Assembly: GCA_016866215.1 (NCBI GenBank)
Contig: VGNE01000021.1
Coordinates: 1 to 58,949, forward strand
Length of the DNA stretch: 58,949 nt
Reading direction: 5' to 3'
DNA from: Chloroflexota bacterium
GTDB taxonomy: Bacteria; Chloroflexota; Anaerolineae; Anaerolineales; Villigracilaceae
Shown here: in pieces, positions 1 to 58,949 of the stretch
How the letters are laid out: each line of letters begins with the position of its first letter
Numbering within the stretch: position 1 is the stretch's first letter
The notes under the pieces: generated by a model
The model's database searches: none
Seen by the model: the letters and a program-made list of their open reading frames with translations, nothing else
Told to the model about the DNA's origin: nothing
Made by a program: the position numbers and the translations under genes

Positions 1-123
1 CGGCGCGATAAAAGTCTCTTCCGTTTGGGACTCGATTGGCTAAAGTACGCATTGAAGCATTCGCTAGACTTTCAACCCGTCTTCCTTTTTAGCCTGCCAG
101 AGGTACCAACTCATGTACGGTAG

Positions 124-369
124 AGAATTCCACCTTATTACACGCTGGCAGTCCATCACCCCACCGATGTTGTCATCCTGATGGTTTTTTTAGTCGTGGC
201 GGTGGTGATCAGTCAATTGGTGGGACGCATGCAGGTCAGCCTCGCAGCGGCCACTTCGCGCGAACGAGAAGCCCTTGTTCGACAGAATGAGTCTACCGAG
301 GGTGAATCCCAAAAAGAGATGGATGAACGAGCAGCGCACAAACCAGACGCCCAAGCGCGGCGCGAATGA
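124..369 (+). pseudogene. Remnant of a KdpD-like (DUF4118) sensor kinase
   Basis: The frame open from base 124 to the stop at 367-369 reads a short IPPYYTLAV-type segment, then a hydrophobic helix, then a charged coil rich in Arg, Glu and Gln. This order (aromatic/Pro segment, last membrane helix, start of a coiled linker) resembles the end of the DUF4118 four-helix membrane domain of KdpD-type histidine kinases. A stop codon lies just upstream (121-123) and the frame ends before any kinase domain, so only a piece remains. The 62-residue frame starting at 181 is the longest translatable part. The family call is inference from a short segment and could be wrong; a short real membrane protein is the alternative. 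Confidence 0.35.
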
Positions 370-661
370 CATCTTCGCTAAATGCTAATTTTTCATGCAG
401 GGAAACGGGAGTTTTAGTGTGGCTAAGGCCGAGATAAAGAATATGCATTGATGAAAGCCGTTTTATTTACTTATCCCACTATAGCAACTATGATCACAAT
501 AGACCATATAGTTTTTTTAGGTTTAGGTTAGCGAATCATAAGATCGAATAAGAATCTGCTCATTTATAAAACGAATATCATCACCGTGGATGACGTTTAT
601 CACATCATAATCTTAGATCTGCCGCAGGTGCAATGTCCTTGCCAAACGTGTGGATTGGATT
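370..661. other. Gap without a recognisable gene
   Basis: AT-rich stretch between the kinase remnant and the stop codon of the FMN-binding protein gene. I see no convincing reading frame, hairpin terminator or promoter here. Confidence 0.5.
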
Positions 662-1234
662 TCATTCAAACCACTTTCCATCCAGCGGCAGCCATTCATT
701 GCTTTGATCTGCGTGTTGTTTCCAGTTTTCTTTCCCACTCCATGCTTCGATCTTGATCGCATAAACAGAGGTGGCGCGCAGTTCCTTGTCTGTAATTCCG
801 CGGTATTCCTTTCCCGCGGTCATGGCGGGAAAGTATTTTCTGATCAAACCATATAACAATCGACGCGCTTCATCAGGGTCTGTCACGATTCTAGCCGTGC
901 CAAAGACGATGACACTGCGATATTGGAGCGAGAACTCAAGCGCCACATTGGATGGCAGCATTTTTCCCAACTCGCTCGCCTCCATACTGATCTTTGGATT
1001 GGCCTCAATATTCGAGCGGATTCTCCCTGCAACGTTGGAGTGAAATACGATCTGGTGGTTTTCTTCGTCGTACCAGAAAGTGCTTGGGTTGAGGTACGGT
1101 TGATTGCCCACGGATGAGGCGATATGTCCCACTTTGGCCTCTTTTAGGAAGGCTTTTATCCAATGGTCATCTTTTGTGAGATGAGGTCTGCGTTGATATG
1201 CGGCTGGGGATTGGTTTTCATATGATCGGGGCAT
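662..1234 (-). CDS. Pyridoxamine 5'-phosphate oxidase-like FMN-binding protein
   Basis: A 190-residue protein of the FMN-binding split-barrel family. Such proteins bind FMN or F420 and reduce small substrates in the cytoplasm; the NimA-type members are the closest in general look. Visible features are the early strand reading HIASSVGNQPYLNP, the WYDEENHQIVFHSN strand pair and the VIVFGTARIV strand, which are typical of the barrel. A Lys/Trp-rich C-terminal strand (IKIEAWSGKENWK) closes the domain. It lies 17 bases downstream of the aminopeptidase gene on the same strand and is probably cotranscribed with it. The substrate cannot be read from sequence, and true pyridoxamine phosphate oxidase (PdxH) is unlikely because the protein is short and lacks its C-terminal part. 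Confidence 0.85.
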   Translation of the reverse strand: MPRSYENQSPAAYQRRPHLTKDDHWIKAFLKEAKVGHIASSVGNQPYLNPSTFWYDEENHQIVFHSNVAGRIRSNIEANPKISMEASELGKMLPSNVALEFSLQYRSVIVFGTARIVTDPDEARRLLYGLIRKYFPAMTAGKEYRGITDKELRATSVYAIKIEAWSGKENWKQHADQSNEWLPLDGKWFE

Positions 1235-1251
1235 GAAATGTCTCTCTTATT

Positions 1252-2514
1252 TTAAAGTTTGAATGCCCATTCGCCTTGACGCATGACAGGTTCACGCGCG
1301 CCGTCTTTGTGAATTCCGTCAATGTCCATTTGCGGCGAGCCGATCATAAAGTCCACATGGTTGAGGCTGACGTTGCCTCCAGCGGAGAGAAACTCTTCGT
1401 CGTTCAACTCCTCTCCACCCGTAAGCGTGAAGCGGTAGGCGCGTCCAATTGCGATGTGACAGGAAGCATTTTCGTCAAATAAAGTATTGTAGAAAAGATG
1501 TCCGCGCTGTCCGATCGGTGAACTGGCCGGCACGAGTGCGACCTCACCGAGGCGATGCGAACCTTCATCGGTATCCACCAGTTTTTGCAAAGCGGCTTCG
1601 CCCTTTTTGGCGTTGACTTTTGTGATGCGTCCATTTTCAAATGTGACCTGGAAGTCCTCGATCAGGGTGCCGGCATAGCTCAAGGGGAAAGTGGCCGTGA
1701 TTACGCCGTCAGCGCGGTTGCGATCCGGCAGGGTAAAGACCTCTTCGGTGGGCATATTGGCGGTAAAGGCAATGCCGTTTTGCGCCATGGATTGTGCGCT
1801 AATCCAGCGGTGTCCATTGGGCAGGCCGAGGGTAAAGTCTGTGCCAGGAGCCTTGTAATGCAAGGCTGTGAATTGTTTGGCTTGCAAATATTTGGCGCGT
1901 TCGCGTAAAAAGGCGATATGTTTTTCCCAGGCAGCGACAGGGTCAGGCTGATCTATGCGCGTGGTTTCAAAGATTTCCGTCCATAATTTTTCCTGCGCCT
2001 TTTTAGCGGAGAGTTCAGGGAAAATTTTCTTTGCCCACTCTTCACCAGCCGCGGCAACTACACACCAGTTGATCGCGTTGGTCGTCACGCGCTCGCTGAC
2101 TTTGCTCGCGGCGTTTAAATGTCTTGTTTGCATCATGCCGACAACTTCGGGGTCGAGACCACCAAGCAAATCTGGGTCTGCGCCTGAAATGGAAAGCAGG
2201 GCATCACCGTTATTGATCATGTTCATGATCGCATCAATGGTGTGGGTGGGGTATTCATCAAAAGAATTGCGTGGCGCATATTGTGCGCGCAGGCGCAGCA
2301 TTTCTTCATCGCCCCAGAGAACTTCCACGTATTTTGCGCCAACACCATAAGCGGCTTTCGCCACCTCATGTACCAAAGGCGCAAATTGATGCGGTACGCC
2401 GCGGGTTGCCATGAGGTTGATAATTAAACGTTGTCCAGCACGGATATTTAATCCGACTTTTACAATTGCTTCGGCATATTTTGCCAGCATTTTCTGATGT
2501 GTTTTGCTTGTCAT
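1252..2514 (-). CDS. M29-family metal aminopeptidase (thermophilic aminopeptidase type)
   Basis: About 420 residues, the usual length for AmpS/AmpT/PepS-type M29 aminopeptidases, which remove N-terminal amino acids from peptides in the cytoplasm using two metal ions. Family blocks seen in order are VEVLWGDEE, GTDFTLGLPNGHRW, NMPTEEVFTLPDRNRADG, EVALVPASSPIG, a block ending in NTLFDENASCHIAIG, and NVSLNHVDFMIGS near the end; these carry the Glu, His and Asp metal ligands. The frame is open upstream to 2616, but ATG 2514 was chosen because homology starts there and a GAGG motif sits just before it. The FMN-protein gene follows after 17 bases. The gene is transcribed divergently from the acetyltransferase gene, leaving about 126 bases for both promoters. 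Confidence 0.92.
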   Translation of the reverse strand: MTSKTHQKMLAKYAEAIVKVGLNIRAGQRLIINLMATRGVPHQFAPLVHEVAKAAYGVGAKYVEVLWGDEEMLRLRAQYAPRNSFDEYPTHTIDAIMNMINNGDALLSISGADPDLLGGLDPEVVGMMQTRHLNAASKVSERVTTNAINWCVVAAAGEEWAKKIFPELSAKKAQEKLWTEIFETTRIDQPDPVAAWEKHIAFLRERAKYLQAKQFTALHYKAPGTDFTLGLPNGHRWISAQSMAQNGIAFTANMPTEEVFTLPDRNRADGVITATFPLSYAGTLIEDFQVTFENGRITKVNAKKGEAALQKLVDTDEGSHRLGEVALVPASSPIGQRGHLFYNTLFDENASCHIAIGRAYRFTLTGGEELNDEEFLSAGGNVSLNHVDFMIGSPQMDIDGIHKDGAREPVMRQGEWAFKL

Positions 2515-2640
2515 ATCGCCTCGATTTGTGGGATTTTGCCAAGTATAGCACGGATGTATTTGGTCGAAAACGACCCATCTCTTACCAGTTGTAATATACT
2601 TGATGTAAGTTCCCATCTCTCTCTCTCAGGAGGTCCCGGT

Positions 2641-3771
2641 ATGCTCACCATCGAAAAAGTGGATACGGAAAATAAAAAGCAGGTCAGGCGTTTTGTGGAA
2701 TTGCCGTTTCGCATTTATGCGAACTGTCCACAGTGGGTTCCGCCGCTGAATGTGGATGCGTACAATCAGCTCAATCGTAAAAAACACCCATTCCATGAGC
2801 ACTCGGCCGTGGAATTTTTTATAGCCGTGCGTGACGGCCGTGATGTGGGTAGGATCGCTGCAATTGAGAACAAGCCTTTCAATAAATATCACAACGAAAA
2901 AACCGCCGATTTTTATTTCTTTGAATGTGAAAATGACCTGGAAGCGGCAACGGCTTTGTTCAAGACCGTGTTCGACTGGTCAAAAGCGCGCGGATTGGAT
3001 ACGGTGATCGGCCCGAAAGGCATGGGTCCGCTGGATGGGTATGGGATTTTGATCTTTGGGCATGAACACCGTCAGACCATGACCATGCTCAATTACAACC
3101 ACGCCTATTATCAGTCATTGGTGGAGGCGCAGGGTTTTGTCAAAGAGGTGGATTTTGTCTCGTGTTATCTTCCCGCCGATAAATTTCAACTTCCAGAGAG
3201 AGTAAAAAATATCGCCGAGCGTGTTATGCAGCGCGGGCATCTTAAGGTGAAAAAATTCAAGAGCAAGAAGGAATTATTGCAATGGGCGGATCGCATTGGG
3301 GCGGCTTACAACAATGCCTTTGTGCGTAACTGGGAGTACTATCCGCTCACACAGAGGGAGATTGATTTTGTTGTTGGAAATATTATGACGATCGCAGATC
3401 ATCGCCTGATCAAGATCATCACGCATGACGATGATGTGGTGGGTTTTTTGTTTGTGTTCCATGATGTATCCGCCGCGCTTCAACGCGCAAAAGGGAGGTT
3501 GTTTCCATTTGGTTTGATTGATATTCTCCTGGAAATGCGCCGCACAAGTAAAGTCTCCGGGAACGGCATGGGCATCCTGCCCGAGCATCAAGGACATGGC
3601 GGCAATGCCTTGTTATATTATGCTATGGGCAATACCCTGCAGGATTTCAGTCAATTTGCGCACGTGGAAATGACACAGGTTGCTGAAACCACTGAGCAAA
3701 TGCGAGCAGACTTGAAGAACCTCAACGGCGTGGAATACAAGAATCATCGCGTGTATCAAAAAGCATTGTGA
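2641..3771 (+). CDS. YghO-like GNAT-superfamily protein
   Basis: A 376-residue protein with the FVELPFRIYANCPQWVPPL opening and a following KKHPFHEHS block that mark the YghO-like group of the GNAT acetyltransferase superfamily. The middle carries FFIAVRDGRDVGRIAAIEN, a typical GNAT beta-strand pair, then GPKGMGPLDGYGILI. The C-terminal GMGILPEHQGHGGNALLYY block resembles an acetyl-CoA-binding loop (Q-G-x-G-x type). The start at 2641 is supported by a strong AGGAGG eight bases upstream; the frame remains open for another 48 codons without homology. Substrate unknown. It is separated by 51 bases from the next gene, so cotranscription is possible. Confidence 0.85.
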   Translation: MLTIEKVDTENKKQVRRFVELPFRIYANCPQWVPPLNVDAYNQLNRKKHPFHEHSAVEFFIAVRDGRDVGRIAAIENKPFNKYHNEKTADFYFFECENDLEAATALFKTVFDWSKARGLDTVIGPKGMGPLDGYGILIFGHEHRQTMTMLNYNHAYYQSLVEAQGFVKEVDFVSCYLPADKFQLPERVKNIAERVMQRGHLKVKKFKSKKELLQWADRIGAAYNNAFVRNWEYYPLTQREIDFVVGNIMTIADHRLIKIITHDDDVVGFLFVFHDVSAALQRAKGRLFPFGLIDILLEMRRTSKVSGNGMGILPEHQGHGGNALLYYAMGNTLQDFSQFAHVEMTQVAETTEQMRADLKNLNGVEYKNHRVYQKAL

Positions 3772-3822
3772 ATAATTTTTAACGAGTTGAATTCGTTCAA
3801 GTTTGCTAACTGTTGATGGCGC

Positions 3823-6800
3823 ATGTCTGCTGAACTTCAAATTCATCTATTTGGTTCTCCCAAGCTTTTCGTCAATGGGAATTCATTGCCGCCTTTTCTC
3901 ACGCATAAGAGCGGTGAGTTGTTTGGTTATCTTGCTGCCAACCCGAACCGCGCGCATCCGCGTATTTTGCTTGCCGGGTTGCTCTGGCCCGAAACGACGG
4001 ATGAAAAAGCGCGCGCCAGCCTGAGCACAGAGTTGTGGAGACTGCGCCGCGTGTTGGGAGATGCGCAAGACTGCCTGACCCTGACCCGCGATGAAGTGAG
4101 CTTATCCATAGACCCGCTGCATGTGGACGTTCATCTTTTCAACGAGCAGGCGCAACGCGCTGATTATTCTTCATTTCTTCAAGCAGTTGACCTATACACC
4201 GGAGATTTTCTGGAAGGCTGTTATTCCGATTGGTGCGTTCTTGAACGTGAGAAATTAAAAGATGTCTTCCTAAAGACGCTCGAAAAGCTATTGCAATATC
4301 ACGAAGCACGTGGGGAATGGAAGGAGTCAGTCGCGTTTGCGAAACGGCTTATCGTCTACGACCCGTTGCGTGAAGAACTGCATCGCAGCCTGATGAGTTT
4401 GTACGTGAATATGGGTAACCGTCCCTCTGCATTGGCGCAATATCGTTTGTGTTCTGAGTATCTGCGCCGGGAGCTTGGCGTCGAGCCAATGCCGGAGACG
4501 CAGCGTCTGTTCGAGAAGATCAACTCTGCGTCGAAGCCGGAGGCGCTCTGGCAGGTGCGGGTGGAAGCCGCCGCCGAACGGACGCAGCGAAAACTTTCCG
4601 AACTTGAGCGGTCCCGCCGTTATTTGCCGGAGGTGTTTGTCAATCGCACAGTGTTGGATGATTTGATGGAGCAATTTGTCGTTTCGCCATCCGTGGGGTT
4701 TGTGTTAACTGCTCCATCCGGTTATGGCAAGACAACTTGGCTGACGAATTTCGCAGGGCAGCGTTTGGCGCAGGGTGACCTTGTCTTGTTCTATGAGGCG
4801 GGGGCGTTGACTTTAAGTTTTGAACGTGAACTTGCCCGCGATGTTTGGGGAAGCGACGTCATCACTATTTCTGAAGCCCTGATCGCCGTGGGACGCGAGG
4901 CGCGTCAGCACGATAAACAAGCATGGATCATCGTGGATGACCTGAACTCATTCCGTGATCTGGGCGCCACCCCCGCAGATTTGATGCGGCGTTTGAATCT
5001 GGTGATCTCACACCCAGAATTGCAGAGCGCAGTGCAAGCGGGAAATTGTTCACTGGAGATCATCATCACGTGCAGGGACTACACCTGGAAGCAAATGACA
5101 GAAAGTAGCGCGATCACGCTGAATTGGGATTCGTTTTTTCTCTATAAGCCATTTCAGTTGCAGGTCTTCGACCCGGCAGAAGCCGGCGAAGCATTGCGTC
5201 GTTATTCTTCGCACTATAAACTTGGGCATGAGAATACGCCACAGCAAAATCAGGTCTTCTATAAACATCCTTTGCTTTTGAGACTCCTTTCGGAGATTGG
5301 GCAGGGGAAGCAAGTCTCGGCAGTTGGGTCTGAAAACTTGCTCTTTCGGGAATACTTTTTGAAGATGACCCCGCAAAGCAGCGTGCGCGGATTAGCTGTC
5401 GCGATGGCCACCTGGATGGCAGAACACAAGCAGACTTCGGCATCTCTGATGGAGTTACGATCCCTTGCCCAAACTTACGGCGCGAATCTGGACGCCGAGG
5501 ATTCGCCGTTGAAACACCTGCTGGATACGGGCATCCTGTCCCAAACGGACCGCGGGCTGGAACAGGTCTTCCGCTTCACGCACGACCGATTATTCGAGTA
5601 CTTGCTTGCCGAACATATCCAGCGCGAAATGGAGAATCGCAAAGACGATGCTGACATTCTGGTGGGATACATCCGCCAAACCGCATCCTTCCCGCCGGCT
5701 TATGGTGCGGCGCTTATGGTGTTGTCATCGCGCCGCAATACTGGTCTCTATTTATCCTTCGCTGTCAGTGAGTTTTCCGAGGTCAGAGAATTATGCGTGG
5801 ACGGGTTGATCGCCCTCTACCTCGAAGAGCCAAAACTCGCCTTGTCTGTGTCGAAACAGATTCTTGCATTAGATTCTTTGGATGCAAAGCGTGTTGCCTT
5901 GCGAGCAGTCCCTGCCATGGGGGAGGAGGGGTTTGAGATTTTCTACTCTGCCATTGGTTCTTTCAATGAAACCGTGCGCAGGGTTGCGCTTATTTCCTTC
6001 GACCAGTTATGGCGGCAGGACTTTCAACGCGCGGTTCGGATGATGCGCCGATTGATGAAGGATATAAATCCGCAGGTGCTCTTGCTTGCGCCGCGCCGGG
6101 TTCAAACGCTATTCAAGATCATTGGCTGGTTCAGCACCTACGAAATACCCCGACCTGTATTCGACGAGATCAATAACGCGGCATACGAGCTTGCCGTCGA
6201 AAAATTAAGGATGCCCACCAGCGAATCACAGACCCGCTTTTGGTCGCTTATAAAGAACATTCTGGCGCGTAACACCGTTTCGTGGCCCGCAAATGAAGAC
6301 GCAATCCACGAGATTCTGCGTCCGAACAGCCTGTCAGAGAAAGAGAAAGCGGCGTTTCGTCGCGTCGTCAGCGGCTTGCAGCAGGGAACAGACGGATTGA
6401 ACGACATATCCATTGAAGACATCAAGACCCTCTTGATGTGCCAGGTTGACCCGGCTTGTTACCCTGCTCATCACCTGTTTGCGGTTTGGCTGCATCATCG
6501 CCCTGCGGAAGCCTGTGCTGCCATGCGCCAGATTTTCGATGACCTAAATGGTCATGCGCGGCTTTGGCTGTTGATGGCATTCGTTCCCACCACGCTTTCA
6601 TCGCCCATGCCTTTCCCGCATGATGCCTTGCACCTGCTGGAGGAATTCACCGCCCGTTTCGCCGAAGAAAATGAAACGGAATTTCTCCACGGAACAACGC
6701 GCGGAACCTTGCAGCCGCTCAACGCTGTTTCATTCTTTCCATTGGGTGTCCGCTATCTTCGCTCTGGCAAAACAGACTTCCCGTTGATCTCCTCCCTGTT

Positions 6801-7266
6801 GACACTCTCGAAGGATCAGCTCGAAAAATTTGCACTTACCGTTCGTTTGCTTGCCCCTCTCGGTTGGTTTTACCCGCGCGAGACGTTGAACTTCCTCGAA
6901 CCGTTTCTCGACTTCACACAACCCCTGCACGCGCATGTGTTGGAAACCTTTGCCAACCTGCACGTATTTCATTCCAACATTGTGGATACCTGGCTTCAGG
7001 AACATGGTGCAGGGCAGCATATCCGAACTTCGGCTGACCTTGAACAGGTCACATATCGCGCGCATCTCATCACAACCCAAGATGTGCGCATCACCAGCAT
7101 CCTGCTCAATTCACCGTACGGTCAATGGCTGACGCGCTGCGTTCTGCCCGGCTACCTTGAGGTGAAGACACCCAAAGAAGCGGCACAACGCTTTGGCGAC
7201 GGTTTGTTCGAGTCCCTGCGTCAATGCGACTGGCATCTCAAACGTCTGTTTGGAATGCCAGATTAA
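3823..7266 (+). CDS. Giant SARP/BTAD regulator with STAND-type NTPase and helical-repeat tail
   Basis: An 1147-residue regulator. Residues 1-95 look like a winged-helix OmpR-type DNA-binding domain as in SARP activators (LFGSPKLFVNGN start, RAHPRILLAGLLWPE, LRRVLG). Residues 100-245 are the bacterial transcriptional activator (BTAD) TPR-like domain, ending ELGVEPMPETQRLFEKI. A P-loop follows, with Walker A APSGYGKTT at 297-305 and Walker B AWIIVDDL near 367-374, then a FTHDRLFEYLLAEHI block typical of NACHT/STAND ATPases. The last ~550 residues are helical and HEAT/TPR-like with no family I recognise. Such proteins are thought to be ATP-dependent switches that activate transcription when a ligand binds the repeats. 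An intrinsic terminator follows. Target genes are unknown; the exported proteins downstream are candidates only by proximity. Confidence 0.85.
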   Translation: MSAELQIHLFGSPKLFVNGNSLPPFLTHKSGELFGYLAANPNRAHPRILLAGLLWPETTDEKARASLSTELWRLRRVLGDAQDCLTLTRDEVSLSIDPLHVDVHLFNEQAQRADYSSFLQAVDLYTGDFLEGCYSDWCVLEREKLKDVFLKTLEKLLQYHEARGEWKESVAFAKRLIVYDPLREELHRSLMSLYVNMGNRPSALAQYRLCSEYLRRELGVEPMPETQRLFEKINSASKPEALWQVRVEAAAERTQRKLSELERSRRYLPEVFVNRTVLDDLMEQFVVSPSVGFVLTAPSGYGKTTWLTNFAGQRLAQGDLVLFYEAGALTLSFERELARDVWGSDVITISEALIAVGREARQHDKQAWIIVDDLNSFRDLGATPADLMRRLNLVISHPELQSAVQAGNCSLEIIITCRDYTWKQMTESSAITLNWDSFFLYKPFQLQVFDPAEAGEALRRYSSHYKLGHENTPQQNQVFYKHPLLLRLLSEIGQGKQVSAVGSENLLFREYFLKMTPQSSVRGLAVAMATWMAEHKQTSASLMELRSLAQTYGANLDAEDSPLKHLLDTGILSQTDRGLEQVFRFTHDRLFEYLLAEHIQREMENRKDDADILVGYIRQTASFPPAYGAALMVLSSRRNTGLYLSFAVSEFSEVRELCVDGLIALYLEEPKLALSVSKQILALDSLDAKRVALRAVPAMGEEGFEIFYSAIGSFNETVRRVALISFDQLWRQDFQRAVRMMRRLMKDINPQVLLLAPRRVQTLFKIIGWFSTYEIPRPVFDEINNAAYELAVEKLRMPTSESQTRFWSLIKNILARNTVSWPANEDAIHEILRPNSLSEKEKAAFRRVVSGLQQGTDGLNDISIEDIKTLLMCQVDPACYPAHHLFAVWLHHRPAEACAAMRQIFDDLNGHARLWLLMAFVPTTLSSPMPFPHDALHLLEEFTARFAEENETEFLHGTTRGTLQPLNAVSFFPLGVRYLRSGKTDFPLISSLLTLSKDQLEKFALTVRLLAPLGWFYPRETLNFLEPFLDFTQPLHAHVLETFANLHVFHSNIVDTWLQEHGAGQHIRTSADLEQVTYRAHLITTQDVRITSILLNSPYGQWLTRCVLPGYLEVKTPKEAAQRFGDGLFESLRQCDWHLKRLFGMPD

Positions 7267-7293
7267 CCTGCGACGAAAAAACGCCTCCTTCCC

Positions 7294-7330
7294 AAACTTC
7301 CGCCTGATTCCACGGGCGGAAGTTTTTCTT
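7294..7330 (+). terminator. Intrinsic terminator after the SARP-STAND gene
   Basis: An 11-bp perfect stem (7294-7304 with 7315-7325) closes a 10-base loop and runs into a T-rich tract. It lies 28 bases after the stop codon of the regulator. Confidence 0.8.
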
Positions 7331-7386
7331 TCCCCGACGCCTTGTGAGACTTCTGTGAGAGCGGCTGAGTATGCTGAGTAAAACAA

Positions 7387-7620
7387 ATGCCCACCGAGAA
7401 GCAAACCCAGCACACCCTTGTGATCCGCTTGTGGCGCGAAGAAGGGAACGGCACGCCCGTCTGGCGCGGCTTCGTGACCGAGATCCAAACCGGAGAGACG
7501 AAATATTTTCAGTCCCTCACAAACCTGGCGGAGTTAATTGCCCGGGTGGTCGGAGCCGCTTCAATGGAAGGAGGAGGCGCACCTCAAAACGCAGGAAATG
7601 ACCAACCATCCAACCCATAA
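7387..7620 (+). CDS. Small conserved protein of unknown function
   Basis: A 77-residue cytoplasmic protein. The core HTLVIRLWREE, PVWRGFVTEIQTGETKYFQSL and LAELIARVV matches a small protein type that I recall as widespread in Chloroflexota and cyanobacteria (an R-W-x-E strand, a V-W-R-G strand, then a tyrosine and a short helix). No enzyme motif, signal peptide or membrane segment is seen. The function is unknown. It begins after the regulator's terminator and ends 28 bases before the lipoprotein start, so it may be cotranscribed with that gene. The start codon is not backed by a clear ribosome binding site. Confidence 0.65.
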   Translation: MPTEKQTQHTLVIRLWREEGNGTPVWRGFVTEIQTGETKYFQSLTNLAELIARVVGAASMEGGGAPQNAGNDQPSNP

Positions 7621-7648
7621 ATCCTATTCAAATCCCAAAGGAGAAATC

Positions 7649-8689
7649 ATGAAATCGAAAATTTTGTTACCCCTCTTGATCGTCGTGTTCGTGCTTGCGG
7701 CTTGCGGTCCTTCGCCGGAAGAAGCCGCCACCATGACCGCCTCTGCATGGACGCCCACGCCTGTTCCGCCCACATCCACGCCCACGCCGACACCCATCCC
7801 GTATGATCTGAGCGTATCGGTCACCGATGCAGACGGAGTCGCCGTTTCTGGAGCCAACATTACATTGGCTGGTGATGACGTTCCTGTTTTTACCGGCGAG
7901 GACGGCAAAGCGACATGGACGAACCTGCCCGAACCGGATGGCACTGCGACGATTGCCGCTCAAGGGTACATCGCCTCAGAACAGACGTTTAGCCTGTCTC
8001 GCGGACCCAACGAGCTTTCCTTCACTCTGGAGCGTGACTCGAACGGCTTGCTCCCGTCACAAGCCTGCGCTGCCGGTGAGTCCCTGTTGTACATCGAAGA
8101 CTTTCAGGATAACGAAGCCGAAGGCTGGCCCGAAATCGATCTCCACGCGAACGGCTGGACCGTCGGTGAATATGCCAGTGAGCCGGGCAACATGGTAGCC
8201 AGCAACAACAACATGGCTCACCACGGCAACAATTTGCAAGATAAAACTTTTTCAGATGCCGTGTGGCGCGTGCGCTTTGTGATAGAAGGACGCCGTCCAC
8301 TGTCATTCAACTGGCTTGTGAATTATGGAATTCAGATCGACGGACAGCAGATTGATGATTCGCGTTATCAAATCGTCGCCGATACCGATGGCGTCGGGTT
8401 GCGCCGTCTCACTCTGCCAGCCTTGAATATCGGCGCGGCGAGCGGGTCGGGCGCATCTGCGGGGAATTGGCACAATATTGAAATAAGCACCTTCCAAGGC
8501 GAAACGCAAGTTTGGTTGGATGGAAAAAAGGTGGCGGGATATGTTGACCCCAAACCTCTGCCCGGCGGCGGGATCGGGTTGGAGTTGTTCAGTTTCGATT
8601 CGTCCAAACCCGATACAGTAGTTTATTTCGACAACATTTCCGTCTGCGGCTTGAGCGCGCCGTTTGTCTCGAATTATGTCACGCCTTAA
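7649..8689 (+). CDS. Lipoprotein with carboxypeptidase-regulatory-like and concanavalin-like domains
   Basis: A 346-residue exported lipoprotein. A signal peptide ends in a VLAACG lipobox at about residue 20, followed by a Thr/Pro-rich spacer (PTPVPPTSTPTPTPIP) that probably spans the wall. Residues ~55-120 (VSVTDADGVAVSGANITLAG, then a GKATW turn) look like a carboxypeptidase-regulatory or Big-like beta sandwich. Residues ~140-335 (LLYIEDFQDNEAEGW, WLDGKKVAGYVD, GGGIGLELFS, VYFDNISVC) look like a concanavalin/LamG fold that could bind glycans. The start was chosen at 7649 because an AAAGGAG motif sits 6 bases upstream; the frame is open further up without meaning. No catalytic residues recognised. 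Confidence 0.85.
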   Translation: MKSKILLPLLIVVFVLAACGPSPEEAATMTASAWTPTPVPPTSTPTPTPIPYDLSVSVTDADGVAVSGANITLAGDDVPVFTGEDGKATWTNLPEPDGTATIAAQGYIASEQTFSLSRGPNELSFTLERDSNGLLPSQACAAGESLLYIEDFQDNEAEGWPEIDLHANGWTVGEYASEPGNMVASNNNMAHHGNNLQDKTFSDAVWRVRFVIEGRRPLSFNWLVNYGIQIDGQQIDDSRYQIVADTDGVGLRRLTLPALNIGAASGSGASAGNWHNIEISTFQGETQVWLDGKKVAGYVDPKPLPGGGIGLELFSFDSSKPDTVVYFDNISVCGLSAPFVSNYVTP

Positions 8690-8704
8690 TGCGATCAATT
8701 TACA

Positions 8705-8735
8705 CGAGGCAATCGCCTAAGTTGCGATTGCCTCG
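8705..8735 (+). other. Perfect 12-bp hairpin between two exported-protein genes
   Basis: Arms 8705-8716 and 8724-8735 are perfectly complementary with a 7-base loop. No T-tract follows; a ribosome binding site (AGGAG) comes 9 bases later. It may stabilise the upstream mRNA end, attenuate translation of the downstream gene, or mark a processing site. Confidence 0.6.
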
Positions 8736-8753
8736 ACTCAATAGGAGATCACC

Positions 8754-9968
8754 ATGTTACGAAAAATTCTTTTCCCAATTCTGCTGACCTTTGCCTTGCT
8801 TGCCAGCCTTGTGGGAGTTGCCCATGCCGCCCCGCCCAAAGGGGTGGACCACCTGCGCGGGCGCTGGGATGGAGTCATTCAGGGTTTGTTCGACGGAGAT
8901 CAACCCTTTGTGTTGATGCTCGATGAATTCCATCCCGATCCCAATGACCCATTGGCAACACTTTATAACGGTTGTATGGCGGTTGGCGCTAACGCGGCAT
9001 TTGCTCCGGTCTCTGCCCGCTTCACCCCATTGGGGAGCGGCAATTACGATATGACCCTTTTCGGGACAGCGCTGGGTTCGGTCATCAAACTGGAGGGTGG
9101 CGCTTCCACCAACGATGCAACCGTCACCGATGATCCCGCCAGCGGTGCGTGGCAGACTGCGAACCAGGGCGGCGATTGGACTGCCTATCACCATGACCGG
9201 CGTGAACCAAGCTGCCCAACTGTGCAATTGGGCGGGGAACTCTTCTTCGATGCCAGCATTAATGGAATCGTTGGAATTCAACCGGATGAAAGCAGGAATG
9301 AAGGCAACATCATCGAAGGGTTCAGCAATATCGTTTCCTCTGGCTTGAAAGCTGCTTTGCCCGATGGTTCAAGCGTGACGATTCCGTTCTACACAGACCT
9401 TTTCTCGCCGAATGTGAATTTCGTGGATAACTTCCGCTACTTGCAGGATTTTCCCAATCTGCCTGCTGCTGGAGAAACATACACATTCACACTGCTGGAT
9501 GTCTTTGGCGACCCCATTCCTGGAACAACCGTCACGGACGTTTGGTATGCCTGCGCTGCCGATGCGCCTCGTAATGTAGCTGCCACGATGGATACGGACG
9601 GCATTCATGTCACATGGAATGCGCCAGCGTCCGCGCCCGGCTTCGACCCGGCGAACTTTGTCGGCTTTTATCAGATCGAGTTGTACCCAGATGGCGGCGG
9701 TGGATTCGGTTTCGGCTCGAACGGAGTTGCTTCACCTGCCCATCTCATTCCCTTCAACTCGTTTGGCGGTGGTGCGCCCGGATCGCCCGATGGATTCGAT
9801 TTCGGTTCATCCCTGTCCGAACTGGAGAATGGCGTCTATTACTTTGATGTGATCTCGTTCTCTGAAGCCTTTGGTGCAGGTTCTGTCGGGCTTGAGTGCC
9901 AGATCCGCGCGTACGATGAACAGGTTCGTTTCGAGAAATCCGGCGATACAGTCATCTTATTGCCTTGA
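8754..9968 (+). CDS. Secreted protein with a C-terminal fibronectin-like domain, function unknown
   Basis: A 404-residue protein with a Sec signal peptide (LLTFALLASLVGVAHA, cleavage predicted after AHA near residue 26). The mature part starts with a beta-rich domain containing RGRWDGVIQGLF and repeated Asp/Gly-rich strands. Residues ~270-390 have the layout of a fibronectin type III domain (APRNVAATMDTDGIHVTWNAP, then FYQIELYPDGG, and GVYYFDVISF). No lipobox, catalytic motif or sorting signal is seen, so it should be released or wall-attached. The ribosome binding site AGGAG lies 9 bases before the ATG. It follows the lipoprotein gene by 64 bases that contain a hairpin, and is followed by a strong terminator. 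Confidence 0.75.
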   Translation: MLRKILFPILLTFALLASLVGVAHAAPPKGVDHLRGRWDGVIQGLFDGDQPFVLMLDEFHPDPNDPLATLYNGCMAVGANAAFAPVSARFTPLGSGNYDMTLFGTALGSVIKLEGGASTNDATVTDDPASGAWQTANQGGDWTAYHHDRREPSCPTVQLGGELFFDASINGIVGIQPDESRNEGNIIEGFSNIVSSGLKAALPDGSSVTIPFYTDLFSPNVNFVDNFRYLQDFPNLPAAGETYTFTLLDVFGDPIPGTTVTDVWYACAADAPRNVAATMDTDGIHVTWNAPASAPGFDPANFVGFYQIELYPDGGGGFGFGSNGVASPAHLIPFNSFGGGAPGSPDGFDFGSSLSELENGVYYFDVISFSEAFGAGSVGLECQIRAYDEQVRFEKSGDTVILLP

Positions 9969-10008
9969 GAGTGACTGAAGGGGGTGAAAGGGGGGATGTA
10001 TGAAAGGA

Positions 10009-10035
10009 GCCCCGCGTATTCGCGGGGCCCATTTG
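10009..10035. terminator. Intrinsic terminator between convergent units
   Basis: An 8-bp GC-only stem (10009-10016 with 10021-10028) closes a TATT loop and is followed by a T-rich run on the plus strand. It lies between the secreted-protein gene (plus) and the end of the kinase pseudogene (minus), and could serve both. Confidence 0.75.
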
Positions 10036-10045
10036 ATTTATAAAT

Positions 10046-12336
10046 TTATGCTGTTTCTGCCTTACCCAGCTCAGATTGGAGGGGTTCACCCATGCGCTGT
10101 GCTTCACCGTTCTCCAGCTTGGTCAACGGCAGGATGATGTGGAACTGACTGCCGGGGAAGTTGACCGTCATAGCCGGGGCTTTCCACCCAGATGCGCCCG
10201 CCGTGCGCCTCGACGATGCCTTTGGAGAGTGCCAAGCCCAAACCTGCGCCGCCGCCTTTGAAGCGCGATTTGCTGGTGGAGTGTTTGCCCAGTTCGCCGG
10301 GCTGATAAAACTTCGAAAAGATCACTTTGCGCAGATTCGGGTCAACGCCCACGCCAGTATCGCCAACGATAACTTCCACGCCGCCGTTCGGCAGGTTGAT
10401 AATGGTAGGGATGTGCTTGCCGCTGATGGTGATCCAGCCGTTATTGGGCGTGAATTTAATGGCATTACGAATAAGATGATGGAATAATTTTTCCAACAGG
10501 TGCGAGTCCGCTTTGACGAGCGGCATGGCGGGGATTCGAATGGTGAGTATTTGCTCACGTTCCCTGACGGTTTTCACATGCTCCAAACACACCTGCTGGA
10601 TCAGTTGGGCAAGGTCCACAGACTGGAGATGCGGCTTGAGCGAACGCGCGTCAATCTGCGCGATGTCGAACATCGAGTCCATCACTTCGTGCAGGCGTAA
10701 GGTTCCGTCGTGGATGCCCTTCATCATGGACTTTTGTCCCTTTTCGAGTTTGGGGTCATCCATCAACATCTCGGTATAACCTTTGATGACGGTTAACGGC
10801 GTGCGTAGTTCGTGCGAGGCGATGCTGATGAAGTCGGACTTCGCCTGGTCGATGCGCTGGAGTTCCTGGTTGTTCTTTTCGAGCGTGCGGCGGGCTTGTC
10901 TCAATTCCTGGTTCAGGCGCATGAGATTGTCTCTACGAGGCGGGCGTTTTCGAGCGCCACGGCGGTCTGGTTGGCGTGTGCGCTGAGGACGGAGAGGTCT
11001 TCGCGAGTATAGCGATTTCCGCTTAACTTTGAACCAAAGGCAAGCAGACCGATCCATTGCTTCTTGGCAAAGATGGGAATATACACCTCCGAGCGCAGTT
11101 CGTTGAACCAATTCCGTTCGGCGGGAGATGTGTTTCGATAAGCAGGGAGCAGGTCCAGGTCATATTGAAGAAGCGCTTTTTGTTCGCGGATGAGGTACGA
11201 AGCGATGACCCCGTCCTCTTCCAATTCCACCACCACCACCACCAATTGTCGTTCTTCCGGGCTGCGGGCAGAGCGGAGTTTATATGTCTTGCGCCCATCG
11301 GCTTGACGTTCGGAGTCCACCAGAAATAAAAAGCCGCGTTCGATCTGCATCGCTTCGAGCATGATGCCGATGGCAATGCTGGCGAGGCGGTCCATATCGA
11401 GGATGTTGCTGATGCTTTCGCTGTATTGGTGGATGGTCAGGCTGGCATCGTATTGATCGCCTTTCATCCATCATGTGTTGATGGCGCGTGAGACCAGGTC
11501 GGTGAGCGGTGAGAAGATTAGCGCGAGGAAGAGCGCGACCACAGCGCCAGCCAGGAGCGGGTTGAAATTTGCGCTCCGCCAAACAGGGCTTGAATGATCA
11601 GAAAACCGGCGATATAAAAACCAACAATGCCGATGGTACTGGCAACGTAGATCAGGATGCGGCGCGTGATATTTTTTAGGTCTGGCACGTAATGCGTGCC
11701 GACGACATACGCCATGCCGATGGCAACGAACAAACGCACAGGCTGACCCATGATGAGGGCGCCGGAAAATAAGAGGATATCGTTCAACAGGGTGAAGATA
11801 ACTGGCGCCCACCAATATCCCAGCCGGCTGCGAAGGAGCGGCTGGCGGCTTTGGCGCTGCGCGTTGGACAGGTTCAGGATCATGACGATGGTCAGGATGA
11901 GCCATCCCAGCATGATCCATGCCGGACCCAGCCGCGAGCGATACAATACCAGTTCGCCATTCGTCCAAAGCACATCCAATAAATTCAATGCGTTCGTCAG
12001 GATCAATGCCAGCCCGAGTATCCACACCCCGAAATAACCGAGCCAAGCCTACCACAGATCGCGTTGCAGGAAGACCTGCGGCGTGATCATCAACACAATG
12101 GCGGGCGTGAATGAAATGTATGTTTGAAGTTCTTGAAAGAGAAAGCTGTTATCCCCGCGGTTCTGCCAGATGGCTTCTGCGATGTTGATAACCATGGCAA
12201 GCAGAGCATACAGAACGACCAGCCACGTGGCAGAGCCTTGCCCTTCCTCCCGTCGCTGAATGGCAAAAAAAATGACAGGCAGGTAGAACACGCCAATGAA
12301 CAAAAGGATGATGACTTGGGCTAGCGATGCGCTCAT
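10046..12336 (-). pseudogene. Broken membrane histidine kinase with GAF domain
   Basis: Joined across its frames this region encodes a complete sensor kinase: several N-terminal membrane helices (12336-11480), a GAF domain (RGFLFLVD ... SAHANQTAVALENARLVE, about 11450-10930), then HisKA (SHELRTPLTVIKGYTEML) and HATPase_c (HHLIRNAIKFTPN, VGDTGVGVD, GGGAGLGLALSKGIVEAHGG) to a stop at 10046-10048. The frame is interrupted five times: TAG at 12049-12051, a one-base shift near 11566-11570, TGA at 11471-11473, a shift near 10929-10934 and another near 10164-10168. The separate open pieces are about 12049-12336, 11518-12027, 10913-11467 and 10104-10940. All catalytic motifs are still readable, so the damage is recent or partly sequencing error. 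No partner response regulator is adjacent. Confidence 0.8.
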
Positions 12337-12366
12337 GATGGTGGCTAAAATTTTACTCTAATTCAT

Positions 12367-12382
12367 TGATAATCGGTTATCA
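12367..12382. promoter_or_regulatory. Palindrome, possible operator, in a divergent promoter region
   Basis: TGATAA and TTATCA flank a TCGG spacer, giving a perfect 6-bp inverted repeat only 8 bases before the GH13 start codon and 30 bases from the kinase pseudogene start. It is placed to let a dimeric repressor control one or both genes. No regulator can be assigned. Confidence 0.35.
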
Positions 12383-12390
12383 TTATTGTT

Positions 12391-15300
12391 ATGCTAACTT
12401 CACGCGCCTCCCGTCTTAAGTACAATTTTTTGCAGGATTATTTCCGCCCGGACGGGCATGTTATTTTTTCGGATTTGGCTTCCGCCCGCGCTTTTGCCGC
12501 CCAAATGTCAGCGCTTCGCCCGGACCCCATGCCTGCCACTGACCTATATGCGCTTTCCCTGCTCGATGAGGCCTATCACATCCTCCTCAAACATTTTTTA
12601 AGCAGCCATACTGACGTGATGGCGCGCGCCATGGGCATGGTGCAATCCAACCCTGGATCCAAATATCACCTAACCCTTAACAAATTCACCGAGGAATTTC
12701 CTCCCCTTTCCGTTTTTTACGGGGAGGTGACGGCGGGCGATTATCTTTCCACTAATAATCCGACCTCTGGAGAATTTGGCGGCGATCTGCGCGCAGCCGC
12801 CATCGAAGAAATGTTGTTGATCCATACCGCCAATAAAAACCCAGCCGTAAACCGCTGCAAGGAATTGGTTGATGAGACGGCAATGAGCGATTCCGCATAT
12901 ATGGAATTCATGCAATCCCTGCTGGGTTTCTTCGACCGCCATCCCGGATTTGACAAGAACGATTCTTCACAAGGCGAAACCCTCACAGATGTTCTTTTCG
13001 CTCCGATCAAAGCCTCTCCTGATTCTTTGGAAGGTCAATTACGTTTCATCGTTGAAAAATGGGGATATTTGCTTGGTGAATTATTTTCTGTTCGCATATT
13101 GCGTGGGTTGGATTTCATCCGCGAAGAAACCATCCGCCAGAGACATGAATCGTTCGATTCGAAAAAAGCTGAAACTCTCGTGCCGAATTTTACAGGCAGT
13201 GAATACGCGGAGTATGAGCGTTACAGTCCGGATAAAGACTGGATGCCGCAGTTGATTCTGCTTGCCAAGAATACCCATGTCTGGCTCGGCCAACTCTCCA
13301 AAAAATATCGGCGCGAAATAACGACCCTCGATCAAATTCCAGACGAAGAATTGGATCTGCTGGCCTCGCGCGGATTCACTGGACTCTGGCTGATCGGTCT
13401 ATGGGAGCGCAGCCGCGCATCGCAGATTATCAAACAACGCATGGGTCAGGCAGATGCGTTCGCATCGGCCTATTCCCTGCATTCGTACGATATTGCCAAT
13501 GATCTTGGCGGCTGGGAAGCATTGCATAATCTCCGCTCGCGGGCGTGGGTGCGCGGCGTTCGGCTGTCCGCTGACATGGTTCCCAATCACATGGGCATTG
13601 ACTCGCAATGGGTCATCGAACATCCCGATTGGTTTATCTCGCTCGACCAGTCTCCCTATCCCTCCTACACCTTCAACAGCGAAAACCTGTCCGACGACCC
13701 ACGCGTAAATATTGTCTTGGAAGATCATTACTATAATCATTCAGACGCTTCTGTTGTCTTTCGACTAACAGACTATCGGACTAATGACTGCAAGACTAAA
13801 TACATCTATCATGGCAATGACGGCACGTCTTTCCCGTGGAATGATACTGCTCAACTTGATTACAGCAATCCTGAGGTGCGTGAAGCTGTCATTCAAGTCA
13901 TCCTGCATGTCGCACGCAATTTCCCCGTCATTCGTTTTGATGCGGCTATGACCCTCGCCAGGAAACATGTTCAACGCCTGTGGTTCCCTGAGCCAGGCGC
14001 GGGCGGGGCGATCCCATCCCGTTCGCAATACGGCCTGACCAAAGCCGAGTTTGATGAAAAAGTTCCCGAGGAATTCTGGCGGGAAGTTGTTGATCGTGTT
14101 GCAAAAGAAGTCCCCGATACGTTGTTGCTCGCCGAAGCATTCTGGCTGATGGAGGGATATTTTGTCCGCACGCTTGGAATGCACCGCGTTTACAACTCCG
14201 CATTTATGCACATGCTGCGCGATGAAGATAACGCCAAATACCGCCTTGCCATCAAGAACATACTTGAGTTTGATCCGCAAATTCTCAAGCGTTATGTCAA
14301 CTTCATGAACAATCCCGATGAAAAAACCGCCGTCGAGCAGTTCGGCAATGGCGATAAATATTTTGGCATTTGTACTTTGCTATCTACTTTGCCGGGCTTG
14401 CCCATGTTCGGTCACGGACAAGTGGAAGGTTATGCCGAAAAATATGGGATGGAATTCCGCCGCGCCAAATGGGATGAGACTCCAGACGACGGACTCGTCC
14501 GCGGACACGAATGGCGCATCTTCCCGCTCCTTCACCGCCGAGCCCTGTTTGCCGACGTGGAGCATTTCCTGCTCTTTGACTTTTATCTGCCAAACGGCGG
14601 CGTGGACGAAGAAGTCTTCGCATACTCCAACCGCTTCAACGACCCTTCGACACGCTTCGCGTCAGGGCAGGCTCAACGCGGACTGGTCATCTATCACAAT
14701 AAATTCGCCGATACACGCGGCTGGGTCAAAACCTCCGCGCCATTCAAAGATAATTCTTCGGGTAAAACATTACGTAAAAACATAGCCGAGGGAATGGGTT
14801 TGCCGCGTGAGGGATTTGTTATCTTCAAAGATTATGTCACCCGCCTTGAATACATCCGCTCCTGCGAAGAAATATGGGACAAAGGCATGTATTTTGAATT
14901 AGGCGCTTATCAATGCCACGCCTTTATGGATTGGCGTTTCGTGGAGGGCAGTCATTGGGAATTGGTAAATAGCGCTTTGAACGGCGCGGGTGTCGAATCC
15001 ATACAGGCGAAGTGGATGGAACTCTTCAAAGACAAGGATGAAGGATTAACGCTTCGCGTGAAGGATGAAGAAAAGAAGAAACTAAGAGGTAAGAAGAAAG
15101 AAGTGGTTGTGGTGAAGGCGAAGAAGGAAAGAGGAAAGCCTGCTCTCCCGAAAAAGCATCGGGACAATATGAGCCGTGCCGAAGGGAAGGAAGAAGTGGT
15201 TGCTGCAAAGACGAAAGCGCCAACGAAAAAGGCTGATGTTGCTAAAAAAGTTCAACCTAAAGCAAAGAAGCCTGTCGTAAAAAAGGTTATTGCCGTGAAA

Positions 15301-15408
15301 ACGAAACCTGAGAAAAAAACTACAGCGAAAGCAAAACTAGTTGTAAAGAAGGTAGTTAGAACATCGTTCCCGAAAGGGAAGAAATCTGTGACAAAGAACA
15401 CGAATTAA
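12391..15408 (+). CDS. GH13 alpha-amylase-family enzyme with lysine-rich C-terminal tail
   Basis: A 1005-residue protein. Residues ~1-300 are helical and unassigned. A GH13 (beta/alpha)8 barrel follows with conserved regions in order: DMVPNHMG (~396), VIRFDAAM with the nucleophile Asp (~516), LLLAEAFW with the acid/base Glu (~581) and NNPDE with the third Asp (~644). It should hydrolyse or transfer alpha-glucans; no signal peptide is seen, so it probably acts on internal glycogen-like polymer. After ~residue 885 comes a tail of about 120 residues dominated by Lys, Ala, Val and Pro, like histone H1-type tails, which could bind nucleic acid or polyanions. A dispersed palindromic repeat lies inside the tail (15143-15186) in frame. 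Exact GH13 subfamily is not resolved. Confidence 0.85.
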   Translation: MLTSRASRLKYNFLQDYFRPDGHVIFSDLASARAFAAQMSALRPDPMPATDLYALSLLDEAYHILLKHFLSSHTDVMARAMGMVQSNPGSKYHLTLNKFTEEFPPLSVFYGEVTAGDYLSTNNPTSGEFGGDLRAAAIEEMLLIHTANKNPAVNRCKELVDETAMSDSAYMEFMQSLLGFFDRHPGFDKNDSSQGETLTDVLFAPIKASPDSLEGQLRFIVEKWGYLLGELFSVRILRGLDFIREETIRQRHESFDSKKAETLVPNFTGSEYAEYERYSPDKDWMPQLILLAKNTHVWLGQLSKKYRREITTLDQIPDEELDLLASRGFTGLWLIGLWERSRASQIIKQRMGQADAFASAYSLHSYDIANDLGGWEALHNLRSRAWVRGVRLSADMVPNHMGIDSQWVIEHPDWFISLDQSPYPSYTFNSENLSDDPRVNIVLEDHYYNHSDASVVFRLTDYRTNDCKTKYIYHGNDGTSFPWNDTAQLDYSNPEVREAVIQVILHVARNFPVIRFDAAMTLARKHVQRLWFPEPGAGGAIPSRSQYGLTKAEFDEKVPEEFWREVVDRVAKEVPDTLLLAEAFWLMEGYFVRTLGMHRVYNSAFMHMLRDEDNAKYRLAIKNILEFDPQILKRYVNFMNNPDEKTAVEQFGNGDKYFGICTLLSTLPGLPMFGHGQVEGYAEKYGMEFRRAKWDETPDDGLVRGHEWRIFPLLHRRALFADVEHFLLFDFYLPNGGVDEEVFAYSNRFNDPSTRFASGQAQRGLVIYHNKFADTRGWVKTSAPFKDNSSGKTLRKNIAEGMGLPREGFVIFKDYVTRLEYIRSCEEIWDKGMYFELGAYQCHAFMDWRFVEGSHWELVNSALNGAGVESIQAKWMELFKDKDEGLTLRVKDEEKKKLRGKKKEVVVVKAKKERGKPALPKKHRDNMSRAEGKEEVVAAKTKAPTKKADVAKKVQPKAKKPVVKKVIAVKTKPEKKTTAKAKLVVKKVVRTSFPKGKKSVTKNTN
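15143..15186 (-). repeat. Family A palindromic repeat inside the GH13 tail
   Basis: The reverse complement matches the family A unit seen at 31201-31260, 32430-32470, 33601-33635 and 50935-50968: a cggctca element, a short gap, then a GTCCCGATG/CTTTTTCGGGAG inverted repeat. Here it is translated in frame as the segment around PALPKKHRDNMSRAEG. Confidence 0.65.
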
Positions 15409-15582
15409 AAGTGAAGACCTGCGAGATTTTTACGAAATACCCTTTGGGTGAAATCTCGCAAGTCTTTGATCGAGCGGAAAAAACCCTTGCGATGTAGAAT
15501 CAGCCCCAAAGTTAACTCGGATGCGCGTAGATTGCCAAACCTACAATTCCCATACGAATCCACGATAGTCCCATTTTTGTTA

Positions 15583-15611
15583 TTGACTCACACTTTGAAA
15601 AGTACTATACT
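15583..15611 (+). promoter_or_regulatory. Consensus sigma-70-type promoter
   Basis: TTGACT (15583-15588) and TATACT (15606-15611) are separated by exactly 17 bases. This is the best housekeeping promoter seen in the window. Transcription should start near 15618 and read the leader in front of the SWIM-motif gene. Confidence 0.8.
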
Positions 15612-15617
15612 CGTCAT

Positions 15618-15704
15618 ATCGAGGTAACGCCCATATGCGCTTATTTCATGGAAACACCCAAGCAGGTTGATTTAACACGCGGATATCCCCGCGTGTATTT
15701 TTTT
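15618..15704 (+). ncRNA. Candidate small RNA or attenuator leader
   Basis: From the predicted start near 15618 the transcript would run about 85 bases and meet a strong intrinsic terminator: an 8-bp stem (15675-15682 with 15689-15696), a 6-base loop and a run of seven Ts. The terminator ends 26 bases before the SWIM-motif start codon, so most transcripts should stop there unless something prevents it. I recognise no known riboswitch class, 6S RNA or tmRNA in it. It could be an independent small RNA or a leader that controls the gene by attenuation. Both are inference. Confidence 0.45.
15675..15704 (+). terminator. Intrinsic terminator upstream of a start codon
   Basis: Stem ACACGCGG/CCGCGTGT followed by A and seven Ts. 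It lies between a good promoter and the ribosome binding site of the SWIM-motif gene. Confidence 0.8.
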
Positions 15705-15730
15705 ATTCCCTCAAAAAGGAGACTCGTACA

Positions 15731-15973
15731 ATGGATTCTGGACTGATCGGCAAGGTTGAAAAAGCAAAACGATATGCAGAGGATAGGCATCGCTTCCACT
15801 TCAATCAATTTGATCTTGATTTTCACGGCGACAATAGCGAACACCATGTTTCTTACGATGAAGGCGTTTTTAACTGCGATTGCGAGTTTTTCATTACCCA
15901 CCAGCGCTGCGGACACACCATGGCGATTGAAATCCTGCTCAAGGATATGATCGTTGAACCAGTGAAAGTTTAA
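15731..15973 (+). CDS. Small SWIM-type zinc-binding protein
   Basis: An 80-residue protein. The motif CDCEFFITHQRCGH (residues ~50-63) fits the SWIM zinc finger (C-x-C-x(n)-C-x-H), a fold used in protein or nucleic acid binding. The N-terminal half (KVEKAKRYAEDRHR, FDLDFHGDNSEHHV) is a short helix plus two strands. It appears to be a free-standing SWIM module of a type I recall in other Anaerolineae; function unknown. AAGGAG lies 9 bases before the ATG. It forms its own unit with a promoter (15583), a terminator-containing leader and a terminator downstream (15990), which suggests tight control. Confidence 0.75.
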   Translation: MDSGLIGKVEKAKRYAEDRHRFHFNQFDLDFHGDNSEHHVSYDEGVFNCDCEFFITHQRCGHTMAIEILLKDMIVEPVKV

Positions 15974-15989
15974 CTTAAATCGAATATAT

Positions 15990-16026
15990 AAACTGCCTTC
16001 CGCGTAAGTGCGAAGGCAGTTTTGTT
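15990..16026 (+). terminator. Intrinsic terminator after the SWIM-motif gene
   Basis: An 11-bp stem (15990-16000 with 16012-16022) runs into a T-rich tract, 17 bases after the stop codon. Confidence 0.85.
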
Positions 16027-16040
16027 ATTATTATCAACTC

Positions 16041-16073
16041 CTTCTCCCCAATCCACAGTTATTTGGGAGAAGG
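16041..16073. repeat. Palindromic intergenic repeat
   Basis: CCTTCTCCC (16041-16049) pairs with GGGAGAAGG (16065-16073). The style matches the CCCTCTCCC/GGGAGAGGG palindrome at 29478-29499 and looks like a dispersed REP-type element. Confidence 0.5.
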
Positions 16074-16130
16074 TTGAGGTGGGGGCACGTTCTCATTAAA
16101 TCTTAAAGATTATGGTGTACAATTTTCCTT

Positions 16131-17213
16131 ATGAAATCACAATTTTCCCGGCGTGACTTTTTAAAACTTGGCGGGCTTACTTTGGGCGGGCTGGCCTTTT
16201 CTCCTTTTCTGCCAGGACTGACCAGTTTCGACGACAGTTTTGTTGTGCGCATCGCCACGGCTGAGATGCCGGTTCGCAAGGAGCCGACGGATAAAAGCCG
16301 TATCGAGTTGACCAGGTACCGCGATGAACTTGTGCATATCTATGGGGAAGTAACCGCCGAAGAGCCGCTGCATAACCCGGTCTGGTATCGAGTGTGGGGG
16401 GGGTACCTTCATCGCGGACGTTTGCAGAAAGTGAAAACGATCTACCAGACACCGCCCACCGCCATCCCCGAAGGCAAAAGACTACTAACTGAAGTCTCTG
16501 TCCCTTTCACGACTCCATATCGTTTTTCCAAAACATTTGGCTGGCAGCCATTGTCGCCTCCTTTGTATTACGGTTCCGCTCATTGGGTCGAAGCGCTGGA
16601 AGCAGGGCCAGAAATGGCGGATTACAAAGGTGCCTGGTATCGTATTTTTGATGAACTGGATTCCAATGTATCGTACCATGTGCCAGCCATCCATTTACGG
16701 GTTTTTTCACCTGAGGAAATGGATCCGATCACACCGGATGTGCCTCACGAACAAAAGAAGATCGAGGTCAATCTTTCATCGCAAGCCCTGTTTGCCTACG
16801 AATATGGAAACCTTGTATTCCAGACCAAGATCTCCTCCGGCGTTCCCGGTGACCCGACCGGCGGCACGGGCATCAAAACCACCACGCCGGATGGCAAGTT
16901 TTTCATTCTGGAAAAAGATCCCGCTAAGCATATGGGGTATAGCTACTTTAGCAGTGAAACCACCGGAAATTTTCTGGCTGATATAGATAATTACGTACTT
17001 CCCGGCGTCCCCTGGACATCCTTCTTCACTACGCTGGGTCACGCTTTTCATGGCACGTACTGGCACGAAAATTTTGGAACGCCGATGAGTCATGGCTGTA
17101 TCAACATGCGCAGCGAGGATGCCAACTGGCTCTTCCGCTGGGCAAGGCCAATTCACACCAATGATGCAGTTGCCACCCGCGGGCTTGGCACAGTGGTTGA
17201 GATCCATTATTAG
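16131..17213 (+). CDS. Exported L,D-transpeptidase (YkuD), twin-arginine signal
   Basis: A 360-residue envelope protein. It begins with a twin-arginine-type signal (FSRRDFLKLGGLTLGGLAF), so it may be exported folded. A middle part (residues ~40-200) looks like SH3-type wall-binding strands. The C-terminal YkuD catalytic domain has FHGTYWHENFG and SHGCINMRSEDANWLF, with the catalytic Cys and both His present. It should make 3-3 cross-links in peptidoglycan or attach proteins to it. A second copy of the same layout lies at 34816-35973. The DNA methyltransferase gene follows after 77 bases. No terminator seen between them. Confidence 0.93.
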   Translation: MKSQFSRRDFLKLGGLTLGGLAFSPFLPGLTSFDDSFVVRIATAEMPVRKEPTDKSRIELTRYRDELVHIYGEVTAEEPLHNPVWYRVWGGYLHRGRLQKVKTIYQTPPTAIPEGKRLLTEVSVPFTTPYRFSKTFGWQPLSPPLYYGSAHWVEALEAGPEMADYKGAWYRIFDELDSNVSYHVPAIHLRVFSPEEMDPITPDVPHEQKKIEVNLSSQALFAYEYGNLVFQTKISSGVPGDPTGGTGIKTTTPDGKFFILEKDPAKHMGYSYFSSETTGNFLADIDNYVLPGVPWTSFFTTLGHAFHGTYWHENFGTPMSHGCINMRSEDANWLFRWARPIHTNDAVATRGLGTVVEIHY

Positions 17214-17290
17214 TATTTTTTGGATTCCCCCTCCAAACCGACTCTACACCCGAAGATTTGACACCCCAATCCTCAAGGATATGCTTCGCT

Positions 17291-18547
17291 ATGCCCATAC
17301 TCAACTGGAAGGGAAAGCGTCTCGCTCCGCCCGCGCCTGCTGCTCTTATCCAAGATTCAATTCTCTATCCGAATGGACTTGGCTATCCCAAGTCAAATGC
17401 CGATGGCCGCATTATCCTCGGGGAAAATCTCTCGATCATGGCGGCTTTGCTTCCGGAATATGAAGGGCGCATTGACCTCATCTATGCTGATCCTCCTTTT
17501 TTCACCAACCGAAAATTTCCCACCCGCGTGGGACGTGGAGAGGATTCACGCAAACCTGAAAAATGGAAATTAGCAGAAGGTTATCACGATGCCTGGTCTG
17601 ACCTGGATGCGTATCTTCAATTTCTGTATGAACGCCTTGCATTGATGTTTCGCCTGCTTTCACCAAATGGAACGCTCTATCTTCATCTGGACTGGCACGC
17701 CGATGCTTATGCCCGTTTGATCCTGGATGAAATCTTCGGAACAGAAGGCGTTTTCATCAACGAAATCATCTGGGCTTATCATGGGCCGTCTCCGATCAAG
17801 ACTGCATTTAATCGCAAGCACGATACGATCTTGTCTTATGCAAAAAGTAAGAACTATACATTTAATGCAGATGATGTTCGTGAACCCTACAGCCCCAATA
17901 CGGTTGCGACCTTTAAATCATCGCGTAAAGCGGGCTTTGGCAAAGTCCCGGATCTCGAGCGCGGCAAAGTGCCAGAAGATTGGTGGTATTTCCCGGTTGT
18001 GGCTCGTTTGCATAATGAACGTACAGGTTATCCTACACAAAAACCAGAAGTATTGCTGGAAAGGATTATTCGCGCCTCCTCCAACCCGGGTGACCTTGTG
18101 GCAGATTTTTTCTGCGGTTCAGGGACAACCTCTCTTGTGGCGGCTAAAAATGGACGCAAGTTCATCACCTGTGACGAATCCATCCGGGCAGTACAAACCG
18201 CGCGTTCGAGGCTTGCTAATACAAAAACTGTTTTTTCGTTTGAGAGAGATTCTGCCATTAAGAACGAGGTGGTATATGAGTCAAAGAATATAAGAGCGAA
18301 TATCTCTGATGGTTTGATCAGGCTGGAAACTGCTCTGGATGTGGATTTCTGGGAAGTGGACCCTGATTGGGATGGGAAAATGTTCAAGAGCGCGGCGCAG
18401 TCTCAACGTCACGCGCGAAGCGGGGAGATCCATTTTGAATCAAAAATAAAAATCGGACGCGCAGCGTGCGTCCGATTGGTGACTGTCGATGGAAAACAGT
18501 TTCAATTATATGTCCAGGCGGTAGCCGACGCCGCGAATGGTCTTTAG
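17291..18547 (+). CDS. Site-specific DNA methyltransferase (N4/N6 amino type), orphan
   Basis: About 418 residues. Motif IV (YADPPFFT, residues ~65-72) comes before motif I (FFCGSGTTSLVAA, ~272-284), the beta-class order of amino-methyltransferases that modify adenine N6 or cytosine N4 using S-adenosylmethionine. The segment HLDWHADAYARLILDEIFG is typical of the type III/N4 group. ATG 17291 is preferred; a TTG at 17258 would add 11 residues. No restriction nuclease or specificity gene is adjacent, so it is an orphan, possibly regulatory. Its last ~42 bases overlap the 3' end of the regulator gene on the other strand. Target sequence cannot be predicted. Confidence 0.88.
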   Translation: MPILNWKGKRLAPPAPAALIQDSILYPNGLGYPKSNADGRIILGENLSIMAALLPEYEGRIDLIYADPPFFTNRKFPTRVGRGEDSRKPEKWKLAEGYHDAWSDLDAYLQFLYERLALMFRLLSPNGTLYLHLDWHADAYARLILDEIFGTEGVFINEIIWAYHGPSPIKTAFNRKHDTILSYAKSKNYTFNADDVREPYSPNTVATFKSSRKAGFGKVPDLERGKVPEDWWYFPVVARLHNERTGYPTQKPEVLLERIIRASSNPGDLVADFFCGSGTTSLVAAKNGRKFITCDESIRAVQTARSRLANTKTVFSFERDSAIKNEVVYESKNIRANISDGLIRLETALDVDFWEVDPDWDGKMFKSAAQSQRHARSGEIHFESKIKIGRAACVRLVTVDGKQFQLYVQAVADAANGL

Positions 18548-19162
18548 GAATTTTGGATTGACCGGGTCGAGTTCAATAGCGCGGCGCAGCCAGGAGATAT
18601 GCACGTCAAGTGTGCGCGTATCGCCGGTGTAATTTGTTTCCCATACTTTTTTGAAAAGGGGTTCGCGCTCCACTACTTCGCCATGTTTGTCCATTAATAG
18701 ATGCAGCAGGGTGACGAGACGGGGGGTGAGTTTTGTGCTTTTACCGAGGCAGCGTACGCGGCGTTTTTCAGGGTCAAGCCGGATGGGACCGACATGTAAA
18801 ACATTTTTTCCATCACCAGGCAGAAGCGGTTTGATACGGTTGACAAGTTTTTGCACTGTAAAAGGCAATGTCAGTACCGCGTCTGCGGCATCTTTACTAA
18901 CTTCTTTACCGTCTTCAAGAATAAGAATGATGGGGAGTTTTGCGTCTTTTTCACGAACGGACTGGCAAATACGCAGGCCAGTGCTTCTCAATGAAGGCGC
19001 ATTGATAATCACCAGGCTTGGGCTGATATCTTTAAGTAACGCCACTGCCTTACTGCCATTTTGAGCGATATGTACATCAAATCCCTTCTTCTGCAAATCG
19101 GAGGCAAAAGAAGGGATCTCTGCATGTTTAACTTCAATGACCAGAAGCGCGGTATTTTTCAT
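18506..19162 (-). CDS. OmpR-family regulator with a degenerate receiver
   Basis: A 218-residue protein. Residues ~1-118 have the receiver fold, but the phosphate-accepting Asp is Asn54 (LVIINAP), the N-terminal acidic pair is reduced to one Glu (LVIEVKH) and the usual Lys of the K-P-F turn is Leu (LTLPF). It is therefore a pseudo-receiver that should not be controlled by phosphorylation. Residues ~122-217 form an intact OmpR/PhoB winged helix (LTPRLVTLLHLLMDKHGEVVER, DVHISWLRRAIE, IRGVGYRLDI), so it should bind DNA. No kinase gene is next to it. The stop codon is inside the convergent overlap with the methyltransferase gene. Confidence 0.88.
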   Translation of the reverse strand: MKNTALLVIEVKHAEIPSFASDLQKKGFDVHIAQNGSKAVALLKDISPSLVIINAPSLRSTGLRICQSVREKDAKLPIILILEDGKEVSKDAADAVLTLPFTVQKLVNRIKPLLPGDGKNVLHVGPIRLDPEKRRVRCLGKSTKLTPRLVTLLHLLMDKHGEVVEREPLFKKVWETNYTGDTRTLDVHISWLRRAIELDPVNPKFLKTIRGVGYRLDI

Positions 19163-19348
19163 AAGAAGGTTTGGAGAAGGCTTGTCTCAAAGAATATTTT
19201 CTAACAAGAACGGTCTTTATGTGGTTTAGGTTTGTTAAGGTGTTTTCATTATACACCAAATCTTAATCAATGTTATAAATCCCTGGTACTATCTTATCGA
19301 GTTTGGCAGGAGAGGTTAGGTCTTCTGATCAGCCATTTATCACATTGC

Positions 19349-19377
19349 TTGACTTTTTTATGCTTACTTGGTAACAT
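19349..19377 (+). promoter_or_regulatory. Promoter of the initiator tRNA
   Basis: TTGACT (19349-19354) and TAACAT (19372-19377) are 17 bases apart; transcription would begin about 13 bases before the tRNA. Confidence 0.7.
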
Positions 19378-19397
19378 CGGCGGGCTAAACTAAACGA

Positions 19398-19469
19398 TGC
19401 GGGGTGGAGCAGTGGCAGCTCGTCGGGCTCATAACCCGAAGGTCGCAGGTTCAAGTCCTGCCCCCGCTA
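19398..19469 (+). tRNA. tRNA-fMet (initiator, anticodon CAT)
   Basis: A full cloverleaf folds: acceptor GCGGGG/CCCCGC, D-arm GAGC...GCTC, anticodon arm TCGGG-CTCATAA-CCCGA, T-arm GCAGG-TTCAAGT-CCTGC and discriminator A. Two initiator marks are present: three G-C pairs at the base of the anticodon loop and a mismatch at pair 1:72, here U-U. CCA is not encoded. A promoter precedes it and a strong terminator follows. Confidence 0.95.
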
Positions 19470-19472
19470 CTA

Positions 19473-19506
19473 ACAGCGATCCTGTGAAAACAGGATCGCT
19501 GTGTTT
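19473..19506. terminator. Intrinsic terminator after tRNA-fMet
   Basis: A 13-bp perfect stem (19473-19485 with 19490-19502) with a GAAA tetraloop, followed by GTTT. It also lies downstream of smpB on the other strand and may end both transcripts. Confidence 0.9.
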
Positions 19507-19564
19507 AATCAAGGACTGCACACTTCCGATCAAGTCGTGTTAACCCAACTTCCCAACCATCTAA

Positions 19565-20026
19565 TTACCTGATCCGCGCAGCTCTTTCATGATTTCGGGC
19601 TTCATCCCGTTTGGCGATTGTGGCGCGTTTGTCGTAGGCTTTTTTACCCTTGGCGAGGGCGATCTCGAGTTTGGCGCGTCCGTCTTTAAGATATACCCGC
19701 AATGGCACGACTGTCATCCCCTTGATACGGACATTGTTCCATAGTTCGCGGATCTGTTTTTTATGGAGCAGCAGGCGGCGTTTTCGTTTGGGTTCGTGGT
19801 TGAAGTATTTTCCCGCTTGTTCGTATGGCGCGATGTGAGCTTCCACGAGCCAGGCATCCTCTCCGTTTTGCACGTCCACGTAGGCTTCCTGTATGCTGAC
19901 CTGGCCGGCTCGGATGGATTTGATCTCTGACCCATGCAGGACAAGTCCGGCCTCGAATTTTTCCATGAGGAAGTATTCGAAGCTGGCTTTGCGATTGGTT
20001 GCGATTACTTTGATGTTTTCAGTCAC
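19565..20026 (-). CDS. smpB: SsrA-binding protein SmpB
   Basis: A 153-residue protein, normal for SmpB. It binds tmRNA and brings it to stalled ribosomes for trans-translation. Family blocks present: NRKASFEYFLMEKFEAGLVLHGSEIKSIR, then HIAPYEQ, a KRKRRLLLHKKQI block, the VVPLRVYLKDGRAKLEIALAKGKK core and a basic C-terminal tail (DKRATIAKRDEARNHERA) that enters the mRNA channel. The tmRNA gene (ssrA) is not seen in the window. Confidence 0.98.
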   Translation of the reverse strand: MTENIKVIATNRKASFEYFLMEKFEAGLVLHGSEIKSIRAGQVSIQEAYVDVQNGEDAWLVEAHIAPYEQAGKYFNHEPKRKRRLLLHKKQIRELWNNVRIKGMTVVPLRVYLKDGRAKLEIALAKGKKAYDKRATIAKRDEARNHERAARIR

Positions 20027-20207
20027 GGGATGATTTTACCTCTTATCGCATAAATTAATAAACTTGCTAAATGAAATTACGAGTAAAAATCATACTTTTA
20101 GTCTTGGTTATTTTTACGGCACTTTGCAGCATGAATTGTTTTGCGCTTTGGAGTCCGTTCCTGTCGGAAATTGTAATTATGCAGGAGCAAGCTCGTGCAA
20201 TCCGAAG

Positions 20208-21512
20208 TTATCCCCACTTGAGCAGCACGAAGCCTGCGACGATGCGCAGCAATCCAAAGATGATGAGAGCTGAAACCAGCCCGATCACATCAGCAATAAG
20301 CGGGCCCATGATGGAACTGACCAGGACAGCCAGGTTGAAGATGATGATGTACCAGGCCAGGTGCGCGGGGCGGTCATCGGGCGGGATGTTTTCGAGCATG
20401 TAGTTGGTGTATGCGCCGTGGACCATTGCGAATAAAAAGCCGCCGAGGAAAGAGAGTGCGTAGTAGTGCCAGACGTTTTGAGCAAATGCCAGCATAATCG
20501 GATATGCGGCCATGCCAGCCACGCCCCAGCCTGTTACTTTTTTGTGACCATATTTTTGCACGACCCGCCTGAGCTGTGTGGATGCGATCAGCACGGTCAG
20601 ATAGTAGAAGGCTGTCCCATTGCCGAGGTGACCGTCATTAAGATTCAGGACGCGTACATTATAGAGCGGGTAAAGTGGTGACGATAAATAATGTACCAGG
20701 TGGAAAAAGAACAGCGCGAGCAGGACATTCTTGAAATGGGTCTTCCAAATATCAAGCCGCAGGACCGAGGCAATGCTTCGGGGAGACTGCCCCGGTGGGG
20801 ATGAATCAGGCTTGCCCTCCCGAGAAGTCACCGGGACTTTGTGAGTGTGATCGAAGGGTTGAGGATGCGAAGGCAGGGGAGGGATGGCTTCATCCTGCAG
20901 GGGTTTGACGTGGTAGATGTGGTAACTACTCATCGCCGCGCCGAACGCTCCAATCGCAAAAATAATTTGATACCCTTGAGGGAAGGCAGCGTTTTTCAGA
21001 ATGGCGCCCGCGATCAGCGATGTGAGCATAAATGCGATTGCGAACGTGACGTTGCGTGTGCCTGCTACCTGCGCTCTGAAGCGGTCTGGGACTGCTTCAG
21101 CAAAGAGCGCATTAAAGCCGACTCCGAGAGGCGTGAGCGGAATTGCCATTAAGAAGGTCAGGACGATCAGCGCCCAGATCTGTCCTTGCGGGTTGAAGAG
21201 CCAGGGCAGGGGAATCCAGAGCAGGTAGCCAATGCGAAAGACGATGGAAGACCAGAACACAGCGCGACCGGTGTGCCGTTTGCTGATCCAGTGACCTGCG
21301 GGGATGGCGAGGAAAAGATTGACGGCGGCAGACATGGCAGTCAGCAAGCCGATCTGCAAACCTGTTGCGCCCAGGCGCGTGGCGTAGACGTTGAGAAAGT
21401 TTACGGCCGTGCCGCTTAGAACCCCGAACCAGGCAATGTCAAGATACAGGTTTGTGAAATTGGAACGATATTTTTCGGGGATATCAGATCGTTGAAATAA
21501 GTTGAAATGCAT
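20208..21512 (-). CDS. Major facilitator superfamily transporter
   Basis: A 434-residue integral membrane protein with two bundles of about six hydrophobic helices, the standard MFS layout. The loop after helix 2 contains GHWISKRHTGRAVFW, an MFS motif A-like segment. The long central cytoplasmic loop (residues ~213-246) is Pro/Ser-rich and is encoded by DNA that resembles the family A dispersed repeat (20811-20857). Substrate cannot be predicted. It starts 18 bases after purB ends, so the two are probably one operon, though purine transport is only a guess from that. Confidence 0.88.
   Translation of the reverse strand: MHFNLFQRSDIPEKYRSNFTNLYLDIAWFGVLSGTAVNFLNVYATRLGATGLQIGLLTAMSAAVNLFLAIPAGHWISKRHTGRAVFWSSIVFRIGYLLWIPLPWLFNPQGQIWALIVLTFLMAIPLTPLGVGFNALFAEAVPDRFRAQVAGTRNVTFAIAFMLTSLIAGAILKNAAFPQGYQIIFAIGAFGAAMSSYHIYHVKPLQDEAIPPLPSHPQPFDHTHKVPVTSREGKPDSSPPGQSPRSIASVLRLDIWKTHFKNVLLALFFFHLVHYLSSPLYPLYNVRVLNLNDGHLGNGTAFYYLTVLIASTQLRRVVQKYGHKKVTGWGVAGMAAYPIMLAFAQNVWHYYALSFLGGFLFAMVHGAYTNYMLENIPPDDRPAHLAWYIIIFNLAVLVSSIMGPLIADVIGLVSALIIFGLLRIVAGFVLLKWG
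20811..20857 (-). repeat. Family A repeat inside the transporter gene
   Basis: Read on the minus strand, this stretch is nearly the same as the unit at 31227-31260: a cacaaagTCCCGGTG element, then cTTCTCGGGAGggc. It is translated as the proline-rich central loop of the transporter without breaking the frame. Nearby bases 20775-20802 hold a second small palindrome. Confidence 0.6.
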
Positions 21513-21530
21513 AGGTTGATTATAACAATG

Positions 21531-22910
21531 TTACAAAATCCCCGGTTCAGTCCCTTCAATTACACGGTCAGTCAGCTGGATGGCGAGTCCGATGTAAGAT
21601 TCTGGCGAGAGACTCTGCAATCGCTTCCGCGTTTCATCATCAATATCAACCGCTTCAACCCATGACCTGTAATCTGCTTCCGTTAGGACGCGGCCCCTCG
21701 TCTGATGTTTGAGCGATTCGTACGCGTCACTGAGTCCCGCCGCGCGCAGGATGGTTTGAGCGCCCTCGGCGATGACTTCCCAATGCGCATTCAACTCAAC
21801 CCTGAGTCTGTCCTCATCAGCGGTGATACGACTCATGCCGCGCTGTAAATTAATCCATGCGACCAGGGTATGTCCCAGCGCAGTCCCAAATGTGCGGCGG
21901 ACAGTTGAATCGGACAAATCACGTTGTAAGCGTGAGATGGTCAGTTTTTGGGCGTAATGCGAGAAAAGAGAATTGGCAATGCCAAGATTACCTTCTGCGT
22001 TTTCAAAGTCAATCGGGTTGACTTTCTGCGGCATGGTCGAAGAACCTACCTCACCTTGAACTACCGCTTGTTTGAGAATGCCGTCGCTGATATAGCGCCA
22101 GATATCCTGGGAGAAATCGGTCAAAATCGAATTGGTCAAACGCAAGGCGTCGAAATAGCGAATCCAGTTATCGTATGGCAGGATTTGAGTCGTCATCAGA
22201 TTTGGTTCAAGACCGTATTGCGAAATAAATTCTTTGCTAAAAACAAGCCAATCCACTTGCGGAGCGGCGGCTTGTAAGGCGTTGAAGTTGCCCACTGCGC
22301 CTGTCAACTTGGCTTCAAAGCGATGCGATGAGATTTCGTCACGCGTTTTTTTCAGGCGTGAATAATAAACAGCAAATTCCCTGCCAAGCGTAGTCGGCAC
22401 GGCAGGCTGTCCATGCGTGCGCGCGAGCATTGGCAAGGCGCGATAGGTTTTGGCAAATTTTAAAATATGCTGAAGCAGGCTGTCAAAAGCGGGAAGTAAA
22501 ACGGTCTCACGTGAGTCTCGTAACGAAATGGCTTGTGCGATGTTATTCACGTCTTCGGAGGTTAATCCAAAGTGGAGCCAGGGGAGTAAACCATTGAGTG
22601 AAGAATCTTTAAATCTGTCACGTAAAAAGTATTCGATGGCTTTGACGTCATGACGAGTCTCACGCTCGAAGGCGCGGATGGTTTCTGCATCGGCAGTGGA
22701 GAAATCCGCTTTGATGGTATCCAATCGAGCGGCTTCGGAATCGCTCAAAGGACGGATCAAGCCTGTTTTGGAGAGGGCAGTCAAAAAGTCCAGTTCGAGG
22801 CGGGCGCGGTCACGCAGGAAAGCAAACTCGGAGAAGTGATCGCGCAGGGGCGCAGTCGCGTCAGTGTAGCGTCCATCCAATGGCGAAAGAAGGTGAAGGG
22901 GCTCTGTCAT
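21531..22910 (-). CDS. purB: Adenylosuccinate lyase
   Basis: A 459-residue enzyme that splits adenylosuccinate to AMP and fumarate and also acts one step earlier on SAICAR in purine synthesis. The fumarase/aspartase superfamily signature GSSTMPQKVNPIDFENAEGN is intact. The N-terminal LSPLDGRYTD and the HGQPAVPTTLGREFAVY block match the E. coli-type PurB subgroup, which is about 456 residues long. The MFS transporter gene follows after 18 bases on the same strand. Confidence 0.97.
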   Translation of the reverse strand: MTEPLHLLSPLDGRYTDATAPLRDHFSEFAFLRDRARLELDFLTALSKTGLIRPLSDSEAARLDTIKADFSTADAETIRAFERETRHDVKAIEYFLRDRFKDSSLNGLLPWLHFGLTSEDVNNIAQAISLRDSRETVLLPAFDSLLQHILKFAKTYRALPMLARTHGQPAVPTTLGREFAVYYSRLKKTRDEISSHRFEAKLTGAVGNFNALQAAAPQVDWLVFSKEFISQYGLEPNLMTTQILPYDNWIRYFDALRLTNSILTDFSQDIWRYISDGILKQAVVQGEVGSSTMPQKVNPIDFENAEGNLGIANSLFSHYAQKLTISRLQRDLSDSTVRRTFGTALGHTLVAWINLQRGMSRITADEDRLRVELNAHWEVIAEGAQTILRAAGLSDAYESLKHQTRGRVLTEADYRSWVEAVDIDDETRKRLQSLSPESYIGLAIQLTDRVIEGTEPGIL

Positions 22911-23344
22911 TTGTTACTCGAAATTTTCGAGATAAGCGTATCATAGTTTGCATTGGATTTGAAGCCTTTGACCGCAGGTTTATTTCCCGGGTTTCTTTAC
23001 CGTGCATGATCTCTATTGCTCAATGCGCCGTCCTTTGCGAAGCATCCTGTGGATGGCGCAAGATTACCCTGCAAACGCCGCCGGGGATGGCAGCTGGAGC
23101 GCTTGTGTTGGGGATGCCTTTGATGAGTTTGGTCATGGATTTTGGATAGGTTGAATTTGAAAAAATTGGTTATACTTTGAGTAAGGAAAAAGCAGTTTTC
23201 AGGGGCTTGACAGCCTGCTGTTCCAATAAATACCAAGCAACGCAACCGGGCATTTTGGTCAAGATATGCACAGAGCATTATGATCCCCGCACACTAACAC
23301 TACGCTGATTTAGCTTTATACCGTTTGCCCATCTGGAAAATAAA
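22911..23344. other. Divergent intergenic region without a convincing gene
   Basis: Separates purB (minus) from the diguanylate cyclase gene (plus). Short frames at 22880-23149 and 22997-23278 lack any family look or ribosome binding site. A TATACT at about 23172 and a TTGACA at about 23207 could be promoter parts for the cyclase operon, but neither has a well-placed partner. Confidence 0.4.
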
Positions 23345-25570
23345 ATGGCCTTAAGAAAGAAACCCGTCGTAAAGTCAGGGAACACGAAGAAGAAAAAGCG
23401 GACAGCGATTGCCGGCAGCCGGCGATCAGGTGATCCTATCGCCGCTTCCGATGCTTCGGCAGGTGAACTGGAGGTGCTGCGCGAATCTGAAGAACGTCAC
23501 CGTTTATTACAAGGCATTCTGGATTCTTCTTCGGATGGCATTCTGGCAGTCAATCGAGAAAACGAGGTACTTTTTGCCAATCAGCGTTTTGTCGAGATGT
23601 GGATGATTCCGCAAGAGACGATGGCGACGAAGGATGACACCCTCCTTCTGCAATTTGTCCTAGATCAATTGTCTGATCCACAAAGTTTTCTCAATAAAGT
23701 CCAGGGGCTGTACAACTCGACTGAAGAAAGTCTCGATACACTGAATTTCAAAGATGGAAGAGTGTTTGACCGCCTCTCACGGCCGCTGCTGCAAGGGATG
23801 GAATTGAGGGGCAGGGTCTGGTCTTTTCGCGACATCACCAAGCAAAAGCGGGTAGAGGAAGCCCTGCGCGAATCTGAAGAACGTTACCGCTCCCTATTTG
23901 ATCGCATGATGGATGGTGTCTACCGCAGTACGCACGAAGGGAGGTTTGTAGATGTCAACCCGGCCATGGTGAAGATGTTTGGATATTCAAGCACGGAAGA
24001 AATGCTGAAAGTGGATATAAAAAAAGAACTCTACTTTGCGCCGGAAGAAAGAGGCAGTCATGTCCTGGACACCGGGCAGGTAGAGATGGAGGTTTTCCGG
24101 ATGCGCCGCAAGGACGGATCTGAAATATGGGTTGAAGACCGCGGTTTCTATGTGCACGACCAGCAGGGCGGGGTAATTTACCATGAGGGCATGTTGCGCG
24201 ACATCACCGACCGCAAGCAGATCGAAGACACATTGACGGCTTCTGAAGCAAAGCTGCGCACCTTGTTCGCCTCCATGCATGATGTGGTGCTGGTCATTGA
24301 CCGCGAGGGGACATACCGGGATATCGCCCCGACCAATCCTGGGCTGTTGGTCAAACCGCCCGAGCAACTGCTCGGAAGTCATCTAAATGATGTCTTTCCT
24401 TCCGAAAAGTCGAAGCTGTATCGCGAGGTCATTCAACAGGTCCTGGACACACAACAAAAAATGCAGATCGAATATGATCTTGTCATCGATGGTCAAGCCA
24501 CCTGGTTCCAAACGACCATCTCCCCGCTGGATGCAGACAGAACGCTGTGGGTGGCGCACGATATTACCGAGCGCAAGCATGTGGAAGAAGCCCTGGCGAC
24601 CGCCGAAGCAAACTACCGTTCCATTTTCGAAAATGCGACCGTCGGCATTTATCAATCCACGCCGCAGGGACGCTTCCTGAGCATCAATCCGGTCATGGCG
24701 CATATCTTCGGATACGATTCGCCGCAGGAAATTCTCAATAACATTGCCAGTATCGAGAATCAGCTTTACGTTGACCCAGCCGACCGTCACGAATTTCAGC
24801 GCCTGATGATGGATCAGGGGGAAGTGGATAAATTTGTCAACCGCTACAGGCGTAAAGATGGCAGTCATATCTGGATACAGGAAAATGCCCGTGCAATAAA
24901 GGATGTGAATGGGAGCATCCTGCTTTACGAAGGCTTTGTCACCGACATCACCGAACGCAAGCAGGTGGAAGAGGAATTGCGCCTCGCCAAAGACAGGCTC
25001 GAAATCACCAACCTCGAACTCCAGCAGTCGCTGGCGCGTGAAAAACTGCTGGCCTCCACCGATGGCTTGACCGGCTTATGCAACCACCGCCACCTTTTCG
25101 AACTCGCCGCCCGCGAATTCCTGTCCGCCGTACGTTATCGCCGCCCGCTTACTTTTCTCATGTTCGACATGGATGATTTTAAACAGGTTAACGATACCCT
25201 TGGGCATACTGCTGGTGACAAACTGCTGGTGATGGTGGCGCAGGCTGCTTTAGCACAGGTGCGCGGGCCCGATGTGGTAGCGCGTTACGGCGGAGATGAA
25301 TTCATGGTGCTCCTGCCGGATGCCAGTGCGCAACAAGCGCTTCCCGTCGCGGAGCGCATCCGCGCGAATGTCGCAGCCCTGCGCGTCGGCACTGATAAGA
25401 AACCGTTTACCATCACGCTCAGCATTGGAATAGCCGAGCTGCGGCACGAGCCCCTGGACGAGAACGTTGAGCGCATCATCCAGCGCGCCGACGAAGCCTT
25501 GTATCAAGCCAAAGAAAGCGGGCGCAACCGCACTGTGATCTTTGGGCAAGGTGAGACAGGTGCAAACTGA
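23345..25570 (+). CDS. Diguanylate cyclase with four PAS domains
   Basis: A 741-residue cytoplasmic protein without membrane helices. After a basic N-terminus, four PAS/PAC units follow (about 48-165, 178-293, 298-412, 417-537), each ending in a DITxRK-type PAC edge. A coiled linker leads to a GGDEF domain (~570-735) with intact GGDEF at 649-653 and an RGPD inhibition (I) site at 640-643, five residues upstream. It should make cyclic di-GMP from two GTP and be feedback-inhibited. The PAS units would sense redox, light or small molecules. Its stop codon overlaps the start of the HD-GYP gene (TGATG), so synthesis and breakdown proteins are translationally coupled. Confidence 0.95.
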   Translation: MALRKKPVVKSGNTKKKKRTAIAGSRRSGDPIAASDASAGELEVLRESEERHRLLQGILDSSSDGILAVNRENEVLFANQRFVEMWMIPQETMATKDDTLLLQFVLDQLSDPQSFLNKVQGLYNSTEESLDTLNFKDGRVFDRLSRPLLQGMELRGRVWSFRDITKQKRVEEALRESEERYRSLFDRMMDGVYRSTHEGRFVDVNPAMVKMFGYSSTEEMLKVDIKKELYFAPEERGSHVLDTGQVEMEVFRMRRKDGSEIWVEDRGFYVHDQQGGVIYHEGMLRDITDRKQIEDTLTASEAKLRTLFASMHDVVLVIDREGTYRDIAPTNPGLLVKPPEQLLGSHLNDVFPSEKSKLYREVIQQVLDTQQKMQIEYDLVIDGQATWFQTTISPLDADRTLWVAHDITERKHVEEALATAEANYRSIFENATVGIYQSTPQGRFLSINPVMAHIFGYDSPQEILNNIASIENQLYVDPADRHEFQRLMMDQGEVDKFVNRYRRKDGSHIWIQENARAIKDVNGSILLYEGFVTDITERKQVEEELRLAKDRLEITNLELQQSLAREKLLASTDGLTGLCNHRHLFELAAREFLSAVRYRRPLTFLMFDMDDFKQVNDTLGHTAGDKLLVMVAQAALAQVRGPDVVARYGGDEFMVLLPDASAQQALPVAERIRANVAALRVGTDKKPFTITLSIGIAELRHEPLDENVERIIQRADEALYQAKESGRNRTVIFGQGETGAN

Positions 25571-28500
25571 TGACTTCCCAAAGACCTTCCCCGAAACGCA
25601 AGGTTTTCTCCCTGCCAGACGATAAGACCTTTCATCTTCTATTTAAAAATAATCCCATCCCGATGTGGGTGTACGATCTCAAAACACTGATTTTTCTGGA
25701 AGTCAACGATGCCGCGTTGGAAAAATACGGCTATGCACATGACGAATTCCTAAAATTGACCCTCAAAGACATCCGCCCAGCGGAAGATGTGGCGCGCCTG
25801 ACTAAAGACGTGAAGCAAAAACGTCCGGCTCTGCAACATTCGGGGGAATGGCGTCATCGTCTCAAAAATGGACGGGTGATCGACGTTGAGATCACCTCGC
25901 ATACAATGGAATTCGAGGGGCGCAAGGCCGCATTGGTAATGGCACAGGACATCACCGAACGAAAGCGGGCGGATGAGGCGCTGCGCCGCCGGGCCGAAGA
26001 GCTCGCAGCGCTCCAAGCCAATGTGCTCGAGATCGCCACGCCGCACGATCTACCTACCTTGCTCCAAACGGTTGTCGAGCGGGCGGCGCAGTTGTTGAAC
26101 GCTCGGGGCGGAGGCTTATACCTATGTGATCCGGACCGCAAGGAGGTGCGCTGCGTGGTGAGCTATAATACTTTGCTCGATTACACCGGCACGACCCTTG
26201 CATTTGGCGAGGGTGCGGCTGGCATTGTGGCTCAAAGCGGGAAACCATTGATCATTGATGATTATCGTGTATGGAACAAACGAGCCGTTGTCTACGAAGG
26301 GGAGCAGCCTTTCACTTGCATACTCAGTGTACCCATGATCTGGCAGAATCAGGTCATGGGAGTGATCCACATTCTGGACAATGTGGAAAGCAGACGTTTT
26401 ACGGAAACCGACCTGGCGCTGCTGACTTTATTTGCCAACCATGCGGCCATTGCCGTGGAGAATACCCGTTTGTATGAGACTGCGCAAAATGAGATCACCG
26501 AGCGGGTGCGGACGGAAGAAGAACTCCGCCATCGTGACGAACTCTTGAAAGAGATGAGCCGCATTGCCAGAATTGGCGCTTGGGAATTCGATGCCATGAC
26601 CGGTCAAGGTACCTGGTCGGAGGAGACTGCCAGAATCCATGATCTGGACCCCTCGCATAAAACCAATACTGAGATCGGCCTCAGCTTCTATCGGGATGAG
26701 TCACGTGCCAGGATCGAACAGGCCGTGCAGGAGGCTATCGAGCAGGGCAAGCCTTATGCGCTTGAACTGGAACTCGTCACTGCCAAGGGTATCCACAAAT
26801 GGGTACGGACAATTGGTCAGCCCATCCGGGAAGGGAATAAGGTGGTGAAGGTCAGAGGTACGTTCCAGGACATCACCGAGCAAGTACAGGCGGAAGAAAT
26901 GCTGCACGAGAGCGAAGCGCGTTACCGCTCTTTGTTCGAGAACATGATCGAAGGCTTTGCCTATTGCAAGATGATTTTCGAAGACAGTCAGCCGGTGGAT
27001 TTCATCTATCTGGATGTCAACAATGCCTTCGAAATCCAGACGGGCTTGAAAGATGTTGTTGGGAGAAGCGTCCTTGAAGTCATTCCAGGGATACGAGAAT
27101 CCAGCCCAGAGTTGTTCGATATCTATGGCAGAGTTGCTGCGACCGGCAGAGCAGAGCGATTCGAGATCTACCTGGAACCCCTGGCAATGTGGTTCTCCAT
27201 CTCGGTCTATAGCCCGCAAAAAGAGTATTTTGTCGCAGTATTCGATGTGATCACCGGGCGCAAGCAAGCAGAGCAGGCGCTGCAACAAAGGGCACGTGAA
27301 CTCCAGGCGCTTTACGAGATTTCCCTCATGGTCAGCGCTCAGACTTCTCTGGACAGTCTATTACCTGTAATAGTGAAACAGGCAGCCTCCCTGCTCGGAA
27401 CCGACAGTGCCAGTTTGTTCCTAATAGAGCCGGATGGAGGATCCCTCAAGCTGAGGGTTAGTCACAATCTCCCGCAGGAAAACATTGACATCACACTGAA
27501 ATTGGGTGAAGGCCTGGCCGGCCAGGTGGCGCAATGCGGTGAACCCATAAATGTGGAAGATTACCAAAACTGGTCAGGACGGGCGAATGTATTCAGCGAT
27601 ACTCCTTTCCGCCGTACTCTGGGCGTCCCACTGAACGTCAATGAGAGAGTGATCGGCGTGATCAATGTTTTAGATTTCAATCTCACAGGCCTATTTTCCA
27701 AAGAACAGGTGCAATTGATGAGACTTTTTGCCGATCAGGCGGCGCTGGCGATTGAAAGCGTGCGTCTGCACGAACAGGAACGCATGCGCCACCAGGAACT
27801 TGCCACGCTCTATGAATCGGCCATGACGATCAGTTCCAACCTTTCCTTGGAAATTGTGCTGAAAACTGTGGTGGAACAGACGGCCAGGGCCCTCAATGCC
27901 GAAGGGTGCGCACTGTCTTTCTGGGATCAGGAGCGGGATATTCTCACGACAATGGTGGACTACAGGAAGTTATCCCCTGACAAGGCGGATATTCCAGGAA
28001 CAACCTATTCTCTTAAAGATTACCCCGCCACGCGCCGCGCTTTCGAGACTCATCAACCCTTATTCCAATCGCGCAGTGACCCTCGAGCAGATCCGGCAGA
28101 ACTGGCTTTGATGGAAAGACTGGGTATGGGTACATTATTACTCCTGCCGGTGGTGACCCGCGATCAGGTCATTGGCCTGATGGAATTATATGAGACGGCA
28201 AACAAGGAACGCGTCTTTACAGAGGGTGAGATACGTTTGGCACAAAGTCTGTCTGCTCAGACCGCCATTTTTATTGACAACGCCCGCCTGTTCGAACATG
28301 CGGAACGCCGCTTGCGGCGCACCGAAGCTTTGCGCGCGATCGATGCGGCCATCACGGGCGGTAAGGATATTAATACAGTCTTTAATGTGATCTTTGACCA
28401 AACGTTTACTCAACTGGGTGTGGATGCGGCGGTCATTCTTTTGTATGATCCAACGGAACAGGTGCTGAAGTATGCCAATGAGCGTGGTTTCCGCACTGTG

Positions 28501-29410
28501 GCCCTGCAGCATACACACCTGCTGCTTGGAGAAGGGTACGCGGGTCGTATAGCGTTGGGTCGCCAGATGATACACATCCCAAACCTTCAAGGACGGCAGA
28601 CGGATTTTCTGCGTTCCCCCACTTTCTCTGAGGAGGGGTTTATTTCTTATTTCGGCGTCCCTCTGATTGCCAAAGGCGAGATCAAAGGTGTGCTGGAAGT
28701 CTTTCACCGCACCGCCTTCGAGGCCGAGACTGAGTGGCTGAACTTTCTGGAAACACTGGCCGGGCAGGCGGCCATTGCGGTGGACAATGCAACCCTCTTC
28801 AAAGACCTGCAGCTTTCAAATATTGAATTAAGCACGGCCTACGATGCCACCATCACAGGCTGGTCGCATGCCATGGACCTGAGAGACGAGGAGACCGAGA
28901 ACCACACCCTGCGCGTCACCGAGATGACCGAGCGCCTGGCGCGGAGGATGGGCATCGGCGATGCCGAACTTGTCCACATCCGCCGCGGCAGCCTGCTGCA
29001 CGATATCGGCAAGATCGGCGTTCCGGATGACATTCTGCACAAACCCGGAAAACTGACCGATGAGGAGTGGGTGCACATGAGGCAGCACCCGCAGTCTGCC
29101 CACGACATGCTGGCGCCCATTGCATATCTCCGCCCGGCGATGGATATTTCCCTATTGCCACCACGAAAAATGGGATGGCACCGGCTACCCGCGCGGCTTG
29201 AAGGGCGAACAGATCCCCCTGGCAGCGCGCATCTTCGCGGTGGTGGACGTGTACGACGCGCTCACATCCGATCGCCCCTACCGCAAGGCGTGGTCAAAGA
29301 AAAAAACGCTTGAGTACATTCGAGAACAGTCTGGCATCCATTTTGACCCCGCCGTGGTGGCTGCGTTTTTGGAAGCTATGTCCGCTGCCCCGAAGAAAAA
29401 GACGGCTTAA
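25570..29410 (+). CDS. PAS/GAF multi-sensor HD-GYP phosphodiesterase, frameshifted
   Basis: About 1280 residues if the frame is restored. Order: PAS (~15-135), GAF (~150-305), PAS (~325-440), PAS (~450-560), GAF (~580-730), GAF (~745-905), GAF (~925-1070) and HD-GYP (~1090-end). The HD pair is at residues 1144-1145 (LLHDIGKIG). The second half of the HD-GYP site, HHEKWDGTGYPRGLKGEQIP, is only in the next frame: an extra T in the TTT at 29147-29149 makes the annotated frame end at 29313 with nonsense residues, while the true ending reads to 29410. HD-GYP domains hydrolyse c-di-GMP to GMP. The start codon overlaps the cyclase stop, placing opposing activities in one operon. The shift may be a real mutation or a homopolymer error. 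Confidence 0.9.
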
Positions 29411-29436
29411 ATTCAAGTGGTAAGTATTGCACTCTT

Positions 29437-29510
29437 CCCTCACCCCGAATATGACGCTTTCTCGCGGCGGCGGCTTCCCCCTCTCCCTTCGGGAGAGGGC
29501 AGGGTGAGGG
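29437..29510. repeat. Nested palindromic repeat, terminator-like
   Basis: CCCTCACCC (29437-29445) pairs with GGGTGAGGG (29502-29510), and inside it CCCTCTCCC pairs with GGGAGAGGG around a TTC loop (29478-29499). A CTTTTC tract follows. It may end the c-di-GMP operon and is of the REP type found elsewhere in the window. Confidence 0.6.
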
Positions 29511-29599
29511 CTTTTCAAGACATTCCGCGTTTTGGCTGGAATTCATCTACAACCTTTGGTAGTGGTTGAATTGTAAGTGATGCCAATGAGCGGCTTTCG

Positions 29600-29695
29600 A
29601 TCTTGGAACGCGAATGGCACGAATTGGCGAATTTCACGAATAAATTTAGAGAAATTCGCGGCATTCGCCCATTCGCAAAATTCGCGTTGAAGGCT
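29600..29695. repeat. Imperfect inverted repeat rich in GCGAAT/ATTCGC
   Basis: Copies of gcgaat, acgaatt and their complements (attcgc, attcgcg) alternate on both sides of an AT-rich centre at about 29640-29655. No gene is seen from 29411 to 29788; this repeat fills much of it. Confidence 0.45.
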
Positions 29696-29788
29696 GTCAC
29701 TTACTTTGTGACCACCACCCAACCTTTTAGTGCACCCAGGGGATTGAATCAATGATAAAAACAATTGCAAAGCTCTTATAATGACCAC

Positions 29789-30937
29789 ATGTTCAATCTC
29801 AAAGGACACTTTCTGCTCGACCCGTCTGTCGTTTTTCTAAATCACGGCTCCTTCGGCGCGACTCCCAAACCTGTTTTCAAAGAATATCAACGCTGGCAAA
29901 GAGAACTTGAAAATCAGCCCGTTGAATTTTTGGGCAGGCGGCACACGGACCTCATGCGGTTTTCGCGTGAATTGCTTGGAAAATATCTCGGAACAAGCGC
30001 GGAGAATCTGGTCTATACACAAAATGCGACGATTGCCTTGAACATCGCGGCGCGTTCGCTGGAATTGGGCGCGGGCGACGAGGTGTTGTCCACAAACCAT
30101 GAATATGGCGCACTGGACCGCACCTGGCGGTTTCTTGCAAAGGAACGTGGATTTACATATATCAACCAGCCTGTTGACTTGACTTCGCAGGAGGCTTGGG
30201 TTGAATCGTTGTGGCGAGGTGTGACCTCGCATACCCGTGTGGTTTTTCTAAGCCATATCACTTCACCGACGGCGACGATTTTCCCCGTTGAAAAGATCAT
30301 TCAACTTGCGCGCGCGAAAGGCATCCTCACGATCATTGATGGGGCGCATGTGCCGGGTCAATTGCCGCTTCAACTCGATACGCTTGGCGCGGATTTTTAT
30401 GGCGGTAATTTGCATAAATGGCTGTGCGCGCCGAAGGGCGCGGGATTTTTATATGCACGCCCTGAGATTCAGCATTTGCTCAAGCCGCTGGTCGTTTCAT
30501 GGGGATATGAATCCGAAACTCCGAGCGGCTCCGCTTTCATTGACCAGCATGAGTGGTGGGGCACGCGTGATCTTGCCGCATTTTTATCTGTCCCTGCGGC
30601 GATTGAATTTCAGGAAAAGCATGATTGGGTTAAAGTGCGAAGCGACTGTCATCAATTGGCAATTGAGACCTGGGGCAGGATCAACGCATTAACAGGACTG
30701 ACTCCGCTTCATGCAACGCGCTCCGCTGACGGTTGGTTCGCCCAGATGACAGTATCTCCGCTCCCAGCCCAGACTGACATCATCGCTCTCAAGAAAAGAC
30801 TGTACGATGAATACCGCATCGAAATTCCGCTGATCGACTGGCACGGGATCAAATTAATCCGCCTGTCCGTCCAGGGATATAATACAAGGCGCGATATGGA
30901 TGCTTTGCTGAATGCCTTGAAGAAATTACTGGCCTGA
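29789..30937 (+). CDS. Class V aminotransferase-fold PLP enzyme (isopenicillin-N epimerase-like)
   Basis: A 382-residue fold-type I PLP enzyme. The N-terminal FLLDPSVVFLNHGSFGATP is typical of the isopenicillin-N epimerase/cysteine desulfurase-like group. DGAHVPGQLPL contains the Asp that holds the pyridine nitrogen, and the Schiff-base Lys is in GGNLHKWLCAPKG. The C-terminal half (WWGTRDLAAFLSVPAA, IRLSVQGYNT) is complete. ATG 29789 is preferred over 29765 because the family homology begins right after it. Substrate is unknown. It stands alone between two repeat-rich gaps. Confidence 0.9.
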   Translation: MFNLKGHFLLDPSVVFLNHGSFGATPKPVFKEYQRWQRELENQPVEFLGRRHTDLMRFSRELLGKYLGTSAENLVYTQNATIALNIAARSLELGAGDEVLSTNHEYGALDRTWRFLAKERGFTYINQPVDLTSQEAWVESLWRGVTSHTRVVFLSHITSPTATIFPVEKIIQLARAKGILTIIDGAHVPGQLPLQLDTLGADFYGGNLHKWLCAPKGAGFLYARPEIQHLLKPLVVSWGYESETPSGSAFIDQHEWWGTRDLAAFLSVPAAIEFQEKHDWVKVRSDCHQLAIETWGRINALTGLTPLHATRSADGWFAQMTVSPLPAQTDIIALKKRLYDEYRIEIPLIDWHGIKLIRLSVQGYNTRRDMDALLNALKKLLA

Positions 30938-30966
30938 AATTAAAAGCCAGACGTATTTATGACTTT

Positions 30967-31133
30967 ACTGCAAAAAACCTGTTCTCACCGCGAAGGGATG
31001 AAGACCGCGAAGATTTTCAAGGGGAAGTTCAAGAATCTAAAGAACATCTCCGAGTTTTTTGGTTTCTCTTCGCGGTCAATAAAATTCCTTCGCGCCCTTC
31101 GCTTCTTCGCGGTAAAAAGAGTGTTTTTGCAGT
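30967..31133. repeat. Long imperfect inverted repeat
   Basis: ACTGCAAAAA near 30967 pairs with TTTTTGCAGT ending at 31133, and inner arms share accgcgaag/cttcgcggt blocks several times. The element fills the gap between the aminotransferase and CAP genes and ends just before the CAP start codon. It could be a non-autonomous mobile element (MITE-like), but no target-site duplication is clear. Confidence 0.55.
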
Positions 31134-31143
31134 GGACACATTT

Positions 31144-32246
31144 ATGAGAAAGAAAATCAACCATATCATTTTCCTCTCGTTCCTTTTGCTGACATTTCCC
31201 CCTTCGGGGACGATGCGACACGGCTCACATAGTCCCGGTGCTCTTTCGGGAGTGCGAGCCTTTAGCCTGTCGCCGCCAAAAGAGGTAGCTGCGCGTCCCA
31301 AGCCACAAAGCCAGATCGCTTCGTCCAGTCAGTTAATTGAAGCAGTCAATAATTTACGCATCTCCTATGGATTGCTTCCTTTGGTTACACATGCCATTCT
31401 GATGCAGTCTGCACAATCGCAGGCCGATTACATGGCCGCCACCGGGCAGGTGACACATTCCAGGCCGGGCGGGATGAGTTACACCCAGCAATTGCTATCG
31501 CTTGGATTCCCGCTTGCAGGCGATCTTTCTCTTGGTGGTTTTCGCGCTGAGAATATTTTGAGCAGCAATGGCCCGCTCGTGTGGGATGGAGTCCCGCCGG
31601 GTTGGCAGGACGCTGCTCACATGAATACCATGCTTTCACAAAATTTTACACATATCGGTGCAGGAATTTCCCAGGGATCGCAGGGCTATTATTATGCAGT
31701 GGATACGGCCGCCGTAACTGGCAGTGGTCAAATGCAGGAAAGCGCCTCCACCATTCTTGGCAGCGCCCCCGGCGGATCCGGGGCAGCGGCGGGTGTCAGT
31801 CAATATATGGTGCCTGTGAGTATAAGCACCTCCCGCCCGGATGGAGATGTCTTCCATAAAGTGCAATATGGACAATCTTTATGAGTATTGCCATTGCTTA
31901 TGACACAACCATAAAAAATATTCAGGCATTGAACAACCTCAGCCAGGATCTGGTCATATACCAGGGACAGGAATTGCTGGTGCAAAAAGCCGCCACACAG
32001 CCAGCCCCTTCGATACCCTCGGCAGCTCCGTCACCGCAGTTTACAGCAACAGCAGTTCCCTCAACCGCCGCAATTCCTGAAGTGGTTGTCCCAACAGGCT
32101 CGGATGCAACTGCCACTCAAGAGACGGTGGATTTTGTCGAGAAAGATTCAAAACCAGTCTCATCACAATTTTTAGTTGTTCTATTGATCATCGCATCCTT
32201 TGTTGGCGCGGGCGTGGCAGTCTGGCTGATCCGCGACCCGAAATAA
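31144..32246 (+). CDS. CAP-domain (SCP/Tpx-1-like) and LysM protein, membrane-anchored, frameshifted
   Basis: An exported protein of about 367 residues if the frame is restored. Order: signal peptide, a short repeat-derived segment, CAP domain (residues ~60-200; LIEAVNNLRISYGLLPL, then QSQADYMAATGQVTHS and NFTHIGAGISQGSQGYYY), LysM domain that would bind peptidoglycan (VFHKVQYGQSL-WSIAIAYDTTIKNIQALNNL), a Pro/Ala-rich spacer and a C-terminal membrane helix (FLVVLLIIASFVGAGVAVWLI). The frame breaks inside LysM: TTATGAGT at 31879-31886 would read L-W-S if one G were added, but as given there is a TGA at 31882-31884. A frame for the rest opens at 31881. Start 31144 or 31132; 31144 is preferred. 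Confidence 0.85.
31201..31260 (+). repeat. Family A repeat inside the CAP gene
   Basis: Contains the acacggctcacatagTCCCGGTG element and the following CTTTCGGGAG arm, the same as the intergenic copies at 32430-32470 and 50935-50968. It is translated in frame just after the signal peptide. Confidence 0.7.
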
Positions 32247-32261
32247 AATTATGCGTCCGCC

Positions 32262-32480
32262 CTCCTCGCGAGCGGAGTGAGGACAGCTGTTCCGTCCGAA
32301 CGAAGCGTCGTCCTGACGGTTCGACTTTCGCTCACCGTGTCGAAGGGTCGAAGCGCTTTCCGCCACAAGTTTCATCCGCTTCGATGAACTGTCCTTCGAC
32401 TGCGCCGCACAATTACCAAGAGCGTGCGGCTCCGCTCACATCGTCCCGATGTTCTTTCGGGAGGACGAAGACTCGCAATG
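32262..32480. repeat. Composite repeat region (family A plus GTCGAAGG boxes)
   Basis: Gene-free stretch between the CAP and patatin genes, made of repeated CGAGCGGAGTGAGGA, GTGTCGAAGG and TCCCGATG/CTTTCGGGAG elements in both orientations. A very similar composite lies at 33478-33725 and 50808-50972. Confidence 0.65.
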
Positions 32481-32546
32481 ACATAAATACTCGAAAAGGT
32501 ATAATCCCTTTCGTTCACGCTGTCTACCAATACGGCATAACTGCGC

Positions 32547-32586
32547 AACTATCAAACTATCAAACTATCAAACCATCAAACTATGG
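32547..32586 (+). repeat. 8-bp tandem repeat running into a start codon
   Basis: Five copies of an AACTATCA unit (three exact, one with T to C, the last ending in ATGG). The last unit contains the patatin ATG (32583). No ribosome binding site is visible, as the repeat occupies that position. Confidence 0.8.
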
Positions 32587-33461
32587 AAATTACATTAGCG
32601 TTAGGCGGCGGTGGAGCCAAGGGAAATGCTCATATCGGCGTACTTCGACGACTCGAAAAAGAGGGATATAGAATCCGCTCGGTTGCAGGGACAAGCTTTG
32701 GCGGCCTCGTCGCCATTTTTTATGCATTGGGATATTCGCCATCTAAATTGATGGATATTTTTGAAGCCGTTGACCAAAGCCGCTTATATGGGCGAAGCGC
32801 TGAAGATGGTCCATCCTTACTTGGGCTTTCAGGCGTTCGAAAGTGGCTGGATCAAACCGTAGGCGGGAAAACTTTTGATGATTTGTCCATTCCATGCGCA
32901 GTCACAGCAGTAGATGCTAAAACAGGCGGCGAGGTGATCATCACAAAAGGCTGGTTGAAGGACGCTATTCTGGCTACGATTGCATTGCCTGGAATTTTTC
33001 CGACACATCACTTGAACGAATGGGAGCTGATGGATGGCGGGGTTTTGAACCCGGTGCCTGTCTCGGTGGCGCGCATTTTATCCCCAGATCTCCCCATTGT
33101 TGCAGTTGTACTTAATGATCCGATGGATAAACCAGTACGTACCTATAGAATTCCCCTGCCGAGCATGCTTCCACGTGTGTTTACGAACCGCATCACTCGC
33201 TTGAATATCGCCCGATCTTTTGATATATTCATGCGTGGGGTTGAAGTCGGGAGCCGCGCTGTGGCGAAATATCGTTTGGAATTGGATAAACCAGACGTCA
33301 TCATCCGCCCGAAAGTGCAAGGGATCGACTTGCTTGATATTGTGGTTGTTCGTGACGTAGCACAACTTGGCGAGGATGCGGTCAAAGAAATGTTACCGCA
33401 GCTCAAACGCGCAGTCTCATGGCAAAGGCGTGTCGGAAAAAAGCTATTTGGATCAAATTAA
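32583..33461 (+). CDS. Patatin-like phospholipase
   Basis: A 292-residue lipid hydrolase of the bacterial patatin/RssA-like type. The oxyanion hole GGGGAKG is at residues ~8-14, the nucleophile elbow GTSFG (G-x-S-x-G) at ~40-44, and the catalytic Asp in MDGGVLNPVP (~150). No signal peptide, so it should act at the inner face of the membrane. The start lies at the end of a five-copy 8-bp tandem repeat, and no Shine-Dalgarno sequence is seen, so repeat number could influence translation. Both flanks are repeat regions; it is not in an obvious operon. Confidence 0.93.
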   Translation: MEITLALGGGGAKGNAHIGVLRRLEKEGYRIRSVAGTSFGGLVAIFYALGYSPSKLMDIFEAVDQSRLYGRSAEDGPSLLGLSGVRKWLDQTVGGKTFDDLSIPCAVTAVDAKTGGEVIITKGWLKDAILATIALPGIFPTHHLNEWELMDGGVLNPVPVSVARILSPDLPIVAVVLNDPMDKPVRTYRIPLPSMLPRVFTNRITRLNIARSFDIFMRGVEVGSRAVAKYRLELDKPDVIIRPKVQGIDLLDIVVVRDVAQLGEDAVKEMLPQLKRAVSWQRRVGKKLFGSN

Positions 33462-33477
33462 TATTTGATGAGACGCA

Positions 33478-33725
33478 TCATCCTGCAGGCGTCATCCTGA
33501 CGGCCCAGCTCGCTTCGCGGCTCACCGTGTCGAAGGGGTTACATTGTCAGGACTTTCGCTTGTCATTCTGAGCGAAGCGACACTCCCTGGCACTGCCCGC
33601 CACATCGTCCCGACGTTTTTTCGGGAGTGCAGGTGGGAATCTCTACGATTGTCTCAGAGACCCTTCGCTCGCCCCTTCACTTCGTTCAGGGCTTCGGCTC
33701 AGGGTGACATGGAAAAGCAGGGTTG
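33478..33725. repeat. Composite repeat region downstream of the patatin gene
   Basis: Gene-free. Holds a family A unit (33601-33635), GTGTCGAAGG boxes, CATTCTGAGCGAAG boxes and a closing CTTCGGCTCAGGGTGACAT element, in the same order and style as 32262-32480. Confidence 0.65.
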
Positions 33726-33794
33726 AGCGAAAGTCCTAATTGTGAAAAGTCTTTAATTACAGCAACCTGCGGATGTTTTGGGTAAAGTGAGTCA

Positions 33795-34022
33795 ATGAGT
33801 CGTGATCTACGCAAATATATGAAAGATACAAACACGCGCATTTTGATCAGCGCGTTTATATTGTTGTTCATCGTAGGGCTTGGATTGATCTGGGCTGTCT
33901 ATGGTTTCAGCGCGGCAGTTTCGGGATTTCTTTGCCTGCTTGGCGCGACCGTCCCCATTGCTTTGATTTTCCTGGCCTTGTTTGGGCTGGATTGGATCGT
34001 AAAACGTGCAAACCGCGATTAA
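33795..34022 (+). CDS. Small two-helix membrane protein
   Basis: A 75-residue protein with a short basic N-terminus and two predicted membrane helices (residues ~15-35 and ~42-65) joined by a tight turn. No family recognised. Its last 17 bases overlap the GTG start of the esterase gene in another frame, which argues that it is real and translationally coupled. Confidence 0.6.
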   Translation: MSRDLRKYMKDTNTRILISAFILLFIVGLGLIWAVYGFSAAVSGFLCLLGATVPIALIFLALFGLDWIVKRANRD

Positions 34023-34707
34023 CACCGAACTCATTGCATTCGACAACTGGACATTACGTGTTCGTCCATCGCAATCCGCAAACCCGCGCCTGCTCCTGCT
34101 CATTCACGGTTGGACGGGCGACGAAAATTCCATGTGGGTCTTCACTCGCGGATTTTCACCAGACTATTGGATGATGGCGCCTCGTGCACCTCATCCTGCC
34201 GAGCCAAGTGGATTCTCCTGGCGCCCGCCTCGTGGGACGATTCGACACGCTCAAGGCGGCGACTTTGGTGTGCCCAGCCTCGAGTCGCTATTGCCCTCCG
34301 TCGAGGCGCTGATGCTCCTCATTGACCAGTACTCTGCTTCGGTTAAGTTGGATGCGAGGCAATTCGATTTATTCGGTTTCAGTCAGGGCGCGGCGATGGT
34401 CAATTTAATTGGATTGTTATATCCGCACAGAGTCCGCAAGGTGGGTGTGCTGGCGGGATTTATGCCGCCTGGCGTGAATGATTTGATTTCGAAAAAACCA
34501 CTGGTTGGGAAAAATATATTTGTTGCGCATGGTACGCAGGATCAAAAGGTGCCTGTTGATCTTGCGCGGGCTTCCATTGACTTGTTGGAGCAGGCCGGTG
34601 CGCACATAACATATTGCGAAGATGAAGCTGGACATAAGCTGAGCGCCAATTGCCTGCGCGCCCTGGAAGATTATCTTTCTTCTCCCGAGGGGGCGGTTAA
34701 AGATTAG
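34006..34707 (+). CDS. Alpha/beta hydrolase, phospholipase/carboxylesterase type
   Basis: A 233-residue cytoplasmic serine hydrolase. The oxyanion region LLLLIHGWTGDE, the nucleophile GFSQGAA (~127-133), the Asp in VAHGTQDQKVP (~184) and the His in DEAGHKLS (~215) complete the catalytic triad of the carboxylesterase/lysophospholipase family. It starts with GTG inside the end of the small membrane protein gene. Natural substrate unknown; short-chain esters or lysophospholipids are usual. Confidence 0.9.
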   Translation: MQTAINTELIAFDNWTLRVRPSQSANPRLLLLIHGWTGDENSMWVFTRGFSPDYWMMAPRAPHPAEPSGFSWRPPRGTIRHAQGGDFGVPSLESLLPSVEALMLLIDQYSASVKLDARQFDLFGFSQGAAMVNLIGLLYPHRVRKVGVLAGFMPPGVNDLISKKPLVGKNIFVAHGTQDQKVPVDLARASIDLLEQAGAHITYCEDEAGHKLSANCLRALEDYLSSPEGAVKD

Positions 34708-34815
34708 TCCATTCTCACAAGTCCGTTGACGTTGATTTTGTTTGCAGGTATGCTTGTAAAACAGTTTAGCGCGACATAAATGTCGCGGTACGATTTTTAT
34801 AGTAAAAGGTGCATG

Positions 34816-35973
34816 ATGAAAAGACCGCTTTCAAGACGTGACTTTCTAAAAATAACAGGCACTGGGCTGGGAGCATTGGCATTTAATCCATATAAATTTT
34901 CCGAACTTGATGCTTTGCATATGCCAAAGCGATTGCCGCAATTCCCAGCCAGTGAGATCATTGGGCGCGTGGTTGACAATGATATAGACCTTCGCAGCCG
35001 CCCTACGAACGATCCTGGCTTGAACACCTCCATTGGAAAGTTATCAGCCGATTCACTTGTCGAGTGGGGACGTGAGGTGGTCGGGAACGTGGTCGGTGGT
35101 TTATCCAATCAGCGCTATGTGGAGACGCCTCAGGGGTATGTTTATGGTTCGGTTGTTCAGCCAACTAAAAACAAGCCCAACACACCAATTACTGAAATGC
35201 CCAGCGGACAGCCCGGGTTTTGGGCGGAAGTAACTGTGCCATACGTTGAACTGACTCATGAAGGCGTGGTTGCTTCGCCCTGGCTTCAGGATCATATTCT
35301 TTATTCATTCCAGCCAAAGTTATATTATGGTCAGGTGGTGTGGATTGACCAGATCCGCCAGAACAACGGCTTTGTGGAATATCGCTGGAATGAGGATGCC
35401 TACGGGCGCGGTTATGGGTATGGCGGCTCTTACGGCGAATTCTTTTGGGGAGACGGCGCAGGCTTTAAGGCGCTGACCGAAGAGGATGTTGCGCCCATCA
35501 GCCCAAACATCGACCCGGCTGAGAAGACGATTTCTTTAGACCTGGATTACCAGATCTTGTCCTGCTTTGAAGGCAAAAATGAAGTGTTTTTTGCCCGTGT
35601 CTCCACCGGAAAAAACTATGACCCGCTGACCGGCGAAAAGTCGGATGAATACGCCACCCCGGCAGGGAATTTATTAACTCATTGGAAGATTATTTCCAAG
35701 AACATGACCGCCGGTACCGCCCAAGCTGGTTATTCCACCCCGGCCGTTCCCTGGTCAACATTTATCAGCGGCGAAGGCGTTGCCATTCATGGCGCTTTTT
35801 GGCACAATGCTTTTGGCGAAAAACGTTCACATGGTTGTATTAACGCCAGACCTGAAGATGCAAAATGGATCTTCCGCTGGACAACGCCTTATGTTTCCCT
35901 CGCCCAAAGTGAAATGCGTTTATCCCTTCCTGAGCATGGTACGATCGTGCAATCAACAGAGAGAACATTCTAA
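34816..35973 (+). CDS. Second exported L,D-transpeptidase (YkuD), twin-arginine signal
   Basis: About 385 residues with the same layout as the protein at 16131-17213: twin-arginine signal (LSRRDFLKITGTGLGALAF), SH3-type strands (about 50-190, with IGRVVDNDIDLRSRPT) and a C-terminal YkuD domain with IHGAFWHNAFG and SHGCINARPEDAKWIF. Catalytic His and Cys are present. ATG 34816 is preferred over 34813 because AAAGG then sits 6 bases upstream. The ccdA gene starts 19 bases after the stop. The two copies are diverged paralogues, so they may act in different conditions or on different stem peptides. Confidence 0.93.
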   Translation: MKRPLSRRDFLKITGTGLGALAFNPYKFSELDALHMPKRLPQFPASEIIGRVVDNDIDLRSRPTNDPGLNTSIGKLSADSLVEWGREVVGNVVGGLSNQRYVETPQGYVYGSVVQPTKNKPNTPITEMPSGQPGFWAEVTVPYVELTHEGVVASPWLQDHILYSFQPKLYYGQVVWIDQIRQNNGFVEYRWNEDAYGRGYGYGGSYGEFFWGDGAGFKALTEEDVAPISPNIDPAEKTISLDLDYQILSCFEGKNEVFFARVSTGKNYDPLTGEKSDEYATPAGNLLTHWKIISKNMTAGTAQAGYSTPAVPWSTFISGEGVAIHGAFWHNAFGEKRSHGCINARPEDAKWIFRWTTPYVSLAQSEMRLSLPEHGTIVQSTERTF

Positions 35974-35992
35974 TCGAGAGGTGTAAAGGTTG

Positions 35993-36715
35993 ATGGAAAT
36001 ATCCCAAATTGGTGTCTGGCTCGCTTTTCTCGCAGGACTTGCTTCGTTTCTCTCGCCGTGTGTATTTTCACTCGTGCCGGCTTATGTGGGTTATCTCGGC
36101 GGGCGCGCGGCGGGTGCAGGTGACCAACCCAACCGCTGGTTAACTTTTAGTCATGGCGCTGCATTTGTATTGGGGTTCAGTGTTGTATTTATTTCGCTTG
36201 GCGTGGCGGCCTCCTTTGCAGGCGGATTGCTGTATGACTTGCGTTACTGGCTGGCGAAAATCGGAGGCATTGTCGTTGTTATCTTTGGACTTCATATGAT
36301 CGGGGTGTTTCACATTCCGTTCCTGGCTTACGATACGCGCGTCCAACAGGCTCCAGACCCGAAATTAGGTTATCTCTCATCCGCGTTGATGGGTGTGTTT
36401 TTTTCCGCAGGTTGGTCTCCATGTGTAGGGCCGGTACTCGGCGCAATTCTCACACTTGCTGTTAACGGCGGTTCTGTTTCGCATGGGGCAACGCTCCTTA
36501 CCTTTTATTCAGCGGGTTTGGCGATACCCTTTCTCTTTGCCGCGCTTGGCATTGGCTGGGTAACCACGACTTTGAAAAAATATAACAAGGCCATGCGTTA
36601 CGTTGAGATCGGAATGGGAATGGTGCTTGTGATTGTCGGCATCATGCTTTTCACGGGGCTCTTTGAATTGATTGCCCGGCAAGGTCAATTTTTCTGGGTT
36701 GATTTCGGGATATAA
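35993..36715 (+). CDS. ccdA: CcdA/DsbD-type thiol-disulfide membrane protein
   Basis: A 240-residue protein with six predicted membrane helices. The SPCVFSLVPAY motif in helix 1 and GWSPCVGPVLG in helix 4 supply the two Cys that carry reducing equivalents from cytoplasmic thioredoxin across the membrane. Such proteins serve cytochrome c maturation or repair of extracellular disulfides. AAAGG lies 3 bases before the ATG and GAGAGG further up. It is close to the transpeptidase gene upstream, and the glutaredoxin fusion lies downstream beyond a palindromic repeat, giving a possible thiol-transfer pair. Confidence 0.92.
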   Translation: MEISQIGVWLAFLAGLASFLSPCVFSLVPAYVGYLGGRAAGAGDQPNRWLTFSHGAAFVLGFSVVFISLGVAASFAGGLLYDLRYWLAKIGGIVVVIFGLHMIGVFHIPFLAYDTRVQQAPDPKLGYLSSALMGVFFSAGWSPCVGPVLGAILTLAVNGGSVSHGATLLTFYSAGLAIPFLFAALGIGWVTTTLKKYNKAMRYVEIGMGMVLVIVGIMLFTGLFELIARQGQFFWVDFGI

Positions 36716-36732
36716 CAAGGCAAAACCTATTT

Positions 36733-36856
36733 AAACACAAAGGTACAAAGGAACACGAAGGAAATGCGCTTATTTTTTGACCTTTGTGTACTTCGCGTCA
36801 CTTCGACAGGGTTTCGACAAGCTCAACCTACCAGCTCAGTACAAGCCTTTGTGTTT
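36733..36856. repeat. Inverted repeat with a nested family B element
   Basis: AAACACAAAGG (36733-36743) pairs exactly with CCTTTGTGTTT (36846-36856), and an inner arm (ACACGAAGG) pairs with the cttcgcgt region near 36790. Between inner and outer arms sits the family B unit (36801-36832, ending in CGACAAGCTCAACC), also found at 42610-42650 and 53894-53934. It looks like one repeat inserted in another. Confidence 0.6.
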
Positions 36857-36884
36857 AGTTTTTTTCTACGGAGTCGCAGGATTA

Positions 36885-37898
36885 ATGATGCTCAATGTAA
36901 CTCTCTACACCCGCAAGGCTTGCAAGTTATGCGATGAAGTGAAAGCGGATTTGAATCAACTGCAATCTCAATATCCGCACCGATTGGTGGAAGTGGATAT
37001 TTCTTCAGACTATACATTAACTGCCAAATACGATATTGACATCCCCGTCGTCGAAATTGGGCCCTACACCCTGAAAGCTCCCATTACACACCAAAAATTA
37101 CAAATGACCCTCGGCGCCGCCTCCGATAGAAAGAATCAACTGGAACAGGTCGGCGACCCGCAATATCGAATGCGCATCGAGAAAGGAAAGACTTTGACAA
37201 CCGGAGATCGGGTCTCCTATTGGATCGCAAAGCGTTATTTGCTTATGCTGAATTTGTTTATGTTGTTTTACGTTGGCTTGCCATTCCTCGCGCCGACCTT
37301 GATGAAGCTGGGCGCGGAATTGCCCGCCAAAGCAATTTATCGTATGTACAGCCCGCTCTGTCATCAATTTGGTTTTCGGTCATTCTTCCTTTACGGCGAA
37401 CAGGCTTTTTATCCGCTTGCCGAAGCGAATGTATCCGGTGTAAAAACATTTGAACAGGCAACGGGAATTCCCAATCTCAATGACCCATCCAGTTATACAC
37501 GTTTTCAAGCGCGCGCTTATACCGGCGATGAAACAGTCGGCTACAAAATCGCGCTGTGCGAGCGTGATGCGGCGATCTATCTCGCCATTCTGATATTTGG
37601 GGTTGTGTTTGGTTTGACCGGCCGCCGTATTTCGTCATTGCATTGGGTCTTGTGGATTCTGATCGGACTCGTTCCCATCGGACTGGATGGCTTCTCTCAG
37701 CTGTTCAGCCAGTTCAATTGGGCATGGCTGGCTTCCACGCTTCCGTACCGTGAAAGCACGCCCTTCCTGCGCGCGCTGACAGGCGCTCTCTTTGGCTTGA
37801 CGACTGCCTGGTTCGCTTACCCAAGCATCGAAGAGTCAATGAGCGAAACGCGCCAGTATTACATCAAAAAATTTGCAGTCAATCGAGCTTCCGAATAA
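36885..37898 (+). CDS. Glutaredoxin-like domain fused to a DUF2085 membrane domain
   Basis: A 337-residue fusion. Residues ~1-80 are glutaredoxin-like: NVTLYTRKACKLCDEV with a C-x-x-C site, and the cis-Pro of DIPVVEIG. The rest holds about four membrane helices with the DUF2085 marks SPLCHQFGFRSFFLYGEQ and an ALCERDAAIYL block, both with conserved Cys. A direct link of a redox site to a membrane domain with Cys suggests electron transfer at the membrane. ATG 36885 is preferred (AGGA 5 bases upstream); the frame is open further into the repeat. Its stop overlaps the pgeF start (TAATG). The role of DUF2085 is not known. Confidence 0.85.
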   Translation: MMLNVTLYTRKACKLCDEVKADLNQLQSQYPHRLVEVDISSDYTLTAKYDIDIPVVEIGPYTLKAPITHQKLQMTLGAASDRKNQLEQVGDPQYRMRIEKGKTLTTGDRVSYWIAKRYLLMLNLFMLFYVGLPFLAPTLMKLGAELPAKAIYRMYSPLCHQFGFRSFFLYGEQAFYPLAEANVSGVKTFEQATGIPNLNDPSSYTRFQARAYTGDETVGYKIALCERDAAIYLAILIFGVVFGLTGRRISSLHWVLWILIGLVPIGLDGFSQLFSQFNWAWLASTLPYRESTPFLRALTGALFGLTTAWFAYPSIEESMSETRQYYIKKFAVNRASE

Positions 37899-38677
37899 TG
37901 CCATTTCACGAACACAATCAACTGCGCTATTACAGTTTCGATATTTTTTCAAACGCGGTCACGCAGGCGGTTTTTACCCGCCGCGGCGGAGTCAGCCCGG
38001 CTCCCTGGCATTCGCTTAATCTCGGGGGATCAGTCGGCGACGATCCTGCCCATGTGGTCGAGAATCGCATGCGTTCATTTGACGCGCTTGGACGCGCCCC
38101 TGCCTCCATCCATGACGTGTGGCTGGTTCACAGCGCAGACATTGTCTACGCGGACGCGCCCCGCACCCTCGATCATCCTTCTCAACGTGCAGATATTATC
38201 CTGACTGACAATCCTGAGGTTTCGCTTTTCATGCGTTTCGCAGATTGTGTTCCATTATTGTTCCATGACTCGAAAAGGCATGTCATCGGTCTTGCGCACG
38301 CGGGCTGGCTGGGGACTTTGAAAGGTGTCGCAAAAAACACCATAGAAGGAATGCACTCACGATACGGTTGCAAGCCTGAGAATATCATAGTTGGGATCGG
38401 ACCGTCCATTGGCGTGGATCATTATGAAGTGCGTGAAGATGTCACCCTGCAGTTCCGCGAGAAATATGGAAAAGATGCAGAGCGCGTGATTCAAACAAGG
38501 GATGGAAAATCATATCTTGATCTGTGGGCGGCAAATGAGATCCAATTGCGTAACGCAGGCGTGGAACAGATTCAAGTTTCAGGGTTGTGCACAGCCTGTC
38601 AATTGGATGACTGGTTCTCGCATCGCGCGGAAAAAGGCAAAACAGGCAGGTTCGGTGCATTGATGGCACTTGCCTGA
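37898..38677 (+). CDS. pgeF: PgeF/YfiH-family purine nucleoside phosphorylase (former 'polyphenol oxidase')
   Basis: A 259-residue cytoplasmic enzyme of the YfiH/YlmD/LACC1 family. Metal-site blocks are seen in order: VFTRRGGVSPAPWHSLNLG, a LVHSA segment, RFADCVPLLF, LAHAGWLGTLKG and SHRAEKGKTGRFG. Members of this family are known to phosphorolyse adenosine and, in some cases, methylthioadenosine, besides editing muropeptides in E. coli. The start overlaps the stop of the fusion gene upstream. Since mtnA, adenosine kinase and ahcY lie 5-8 kb away, a role in adenosine or methylthioadenosine salvage fits, but this is inference. Confidence 0.93.
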   Translation: MPFHEHNQLRYYSFDIFSNAVTQAVFTRRGGVSPAPWHSLNLGGSVGDDPAHVVENRMRSFDALGRAPASIHDVWLVHSADIVYADAPRTLDHPSQRADIILTDNPEVSLFMRFADCVPLLFHDSKRHVIGLAHAGWLGTLKGVAKNTIEGMHSRYGCKPENIIVGIGPSIGVDHYEVREDVTLQFREKYGKDAERVIQTRDGKSYLDLWAANEIQLRNAGVEQIQVSGLCTACQLDDWFSHRAEKGKTGRFGALMALA

Positions 38678-38681
38678 AAAC

Positions 38682-38751
38682 TCTGGAGTCCATCAGCTTG
38701 CTGCCTTGTGGGTGCTGCCCGAAGTTCCCATCAGGAAGCTGATGGTCCAGA
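38682..38751. repeat. Inverted repeat after pgeF
   Basis: Arms 38682-38699 and 38736-38751 pair over 16 positions with a 2-base bulge (TCTGGA and CCATCAGCTT blocks). No T-tract follows; it could be a REP-type element or a factor-dependent transcript end. Confidence 0.6.
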
Positions 38752-38832
38752 ATTTGTCAGCGTGGCGAATGGTTGGGTTGTGTAAGCAGGTTTGGGCTTA
38801 GAAAGAAGCGCGGTTCAGGTTAGAATAAATCC

Positions 38833-39573
38833 ATGAGCGAATTAGTCGAATCCATCCGTGCACGATATTTGGAAACTCTGGAAGGGATCGCAAGTGCGGC
38901 AAAAAGAGCCGGGCGCGATCCGGCATCTGTGAAATTGGTGGTGGTCACGAAAGCCCAGCCTCTGGAGGTGACGCGCGCGGCGATTGAAGCGGGCGCGAAA
39001 ATCCTGGGGGAGAATTATCCGGAGGAAGGCGTGATGAAAATTCAGGCTCTGCATGAATTTTCTGCGGTAGAATGGCACATGATCGGACATGTCCAAAGCC
39101 GCAAGGCACAACAGGTGGCTTTTAACTTTAACTTCCTGCATTCACTGGACGGCCTGAAACTTGCCAAAAGGTTGGATCGGTTTTGCGGCGATGCGAGGCG
39201 AATTTTACCTGTTTTGCTGGAGTTCAATCTTGGCGGCGAGCAAAGCAAAGGCGGCTGGCCCGCCTCGGACGAAACGCGCTGGCAGGAATTGTTGACTGAA
39301 ATTTCTGAAATTATCGCATTGCCAAACTTGAAAGTGCGCGGATTAATGACCATGCCGCCGCTCGGTGAAACCCCTGAATTCTCGCGGCCATTCTTTCAGA
39401 AATTAAAGCGCCTGCAGGAATATTTTTCGGTTCAATTTCCACAGGTGGATTTTTCCGAGCTTTCGATGGGCACGAGTTTCGATTACGAAGCCGCGGTGGA
39501 AGAGGGCGCAACTTTTGTGCGAGTTGGTACGGCGCTCGTGGGCAGCAGGGAATATAAAACGGAGGTTGTATGA
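38833..39573 (+). CDS. yggS: YggS/PROSC-family pyridoxal phosphate homeostasis protein
   Basis: A 246-residue single-domain PLP-binding barrel. The PLP Lys is in KLVVVTKAQP (residue ~39); ILGENYPEEG, WHMIGHVQSRKAQ, FLHSLDGLKLAKRL and SMGTSFDYEAAVEEGATFVRVG are the family blocks. It buffers free PLP and keeps PLP enzymes loaded. Its last bases overlap the yggT start (ATGA), and yggU follows in the same way, the classical yggS-yggT-yggU cluster. Confidence 0.96.
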   Translation: MSELVESIRARYLETLEGIASAAKRAGRDPASVKLVVVTKAQPLEVTRAAIEAGAKILGENYPEEGVMKIQALHEFSAVEWHMIGHVQSRKAQQVAFNFNFLHSLDGLKLAKRLDRFCGDARRILPVLLEFNLGGEQSKGGWPASDETRWQELLTEISEIIALPNLKVRGLMTMPPLGETPEFSRPFFQKLKRLQEYFSVQFPQVDFSELSMGTSFDYEAAVEEGATFVRVGTALVGSREYKTEVV

Positions 39574-39833
39574 ATTTTGATTTTTTGGCTGTGTTTGTGA
39601 GGGTGGTTGCCCAACTTTTCATTTACGTAGTGATCGCGTCAGCCCTGCTTTCTTTTTTTCTGCCACCGTATCATTTCCTGCGTGAAGCCCTGGATCGAAT
39701 TGTTGACCCGTTTTTGAACCCGATTCGCAGATTGATGCCGGGAACCGGCACAATTGATTTCAGCCCTTTGATCCTGATCATTGCGGTTCAGTTTCTTTCA
39801 CGCATCGTTATCGCCCTGCTGCTTGCCCTGTGA
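39570..39833 (+). CDS. yggT: YggT-family membrane protein
   Basis: An 87-residue protein with two membrane helices and the conserved linker FLREALDRIVDPFLNPIRRLMP between them. The family is linked to cell shape, osmotic stress and division-site functions. Start and stop overlap its neighbours by four bases each, so translation is coupled. Confidence 0.93.
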   Translation: MNFDFLAVFVRVVAQLFIYVVIASALLSFFLPPYHFLREALDRIVDPFLNPIRRLMPGTGTIDFSPLILIIAVQFLSRIVIALLLAL

Positions 39834-40156
39834 TTCAGGTGAACATGCCTAGAAGTTATTTTCTTCATCAAGGTCAACGTGGATCTGCCCTGGCAGTGCA
39901 CGTGACTCCAGGCGCAAGCCGCAATGAGATCATCAGCCTTTTGGATGATGGCACGATCAAAGTGAATCTGGCCTCTGATCCGGCGGATGAAGCGATGAAT
40001 ATTGAACTTGTGTCGTTTCTTGCTGAAGTTCTGGGCGTGCCAAAAACTTGCGTGGAGGTCGTTGCGGGTGAAAACAGCAGGGATAAATTAATTTCCGTGC
40101 TGGATATGGATGCAGAAACTGTTCACCAGCGCATTCTGGCTAAGATGGGTCAATGA
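39830..40156 (+). CDS. yggU: DUF167 (YggU-family) protein
   Basis: A 108-residue soluble protein with the DUF167 core: LAVHVTPGASRNEI, TIKVNLASDPADEAMN and EVVAGENSRDKLI. Biochemical role unknown, but it is a constant partner of yggS and yggT. It starts with GTG, overlapping the yggT stop. The last 25 bases before the next gene (on the other strand) hold no terminator that I can see. Confidence 0.92.
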   Translation: MIQVNMPRSYFLHQGQRGSALAVHVTPGASRNEIISLLDDGTIKVNLASDPADEAMNIELVSFLAEVLGVPKTCVEVVAGENSRDKLISVLDMDAETVHQRILAKMGQ

Positions 40157-40179
40157 AATCTGTGAATTCTGCGGATTTT

Positions 40180-42660
40180 TTATTCCAGGGTGCCATACAA
40201 ACGCCTGTAAATATTATGGATCTCATAAATGCTGCGGATGTAATTGCGTGTTTCTTCAAAGCGCACGCTTTCAAGAAATAAATCTGGGTCATCGCCTGCA
40301 AGCGACTTCCATTCCAGTGAATTTCCCGGCCCGCCATTGTAAGCCGCCAGCGCCCCATAAATATCCCCGTTAAATAGATTGCGGTTCTTTGCAAGGTAAT
40401 AGGCGCCGAACATGACGCTCACAAATGGGCGATACAGATCGTTGTCTGAGTAGTTGGCCGGCTTGCCAAGTTCGGATGCGATCTGCGCGCCAGTGCTGGG
40501 GATAACCTGCATTAAACCGCGCGCGCCGGCAGCAGAACTTACAAACCCTTCGAACAGACTCTCCTGCCGGATCACACTAAAGAGCAGTAAAGGATCAAGC
40601 CCATTAACCTGCGCGCCGGCGGCAATGAGATCACTATAATACAATCCATAGCGGATGCGGCTGAAATATGGGGGGGCCATCATGGATTCAGTGTGTTCAT
40701 CCAACCCAGCCAGTGTCAATACCTGGCGCGCCGCAAAGATGGCAGAGCGGTACAAGCCCAGGTCCAGCAGGTAGTTCGTCAGACGGTAACTGCCTTCTGC
40801 GTTTTGAGTTGTCTCCAGTTCTATGCGCAGGTTCTCAAACTCAAGCCGCGCTTTTTCGTATAAACCCAAATCCCAATATTCCCTGCCTCGAATGATGCGT
40901 ACATCCGAGGCGAATGGACCCAGTCCATCCAGATCTACATCTGGGCTGAGGTTGAACGTCAAGCGCATCCAGGTATCTGCATCGCTGCGCTCGGCGGGCA
41001 TGTCTGACGTGAAGTTTGGCGATGCCGCTGGAGCGAACAGCTCACGTTCAAGCAGCAAATCCCTGGCGCGTTCGCTGTAATAGCCGCCCGGATCGCGGTT
41101 TTGTCCTTCGCGCCATGAGTTCAGGGCGTCATTTTCGTTCCCTAGTTTTTGTTGCGTTTTTCCGATCCATAAATAAGCGCGCGCCTTGTCTTTTGCTTCA
41201 ATCGATATACCAAGGCTGCGGTTGAATGAATCCAACGCAGGCGCGAAATTTCCCTGGCGGTAATAAATGACGCCCATCAGAAAGACTGCGTTGGAAGCCT
41301 GGACAGTTCCAGGATATTCGTTCGCCACGCGCGCCCATGTCTCCACCGCTTTGTCATACTGACCGCTGCGTTCATAAATGCGCGCTGCGCTCATTAAATA
41401 ATCTGAGGATAGTGTTGAGTTTGGAACGATTGATATAAATTCCAAAAGGGTTTCTGCGGCTTTGGTATAGTCTCCTTTTTGAGACCATTCAATGAAGGCT
41501 TTTTCTCCCCATGCGTCTCCCCATTTCGGGTGTGTTGAATAATTTGCGATATATGTTTCGTAATCCAGCAATGCTTCATCATAAAAACCAAAGTCGCGCT
41601 TGGAGAGGGCGCGGTAATAATAGACAGTGCCGTCATTATCAGCGGGATTGGAGGCAATGTATCTGTCAAAGGCGGCGATGGCCACTGCATATTCCCCAGC
41701 GAAATAATCCACCAAGCCGCGGTCCAATTCACTGACCGTGCCGCCTGCGTCTAAAAGCGCCACAAGGCTGAGATAGGAATGATAGGATAGCGGATAATGT
41801 TCCACCGCGAAACGGAACTTCTCCAACGCCGCCTCATTCTGACCGAGGGTCTGGTACACCAACCCGGACTCATACATCGCCTGAGCCTTGACGTAATCAT
41901 TCGGCGCGCGCGCTGTGATGCCGTCGTACAACGCCAGTGCGGAATCATAATTTCCCATTTGCGTATGCGTGGATGCGACTTTCAGGTCGAGGGTAATGTC
42001 GTCGCCCAGCGCGGGGGCCTCGCGCAGCGTGGCGGCGGTATACGCGGACAACGCCTCCGCGTAATTTTTTGCGCTGAAGAGCGCATCGCCGCGTAATTCC
42101 TGCACGTAGGCATCCAGGTACCCCGGGCGCAGGGTCAAATAGGTCTGCCATGAGTCAGCGGCGGATTGATAATTTTCCAGGCGGTAATACACAAATCCCT
42201 GTAGATAATAGGCCTGTCCAAAATGCGGGGATTGTGGAAATTCTGTGATGATGGTTTGCAATGCCGTGAGCGTTTCGTTGTAGCGTTCCTGCGCAAAATA
42301 GATACGCGCTTCGCCCCATTTGGCAGCGGCGCGGATCAATGGGTCGGGCGAGTCTTGCAGCGCGATGGAGTAATGCAAAAGCGCGGTGTCATAATCTCCG
42401 TTAAAGAAAGCAATATCACCCACGCCGACTCGCGCTGTGGGCAGCGGGGTAGGCATAATGGTTGGCGCGCTGGCGCGTGTCGCCTCGGGGGTGGGGGACA
42501 GACTTGGGGTCACCGTCCAGCCCGGGGGGATGATGGAAATGTCCGGGAGGAGGGAACAGGCTGTGATCGCAGCGGCAAGCCAAAGTCCGAGAAAGAGGCG
42601 GTGTCCTGAGCTGGCAGGTTGAGCCTGTCGAAACCGTGCCGAAGGGCGAATGTATTTCAT
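40180..42660 (-). CDS. Lipoprotein lytic transglycosylase with TPR repeats (Slt70-like)
   Basis: About 826 residues. A basic N-terminus leads to a hydrophobic signal with lipobox ITAC (residues ~30-35), then a Thr/Pro-rich spacer. Residues ~90-640 are TPR-like helical repeats (GDIAFFNGDYDTALLHYSIAL and many similar units), the horseshoe of Slt70-type enzymes. The C-terminal catalytic domain has LLFSVIRQESLF with the acid Glu near residue 699, GARGLMQVIPSTG and AYNGGPGNSLEW. It cleaves glycan strands to 1,6-anhydro ends. ATG 42660 is preferred since homology and signal start there; the open frame upstream crosses the aldolase start on the other strand. The first residues (FRQAQPA) are encoded by the family B repeat. 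Confidence 0.92.
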   Translation of the reverse strand: MKYIRPSARFRQAQPASSGHRLFLGLWLAAAITACSLLPDISIIPPGWTVTPSLSPTPEATRASAPTIMPTPLPTARVGVGDIAFFNGDYDTALLHYSIALQDSPDPLIRAAAKWGEARIYFAQERYNETLTALQTIITEFPQSPHFGQAYYLQGFVYYRLENYQSAADSWQTYLTLRPGYLDAYVQELRGDALFSAKNYAEALSAYTAATLREAPALGDDITLDLKVASTHTQMGNYDSALALYDGITARAPNDYVKAQAMYESGLVYQTLGQNEAALEKFRFAVEHYPLSYHSYLSLVALLDAGGTVSELDRGLVDYFAGEYAVAIAAFDRYIASNPADNDGTVYYYRALSKRDFGFYDEALLDYETYIANYSTHPKWGDAWGEKAFIEWSQKGDYTKAAETLLEFISIVPNSTLSSDYLMSAARIYERSGQYDKAVETWARVANEYPGTVQASNAVFLMGVIYYRQGNFAPALDSFNRSLGISIEAKDKARAYLWIGKTQQKLGNENDALNSWREGQNRDPGGYYSERARDLLLERELFAPAASPNFTSDMPAERSDADTWMRLTFNLSPDVDLDGLGPFASDVRIIRGREYWDLGLYEKARLEFENLRIELETTQNAEGSYRLTNYLLDLGLYRSAIFAARQVLTLAGLDEHTESMMAPPYFSRIRYGLYYSDLIAAGAQVNGLDPLLLFSVIRQESLFEGFVSSAAGARGLMQVIPSTGAQIASELGKPANYSDNDLYRPFVSVMFGAYYLAKNRNLFNGDIYGALAAYNGGPGNSLEWKSLAGDDPDLFLESVRFEETRNYIRSIYEIHNIYRRLYGTLE
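42610..42650 (-). repeat. Family B repeat inside the signal region of the transglycosylase gene
   Basis: On the minus strand it reads a TTTCGACAGGCTCAACCTG-type unit preceded by CCTTCGGCACGG. Matching units are at 36801-36832 and 53894-53934. It encodes residues of the N-terminal signal peptide n-region. Confidence 0.65.
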
Positions 42661-42739
42661 CCTGTTTTTATACTGGTAAAAGGCGAGGGCGTCAAGCAAG
42701 GTTGTATTCGGGACGCGTGTGATATATAATCCGCGAGCC

Positions 42740-43408
42740 ATGTTAAATTTTTCCGTAACAACAAACGAATCTGAACTGCGCCTCGCGATCGTCGAGTGCG
42801 GGCGCATTGCGTACGAGCGTCATTTGATGACATCCAACGATGGAAATATTTCCGTGCGGATGGAAAACGGTCATGTTCTCATCACGCCTTCCGGTATTTC
42901 AAAAGGGCGTTTGCAAACAGATGATATGCTTGTTGTTGATTTGGACGGCCATGTGATTTCCTCAAGACCAGATCGCAAACCGTCCTCGGAAACGCCCATG
43001 CACATTGAAGTGTACAAGCATCGCGAAGATGTCCGCGCGGTTGTTCATGCTCATCCCATTTATGCAACCACCCTGACAGTTGCTGGTCTTGAATTTCCTG
43101 TGGATATGCTCCCCGAGGTTTTGCTCACGCTGGGCGATGTTCCCATTACTGAGTATGCCACGCCATCCTCGCATGAAGATGCCGATGCGATTCGCCCGTT
43201 TTTGAAAACACATAACGCCATGCTTCTTTGTCAACATGGCAGCCTCACGTATGGAAAAAATCTCGATGAAGCCTTGATCCATTTGGAACGCATCGAGCAC
43301 GTCTCTGAAATTTACTGGCGCGCAAAAATGTTGGGTAATGTTAAGCGCATCCCGCCTGAAGCACAAGCGAAACTTATTGAATTGCGGGAAAAATATTTCA
43401 AAGGATAA
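42740..43408 (+). CDS. Class II aldolase (fuculose-phosphate/methylthioribulose-phosphate aldolase type)
   Basis: A 222-residue zinc aldolase of the FucA/AraD/MtnB superfamily. TSNDGNISVRM and LITPSGISKGRL bind substrate phosphate, SSETPMH carries the acidic residue, VVHAHPIYAT gives the H-x-H ligands and CQHGSLTYG the third His. The gene is only 3 bases from mtnA, which points to cleavage of methylthioribulose-1-phosphate (or the 5-deoxy analogue) to dihydroxyacetone phosphate and an aldehyde, as in the known dihydroxyacetone-phosphate shunt. Dehydration by MtnB is the alternative; the enolase and dioxygenase genes that would follow MtnB are not seen. Confidence 0.88.
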   Translation: MLNFSVTTNESELRLAIVECGRIAYERHLMTSNDGNISVRMENGHVLITPSGISKGRLQTDDMLVVDLDGHVISSRPDRKPSSETPMHIEVYKHREDVRAVVHAHPIYATTLTVAGLEFPVDMLPEVLLTLGDVPITEYATPSSHEDADAIRPFLKTHNAMLLCQHGSLTYGKNLDEALIHLERIEHVSEIYWRAKMLGNVKRIPPEAQAKLIELREKYFKG

Positions 43409-43411
43409 ATC

Positions 43412-44452
43412 ATGCGGACTGTCTTTTGGGAAAACAATGAACTAAAAATGATAGACCAGCGCATCCTGCCCGCGCGTTTTGAAGTCGTATCCTATCGTGG
43501 ACATAAGGAAGTGGCGCACGCGATTACGGATATGGTGGTACGCGGCGCGCCCGCCATAGGAGCCGCCGCCGCATTTGGACTCGCCCTTGCAGGATATGAA
43601 TCCGCTTCCTCCTCGACCTCAGGCCTGCTTGCTGACCTGCAAACAGCCGCCGCCGTTTTGAAGTCTTCACGTCCGACTGCAGTGAATCTTGCATGGGCGG
43701 TGGATCGGATAATGACTGTCGCAGGAAAGATGAAAGAAGAAAGAAACGTTGACCAATTGCGGCTGTTGATTTTGGATGAAGCTCAAAAACTTGCGGATGA
43801 AGATGTCCAGATCAACAAACGCATGGCAGAGCATGGCGCCGCGCTGATCAACGACGGCGATACCATCATCCATCATTGCAACACAGGCGCGCTCGCCACA
43901 GTGGATTGGGGTACAGCGTTGGGAGTGATCCGAACCGCGCATGAGCAGGGCAAAAAGATTCACGTGCTTGTAGATGAAACCCGTCCGCGTTTGCAGGGCG
44001 CGCGTCTCACCGCGTGGGAGTTGGAACAATATGGAATTCCCTATGAGATCATCACTGATAATATGTCAGGCTATTTCCTGCAAGCTGGCAAGGCGCAAAA
44101 AGTTTTCTTCGGCGCAGATCGCGTCGCCGCAAATGGAGATGTGGCAAACAAGATCGGCACATACATGCTCTCTCTCGCCGCGTATGATAACGGCGTACCG
44201 GCCTACGCAGTTGTACCAACTTCCACCATTGACCTGTCTCTCGCGCACGGTGATTTAATTCCCATCGAAGAACGCAATCCCAATGAAGTATTGGACATTC
44301 AATTCCAGGGTGAACCCGTCGCGCCGAAAAACGCCAAAGCGCGCAATCCCGCATTTGATGTCACGCCGAATCGTTTGATCACAGGCATCGTCACGGAGAA
44401 TGGCGTGGTCTATCCGCCGTTTGAGGTGAATTTGAAGGGCGTTGTCAAATAG
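43412..44452 (+). CDS. mtnA: S-methyl-5-thioribose-1-phosphate isomerase
   Basis: A 346-residue enzyme that turns methylthioribose-1-phosphate into methylthioribulose-1-phosphate in methionine salvage. VVRGAPAIGAAAAFG, IIHHCNTGALAT, VDETRPRLQGARLTAWEL and FFGADRVAANGDVANKIGTY are all present, with the catalytic Cys and Asp. It follows the aldolase gene by 3 bases. The last codons (TENGVVYPPFEVNL) are followed by KGVVK and a stop; a diverged second copy of those codons lies 700 bases downstream after a toxin-antitoxin pair (see 45112-45168). Confidence 0.97.
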   Translation: MRTVFWENNELKMIDQRILPARFEVVSYRGHKEVAHAITDMVVRGAPAIGAAAAFGLALAGYESASSSTSGLLADLQTAAAVLKSSRPTAVNLAWAVDRIMTVAGKMKEERNVDQLRLLILDEAQKLADEDVQINKRMAEHGAALINDGDTIIHHCNTGALATVDWGTALGVIRTAHEQGKKIHVLVDETRPRLQGARLTAWELEQYGIPYEIITDNMSGYFLQAGKAQKVFFGADRVAANGDVANKIGTYMLSLAAYDNGVPAYAVVPTSTIDLSLAHGDLIPIEERNPNEVLDIQFQGEPVAPKNAKARNPAFDVTPNRLITGIVTENGVVYPPFEVNLKGVVK

Positions 44453-44507
44453 CGGGAACGGTTGTATAGTTGAAAAAAAGGTGTACAAGATTGGAAAGAG
44501 GCGCGCC

Positions 44508-44765
44508 ATGTTACAAACGATCGAGGCAGTGATTGACGAAAAAGGAACGTTACGAATCCTTGAACCCATCGAATTGCCTAAAATGCGGCGGGTAATTATT
44601 ACGATCCTTAATGAAGAACCAACAAAAGAGGATTTTAATTTGGCATCGCAGAATCAGAAAATTATTATGCTGGAACGGCAACATGCCCAAGGATATGCCA
44701 GCCATCCTTCAAAGAAAGATGAGTTTGCAGAATGGGAATCAGAACAAGTATGGGGTGAATCGTGA
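44508..44765 (+). CDS. Antitoxin of a MazF-type pair
   Basis: An 85-residue protein. The N-terminal IEAVIDEKGTLRILEPIELP resembles the AF2212/DUF104-like antitoxin strand pair, and the C-terminal part (LERQHAQGYASHPSKKDEFAEWESEQVW) is an acidic helix of the kind that wraps a MazF toxin. It ends in an overlap (GTGA) with the toxin start, and begins 55 bases after mtnA. A GAGG motif precedes ATG 44508; the longer frame from 44442 lacks homology. Confidence 0.85.
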   Translation: MLQTIEAVIDEKGTLRILEPIELPKMRRVIITILNEEPTKEDFNLASQNQKIIMLERQHAQGYASHPSKKDEFAEWESEQVWGES

Positions 44766-45088
44766 AGCAGGGCGATATTTATTGGTACACATTTCGCGCT
44801 CCTGATAAACGCCGCCCAGTATTATTGTTAACGCGAAATTCGGCTATTCCACTATTAACCGGCGTCACTGTTGCGCCGATTACAACCGTGATTCGGAATA
44901 TTCCTTCTGAAGTTCTCTTAACGGCAGAGGAGGATGGGGTACCAGAAGATTGTGTGGTGAATACCGATAATATTCAAACCATACAAAAAGCTAACCTTGG
45001 CGCTTTCATTACACAACTATCGCCGGAAAAGATGCGTGAAATCCGTGAGGCGATTGCATTTTCATTAGGATTCGATGCTTTATTGTAA
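44762..45088 (+). CDS. MazF/PemK-family mRNA-cleaving toxin
   Basis: A 108-residue protein with the MazF fold: KQGDIYWYTFRAPDKRRPVLLLTRN, GVTVAPITTVIRNIPSEVLL, and a PEDCVVNTDNIQTIQKANLG segment, where the conserved Arg and Ser/Thr positions are seen. Such toxins cut mRNA at short single-stranded sites when the antitoxin is lost. The start is GTG, overlapping the antitoxin stop. The pair is the only accessory element in the salvage cluster and is flanked by two copies of the mtnA tail. Confidence 0.93.
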   Translation: MKQGDIYWYTFRAPDKRRPVLLLTRNSAIPLLTGVTVAPITTVIRNIPSEVLLTAEEDGVPEDCVVNTDNIQTIQKANLGAFITQLSPEKMREIREAIAFSLGFDALL

Positions 45089-45111
45089 AAATTGAGCCGA
45101 ATTAATTCTTC

Positions 45112-45168
45112 GGAATCATTGTCACTGAAAACCGCATAGCGTATCCGCCTTTTGAAGTTAATTTATAA
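45112..45168 (+). pseudogene. Second, diverged copy of the mtnA C-terminal codons
   Basis: Read from 45112 the bases translate as G-I-I-V-T-E-N-R-I-A-Y-P-P-F-E-V-N-L and stop at 45166-45168. The intact mtnA ends G-I-V-T-E-N-G-V-V-Y-P-P-F-E-V-N-L (44384-44434). Most differences are third-base changes toward A or T. No start or body of a gene precedes it, so it is a tail left by insertion or recombination at the end of mtnA. Confidence 0.8.
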
Positions 45169-45200
45169 AAATTTTCCTGGCAATTTGCCAATCCAAAAAC

Positions 45201-45229
45201 TTTACATTCACAAAACCTCGTGATAAACT
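45201..45229 (+). promoter_or_regulatory. Candidate promoter of the adenosine kinase-ahcY unit
   Basis: TTTACA (45201-45206) and TAAACT (45224-45229) are 17 bases apart, about 67 bases before the adenosine kinase ATG. Confidence 0.5.
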
Positions 45230-45248
45230 TTTGTCCGCTCGTCTAATC

Positions 45249-45274
45249 ATGGCGCACTCGCAAGAGTGCGCCAT
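45249..45274 (+). promoter_or_regulatory. Perfect hairpin in the adenosine kinase leader
   Basis: An 11-bp perfect stem (45249-45259 with 45264-45274) with a GCAA tetraloop (GNRA type). It lies 12 bases before the AAGGAA ribosome binding site and 21 bases before the ATG. No strong T-run follows, so it may act in translation or RNA stability rather than termination. Confidence 0.6.
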
Positions 45275-45295
45275 TTAATGCGACAAGGAAACTAC

Positions 45296-46252
45296 ATGGA
45301 TATTTTACTTACCGGCTCTGTTGCCTACGATTATTTGATGACCTTTCCGGGTCAATTCAAGGAACATATTCTTCCCGAACGCCTGGCTTCCATAAGCCTC
45401 TCGTTCCTGGTGGAGTCCATGTCCAAACAGCGCGGCGGCATCGCGCCGAATATTGCCTACACAATGGCTTTGCTCGGCGAAAAGCCGCGCGTGATGGCAA
45501 CTGTCGGTGAGGATTTTGGCGATTATCGTACCTGGCTGGATTCAAAAGGCGTGGATACTTCGCTGATGAAAGTCATCCCCGGACTTTTCACCGCCTCGTT
45601 CTTTGCCACAACCGATACTGATTCTGCTCAAATTGCCTCTTTCTACCCCGGGGCAATGGCGTACTCAGCCTCGCAGTCCCTGAAAGACCTCGATAAAAAA
45701 CCCGACCTCGTCATCGTCTCACCCAGCGCGCCGGATGCAATGATGAAATTCCCTGCTGAATGCCGTGAATTGGATATCAGATATTTATATGACCCAAGCC
45801 AGCAGGTTTTACGTCTCGAAGGTTCAGAACTTGCGCGTGACATGGAAGGCGCATACTTCCTCTTCTGCAATGATTATGAATTTGGGCTGATCTCCAAAAA
45901 GACAGGCTGGAGTTTGGATCAAATCCTTGAGCATGTACAAGTGTTGGTGATCACACGCGGCAAAGACGGCGCCGACTTGTATGCGGGCGGTGATGCAGTC
46001 CACATCCCGACTGTCCCTGAAGAAGAGGTCGTGGATCCGACGGGCGTAGGCGATGCCTTTCGCGGAGGATTTCTAGCGGGCTATTCCCATGGCTTCGATT
46101 GGAAATTGTGCGGCGAGATCGGCTCGCTGGCGGCGGTCTACTGTCTCGAACAACGCGGACCGCAAAGCCACAGTTATACAAGAAAAGAATTCGCCGAGCG
46201 TTTCCGCAAGTATTTTGATGATGACGGCAAGCTTGACGTGTTGTTGGGCTAG
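45296..46252 (+). CDS. adoK: Adenosine kinase (PfkB family, mycobacterial AdoK type)
   Basis: A 318-residue sugar kinase-fold protein. Its sequence resembles mycobacterial adenosine kinase closely in the blocks GSVAYDYLMTFPGQF, LSFLVESMSKQRGGIAPN, ASFYPGAMAYS, YDPSQQVLRL and FNDYE-type turn (CNDYEFGLISKKTGWS). The second PfkB signature DPTGVGDAFRGGFLAGY carries the catalytic Asp. It makes AMP from adenosine and ATP. ATG 45296 follows an AAGGAA motif. AhcY, encoded 91 bases downstream, produces adenosine, so the two enzymes act in sequence and pull the hydrolase reaction forward. Confidence 0.92.
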   Translation: MDILLTGSVAYDYLMTFPGQFKEHILPERLASISLSFLVESMSKQRGGIAPNIAYTMALLGEKPRVMATVGEDFGDYRTWLDSKGVDTSLMKVIPGLFTASFFATTDTDSAQIASFYPGAMAYSASQSLKDLDKKPDLVIVSPSAPDAMMKFPAECRELDIRYLYDPSQQVLRLEGSELARDMEGAYFLFCNDYEFGLISKKTGWSLDQILEHVQVLVITRGKDGADLYAGGDAVHIPTVPEEEVVDPTGVGDAFRGGFLAGYSHGFDWKLCGEIGSLAAVYCLEQRGPQSHSYTRKEFAERFRKYFDDDGKLDVLLG

Positions 46253-46343
46253 GCGAAAATCTGGAATCGGGCATTGGGAATCGTCCCGCTTTCCAAATTA
46301 CGAATCACGATTCCCGATTAATAGAACCAGAAGGAGTTAGTAA

Positions 46344-47675
<1,332 letters not shown>

Positions 47676-47737
47676 GCAGTGTTCTACGGTCTGTGTTGCG
47701 TGATTGGTAATTAGAGACTGGAGAATTAGAGACTGGT

Positions 47738-47772
47738 AAAAGCCTCGCGGAGGGAATGTCCGCGAGGCTTTT
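47738..47772 (+). terminator. Intrinsic terminator after ahcY
   Basis: A 14-bp perfect stem (47738-47751 with 47759-47772) whose descending arm ends in TTTT. Just before it, ATTAGAGACTGG occurs twice as a direct repeat (47711 and 47726). Confidence 0.9.
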
Positions 47773-47907
47773 GGTTGTCTAATTTTGAAATATGGTCTGG
47801 TCTTGATTTTTCCTGCGATAATATCAATTTCAATTCTTGTCTGCGAGGACAAATGCAAACCCCTTCGCGAGTTAACGGAAAGTAAAACATTCATTCTGAC
47901 AAAATAG

Positions 47908-47949
47908 AATCAATCAGCCCCGGGAGTTTTCTCGCGGGGCTGATTGATT
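47908..47949 (-). terminator. Intrinsic terminator after the SH3 lipoprotein gene
   Basis: A 15-bp perfect stem (47908-47922 with 47935-47949) immediately beyond the stop codon of the minus-strand gene, followed on that strand by a CTATTTTG tract. Confidence 0.8.
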
Positions 47950-47964
47950 ATTCGTTATGAAAAC

Positions 47965-48771
47965 TTATGGGCACTTCACATTGACATTTTTTCTATTGGA
48001 CGCGCCGGCCGCATTGTAGGCTTCCACCTCATATGTCAGGTTGGGTTGCGGGTCTGTGATTATCCAGATAGATGGGAGGGTGGTGTTGTCAGTATGGCTG
48101 GTTGAATTGGCGGCTAGTGCAACCAAAAGCGAACCTTCCCGGTATATACGATAACCATCTTCATTATTGGCGGCGTCACTCCATGTCAGGTTAACAGTGA
48201 CATTATTGGTAAAGGGCGCACCCGGCGCACAACTAACGGCAGCATTGAGATTTTTAACTGCGGCCGGCAGGGCGGGAGTAGGTGTGGCAGGTACCGGATA
48301 TTCCGGCAGATTAGCTGCGTTCCCGCTGACAGTTGCGTACTGACCCCAGAGCCAGCAATTCCCTATACCGCCGGGAGTCTTGATGATCCAGGAATTCGTT
48401 GCTGAATTTTTTCCGACCACTTCTGCGCTTTGCCCGATTAGCAGCGCGCCGATTATGTCATACTGTGTGCCTGGGCCGGTGCGGCAGTTTGTGTTTACAC
48501 TGACCGTCGCAGTCGGGACGGAAGGTGTAGGGGTTAGTGTGATCGTAGGCGTGAATTCTGGTGTGGAAGTGAACTCTGGCGTGGATGTGGATGCTGGAAG
48601 AGGTGTATCCTGGACAGGGGGCAGGACGCCGGGTTCAAGCAAAATCGCCTGGGCGGTGATGGTCAGCGCCAGTGCGGACGCTTCAGGGCTTTGGCCGGCG
48701 GGGAGGTTGCAGGCAGTGATGATAATGATCAAAAACGCAGACAACAATAAAGGAAATTTCTTTTTTGACAT
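47965..48771 (-). CDS. Lipoprotein with SH3b and fibronectin-like domains
   Basis: A 268-residue exported lipoprotein. The lipobox is IITAC (residue ~21). A Thr/Pro-rich spacer (STPEFTSTPEFTPTITLTPTP) follows. Residues ~90-150 form a bacterial SH3 domain (VNTNCRTGPGTQYDIIGALLIGQSAEVVGK, then WIIKTPGGIGNCWLWGQY), which usually binds peptidoglycan or peptides. Residues ~175-267 look like a fibronectin type III domain (VTVNLTWSDAANNEDGYRIYRE, TYEVEAYNAAGAS). No catalytic site. It is followed by a terminator and preceded by rsmA on the same strand, 62 bases away. Confidence 0.85.
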   Translation of the reverse strand: MSKKKFPLLLSAFLIIIITACNLPAGQSPEASALALTITAQAILLEPGVLPPVQDTPLPASTSTPEFTSTPEFTPTITLTPTPSVPTATVSVNTNCRTGPGTQYDIIGALLIGQSAEVVGKNSATNSWIIKTPGGIGNCWLWGQYATVSGNAANLPEYPVPATPTPALPAAVKNLNAAVSCAPGAPFTNNVTVNLTWSDAANNEDGYRIYREGSLLVALAANSTSHTDNTTLPSIWIITDPQPNLTYEVEAYNAAGASNRKNVNVKCP

Positions 48772-48833
48772 TTTTCACTCTCCTTTTCAATTCGATTATG
48801 ACACGTTTTTGTTGCAGGTCAAGTGTTCTTAAA

Positions 48834-49664
48834 TTATTTTTCACATAACCCCTTCCACTCTTCAATGGACAAGGTCTCTGCTCTACGCATGGGATCGATC
48901 TTCGCGGAGGTGAGCAATGCCTCTGCTTGTGGAGGCGGGATGTGTAAGCCAGAGGCGAGGGAATTCCGCAGCATTTTTCTCTTTTGAGCAAAACCCGCTT
49001 TGATATATTTGAAGAAGGAATTTAAAAACTCGCTGGGGATCAGTGGTTCATCGTATATATCTATTCGCAGAATGGCTGAGTCCACTTTGGGCGCGGGGTG
49101 GAATGAGCCGGCTGGGATCGTGGCGACAATCTCAGGTTTGCCGTAAACCTGTACACTTAACGCCAGCAGACTTAAGTCGCCGGGTTTGGCGCAGATACGC
49201 TCCGCAACTTCCTTTTGGACGGTCAATACGATTCGGCGCGGTTTAATATCCCCTTCAAGCAGGTGGCGGAGTATGGCTGAAGTAATGTTGTAGGGAATAT
49301 TCGCGGCGACGATGTAATTGGGCTGGTTGATTAATTCGGAAATGGACAGCTTGAGAATGTCACCATGCACCACACGCACGTTCTGATAAGGCGTGAGAAC
49401 TGCCCGCAACGGGGGGAGCAGGTCCGCGTCAAGTTCGACCGTCGTCACTTCTTTGGCAGAGACAGCCAAATAGCGCGTCAGACTGCCGAGTCCGGGACCA
49501 ATCTCCAACACACAGTCATCCCCCGAAATTTCTGCGGCGTCCGCGATTTTTTCAAGAGCGGATGCGTCCTGTAAAAAATTTTGCCCGAAGCTTTTATCGG
49601 CGCGCAGACCAGAGCGTTTGAGAACAGCGGCAGTATTGAGCGCGGGGATGGAGGCATAGTTCAT
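48834..49664 (-). CDS. rsmA: 16S rRNA dimethyladenosine transferase (KsgA)
   Basis: A 276-residue enzyme that dimethylates the two adjacent adenines near the 3' end of 16S rRNA during 30S maturation. SAM-binding and catalytic blocks: GQNFLQDASALEKI, VLEIGPGLGSLTRYLA, TVELDADLLPPLR and VAANIPYNITSAIL (N-I-P-Y motif). The C-terminal domain with AGFAQKRKMLRNSL is complete. The start overlaps the LCP gene stop by four bases (ATGA on the minus strand). Confidence 0.97.
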   Translation of the reverse strand: MNYASIPALNTAAVLKRSGLRADKSFGQNFLQDASALEKIADAAEISGDDCVLEIGPGLGSLTRYLAVSAKEVTTVELDADLLPPLRAVLTPYQNVRVVHGDILKLSISELINQPNYIVAANIPYNITSAILRHLLEGDIKPRRIVLTVQKEVAERICAKPGDLSLLALSVQVYGKPEIVATIPAGSFHPAPKVDSAILRIDIYDEPLIPSEFLNSFFKYIKAGFAQKRKMLRNSLASGLHIPPPQAEALLTSAKIDPMRRAETLSIEEWKGLCEK

Positions 49665-50797
49665 TGGCAGATCAATGTTTTTTCTTCTTCAAAATATGTT
49701 GCAGTCGGTAAAGCGATGGACGGTTTTGGCCAGGAGCCGTTCTGGAAACGCATAACATAATCGCGCATGATGTCGAAATCTGCATCCAGAATATAAATCC
49801 TTTTATCGAAAACGGGGTCAAACTCGCGGGTTGGCTTGAATAATTCAACGGGGAAACTTGCAAAGACGATGTTCTGGGGCGGAAGTTTTGTGCCGAGACA
49901 GGCCAGTTGCGCGAATTGTTCGGGAGTGAAATCCGTGAGGACATTATCTTCGAAAGATTCGATCAAGCCGGGGATTTGTGTGATTACTTTTGGTTTGGTG
50001 ATTTTTTCACGCAGGGCGCAAAGCACCAGGTTTTGATTGTCGGCGCGTTCAAAGGTGCCGCCCTGGCGGTTGCGCACAACTTTGAGCGCCTCTTCTCCGT
50101 CAAGGTCATGATCTCCGATCAGCAGACCAGTATTGTTCGATGCTTCTATATCTGGAATGTTGACGGTAATTCCGCCAACGGCGTTGACGATATTTACAAA
50201 AGTTCGCATGTTCACAACAATGTAGTGATCTATTTGAGCCCCGAAATTCAGGTTGAGTGTAAGGCTCAGTAAACCCGCTCCTCCGCTTGGGTTGTCCCAA
50301 TATCTAAAGCCGGGCTGGCCGTATAGATAAGCCTGGTTGAGTTTTTCATGGTTCTGTCCGTTGAGGTTGTCCGAAATGTGCGGGATTTCCACCCACAGGT
50401 CTCTGGGAAATTCAAGAATGCTGACTTTTGGTGTGACAAAATCCACGCGTAATATGCGGATCGCATCTGCGAGTCCATAGATGTAATTATCCCTGCGCGT
50501 ATCTGCACCAACAACCAGAATATTCATGATGTCCGGTCCGCCGCACACGGCTGAGGGAATGGTGGTGGCTTCGTTCACCATAGGCGCAAGTGTGACCAGA
50601 CCCGCTGGTGTGGATTCTGAGCCGGGAGTGGGAGTCCAAAGCGGGGGCATGGTTTGTCCGGCAAAAGGCAGGGCTGGCCCCAGCGGCCGGGTAGCAAAAG
50701 ATTGATAAATTCGATATGTGAAGTACCCAAGCACAAGGATAAGTGCACAGGCAATAATTGAAAGTAGTGTGATGATGATTATTTGTCCGCGGGTCAT
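49661..50797 (-). CDS. LytR-CpsA-Psr (LCP) family cell-wall ligase
   Basis: A 378-residue membrane protein with one N-terminal helix (IIIITLLSIIACALILVLGYF) and a Pro/Thr-rich spacer. The extracellular LCP domain starts near residue 90 (MNILVVGADTRRDNYIYGLADAIRILRVDF) and has FPRDLWVEIP, a NLNFGAQIDHYIVVNM strand, AVGGITVNI, and the VVRNRQGGTFERADNQN motif with the Arg that binds pyrophosphate-linked polyprenol. LCP enzymes attach teichoic-acid-like polymers or glycans to peptidoglycan. Overlap with rsmA suggests cotranscription. Confidence 0.94.
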   Translation of the reverse strand: MTRGQIIIITLLSIIACALILVLGYFTYRIYQSFATRPLGPALPFAGQTMPPLWTPTPGSESTPAGLVTLAPMVNEATTIPSAVCGGPDIMNILVVGADTRRDNYIYGLADAIRILRVDFVTPKVSILEFPRDLWVEIPHISDNLNGQNHEKLNQAYLYGQPGFRYWDNPSGGAGLLSLTLNLNFGAQIDHYIVVNMRTFVNIVNAVGGITVNIPDIEASNNTGLLIGDHDLDGEEALKVVRNRQGGTFERADNQNLVLCALREKITKPKVITQIPGLIESFEDNVLTDFTPEQFAQLACLGTKLPPQNIVFASFPVELFKPTREFDPVFDKRIYILDADFDIMRDYVMRFQNGSWPKPSIALPTATYFEEEKTLICQ

Positions 50798-50807
50798 TTT
50801 TATTATT

Positions 50808-50972
50808 GTTCCTTCGTCCTGAGCGGAGACGCATGTTCTTTGCGGCGCAGTCGAAGGACAGTTTGATATGGAAAATAACTATCTTGAATCCCTGTCCTTC
50901 GACTACGTTCCTCGACGATCACTCGTCACTCCGCTCACATCGTCCCGACGCTTTTTCGGGAGGACGAAAATA
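50808..50972. repeat. Composite repeat region with a family A unit
   Basis: Gene-free gap. CCTTCGTCCTGAGCGGAG and GTCGAAGGACAG boxes are followed by CTGTCCTTCGACTACG and a family A unit (50935-50968: CTCACATCGTCCCGACGC and the TTTTTCGGGAGGACGA arm). Its best match is at 32430-32470. Confidence 0.65.
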
Positions 50973-50974
50973 TT

Positions 50975-52195
50975 TTATTTCAAAAAATAAGGAATCTCAG
51001 CCGGCGCGGGCGCGAGGAAATAAACCGTAACCCAGCCTGAAAGTTTGCCAAGATTGTCATCGTTGTACCCAAGGTCAATCCATTTTGTGCGCGGCACGCC
51101 AAACGCTGTTTCGATGATCGGCCCACCGCCCGTGTCACCGATGGTCGCAAGGCCATAGCCGGGGATATACACTTTCATGCCCGCCAGATAACTGTAGATC
51201 GAATAATCCACTGCCACGATGCCGTAGCCTGCGCGCGCGCCGCTGGCAGTTCCGTAGGAACACCCGCCTGTGCCGGAATTGCAGGGCGAATACCACGTTG
51301 CGTACATCTCCGTCGCATGCCAGTATTCGTAGGGGGCATTGCCTCCTACCGGCGCAAGCACAATTTGTGAGCCGCGGGCCACAATGCGGGCTTGCGGTTC
51401 ACGCAAGACCTTCTCGTCTTCGGTTTCGCGGCTTACTTCTTTTCCGTCTTCGTAACGGATTCGCGTGCGCGCCATCGCAACACCATTCACGCCGGGCTGG
51501 ATGGTGTCCTCCTGCCCGAAAGGAAGCTCGGGTGAATCAATCACTTCCACATCAAATGCGATCGGCTCTAATGTGATGCTGACGGTTTCGTAGACTCGCA
51601 CGACACGGATTTGCCCGTCGGCCGGCAGCGCTTCATTCTCTAACGGAGAACTGGTATCCAGGCCCATCAGCGGAATCCCAGCCTCGGCCAGCGCCTGACC
51701 AACCGTCCCTGCGGCCGAGCGGATGTTGATCACGTCATCGCCGGAATAAATTATCAAGTCCCGTGCTGGCGTGTAGGTTACAGATAAAGAGTCAGTGATC
51801 ATAGTTTCAGCAGGCGGGTTGATCTTGTCATTTACATTCAGTGAATATCCTGCTTCATTCAAGGCTTGCCCCACTGTCAGCGCGGAGGTTTGAATTATCT
51901 GTTGTCCTTGCGAAGTGTTGATGGTTAAAGCTACTGCGTGTCGCAATTGTAATTGGATGAATTTTGTTGCGGGTAGAGGCTGGTCAATCGGAACAGGGAG
52001 GCCGTTCAGCAGAACGCGGTCATTTGGCTGAAGTACAACCTCATTTTGTGTAAACAGAATCAATGGCACGCGTTCGCTGGATTCAACCGTGAGAATATTA
52101 TTGCCGTCAAGGATGGTGATGGACGCCTGGTTGTTCGGCTGGCAGGCGGACAAAAAGAGGATCAATGAAAGTGACAGCCATCGCAGAAGGTTCAT
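50975..52195 (-). CDS. Lipoprotein with DUF348, G5 and 3D domains (YabE/Rpf-type)
   Basis: A 406-residue exported protein with a lipobox (LFLSAC, residue ~18). Ubiquitin-like DUF348 units occur at about 65-120 and 123-180; a G5 domain follows (~205-285; LEPIAFDVEVIDSPELPFGQ, TRIRYEDGKEVSRE). The C-terminal 3D domain (~300-385; MYATWYSPCNSGTGGCSYGTASG, AVDYSIYSYLAGMKVYIPGYG, ATIGDTGGG) has the three conserved Asp that give it its name and probably cuts glycan strands, as in YabE/Rpf-like and MltA-like enzymes. It should take part in wall remodelling or resuscitation. Its own unit, with the start 185 bases from the divergent cupredoxin gene. Confidence 0.9.
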   Translation of the reverse strand: MNLLRWLSLSLILFLSACQPNNQASITILDGNNILTVESSERVPLILFTQNEVVLQPNDRVLLNGLPVPIDQPLPATKFIQLQLRHAVALTINTSQGQQIIQTSALTVGQALNEAGYSLNVNDKINPPAETMITDSLSVTYTPARDLIIYSGDDVINIRSAAGTVGQALAEAGIPLMGLDTSSPLENEALPADGQIRVVRVYETVSITLEPIAFDVEVIDSPELPFGQEDTIQPGVNGVAMARTRIRYEDGKEVSRETEDEKVLREPQARIVARGSQIVLAPVGGNAPYEYWHATEMYATWYSPCNSGTGGCSYGTASGARAGYGIVAVDYSIYSYLAGMKVYIPGYGLATIGDTGGGPIIETAFGVPRTKWIDLGYNDDNLGKLSGWVTVYFLAPAPAEIPYFLK

Positions 52196-52313
52196 GGTGT
52201 GTATTATAAACTAATGCAAACACCATAAACTTGACTCAAAGACGCAAAGAAAATCTGATGACCCGCAGTCAAACCCCGCTTGTGGAATAATTAACAAGCA
52301 AAAATATTGATGG

Positions 52314-52342
52314 TTGCAATATAGCTTTAAATCCTGTAAACT
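52314..52342 (+). promoter_or_regulatory. Candidate promoter for the cupredoxin gene
   Basis: TTGCAA (52314-52319), 17-base spacer, TAAACT (52337-52342), about 48 bases before the start codon. Confidence 0.4.
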
Positions 52343-52389
52343 AACTTCTGGGATTATCCCAAAAATTTACCGATAGGAGTATGTTTGAA

Positions 52390-52794
52390 ATGAAGAAGAT
52401 ATTTTTACCGCTTGTATTGAGTCTTATGTTTGTGCTTACGGCCTGTGGCGGCGGTGGGGGTCCATCCACCACAATTGATGTGACTTTCGCGGAATTTACC
52501 TTCACCCCGGCCGAGTTCACTATTCCAGCCGGTCAGGAAATCACCGTCAAAACAAAAAATGATGGCGCTGTTATTCACGAGTTCGTAATCATGAAGCTTG
52601 GCGAGACCGTTGGTGATGACTTCGGCGATGAAGATGAAGGCAACATCTATTGGGAGGTTGAAACCGATGCGGGTGGAAGCGGTACTGCAACCTTCACTGC
52701 GCCCACCGAGCCGGGTGTCTATCAAGTAGTTTGCGGCACGGAAGGCCATTTCGTGGCCGGCATGGTCGGTAAACTCACCGTCGTTGCGCCATAA
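52390..52794 (+). CDS. Cupredoxin-like copper lipoprotein
   Basis: A 134-residue exported lipoprotein with lipobox VLTACG followed by a glycine run. The rest is one plastocyanin/azurin-type sandwich: EFTFTPAEFTIPAGQEITVKTKN, then VIHEFVI with the first His ligand, and VYQVVCGTEGHFVAGMVGKL with Cys, His and Met, so a type 1 copper site looks complete. It may shuttle electrons at the outer face. A Glu/Asp-rich insert (GDDFGDEDEGNIY) precedes the last strands. ATG 52390 gives proper spacing to AGGAG at 52375; ATG 52381 is too close. A terminator follows. Confidence 0.9.
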   Translation: MKKIFLPLVLSLMFVLTACGGGGGPSTTIDVTFAEFTFTPAEFTIPAGQEITVKTKNDGAVIHEFVIMKLGETVGDDFGDEDEGNIYWEVETDAGGSGTATFTAPTEPGVYQVVCGTEGHFVAGMVGKLTVVAP

Positions 52795-52810
52795 TCTAAT
52801 TTCATCACAC

Positions 52811-52850
52811 AAAACTTCCGGATGGTAACCGCCATTCGGGAGTTTTTGTT
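52811..52850 (+). terminator. Intrinsic terminator after the cupredoxin gene
   Basis: AAAACTTCCGGATGG (52811-52825) pairs, with one G-T-type mismatch region, with CCATTCGGGAGTTTT (52832-52846), followed by a T-rich tract. Confidence 0.8.
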
Positions 52851-52869
52851 TTCGGATACAATCAACTCA

Positions 52870-53646
52870 ATGCAAAAACCATTGATCATCAGTCCGAGCA
52901 ATCCGTTGATTAAACAAGCGCGCGCTTTACGCCAAAAGAAGGCGCGGAATGAAAGCGGATTATTTCTGGTCGAAGGGATACATCATGTGGGGGAGGTGGT
53001 GGAGGCTGGCTGGGAGGTTGAAGAGATCCTATACGCCCCCGGTGTGTTGACCAGTCCCTTTGCTCACGACTTGATCTCCCGCTTCTCTTTCAAGCCTCAG
53101 CCTGTCACTGCGCAGGTGATGGAATCGCTGGCTGATAAAGATAACCCGCAGGGAATTATCGCCATCGTCCGTCAGAAGAAGAGTCAATTTAAAGACATCA
53201 AACCATTCACGCGCGCTGTGGCGCTTGTCTCGCCGCAGGACCCCGGCAATGTTGGGACAATCCTCCGCACCATGGATGCAGTCGGTGCAGACCTGCTCTT
53301 ACTGTTGGATGGCGGCGTTGAACTGTATCATCCCACCGTCGTCCGCGCCAGCATGGGCACCTTGTTCTGGAAACCCGTCATCCAAACCACATTCAGCGAT
53401 TTTCTCTCATGGTCACGCACAGGGAATGTTCAACTGGTTGGCGCCTCCGCCAAAGCGGATGTGGATTATCAAACCCTCGTTCTACAAATCCCCTGGGCCT
53501 TGGTCTTGGGCAGCGAGCAAAAGGGACTTTCCCCGGAGCAGGCCGCCGCCTGTGACCTGACCGTTTCACTTCCCATGCAGGGACGTGTCAGTTCGCTCAA
53601 CCTCGCAGTCGCGGCGGGTGTCTTGTTGTATCACTTAGGGAGGTGA
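52870..53646 (+). CDS. TrmH/SpoU-family RNA 2'-O-methyltransferase
   Basis: A 258-residue enzyme with an N-terminal L30e-like RNA-binding part (SPSNPLIKQARALRQKKARNESGLFLVEG) and a SpoU knotted catalytic domain. The three SpoU motifs are present: DPGNVGTILRTMDAVGAD (Asn, Arg), WALVLGSEQKGLS and LPMQGRVSSLNLAVAAGVLLY. It most resembles the rRNA-modifying TsnR/RlmB-like branch; the exact nucleotide cannot be told. ATG 52870 is used because the longer frame (52822) lies in the terminator of the preceding gene. The accessory region starts directly after it. Confidence 0.92.
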   Translation: MQKPLIISPSNPLIKQARALRQKKARNESGLFLVEGIHHVGEVVEAGWEVEEILYAPGVLTSPFAHDLISRFSFKPQPVTAQVMESLADKDNPQGIIAIVRQKKSQFKDIKPFTRAVALVSPQDPGNVGTILRTMDAVGADLLLLLDGGVELYHPTVVRASMGTLFWKPVIQTTFSDFLSWSRTGNVQLVGASAKADVDYQTLVLQIPWALVLGSEQKGLSPEQAAACDLTVSLPMQGRVSSLNLAVAAGVLLYHLGR

Positions 53647-53748
53647 GCTAAGAAAATACTAAATTTACAGGTTCGAATCCATGTGGACTTGCGCGGTAAA
53701 ACTTTGGAAGCACGATGGTTTGATAGCCACATACGTAGTTGTAGCTTG

Positions 53749-54001
53749 AGCCAACGATTTGCGTTAAATCCGCCTGCTTTGTTCGGGGTATTGGCGGTGG
53801 GGCGGGTGCTTCGACATGGTGAACCGCATAGCGAGTCGAACCGTCAGCACAGGCTGGACTCTGCCCGGGAGCAGAGAAAACTTGAAGCCAGTATCTCGAC
53901 AGGGTTTCGACAGGCTCAACCACCTGCTCGACAACCAAAAAATGCTTGAAAATGTCGCAGTGTACCAAGACCGGAGGTGTCAGGTGGAGCTAATGTTAGG
54001 C
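53749..54001 (+). repeat. attC-like element 1, carrying a family B insertion
   Basis: Left end GCCAACGATT and right end GTTAGGC (53995-54001) are weakly complementary, and the middle shares the order GACTCTG, GGGAGCAG, AAA-CT-GAAGCCA, ATGCT-GAAAATG, GTACC with the element at 55007-55141. A family B unit (53894-53934) and GTCGAAC boxes interrupt it. The GTTAGGC end fits the attC core GTTRRRY. No gene is seen in 53647-54110 apart from antisense frames. Confidence 0.45.
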
Positions 54002-54110
54002 ACTGTTACGCCCTATTTTGACTGATAGCATTCTGCGACTTTAGCTAACAATTACAATAAAACACCTTCTTTCTTCCATTATTCACTATTTATGAGACAG
54101 ATTCGGCACA

Positions 54111-54926
54111 TTAAGGGTAAATATAGGAAACATCGATATTCAAGCCAACAACGTATGAGTAGAAATCCGTGTTGTGAGTGTCCTCAAATACCCATTGAGT
54201 CCATAATGGAGATGCTGATCCTGAAGCAGTCTGTCCTAACTGATTTGAACTACCAAATGCTGTTGCTTCGCCAAGCAAATCATTGCTATCAAAAAATTCA
54301 TATACATCAGCAGAAGTGTCTACCAAAGGTATTGCGATGTTATAAATTACCCATCGAGCATTTTTGCTGGTTAGATCGATGCCTTTCCATTCAACAGGAA
54401 CTTTAAATGCTGCTGCCAGACCTAACGCATCAAACTCTCTAGCTAAGTGAATTAGTTTTTGTTCGTAGTCAAAATCATCCACCTCTATCACCTGGACGCC
54501 AGTAACAACACCACTATCTAATGGTATGTCGATAGTGATAGTATCAAATGTATTCCTGCCATATGTCTCCCCCGCATGAACCGTGTACCACCCCCAAATT
54601 CGTGAACCAATTGCTAGCTGATCTTTTCCCGGATTGTTTTCCGCAATATAGTAAATTAAAACAATTTCATCGTCACCTGTTGAAGAAGTCCAATCATCTT
54701 CTTCGCCATTGTAGATGGTCAATTCACCTATAGATAAAGTGACTTTGTAGCCAATCGGAGAAGGTCTTTCAACGGGTTGTGGATTGTAAGATTGCCTAGG
54801 TACAGGGTTATTTGAATTCGAATCATCTTCAAAAAGGTATTCTAAAACATCGCACCCAGAGAGAAAGAATGCAGCCAATATTAACAACACTACTCCAACC
54901 TTATTAGCAGCGATATTGATTTTCAT
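54111..54926 (-). CDS. Lipoprotein of unknown function (accessory region)
   Basis: A 271-residue exported protein with lipobox FLSGC (residue ~25) and an acidic, Asn/Pro-rich spacer. The mature part is beta-rich with several Trp (IGSRIWGWYTVHAGE) and acidic patches; I recognise no family. The gene is clearly more AT-rich than its neighbours and stands alone between attC-like elements 1 and 2, so it was probably acquired. No enzyme motif. Confidence 0.7.
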   Translation of the reverse strand: MKINIAANKVGVVLLILAAFFLSGCDVLEYLFEDDSNSNNPVPRQSYNPQPVERPSPIGYKVTLSIGELTIYNGEEDDWTSSTGDDEIVLIYYIAENNPGKDQLAIGSRIWGWYTVHAGETYGRNTFDTITIDIPLDSGVVTGVQVIEVDDFDYEQKLIHLAREFDALGLAAAFKVPVEWKGIDLTSKNARWVIYNIAIPLVDTSADVYEFFDSNDLLGEATAFGSSNQLGQTASGSASPLWTQWVFEDTHNTDFYSYVVGLNIDVSYIYP

Positions 54927-55006
54927 GTTTCTCCTCCAAAATATCTAGAAGTTGATTGATAAGATTGCAAATCTAGGAGTAATAAACAGCAATCACTTTA
55001 TAAACC

Positions 55007-55141
55007 GCCCAATAGCTTGCGTTACTGGCGCTGGGGCGGGCGTGGACTCTGTTTGGGAGCAGGAAAAACTCGAAGCCACGCTGCGCGAAATGCTCGAAAA
55101 TGCCGCACCGTACCCCAGCGTCTGTGCACGCTTTGTTGGCA
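55007..55141 (+). repeat. attC-like element 2
   Basis: The left half from GCCCAAT (55007) and the reverse complement of the right half ending GTTGGCA (55135-55141) align over about 30 bases, with a perfect CGCTGGGG/CCCCAGCG core. The centre carries the GACTCTG...GAAGCCA...GCTCGAAAATGCCGC block shared with element 1. It folds like an attC site but its end cores are imperfect. Confidence 0.5.
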
Positions 55142-55171
55142 CGCTTTTGGATTGCAAGACTCTACGCTTGT

Positions 55172-55408
55172 TTACAAACGGTCGTAATCTGGAGGTTCAA
55201 CTTTTGCTACTTTCGACATAGCCTTAAGAAATTTAGCCTTGCTTGCACGTTTTGCACGCATTTCTAAGTAATCTTCTGCGCCCAATGCAGATAGTTTTTC
55301 AGCCAATGCCAAAGTAATAAGTTGATTAATAGAAATATTTTCTTTTTCTGCCAACTCGCGAGCAGACTTATGAAGTGATTCAGGAAGTCTTAGACTTAAT
55401 GTACTCAT
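55172..55408 (-). CDS. Ribbon-helix-helix antitoxin
   Basis: A 78-residue protein. TLSLRLPESLHKSARELAEKENISINQLITLALAEKLSAL is a standard ribbon-helix-helix DNA-binding domain of HicB/CopG-like antitoxins; the rest is a basic helix ending in EPPDYDRL, which could bind the toxin. Its ATG overlaps the stop of the PIN toxin gene (ATGA), so it is translated second, an order opposite to most vapBC pairs. It should repress the operon and neutralise the toxin. Confidence 0.88.
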   Translation of the reverse strand: MSTLSLRLPESLHKSARELAEKENISINQLITLALAEKLSALGAEDYLEMRAKRASKAKFLKAMSKVAKVEPPDYDRL

Positions 55409-55830
55409 ATTTGACCTACCATTTCCAAAAACTCTTTTGGAGTTATCGCCTTAATACCGAATTTCTCAATTCCTTTGAAGTCATTTACGTTATACGTGAT
55501 GATGTAATTACAGTTTGCCGTAACTGCCAGTTCCAAAACCATATCGTCGCCAGGGTCTTTGAGTTGTGGTCGCCACAGATAGTAAATTTGCCAGTGATTA
55601 GAATTGTTGATAACGAAATCAAGGATGTCGTCAACTTCTTTTTCGTTCAAAGCAATTTCGCCAATCATTCTTTTAGCAACGGCTTCATATTCAAGAGCCA
55701 AAGGAACAGAGAGGTTTAATTGGTAAATATCTTCGTCAATAAGTGAAAAGAGTTTATAGGATGCTCCAAACTGCGAGCGCAAAGCCGTAACGAAGACATT
55801 GGTATCTGCGACAATTTGATGTTTACTCAT
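55405..55830 (-). CDS. PIN-domain toxin
   Basis: A 141-residue endoribonuclease-fold protein of the 'putative toxin-antitoxin PIN' group. Acidic active-site residues are seen in VADTNVFVTAL (Asp), LEYEAVAKR (Glu), DPGDDMVLELA (Asp) and a YNVNDF turn near the end (N-x-x-D-F). It would cut RNA when free. ATG 55830 is used; the longer frame to 55872 runs into the attC-like element. The pair is one cassette-sized unit between elements 2 and 3. Confidence 0.88.
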   Translation of the reverse strand: MSKHQIVADTNVFVTALRSQFGASYKLFSLIDEDIYQLNLSVPLALEYEAVAKRMIGEIALNEKEVDDILDFVINNSNHWQIYYLWRPQLKDPGDDMVLELAVTANCNYIITYNVNDFKGIEKFGIKAITPKEFLEMVGQI

Positions 55831-55873
55831 TGCGGTATTGTATATGATACCTTTGCTTTGGTCAATCCCCATC

Positions 55874-55996
55874 GGCCAGCGTTAGCCGCTTGGGGAGGGA
55901 CGAGATAACACTCCTTTGCCGGAACCAGCTTGAAGCCAAGAAAAAGGCTTGAAAACGCGGCGCATACCCCAAGTCGGCTGGATACCATTGTTGGGC
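55874..55996 (+). repeat. attC-like element 3
   Basis: CGCTTGGGG near the left and CCCCAAGTCGGCTGG near the right are complementary; the right end is GTTGGGC (55990-55996), a perfect GTTRRRY core. The centre holds CTTGAAGCCAAG and GGCTTGAAAACG, similar to elements 1 and 2. The left core is degenerate. Confidence 0.45.
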
Positions 55997-56101
55997 GGCA
56001 ACTCTTATTTTGTCAAATAGGTCTATATCGCAAAATGAATCCCAGAGCCGTGAATCAGAGCAGAGTCCAATTCTGTAAAAGCACAGTCTAAACTCTAAAA
56101 A

Positions 56102-56506
56102 TTAGCGCAGTTCTTCTACCAGAAAGTCATCAAATAGGACATGCCCACGTACCCCCACGGCTACTGAACCATTGAGCAGGGGCTCCTCGTCCCAGTAGTC
56201 TGTTACTTTCTTTTCATCAATGAAAAACTCTAACGCGCTACCTTTGGCATAGATGGCAAAGCTATGCCACTTATTGTACGCAATAAGCGGATACACGGTA
56301 CGGGGCTGATCCATATGCTGCGCACCTCGCGGACCAGTGAACTTCAGCAGTGAGAAGTCGGTGATAGGCTTTATCATGACCGAGTAAGACCCCACATCGC
56401 TATCCCTGAACTGGAGCGAGACCTCACCATCTATGGGCTTAAACCTGCCTCTAAAGACGTAGTTTCCCCACGCCGCTGCGTCTGGGTTATTTAGCGGAGC
56501 ACCACC
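56102..56506 (-). pseudogene. C-terminal LamG-like part of the glycosidase-like gene, beyond an in-frame stop
   Basis: This stretch continues the frame of the upstream gene past a TGA (56507-56509) for 135 codons: GGAPLNNPDAAAWGNYVFRGRF, VSLQFRDSDVGSYSVMI, FFIDEKKVTDYWDEEPL and GHVLFDDFLVEELR. It has the layout of a concanavalin/LamG domain. One base change would rejoin it to the upstream gene, and a free start at 56395 has no ribosome binding site. Confidence 0.7.
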
Positions 56507-57826
56507 TCACCAAATAATTTCCAGCACACCATTATTGACACTGGTACCGGAACCCCAGAGGCCCCAGGCAGTATCATCATTAAAATCCTCCCTGAGAAGA
56601 ACCCCAGACACCTCCCAGCTAACTCCCGGGAAGGTTGCTTCCGGGGCGGCAATTCCTTCAATATCGGAAACTGGTGCCACAACAGAGGTATAGTAATGAC
56701 TTATTATCTTGGTTGGCGCAATATATTCTTGCCTGCCCGCTGGCAGACCAGCAACACCGTCAAATTCATCCCCAAAAAGCCAGGGGAAGAAACCGTCTAT
56801 CCGGCCAATGCCGAGCCTGTAGAATATGTCCAGGGACCGACATATGATTTCATCACCGGTGAGAGAAGAATCGTTCCAGAAGGCTTCTGTGCCATGGTGA
56901 GGAAAACCGAGCTCCTCAAATACCACCCCTTTAACACCAAATTTTTGTTTCAGCTCCTCAGTCTTCAGCAGAAAACGGGCATATATTGCTTCAAGCTCTT
57001 CAAAGGTATCCACATCACTACCGTAGAAGTCAATACCGAGATAGTCATAGCCAGTTATATCAGCAGTCTCAACCGCCGCTACCTGCTCCTGCAAATATAC
57101 CTCCTTGTTGATGCGGTCCCAGAGATACATGAAGGGTATCCCCTGAACCAGAATACCGCTATAGGCACTGCGTACCTCCGGTAGGATGCCCTTATCCCAC
57201 TCCAGAGCTTTCTCGGCACCAACGAACATTTGCAACTCTTTCCTGGGGGCATACATCTCCACCTTATTTTCCTCAGCAATTCGTGCCCACTTTACGGCAA
57301 TCTCTTTGGCCTGCTCCAGCATTGAATCTATATCACCCGTAAGCCCATGCCCGTAGGCATGATGGTCACCCAGACGCTCGTGATAAACCAGCAGATATAC
57401 CTTGAACCCCAACTCGTGCCACCTCTTAATTGCCGAAACCATTACCTCTTCGGTTATGGCCGATTCCTCAAGGACTCTATCCACTGATTGTGGCGAATAA
57501 TCAGGACCGCCGGTACCATAGGGATGCTCAATTATCTTGCCATCCTGAGTGACCTGGGGCCACAGGGTTAGTTGCACCCAGTTGACGTTCATCTCCCGCA
57601 ATCGAGCCACTGTCTCGGCATTGTTCTCCATTCCCGGACTAACCCGCATTCCTCTGATTGGTATGGATGAAACTGGAATTGATGTTGGTGTGAAAGTGGG
57701 TGTCGGTGTTGGTGGAATGGGAGAAGATGTTGCCTTTGGCGTAGTTACGGGAGCGCCGCACCCCACCACAAACGATATGATCAATGTTAACTCCACGATT
57801 GACTGCCACAACTTTCTGCAGCTCAT
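56507..57826 (-). CDS. Lipoprotein with a glycoside-hydrolase-like barrel, truncated by a stop
   Basis: About 439 residues. Lipobox VVGCG (residue ~22) and a Thr/Pro-rich spacer are followed by a (beta/alpha)8-like domain: IRGMRVSPGMENNAETVARLREMNVNWVQL, KRWHELGFKVYLLVYHERLG, ITGYDYLGIDFYGSDVDTF and KGVVFEELGFPHHG, where the Glu in V-F-E-E-L could be the nucleophile as in GH5/GH53-like enzymes. A short C-terminal segment (VLLREDFNDDTAWGLWG) opens a LamG-like domain that continues after the TGA. The GLPAGRQ near residue 383 is coded by a small palindrome (56730-56750). The exact family is uncertain; the start at 57826 sits just after an attC-like element. Confidence 0.72.
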   Translation of the reverse strand: MSCRKLWQSIVELTLIISFVVGCGAPVTTPKATSSPIPPTPTPTFTPTSIPVSSIPIRGMRVSPGMENNAETVARLREMNVNWVQLTLWPQVTQDGKIIEHPYGTGGPDYSPQSVDRVLEESAITEEVMVSAIKRWHELGFKVYLLVYHERLGDHHAYGHGLTGDIDSMLEQAKEIAVKWARIAEENKVEMYAPRKELQMFVGAEKALEWDKGILPEVRSAYSGILVQGIPFMYLWDRINKEVYLQEQVAAVETADITGYDYLGIDFYGSDVDTFEELEAIYARFLLKTEELKQKFGVKGVVFEELGFPHHGTEAFWNDSSLTGDEIICRSLDIFYRLGIGRIDGFFPWLFGDEFDGVAGLPAGRQEYIAPTKIISHYYTSVVAPVSDIEGIAAPEATFPGVSWEVSGVLLREDFNDDTAWGLWGSGTSVNNGVLEIIW

Positions 57827-57861
57827 CTTAGCCTCCTTTCTCGACAGCTCTAACCCTGCCC

Positions 57862-57935
57862 GCCCAACGGCCCGCGCTTCACCTGCGCCGCCGAAGCGCA
57901 GCGGAGGCGGCGTCGGGTGCAAGCGCAGGTTATAC
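57862..57935 (-). repeat. attC-like element 4 (best formed)
   Basis: GCCCAAC (57862-57868) and GTTATAC (57929-57935) bound an almost complete inverted repeat: GCGCTTCACCTGCGCCGCC on the left pairs with GGCGGCG, TCGGGTGC and AAGCGCAGG on the right, with a few unpaired bases, as in attC hairpins. On the minus strand the right end is GTTGGGC, a perfect GTTRRRY core. The ends sit between the glycosidase-like gene and the membrane protein gene. Confidence 0.65.
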
Positions 57936-57961
57936 GTCATTGCCGCACCCGATACAGCGCT

Positions 57962-58798
57962 CTAACTGAGGATGAGTCGTTTGATTTCTCTCATCTCCGT
58001 AACAACCCGGGTCATGCCCAGAAGTTCAAGTAGTGGGAAGATCCCACTCAATACCAGCGGTGGAACCCACGATACAAAGCCCTGCAGAATTTTGAGTATT
58101 CCGCTCACCATAAAGGCCAGAACCACCCAGATGAAGGGAGCGTAGGGTTGGAACATCGTTTCCATGCCCAGCAAAGACTGCTCGAATTCCTCCTCGGCTT
58201 TCTCCAGCGCGGCGGCCTTCTCCTCTGGCCTCATCTCACTCTGACTTTCAATCTGGGCCTGCAAGCGGGGGAAAACAATCCCCTTCATAATCTGCGTGTA
58301 TGCCGGCGGGAAGATGAACCCGTGGCGCAACGCATCCTCCCGGTAACCCAAACCAAAACTGATACTGACCAGTAGTATGAGCGCAATTACCAAGCCCCCC
58401 TGCCCTTCTTTGATGGGGCGCACCGAGAAATTGAGCCGGTCATTCAGTTCGCCGATGACAGAGCGTGCGTATACCATTGCCAGAAGAAGATAAACAAGGC
58501 CCAAACCTAATGACACAATGCTTATTTCAAACGCAAGGATCAACGCCACCACAGACAAGACGAAGGCGACAATGATCACCCAGAAGGGACGCACCAGTGC
58601 CACAACTAAGCCAGCTGCCATAGCGACCAGGGCTATGGTCCCCAAAACCCAAATCGCCAAGTTGAACAGCTCCGGACCTAGGGAGAACAAAGCCTCATAT
58701 TGGCGATAAACCCGGCCGCAAACCACGCCGAGCAAGGCGTTGGTGATGACGAGAACGGCGACAAGGATGGTAGTTTTAACCGCCGTTGCATATTTCAT
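57962..58798 (-). CDS. Multi-pass membrane protein of unknown function
   Basis: A 278-residue protein with about six predicted membrane helices (first at residues ~8-28, four more before residue ~150) and a soluble Glu/Lys-rich helix (~185-220; RLQAQIESQSEMRPEEKAAALEKAEEEFEQ) before two last helices. No family recognised; YIP1-like membrane proteins are a loose possibility. The start 58798 has a strong AAGGAGG upstream. It is the last complete gene of the window and follows an attC-like element, so it belongs to the accessory region. Confidence 0.75.
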   Translation of the reverse strand: MKYATAVKTTILVAVLVITNALLGVVCGRVYRQYEALFSLGPELFNLAIWVLGTIALVAMAAGLVVALVRPFWVIIVAFVLSVVALILAFEISIVSLGLGLVYLLLAMVYARSVIGELNDRLNFSVRPIKEGQGGLVIALILLVSISFGLGYREDALRHGFIFPPAYTQIMKGIVFPRLQAQIESQSEMRPEEKAAALEKAEEEFEQSLLGMETMFQPYAPFIWVVLAFMVSGILKILQGFVSWVPPLVLSGIFPLLELLGMTRVVTEMREIKRLILS

Positions 58799-58949
58799 CG
58801 CGTTCACCTCCTTAGAGACATTGCCAGAGGGTAAGGGAGAGGGTTTACCTCTCCCTCCCCGTAGTCGCAACAGGGTCAATTCCCTGTATTTACCGGCGTG
58901 CGGCTTTCCCGCACCGGGCGACCCCCGCCGCCTTGCCCTGAATGAGGGA
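58799..58949. other. Window end without a complete gene
   Basis: Holds the AAGGAGG ribosome binding site of the membrane protein (about 58805-58815), a GGGAGAGG/CCTCTCCC palindrome (58828-58856) and GC-rich sequence to the end; nothing else is supported. Confidence 0.5.

Follow-up and report, generated by a model that had tools for sequence, protein, structure and literature searches.

Ribosome-mediated attenuation of transcription is already known; in its most familiar leader-peptide forms, the encoded peptide serves to detect an amino acid or a drug. In the msrD leader, a ribosome held at the stop codon of the upstream open reading frame (uORF) msrDL obstructs the terminator and the downstream gene is transcribed, as described in parts of PMC10314930. 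Passages of PMC4824070 (Li et al. 2015) report for E. coli that a terminator lost most of its activity, dropping from ∼90% to <10% termination, when a stop codon 28 bp upstream was shifted to a distance of 5 bp, and that uncoupling translation abolished this effect of stop proximity. The same passages sound a caution: in E. coli, most terminators that lie within 100 bp of the beginning of a coding region remain functional unless the polymerase pauses, because the ribosome has not yet caught up, with pyrBI as the pausing exception. Here we describe a leader from Chloroflexota in which a short uORF stops just before an intrinsic terminator, upstream of a gene for a SWIM-motif mini-protein.

The window, a 58,949-nt stretch of DNA from a Chloroflexota bacterium (contig VGNE01000021.1 of GCA_016866215.1), contains all of the parts of this leader on its forward strand. 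The promoter is near-consensus (10/12 positions) and consists of TTGACT (15583–15588) and TATACT (15606–15611) separated by 17 bases (15583–15611). Assuming a start site 7 bases 3′ of the −10 box, the terminated leader RNA would run from 15618 to 15704, a length of ∼87 nt. It ends at an intrinsic terminator (15675–15704) composed of an eight-pair hairpin, ACACGCGG-ATATCC-CCGCGTGT (15675–15696), and a T run (15698–15704). The SWIM gene (15731–15973, 80 residues, C49-x-C51-x8-C60-x-H62) has its own Shine–Dalgarno sequence, AAGGAG (15716–15721), within an AAAGGAG that is invariant in 37 leaders from the genus, and its ATG lies 26 bases beyond the T run. The first-pass annotation had proposed this promoter, a strong terminator about 85 bases into the transcript and a 26-base gap to the start codon, and each is found at the locus, the gap at exactly that value. 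Its description did not include a uORF between the promoter and the terminator (15635–15670), which comprises 11 codons encoding MRLFHGNTQAG followed by TGA (15668–15670). This uORF is preceded by a Shine–Dalgarno sequence, GAGG (15621–15624), 10 bases 5′ of its ATG, and only 4 bases separate its stop codon from the terminator stem.

Motif scans of this single sequence do not rise above chance: between 13000 and 19000 there are four promoter-like sites (7.5 in shuffles, sd 2.2) and seven terminator-like sites (7.4 in shuffles, sd 2.8). We therefore built the case on conservation in relatives, which is what marks the promoter and the terminator as real. The SWIM gene was found by sequence search in 54 of 61 genomes, including the window's own, and at 55 loci of named genome records; profile searches of 301 genomes sampled from the order and 301 from the phylum detected it in 258 and 235, respectively. 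Upstream regions were taken from these loci and from 120 stretches that were hand-picked for family spread among the matches listed. The resulting 255 loci, with two set aside (L086 and L087), gave 253 upstream regions, and removal of duplicates and of regions shorter than 130 bases left 219 distinct sequences. A terminator qualified when its hairpin reached at least −11.5 kcal/mol in stability and was followed by a T-rich tail whose end lay no more than 110 bases from the SWIM start; 178 of the 219 regions contain one. The remaining 41, which were excluded from the uORF tests, include 18 where the best hairpin lies too far upstream, 13 where it is weak, nine with none and one that is too short.

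Several of these regions have individual features. Six distant loci among the non-qualifying regions (L077 and L079–L083, three of them from Dehalococcoidia) have no uORF–terminator leader and instead carry an apparent promoter directly before the SWIM gene, with TATACTT ∼20 bases ahead of its start; either the switch has been lost at these loci or they represent an ancestral state without it. Two others have an extra stretch between the terminator and the SWIM gene, with the terminator 131–161 (L038) or 125–147 (L234) bases upstream, indicating that the leader is separable from the SWIM start codon. At three loci (L124, L131 and L204) no stop interrupts the uORF frame ahead of the terminator, and translation would continue across it.

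Within the genus, leader and gene occur together. A covariance model of the genus leaders gives a strong match (best E-value 1e-6 or better) in 36 of 41 genomes; in 33 of the 36 the match abuts the listed SWIM start, the other three genomes (G599, G600 and G601) falling outside the adjacency check. The five genomes with no strong match are the same five where no SWIM gene was found, and since the genus genomes are mostly drafts, either absence may reflect incompleteness. The first-pass annotation had named a leader not conserved in relatives that carry the same gene as a refuting outcome; the co-occurrence speaks in favor of its attenuation proposal. Beyond the SWIM-adjacent matches and those in the three unchecked genomes, the model finds two others at E < 0.001. 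One lies at a contig end (G010) and is perhaps the same leader split between contigs; the other (G020) is a terminator before another gene, which we take to be gcvH. A search of the window's own genome for a second copy gave one further DNA match, which covers the promoter part only (L087) and lies ahead of what we recognized by eye as, presumably, a sugar-transport region.

Evidence for the uORF comes from the position of its stop codon. For each leader, an ATG was chosen 27–52 bases before the stem core on the basis of its Shine–Dalgarno sequence and blind to the position of any stop; such an ATG is present in 154 of the 178 leaders. An in-frame stop falls within −10 to +5 of the stem core in 105 of the 178, compared with 19 and 28 for the +1 and +2 frames and 11.3 (sd 3.1, max 20) when the sequence before the stem is shuffled with dinucleotides kept. 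Widening the interval to −10 to +20 gives 129 of 178 in frame versus 20 and 33 out of frame. When the leaders were clustered at 62% identity to limit relatedness, 54 of the 69 representatives had the ATG and 32 the stop, the corresponding stop counts being four and nine for the other two frames and 4.5 (sd 2.1, max 13) for shuffled sequences.

The same pattern is seen outside the window's order. There, 31 of 51 leaders have the in-frame stop within −10 to +20 (out of frame, 3 and 10; shuffles 4.3, sd 1.8, max 10) and 21 of 51 within −10 to +5 (2 and 8; shuffles 2.7), and the wider interval holds for 16 of 31 representatives, compared with 2 and 5 out of frame and 2.5 in shuffles. The strict combination of ATG-initiated uORF and terminator occurs in 12 of 42 sampled families outside the order, including f35 and f45 (e.g. 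L165 and L185) and f30 (L121, L123, L127, L139 and L142); in the remaining families one or another of these parts (qualifying terminator, ATG or stop) is missing. Some Dehalococcoidia records also have a uORF leader (e.g. L065, L066 and L072). Exceptions consist of 24 of the 178 leaders with no ATG in the zone and, among the 154 with one, 22 with a late or missing in-frame stop and three with an early stop (11 and three, respectively, among the 54 representatives with an ATG). Judged by its parts, the uORF–terminator arrangement before the SWIM gene is present in many Chloroflexota lineages.

Initiation signals and codon changes point to translation of this frame. We selected 132 leaders where the stop ends within −12 to +22, represented by 41 clusters. 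A loose promoter pattern ending no more than 60 bases from the uORF ATG is found in 122 of the 132 (shuffles 1.1, sd 1.2) and in 35 of the 41 representatives (shuffles 0.3), with a spacer of 17 in 91 of the 122. An SD-like motif occurs at the uORF start in 105 of 132, versus 24.9 (sd 3.7) in shuffles. The uORF begins within 10 bases of the −10 box in 26 of the 122, and these 26 may be leaderless. We compared codons in 25 distinct close relatives selected by the peptide pattern M[RSQ][LIV][FY], a choice that favors the in-frame count; synonymous and nonsynonymous single-base changes number 67:85 in frame compared with 29:111 and 29:107 in the other two frames. The uORF between promoter and terminator thus appears translatable.

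The encoded peptides share little beyond a frequent Met-Arg start and differ widely between clusters. They have a median length of 12 codons (range 8–22), with Arg at position 2 in 19 of the 41 representatives and CGA as the second codon in 13. The last residue is variable, the commonest ones occurring in four of 41 each, and the stop codons are mixed (20 TGA, 14 TAA and seven TAG). Because the peptide is little conserved while length and stop position are kept, the leader would seem to read the arrival of a ribosome and no particular peptide.

The terminator is the only conserved RNA structure found in the leader. The consensus fold of 37 genus leaders consists of the terminator alone, with nine pairs of which three show compensatory changes. 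The covariation analysis that the first-pass annotation had proposed thus supports the terminator at the genus level and no other structure. Folding of the region around the uORF start in the 41 representatives is hardly better than in shuffles (mean z −0.2; eight below −1, three above +1), and the mean z for all 132 leaders is −0.41. A conserved 5′ hairpin hiding the uORF start, plausible in the window, was rejected on the mean for the representatives. The TTNTTT motif, a NusG-type pause motif, occurs in 40 of the 132 leaders against 17.2 expected from controls, but in only six of the 41 representatives where 4.0 are expected, and no general pause motif was found among the representatives.

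We next considered the geometry of the uORF stop relative to the terminator. On the assumption that the front edge of a ribosome positioned at the uORF stop reaches 9 bases past it, the hairpin of the window would weaken from −13.6 to −2.2 kcal/mol. For the 132 leaders, which had been picked for stop position, the median would change from −17.9 to −1.0 kcal/mol, with 103 left weaker than −6. For the 154 leaders whose ATG was chosen blind to the stop, the hairpin would be unseated by a ribosome at the in-frame stop in 104 cases, compared with 12 and 21 for out-of-frame stops. Occlusion depends sharply on position: moving the A site back by one, two or three codons would leave 34, 60 or 93% of the hairpin energy. 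The same RNA cannot hold both the folded terminator and a ribosome on the uORF stop, and the stop appears to be close enough to the stem for a ribosome to follow the polymerase up to the terminator.

These observations suggest the following model. Polymerase starting at the promoter would transcribe the short uORF and, directly after it, the terminator. Where the uORF end is free of ribosomes as the terminator emerges, the hairpin would fold and transcription would stop after ∼87 nt, so that a short RNA is implied as the product of the off state. A ribosome already at the uORF stop would instead cover the 5′ arm of the hairpin with its front edge; the terminator would then not fold, and the polymerase would continue into the SWIM gene. 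The leader would thereby gauge how quickly ribosomes load onto a short ORF and complete it in comparison with the progress of the polymerase. The caution about early terminators in the passages of PMC4824070 suggests, by analogy with E. coli, a system that is off by default and turned on by an early ribosome or a slow polymerase. What we read directly from the sequences is the set of parts with their conservation, the reading frame, the position of the stop and the geometry; that readthrough depends on translation, and in which direction, we infer. That the leader is a ribosome-dependent attenuator of some kind is, in our judgment, very probable; that it acts by ribosome occlusion, with timely uORF translation turning the SWIM gene on, is a reading we favor with more reserve. 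The first-pass annotation had left a choice between an abundant small RNA and attenuation through an unrecognized leader. Attenuation is the better supported of the two, but nothing in the leader points to a riboswitch, and a translated uORF appears to be the controlling element.

The same anatomy could work with the opposite trigger. As a sensor of translation stress, the leader would induce SWIM when ribosomes are delayed or arrested on the final codons or on the stop itself, whereas in the normal state quick release at the uORF stop would let the terminator fold; we consider this reading rather unlikely. The occlusion geometry fits a held ribosome equally well, parts of PMC10314930 provide a precedent in the macrolide-held ribosome on the msrDL terminator, and many uORFs of the genus begin with MRL, reminiscent of the MRLR of MefAL and ErmDL in the same source. 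However, stalling at least three codons upstream of the stop would preserve 93–100% of the hairpin energy, the last residue varies as noted above, and no resistance gene is known to take part. A macrolide-arrest peptide in particular was rejected: its +x+ motif is not enriched, occurring in six of 41 representatives versus 7.6 expected from residue-shuffled peptides. A different sort of regulator, a leader-binding protein that acts on uORF initiation or on the terminator, would be compatible with the ribosome-occlusion attenuator and the two could coexist. That protein might be SWIM itself, and its putative site a perfectly paired mini-hairpin of 3–5 bp around the uORF AUG that carries the first two bases of this codon, AU, in the loop (e.g. 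CGC-NNAU-GCG). The mini-hairpin is present in 11 of the 41 representatives, compared with 3.5 (sd 1.8, max 10) in shuffles, and the recurrent CGA second codon would agree with such a site; the mini-hairpin is not seen in the other 30, however, and the start region as a whole folds scarcely more stably than shuffled sequence; we consider this proposal improbable.

The near-consensus promoter and the terminator, with the ∼87-nt RNA expected from them, would also be expected if the short transcript were itself the product, either an abundant small RNA or a functional micropeptide, and SWIM were expressed by leakage. Against this, the peptides vary between clusters while the stop-to-stem spacing is kept, and the genus leader lies immediately 5′ of the SWIM gene; we regard it as very doubtful. 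A classical amino-acid attenuator or a riboswitch, to which a terminated leader with a leader peptide might also belong, is largely refuted and would be the most surprising outcome. The longest run of identical residues in the peptides is three, in three of 41 representatives, and no antiterminator partner for the 5′ arm was found (mean z +0.46; 0 of 41 representatives below −2). No Rfam family matches the leader at the gathering score, the sole match in the window being a tRNA; below threshold, the one match in the leader is McaS at an E-value of 0.53, and a riboswitch or other known RNA was rejected on these grounds.

The product of the regulated gene gives few clues to its function. An alignment of 20 SWIM members shows a conserved N-terminus (consensus MxSGLIGKVEKAKRYA) and a CxC...CxH zinc motif of the SWIM zinc finger type (PF04434), with C49, C51, C60 and H62 invariant in all 20 rows. 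The PF04434 model matches 15 of the 20 members at E-values up to 1 (best 2.2e-5), although not the window protein itself, and NCBIfam gives one weak match, to a Snf2-helicase model (E-value 0.0026–0.0064). An AlphaFold model (pLDDT 88) has a helix, three strands and two helices. Searches with Foldseek (best E-value 1.1) and VIA-align (best Z 3.4) gave no informative fold relative, and a profile search of the PDB gave one match, at an E-value of 1.1, to what is apparently a designed protein.

The gene neighborhood was examined for a conserved operon partner, and this candidate was rejected: the SWIM neighbors common to L031–L057 are absent from more distant loci, 10 of which, within L070–L083, share another neighbor. 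Pfam matches around the locus in the window include an amylase, an L,D-transpeptidase and a DNA methylase. The alpha-amylase-family protein (PF00128, 12391–15408) ends in a tail of ∼110 residues that is rich in lysine and alanine and resembles histone H1. At 13 related loci, lysine makes up 14–40% of the final 110 residues of the longest upstream ORF and 3–5% of the remainder, with the tail value above 20% in 12 of the 13. Between the amylase-like gene and the SWIM promoter lies an inverted repeat, CTGCGAGATTT...AAATCTCGCA (15419–15460); the pattern occurs once in the window's own genome and is not an abundant repeat there.

In the open-access literature, judged by titles and the beginnings of abstracts, we found nothing on a SWIM leader or on the Chloroflexota SWIM mini-protein. 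As far as that search extends, what is new is the tie to the SWIM gene, the spread over many lineages of the phylum, and the combination of a free peptide with a fixed stop. Frame, length and the position of the stop have persisted through very long evolution although the peptide was free to vary, and translation itself is therefore likely to be the signal. A leader tied to one gene across many lineages also offers a first handle on a common mini-protein. A bolder version of the model, which we put forward as a speculation, is that of an ancient, phylum-wide meter of ribosome supply, in which the uORF peptide hardly matters, the uORF is sometimes apparently leaderless, and the race between ribosome and polymerase serves as a timer whose output, the near-universal SWIM mini-protein, would feed back on transcription or translation.

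Compared with described classes of regulatory leaders, the SWIM leader has the two features of a leader-peptide attenuator, a putative uORF between promoter and terminator and a terminator before the gene. Neither the regulatory codons and mutually exclusive antiterminator of classical amino-acid attenuators nor a conserved arrest peptide of the msrD/erm type was found in the 41 representatives, and no conserved aptamer structure of a riboswitch was found in the 37 genus leaders. In the pyrE leader of E. coli, an upstream ORF stops shortly before the attenuator and readthrough likewise needs a close ribosome. The pyrBI and pyrE systems respond to UTP via polymerase pausing and have longer leader ORFs; they use pausing, whereas we find no general pause signal in the SWIM leaders. 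For pyrBI, too, passages of PMC4824070 describe readthrough that needs a ribosome close behind the polymerase up to the terminator. The msrD leader of mefA/msrD operons resembles the SWIM leader in having a very short uORF (msrDL, MYLIFM) shortly before an intrinsic terminator, according to parts of PMC10314930, but msrDL is peptide-dependent, senses macrolides and drives an ABC-F resistance factor, whereas the Chloroflexota leader has a little-conserved peptide and precedes a SWIM mini-protein gene. The whiB7/wblC and ilvB1 leaders of mycobacteria and their relatives likewise combine a uORF with premature termination before the regulated gene, as parts of PMC13236596 describe; the same parts ascribe to ilvB1 regulatory codons and a mutually exclusive antiterminator, neither of which was found in the SWIM leaders. 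Finally, the DUF1127 system of Sinorhizobium meliloti differs in that translating the uORF reduces expression; Rho is the suspected factor there, no intrinsic terminator having been found, whereas in the SWIM leader an intrinsic terminator abuts the uORF stop.
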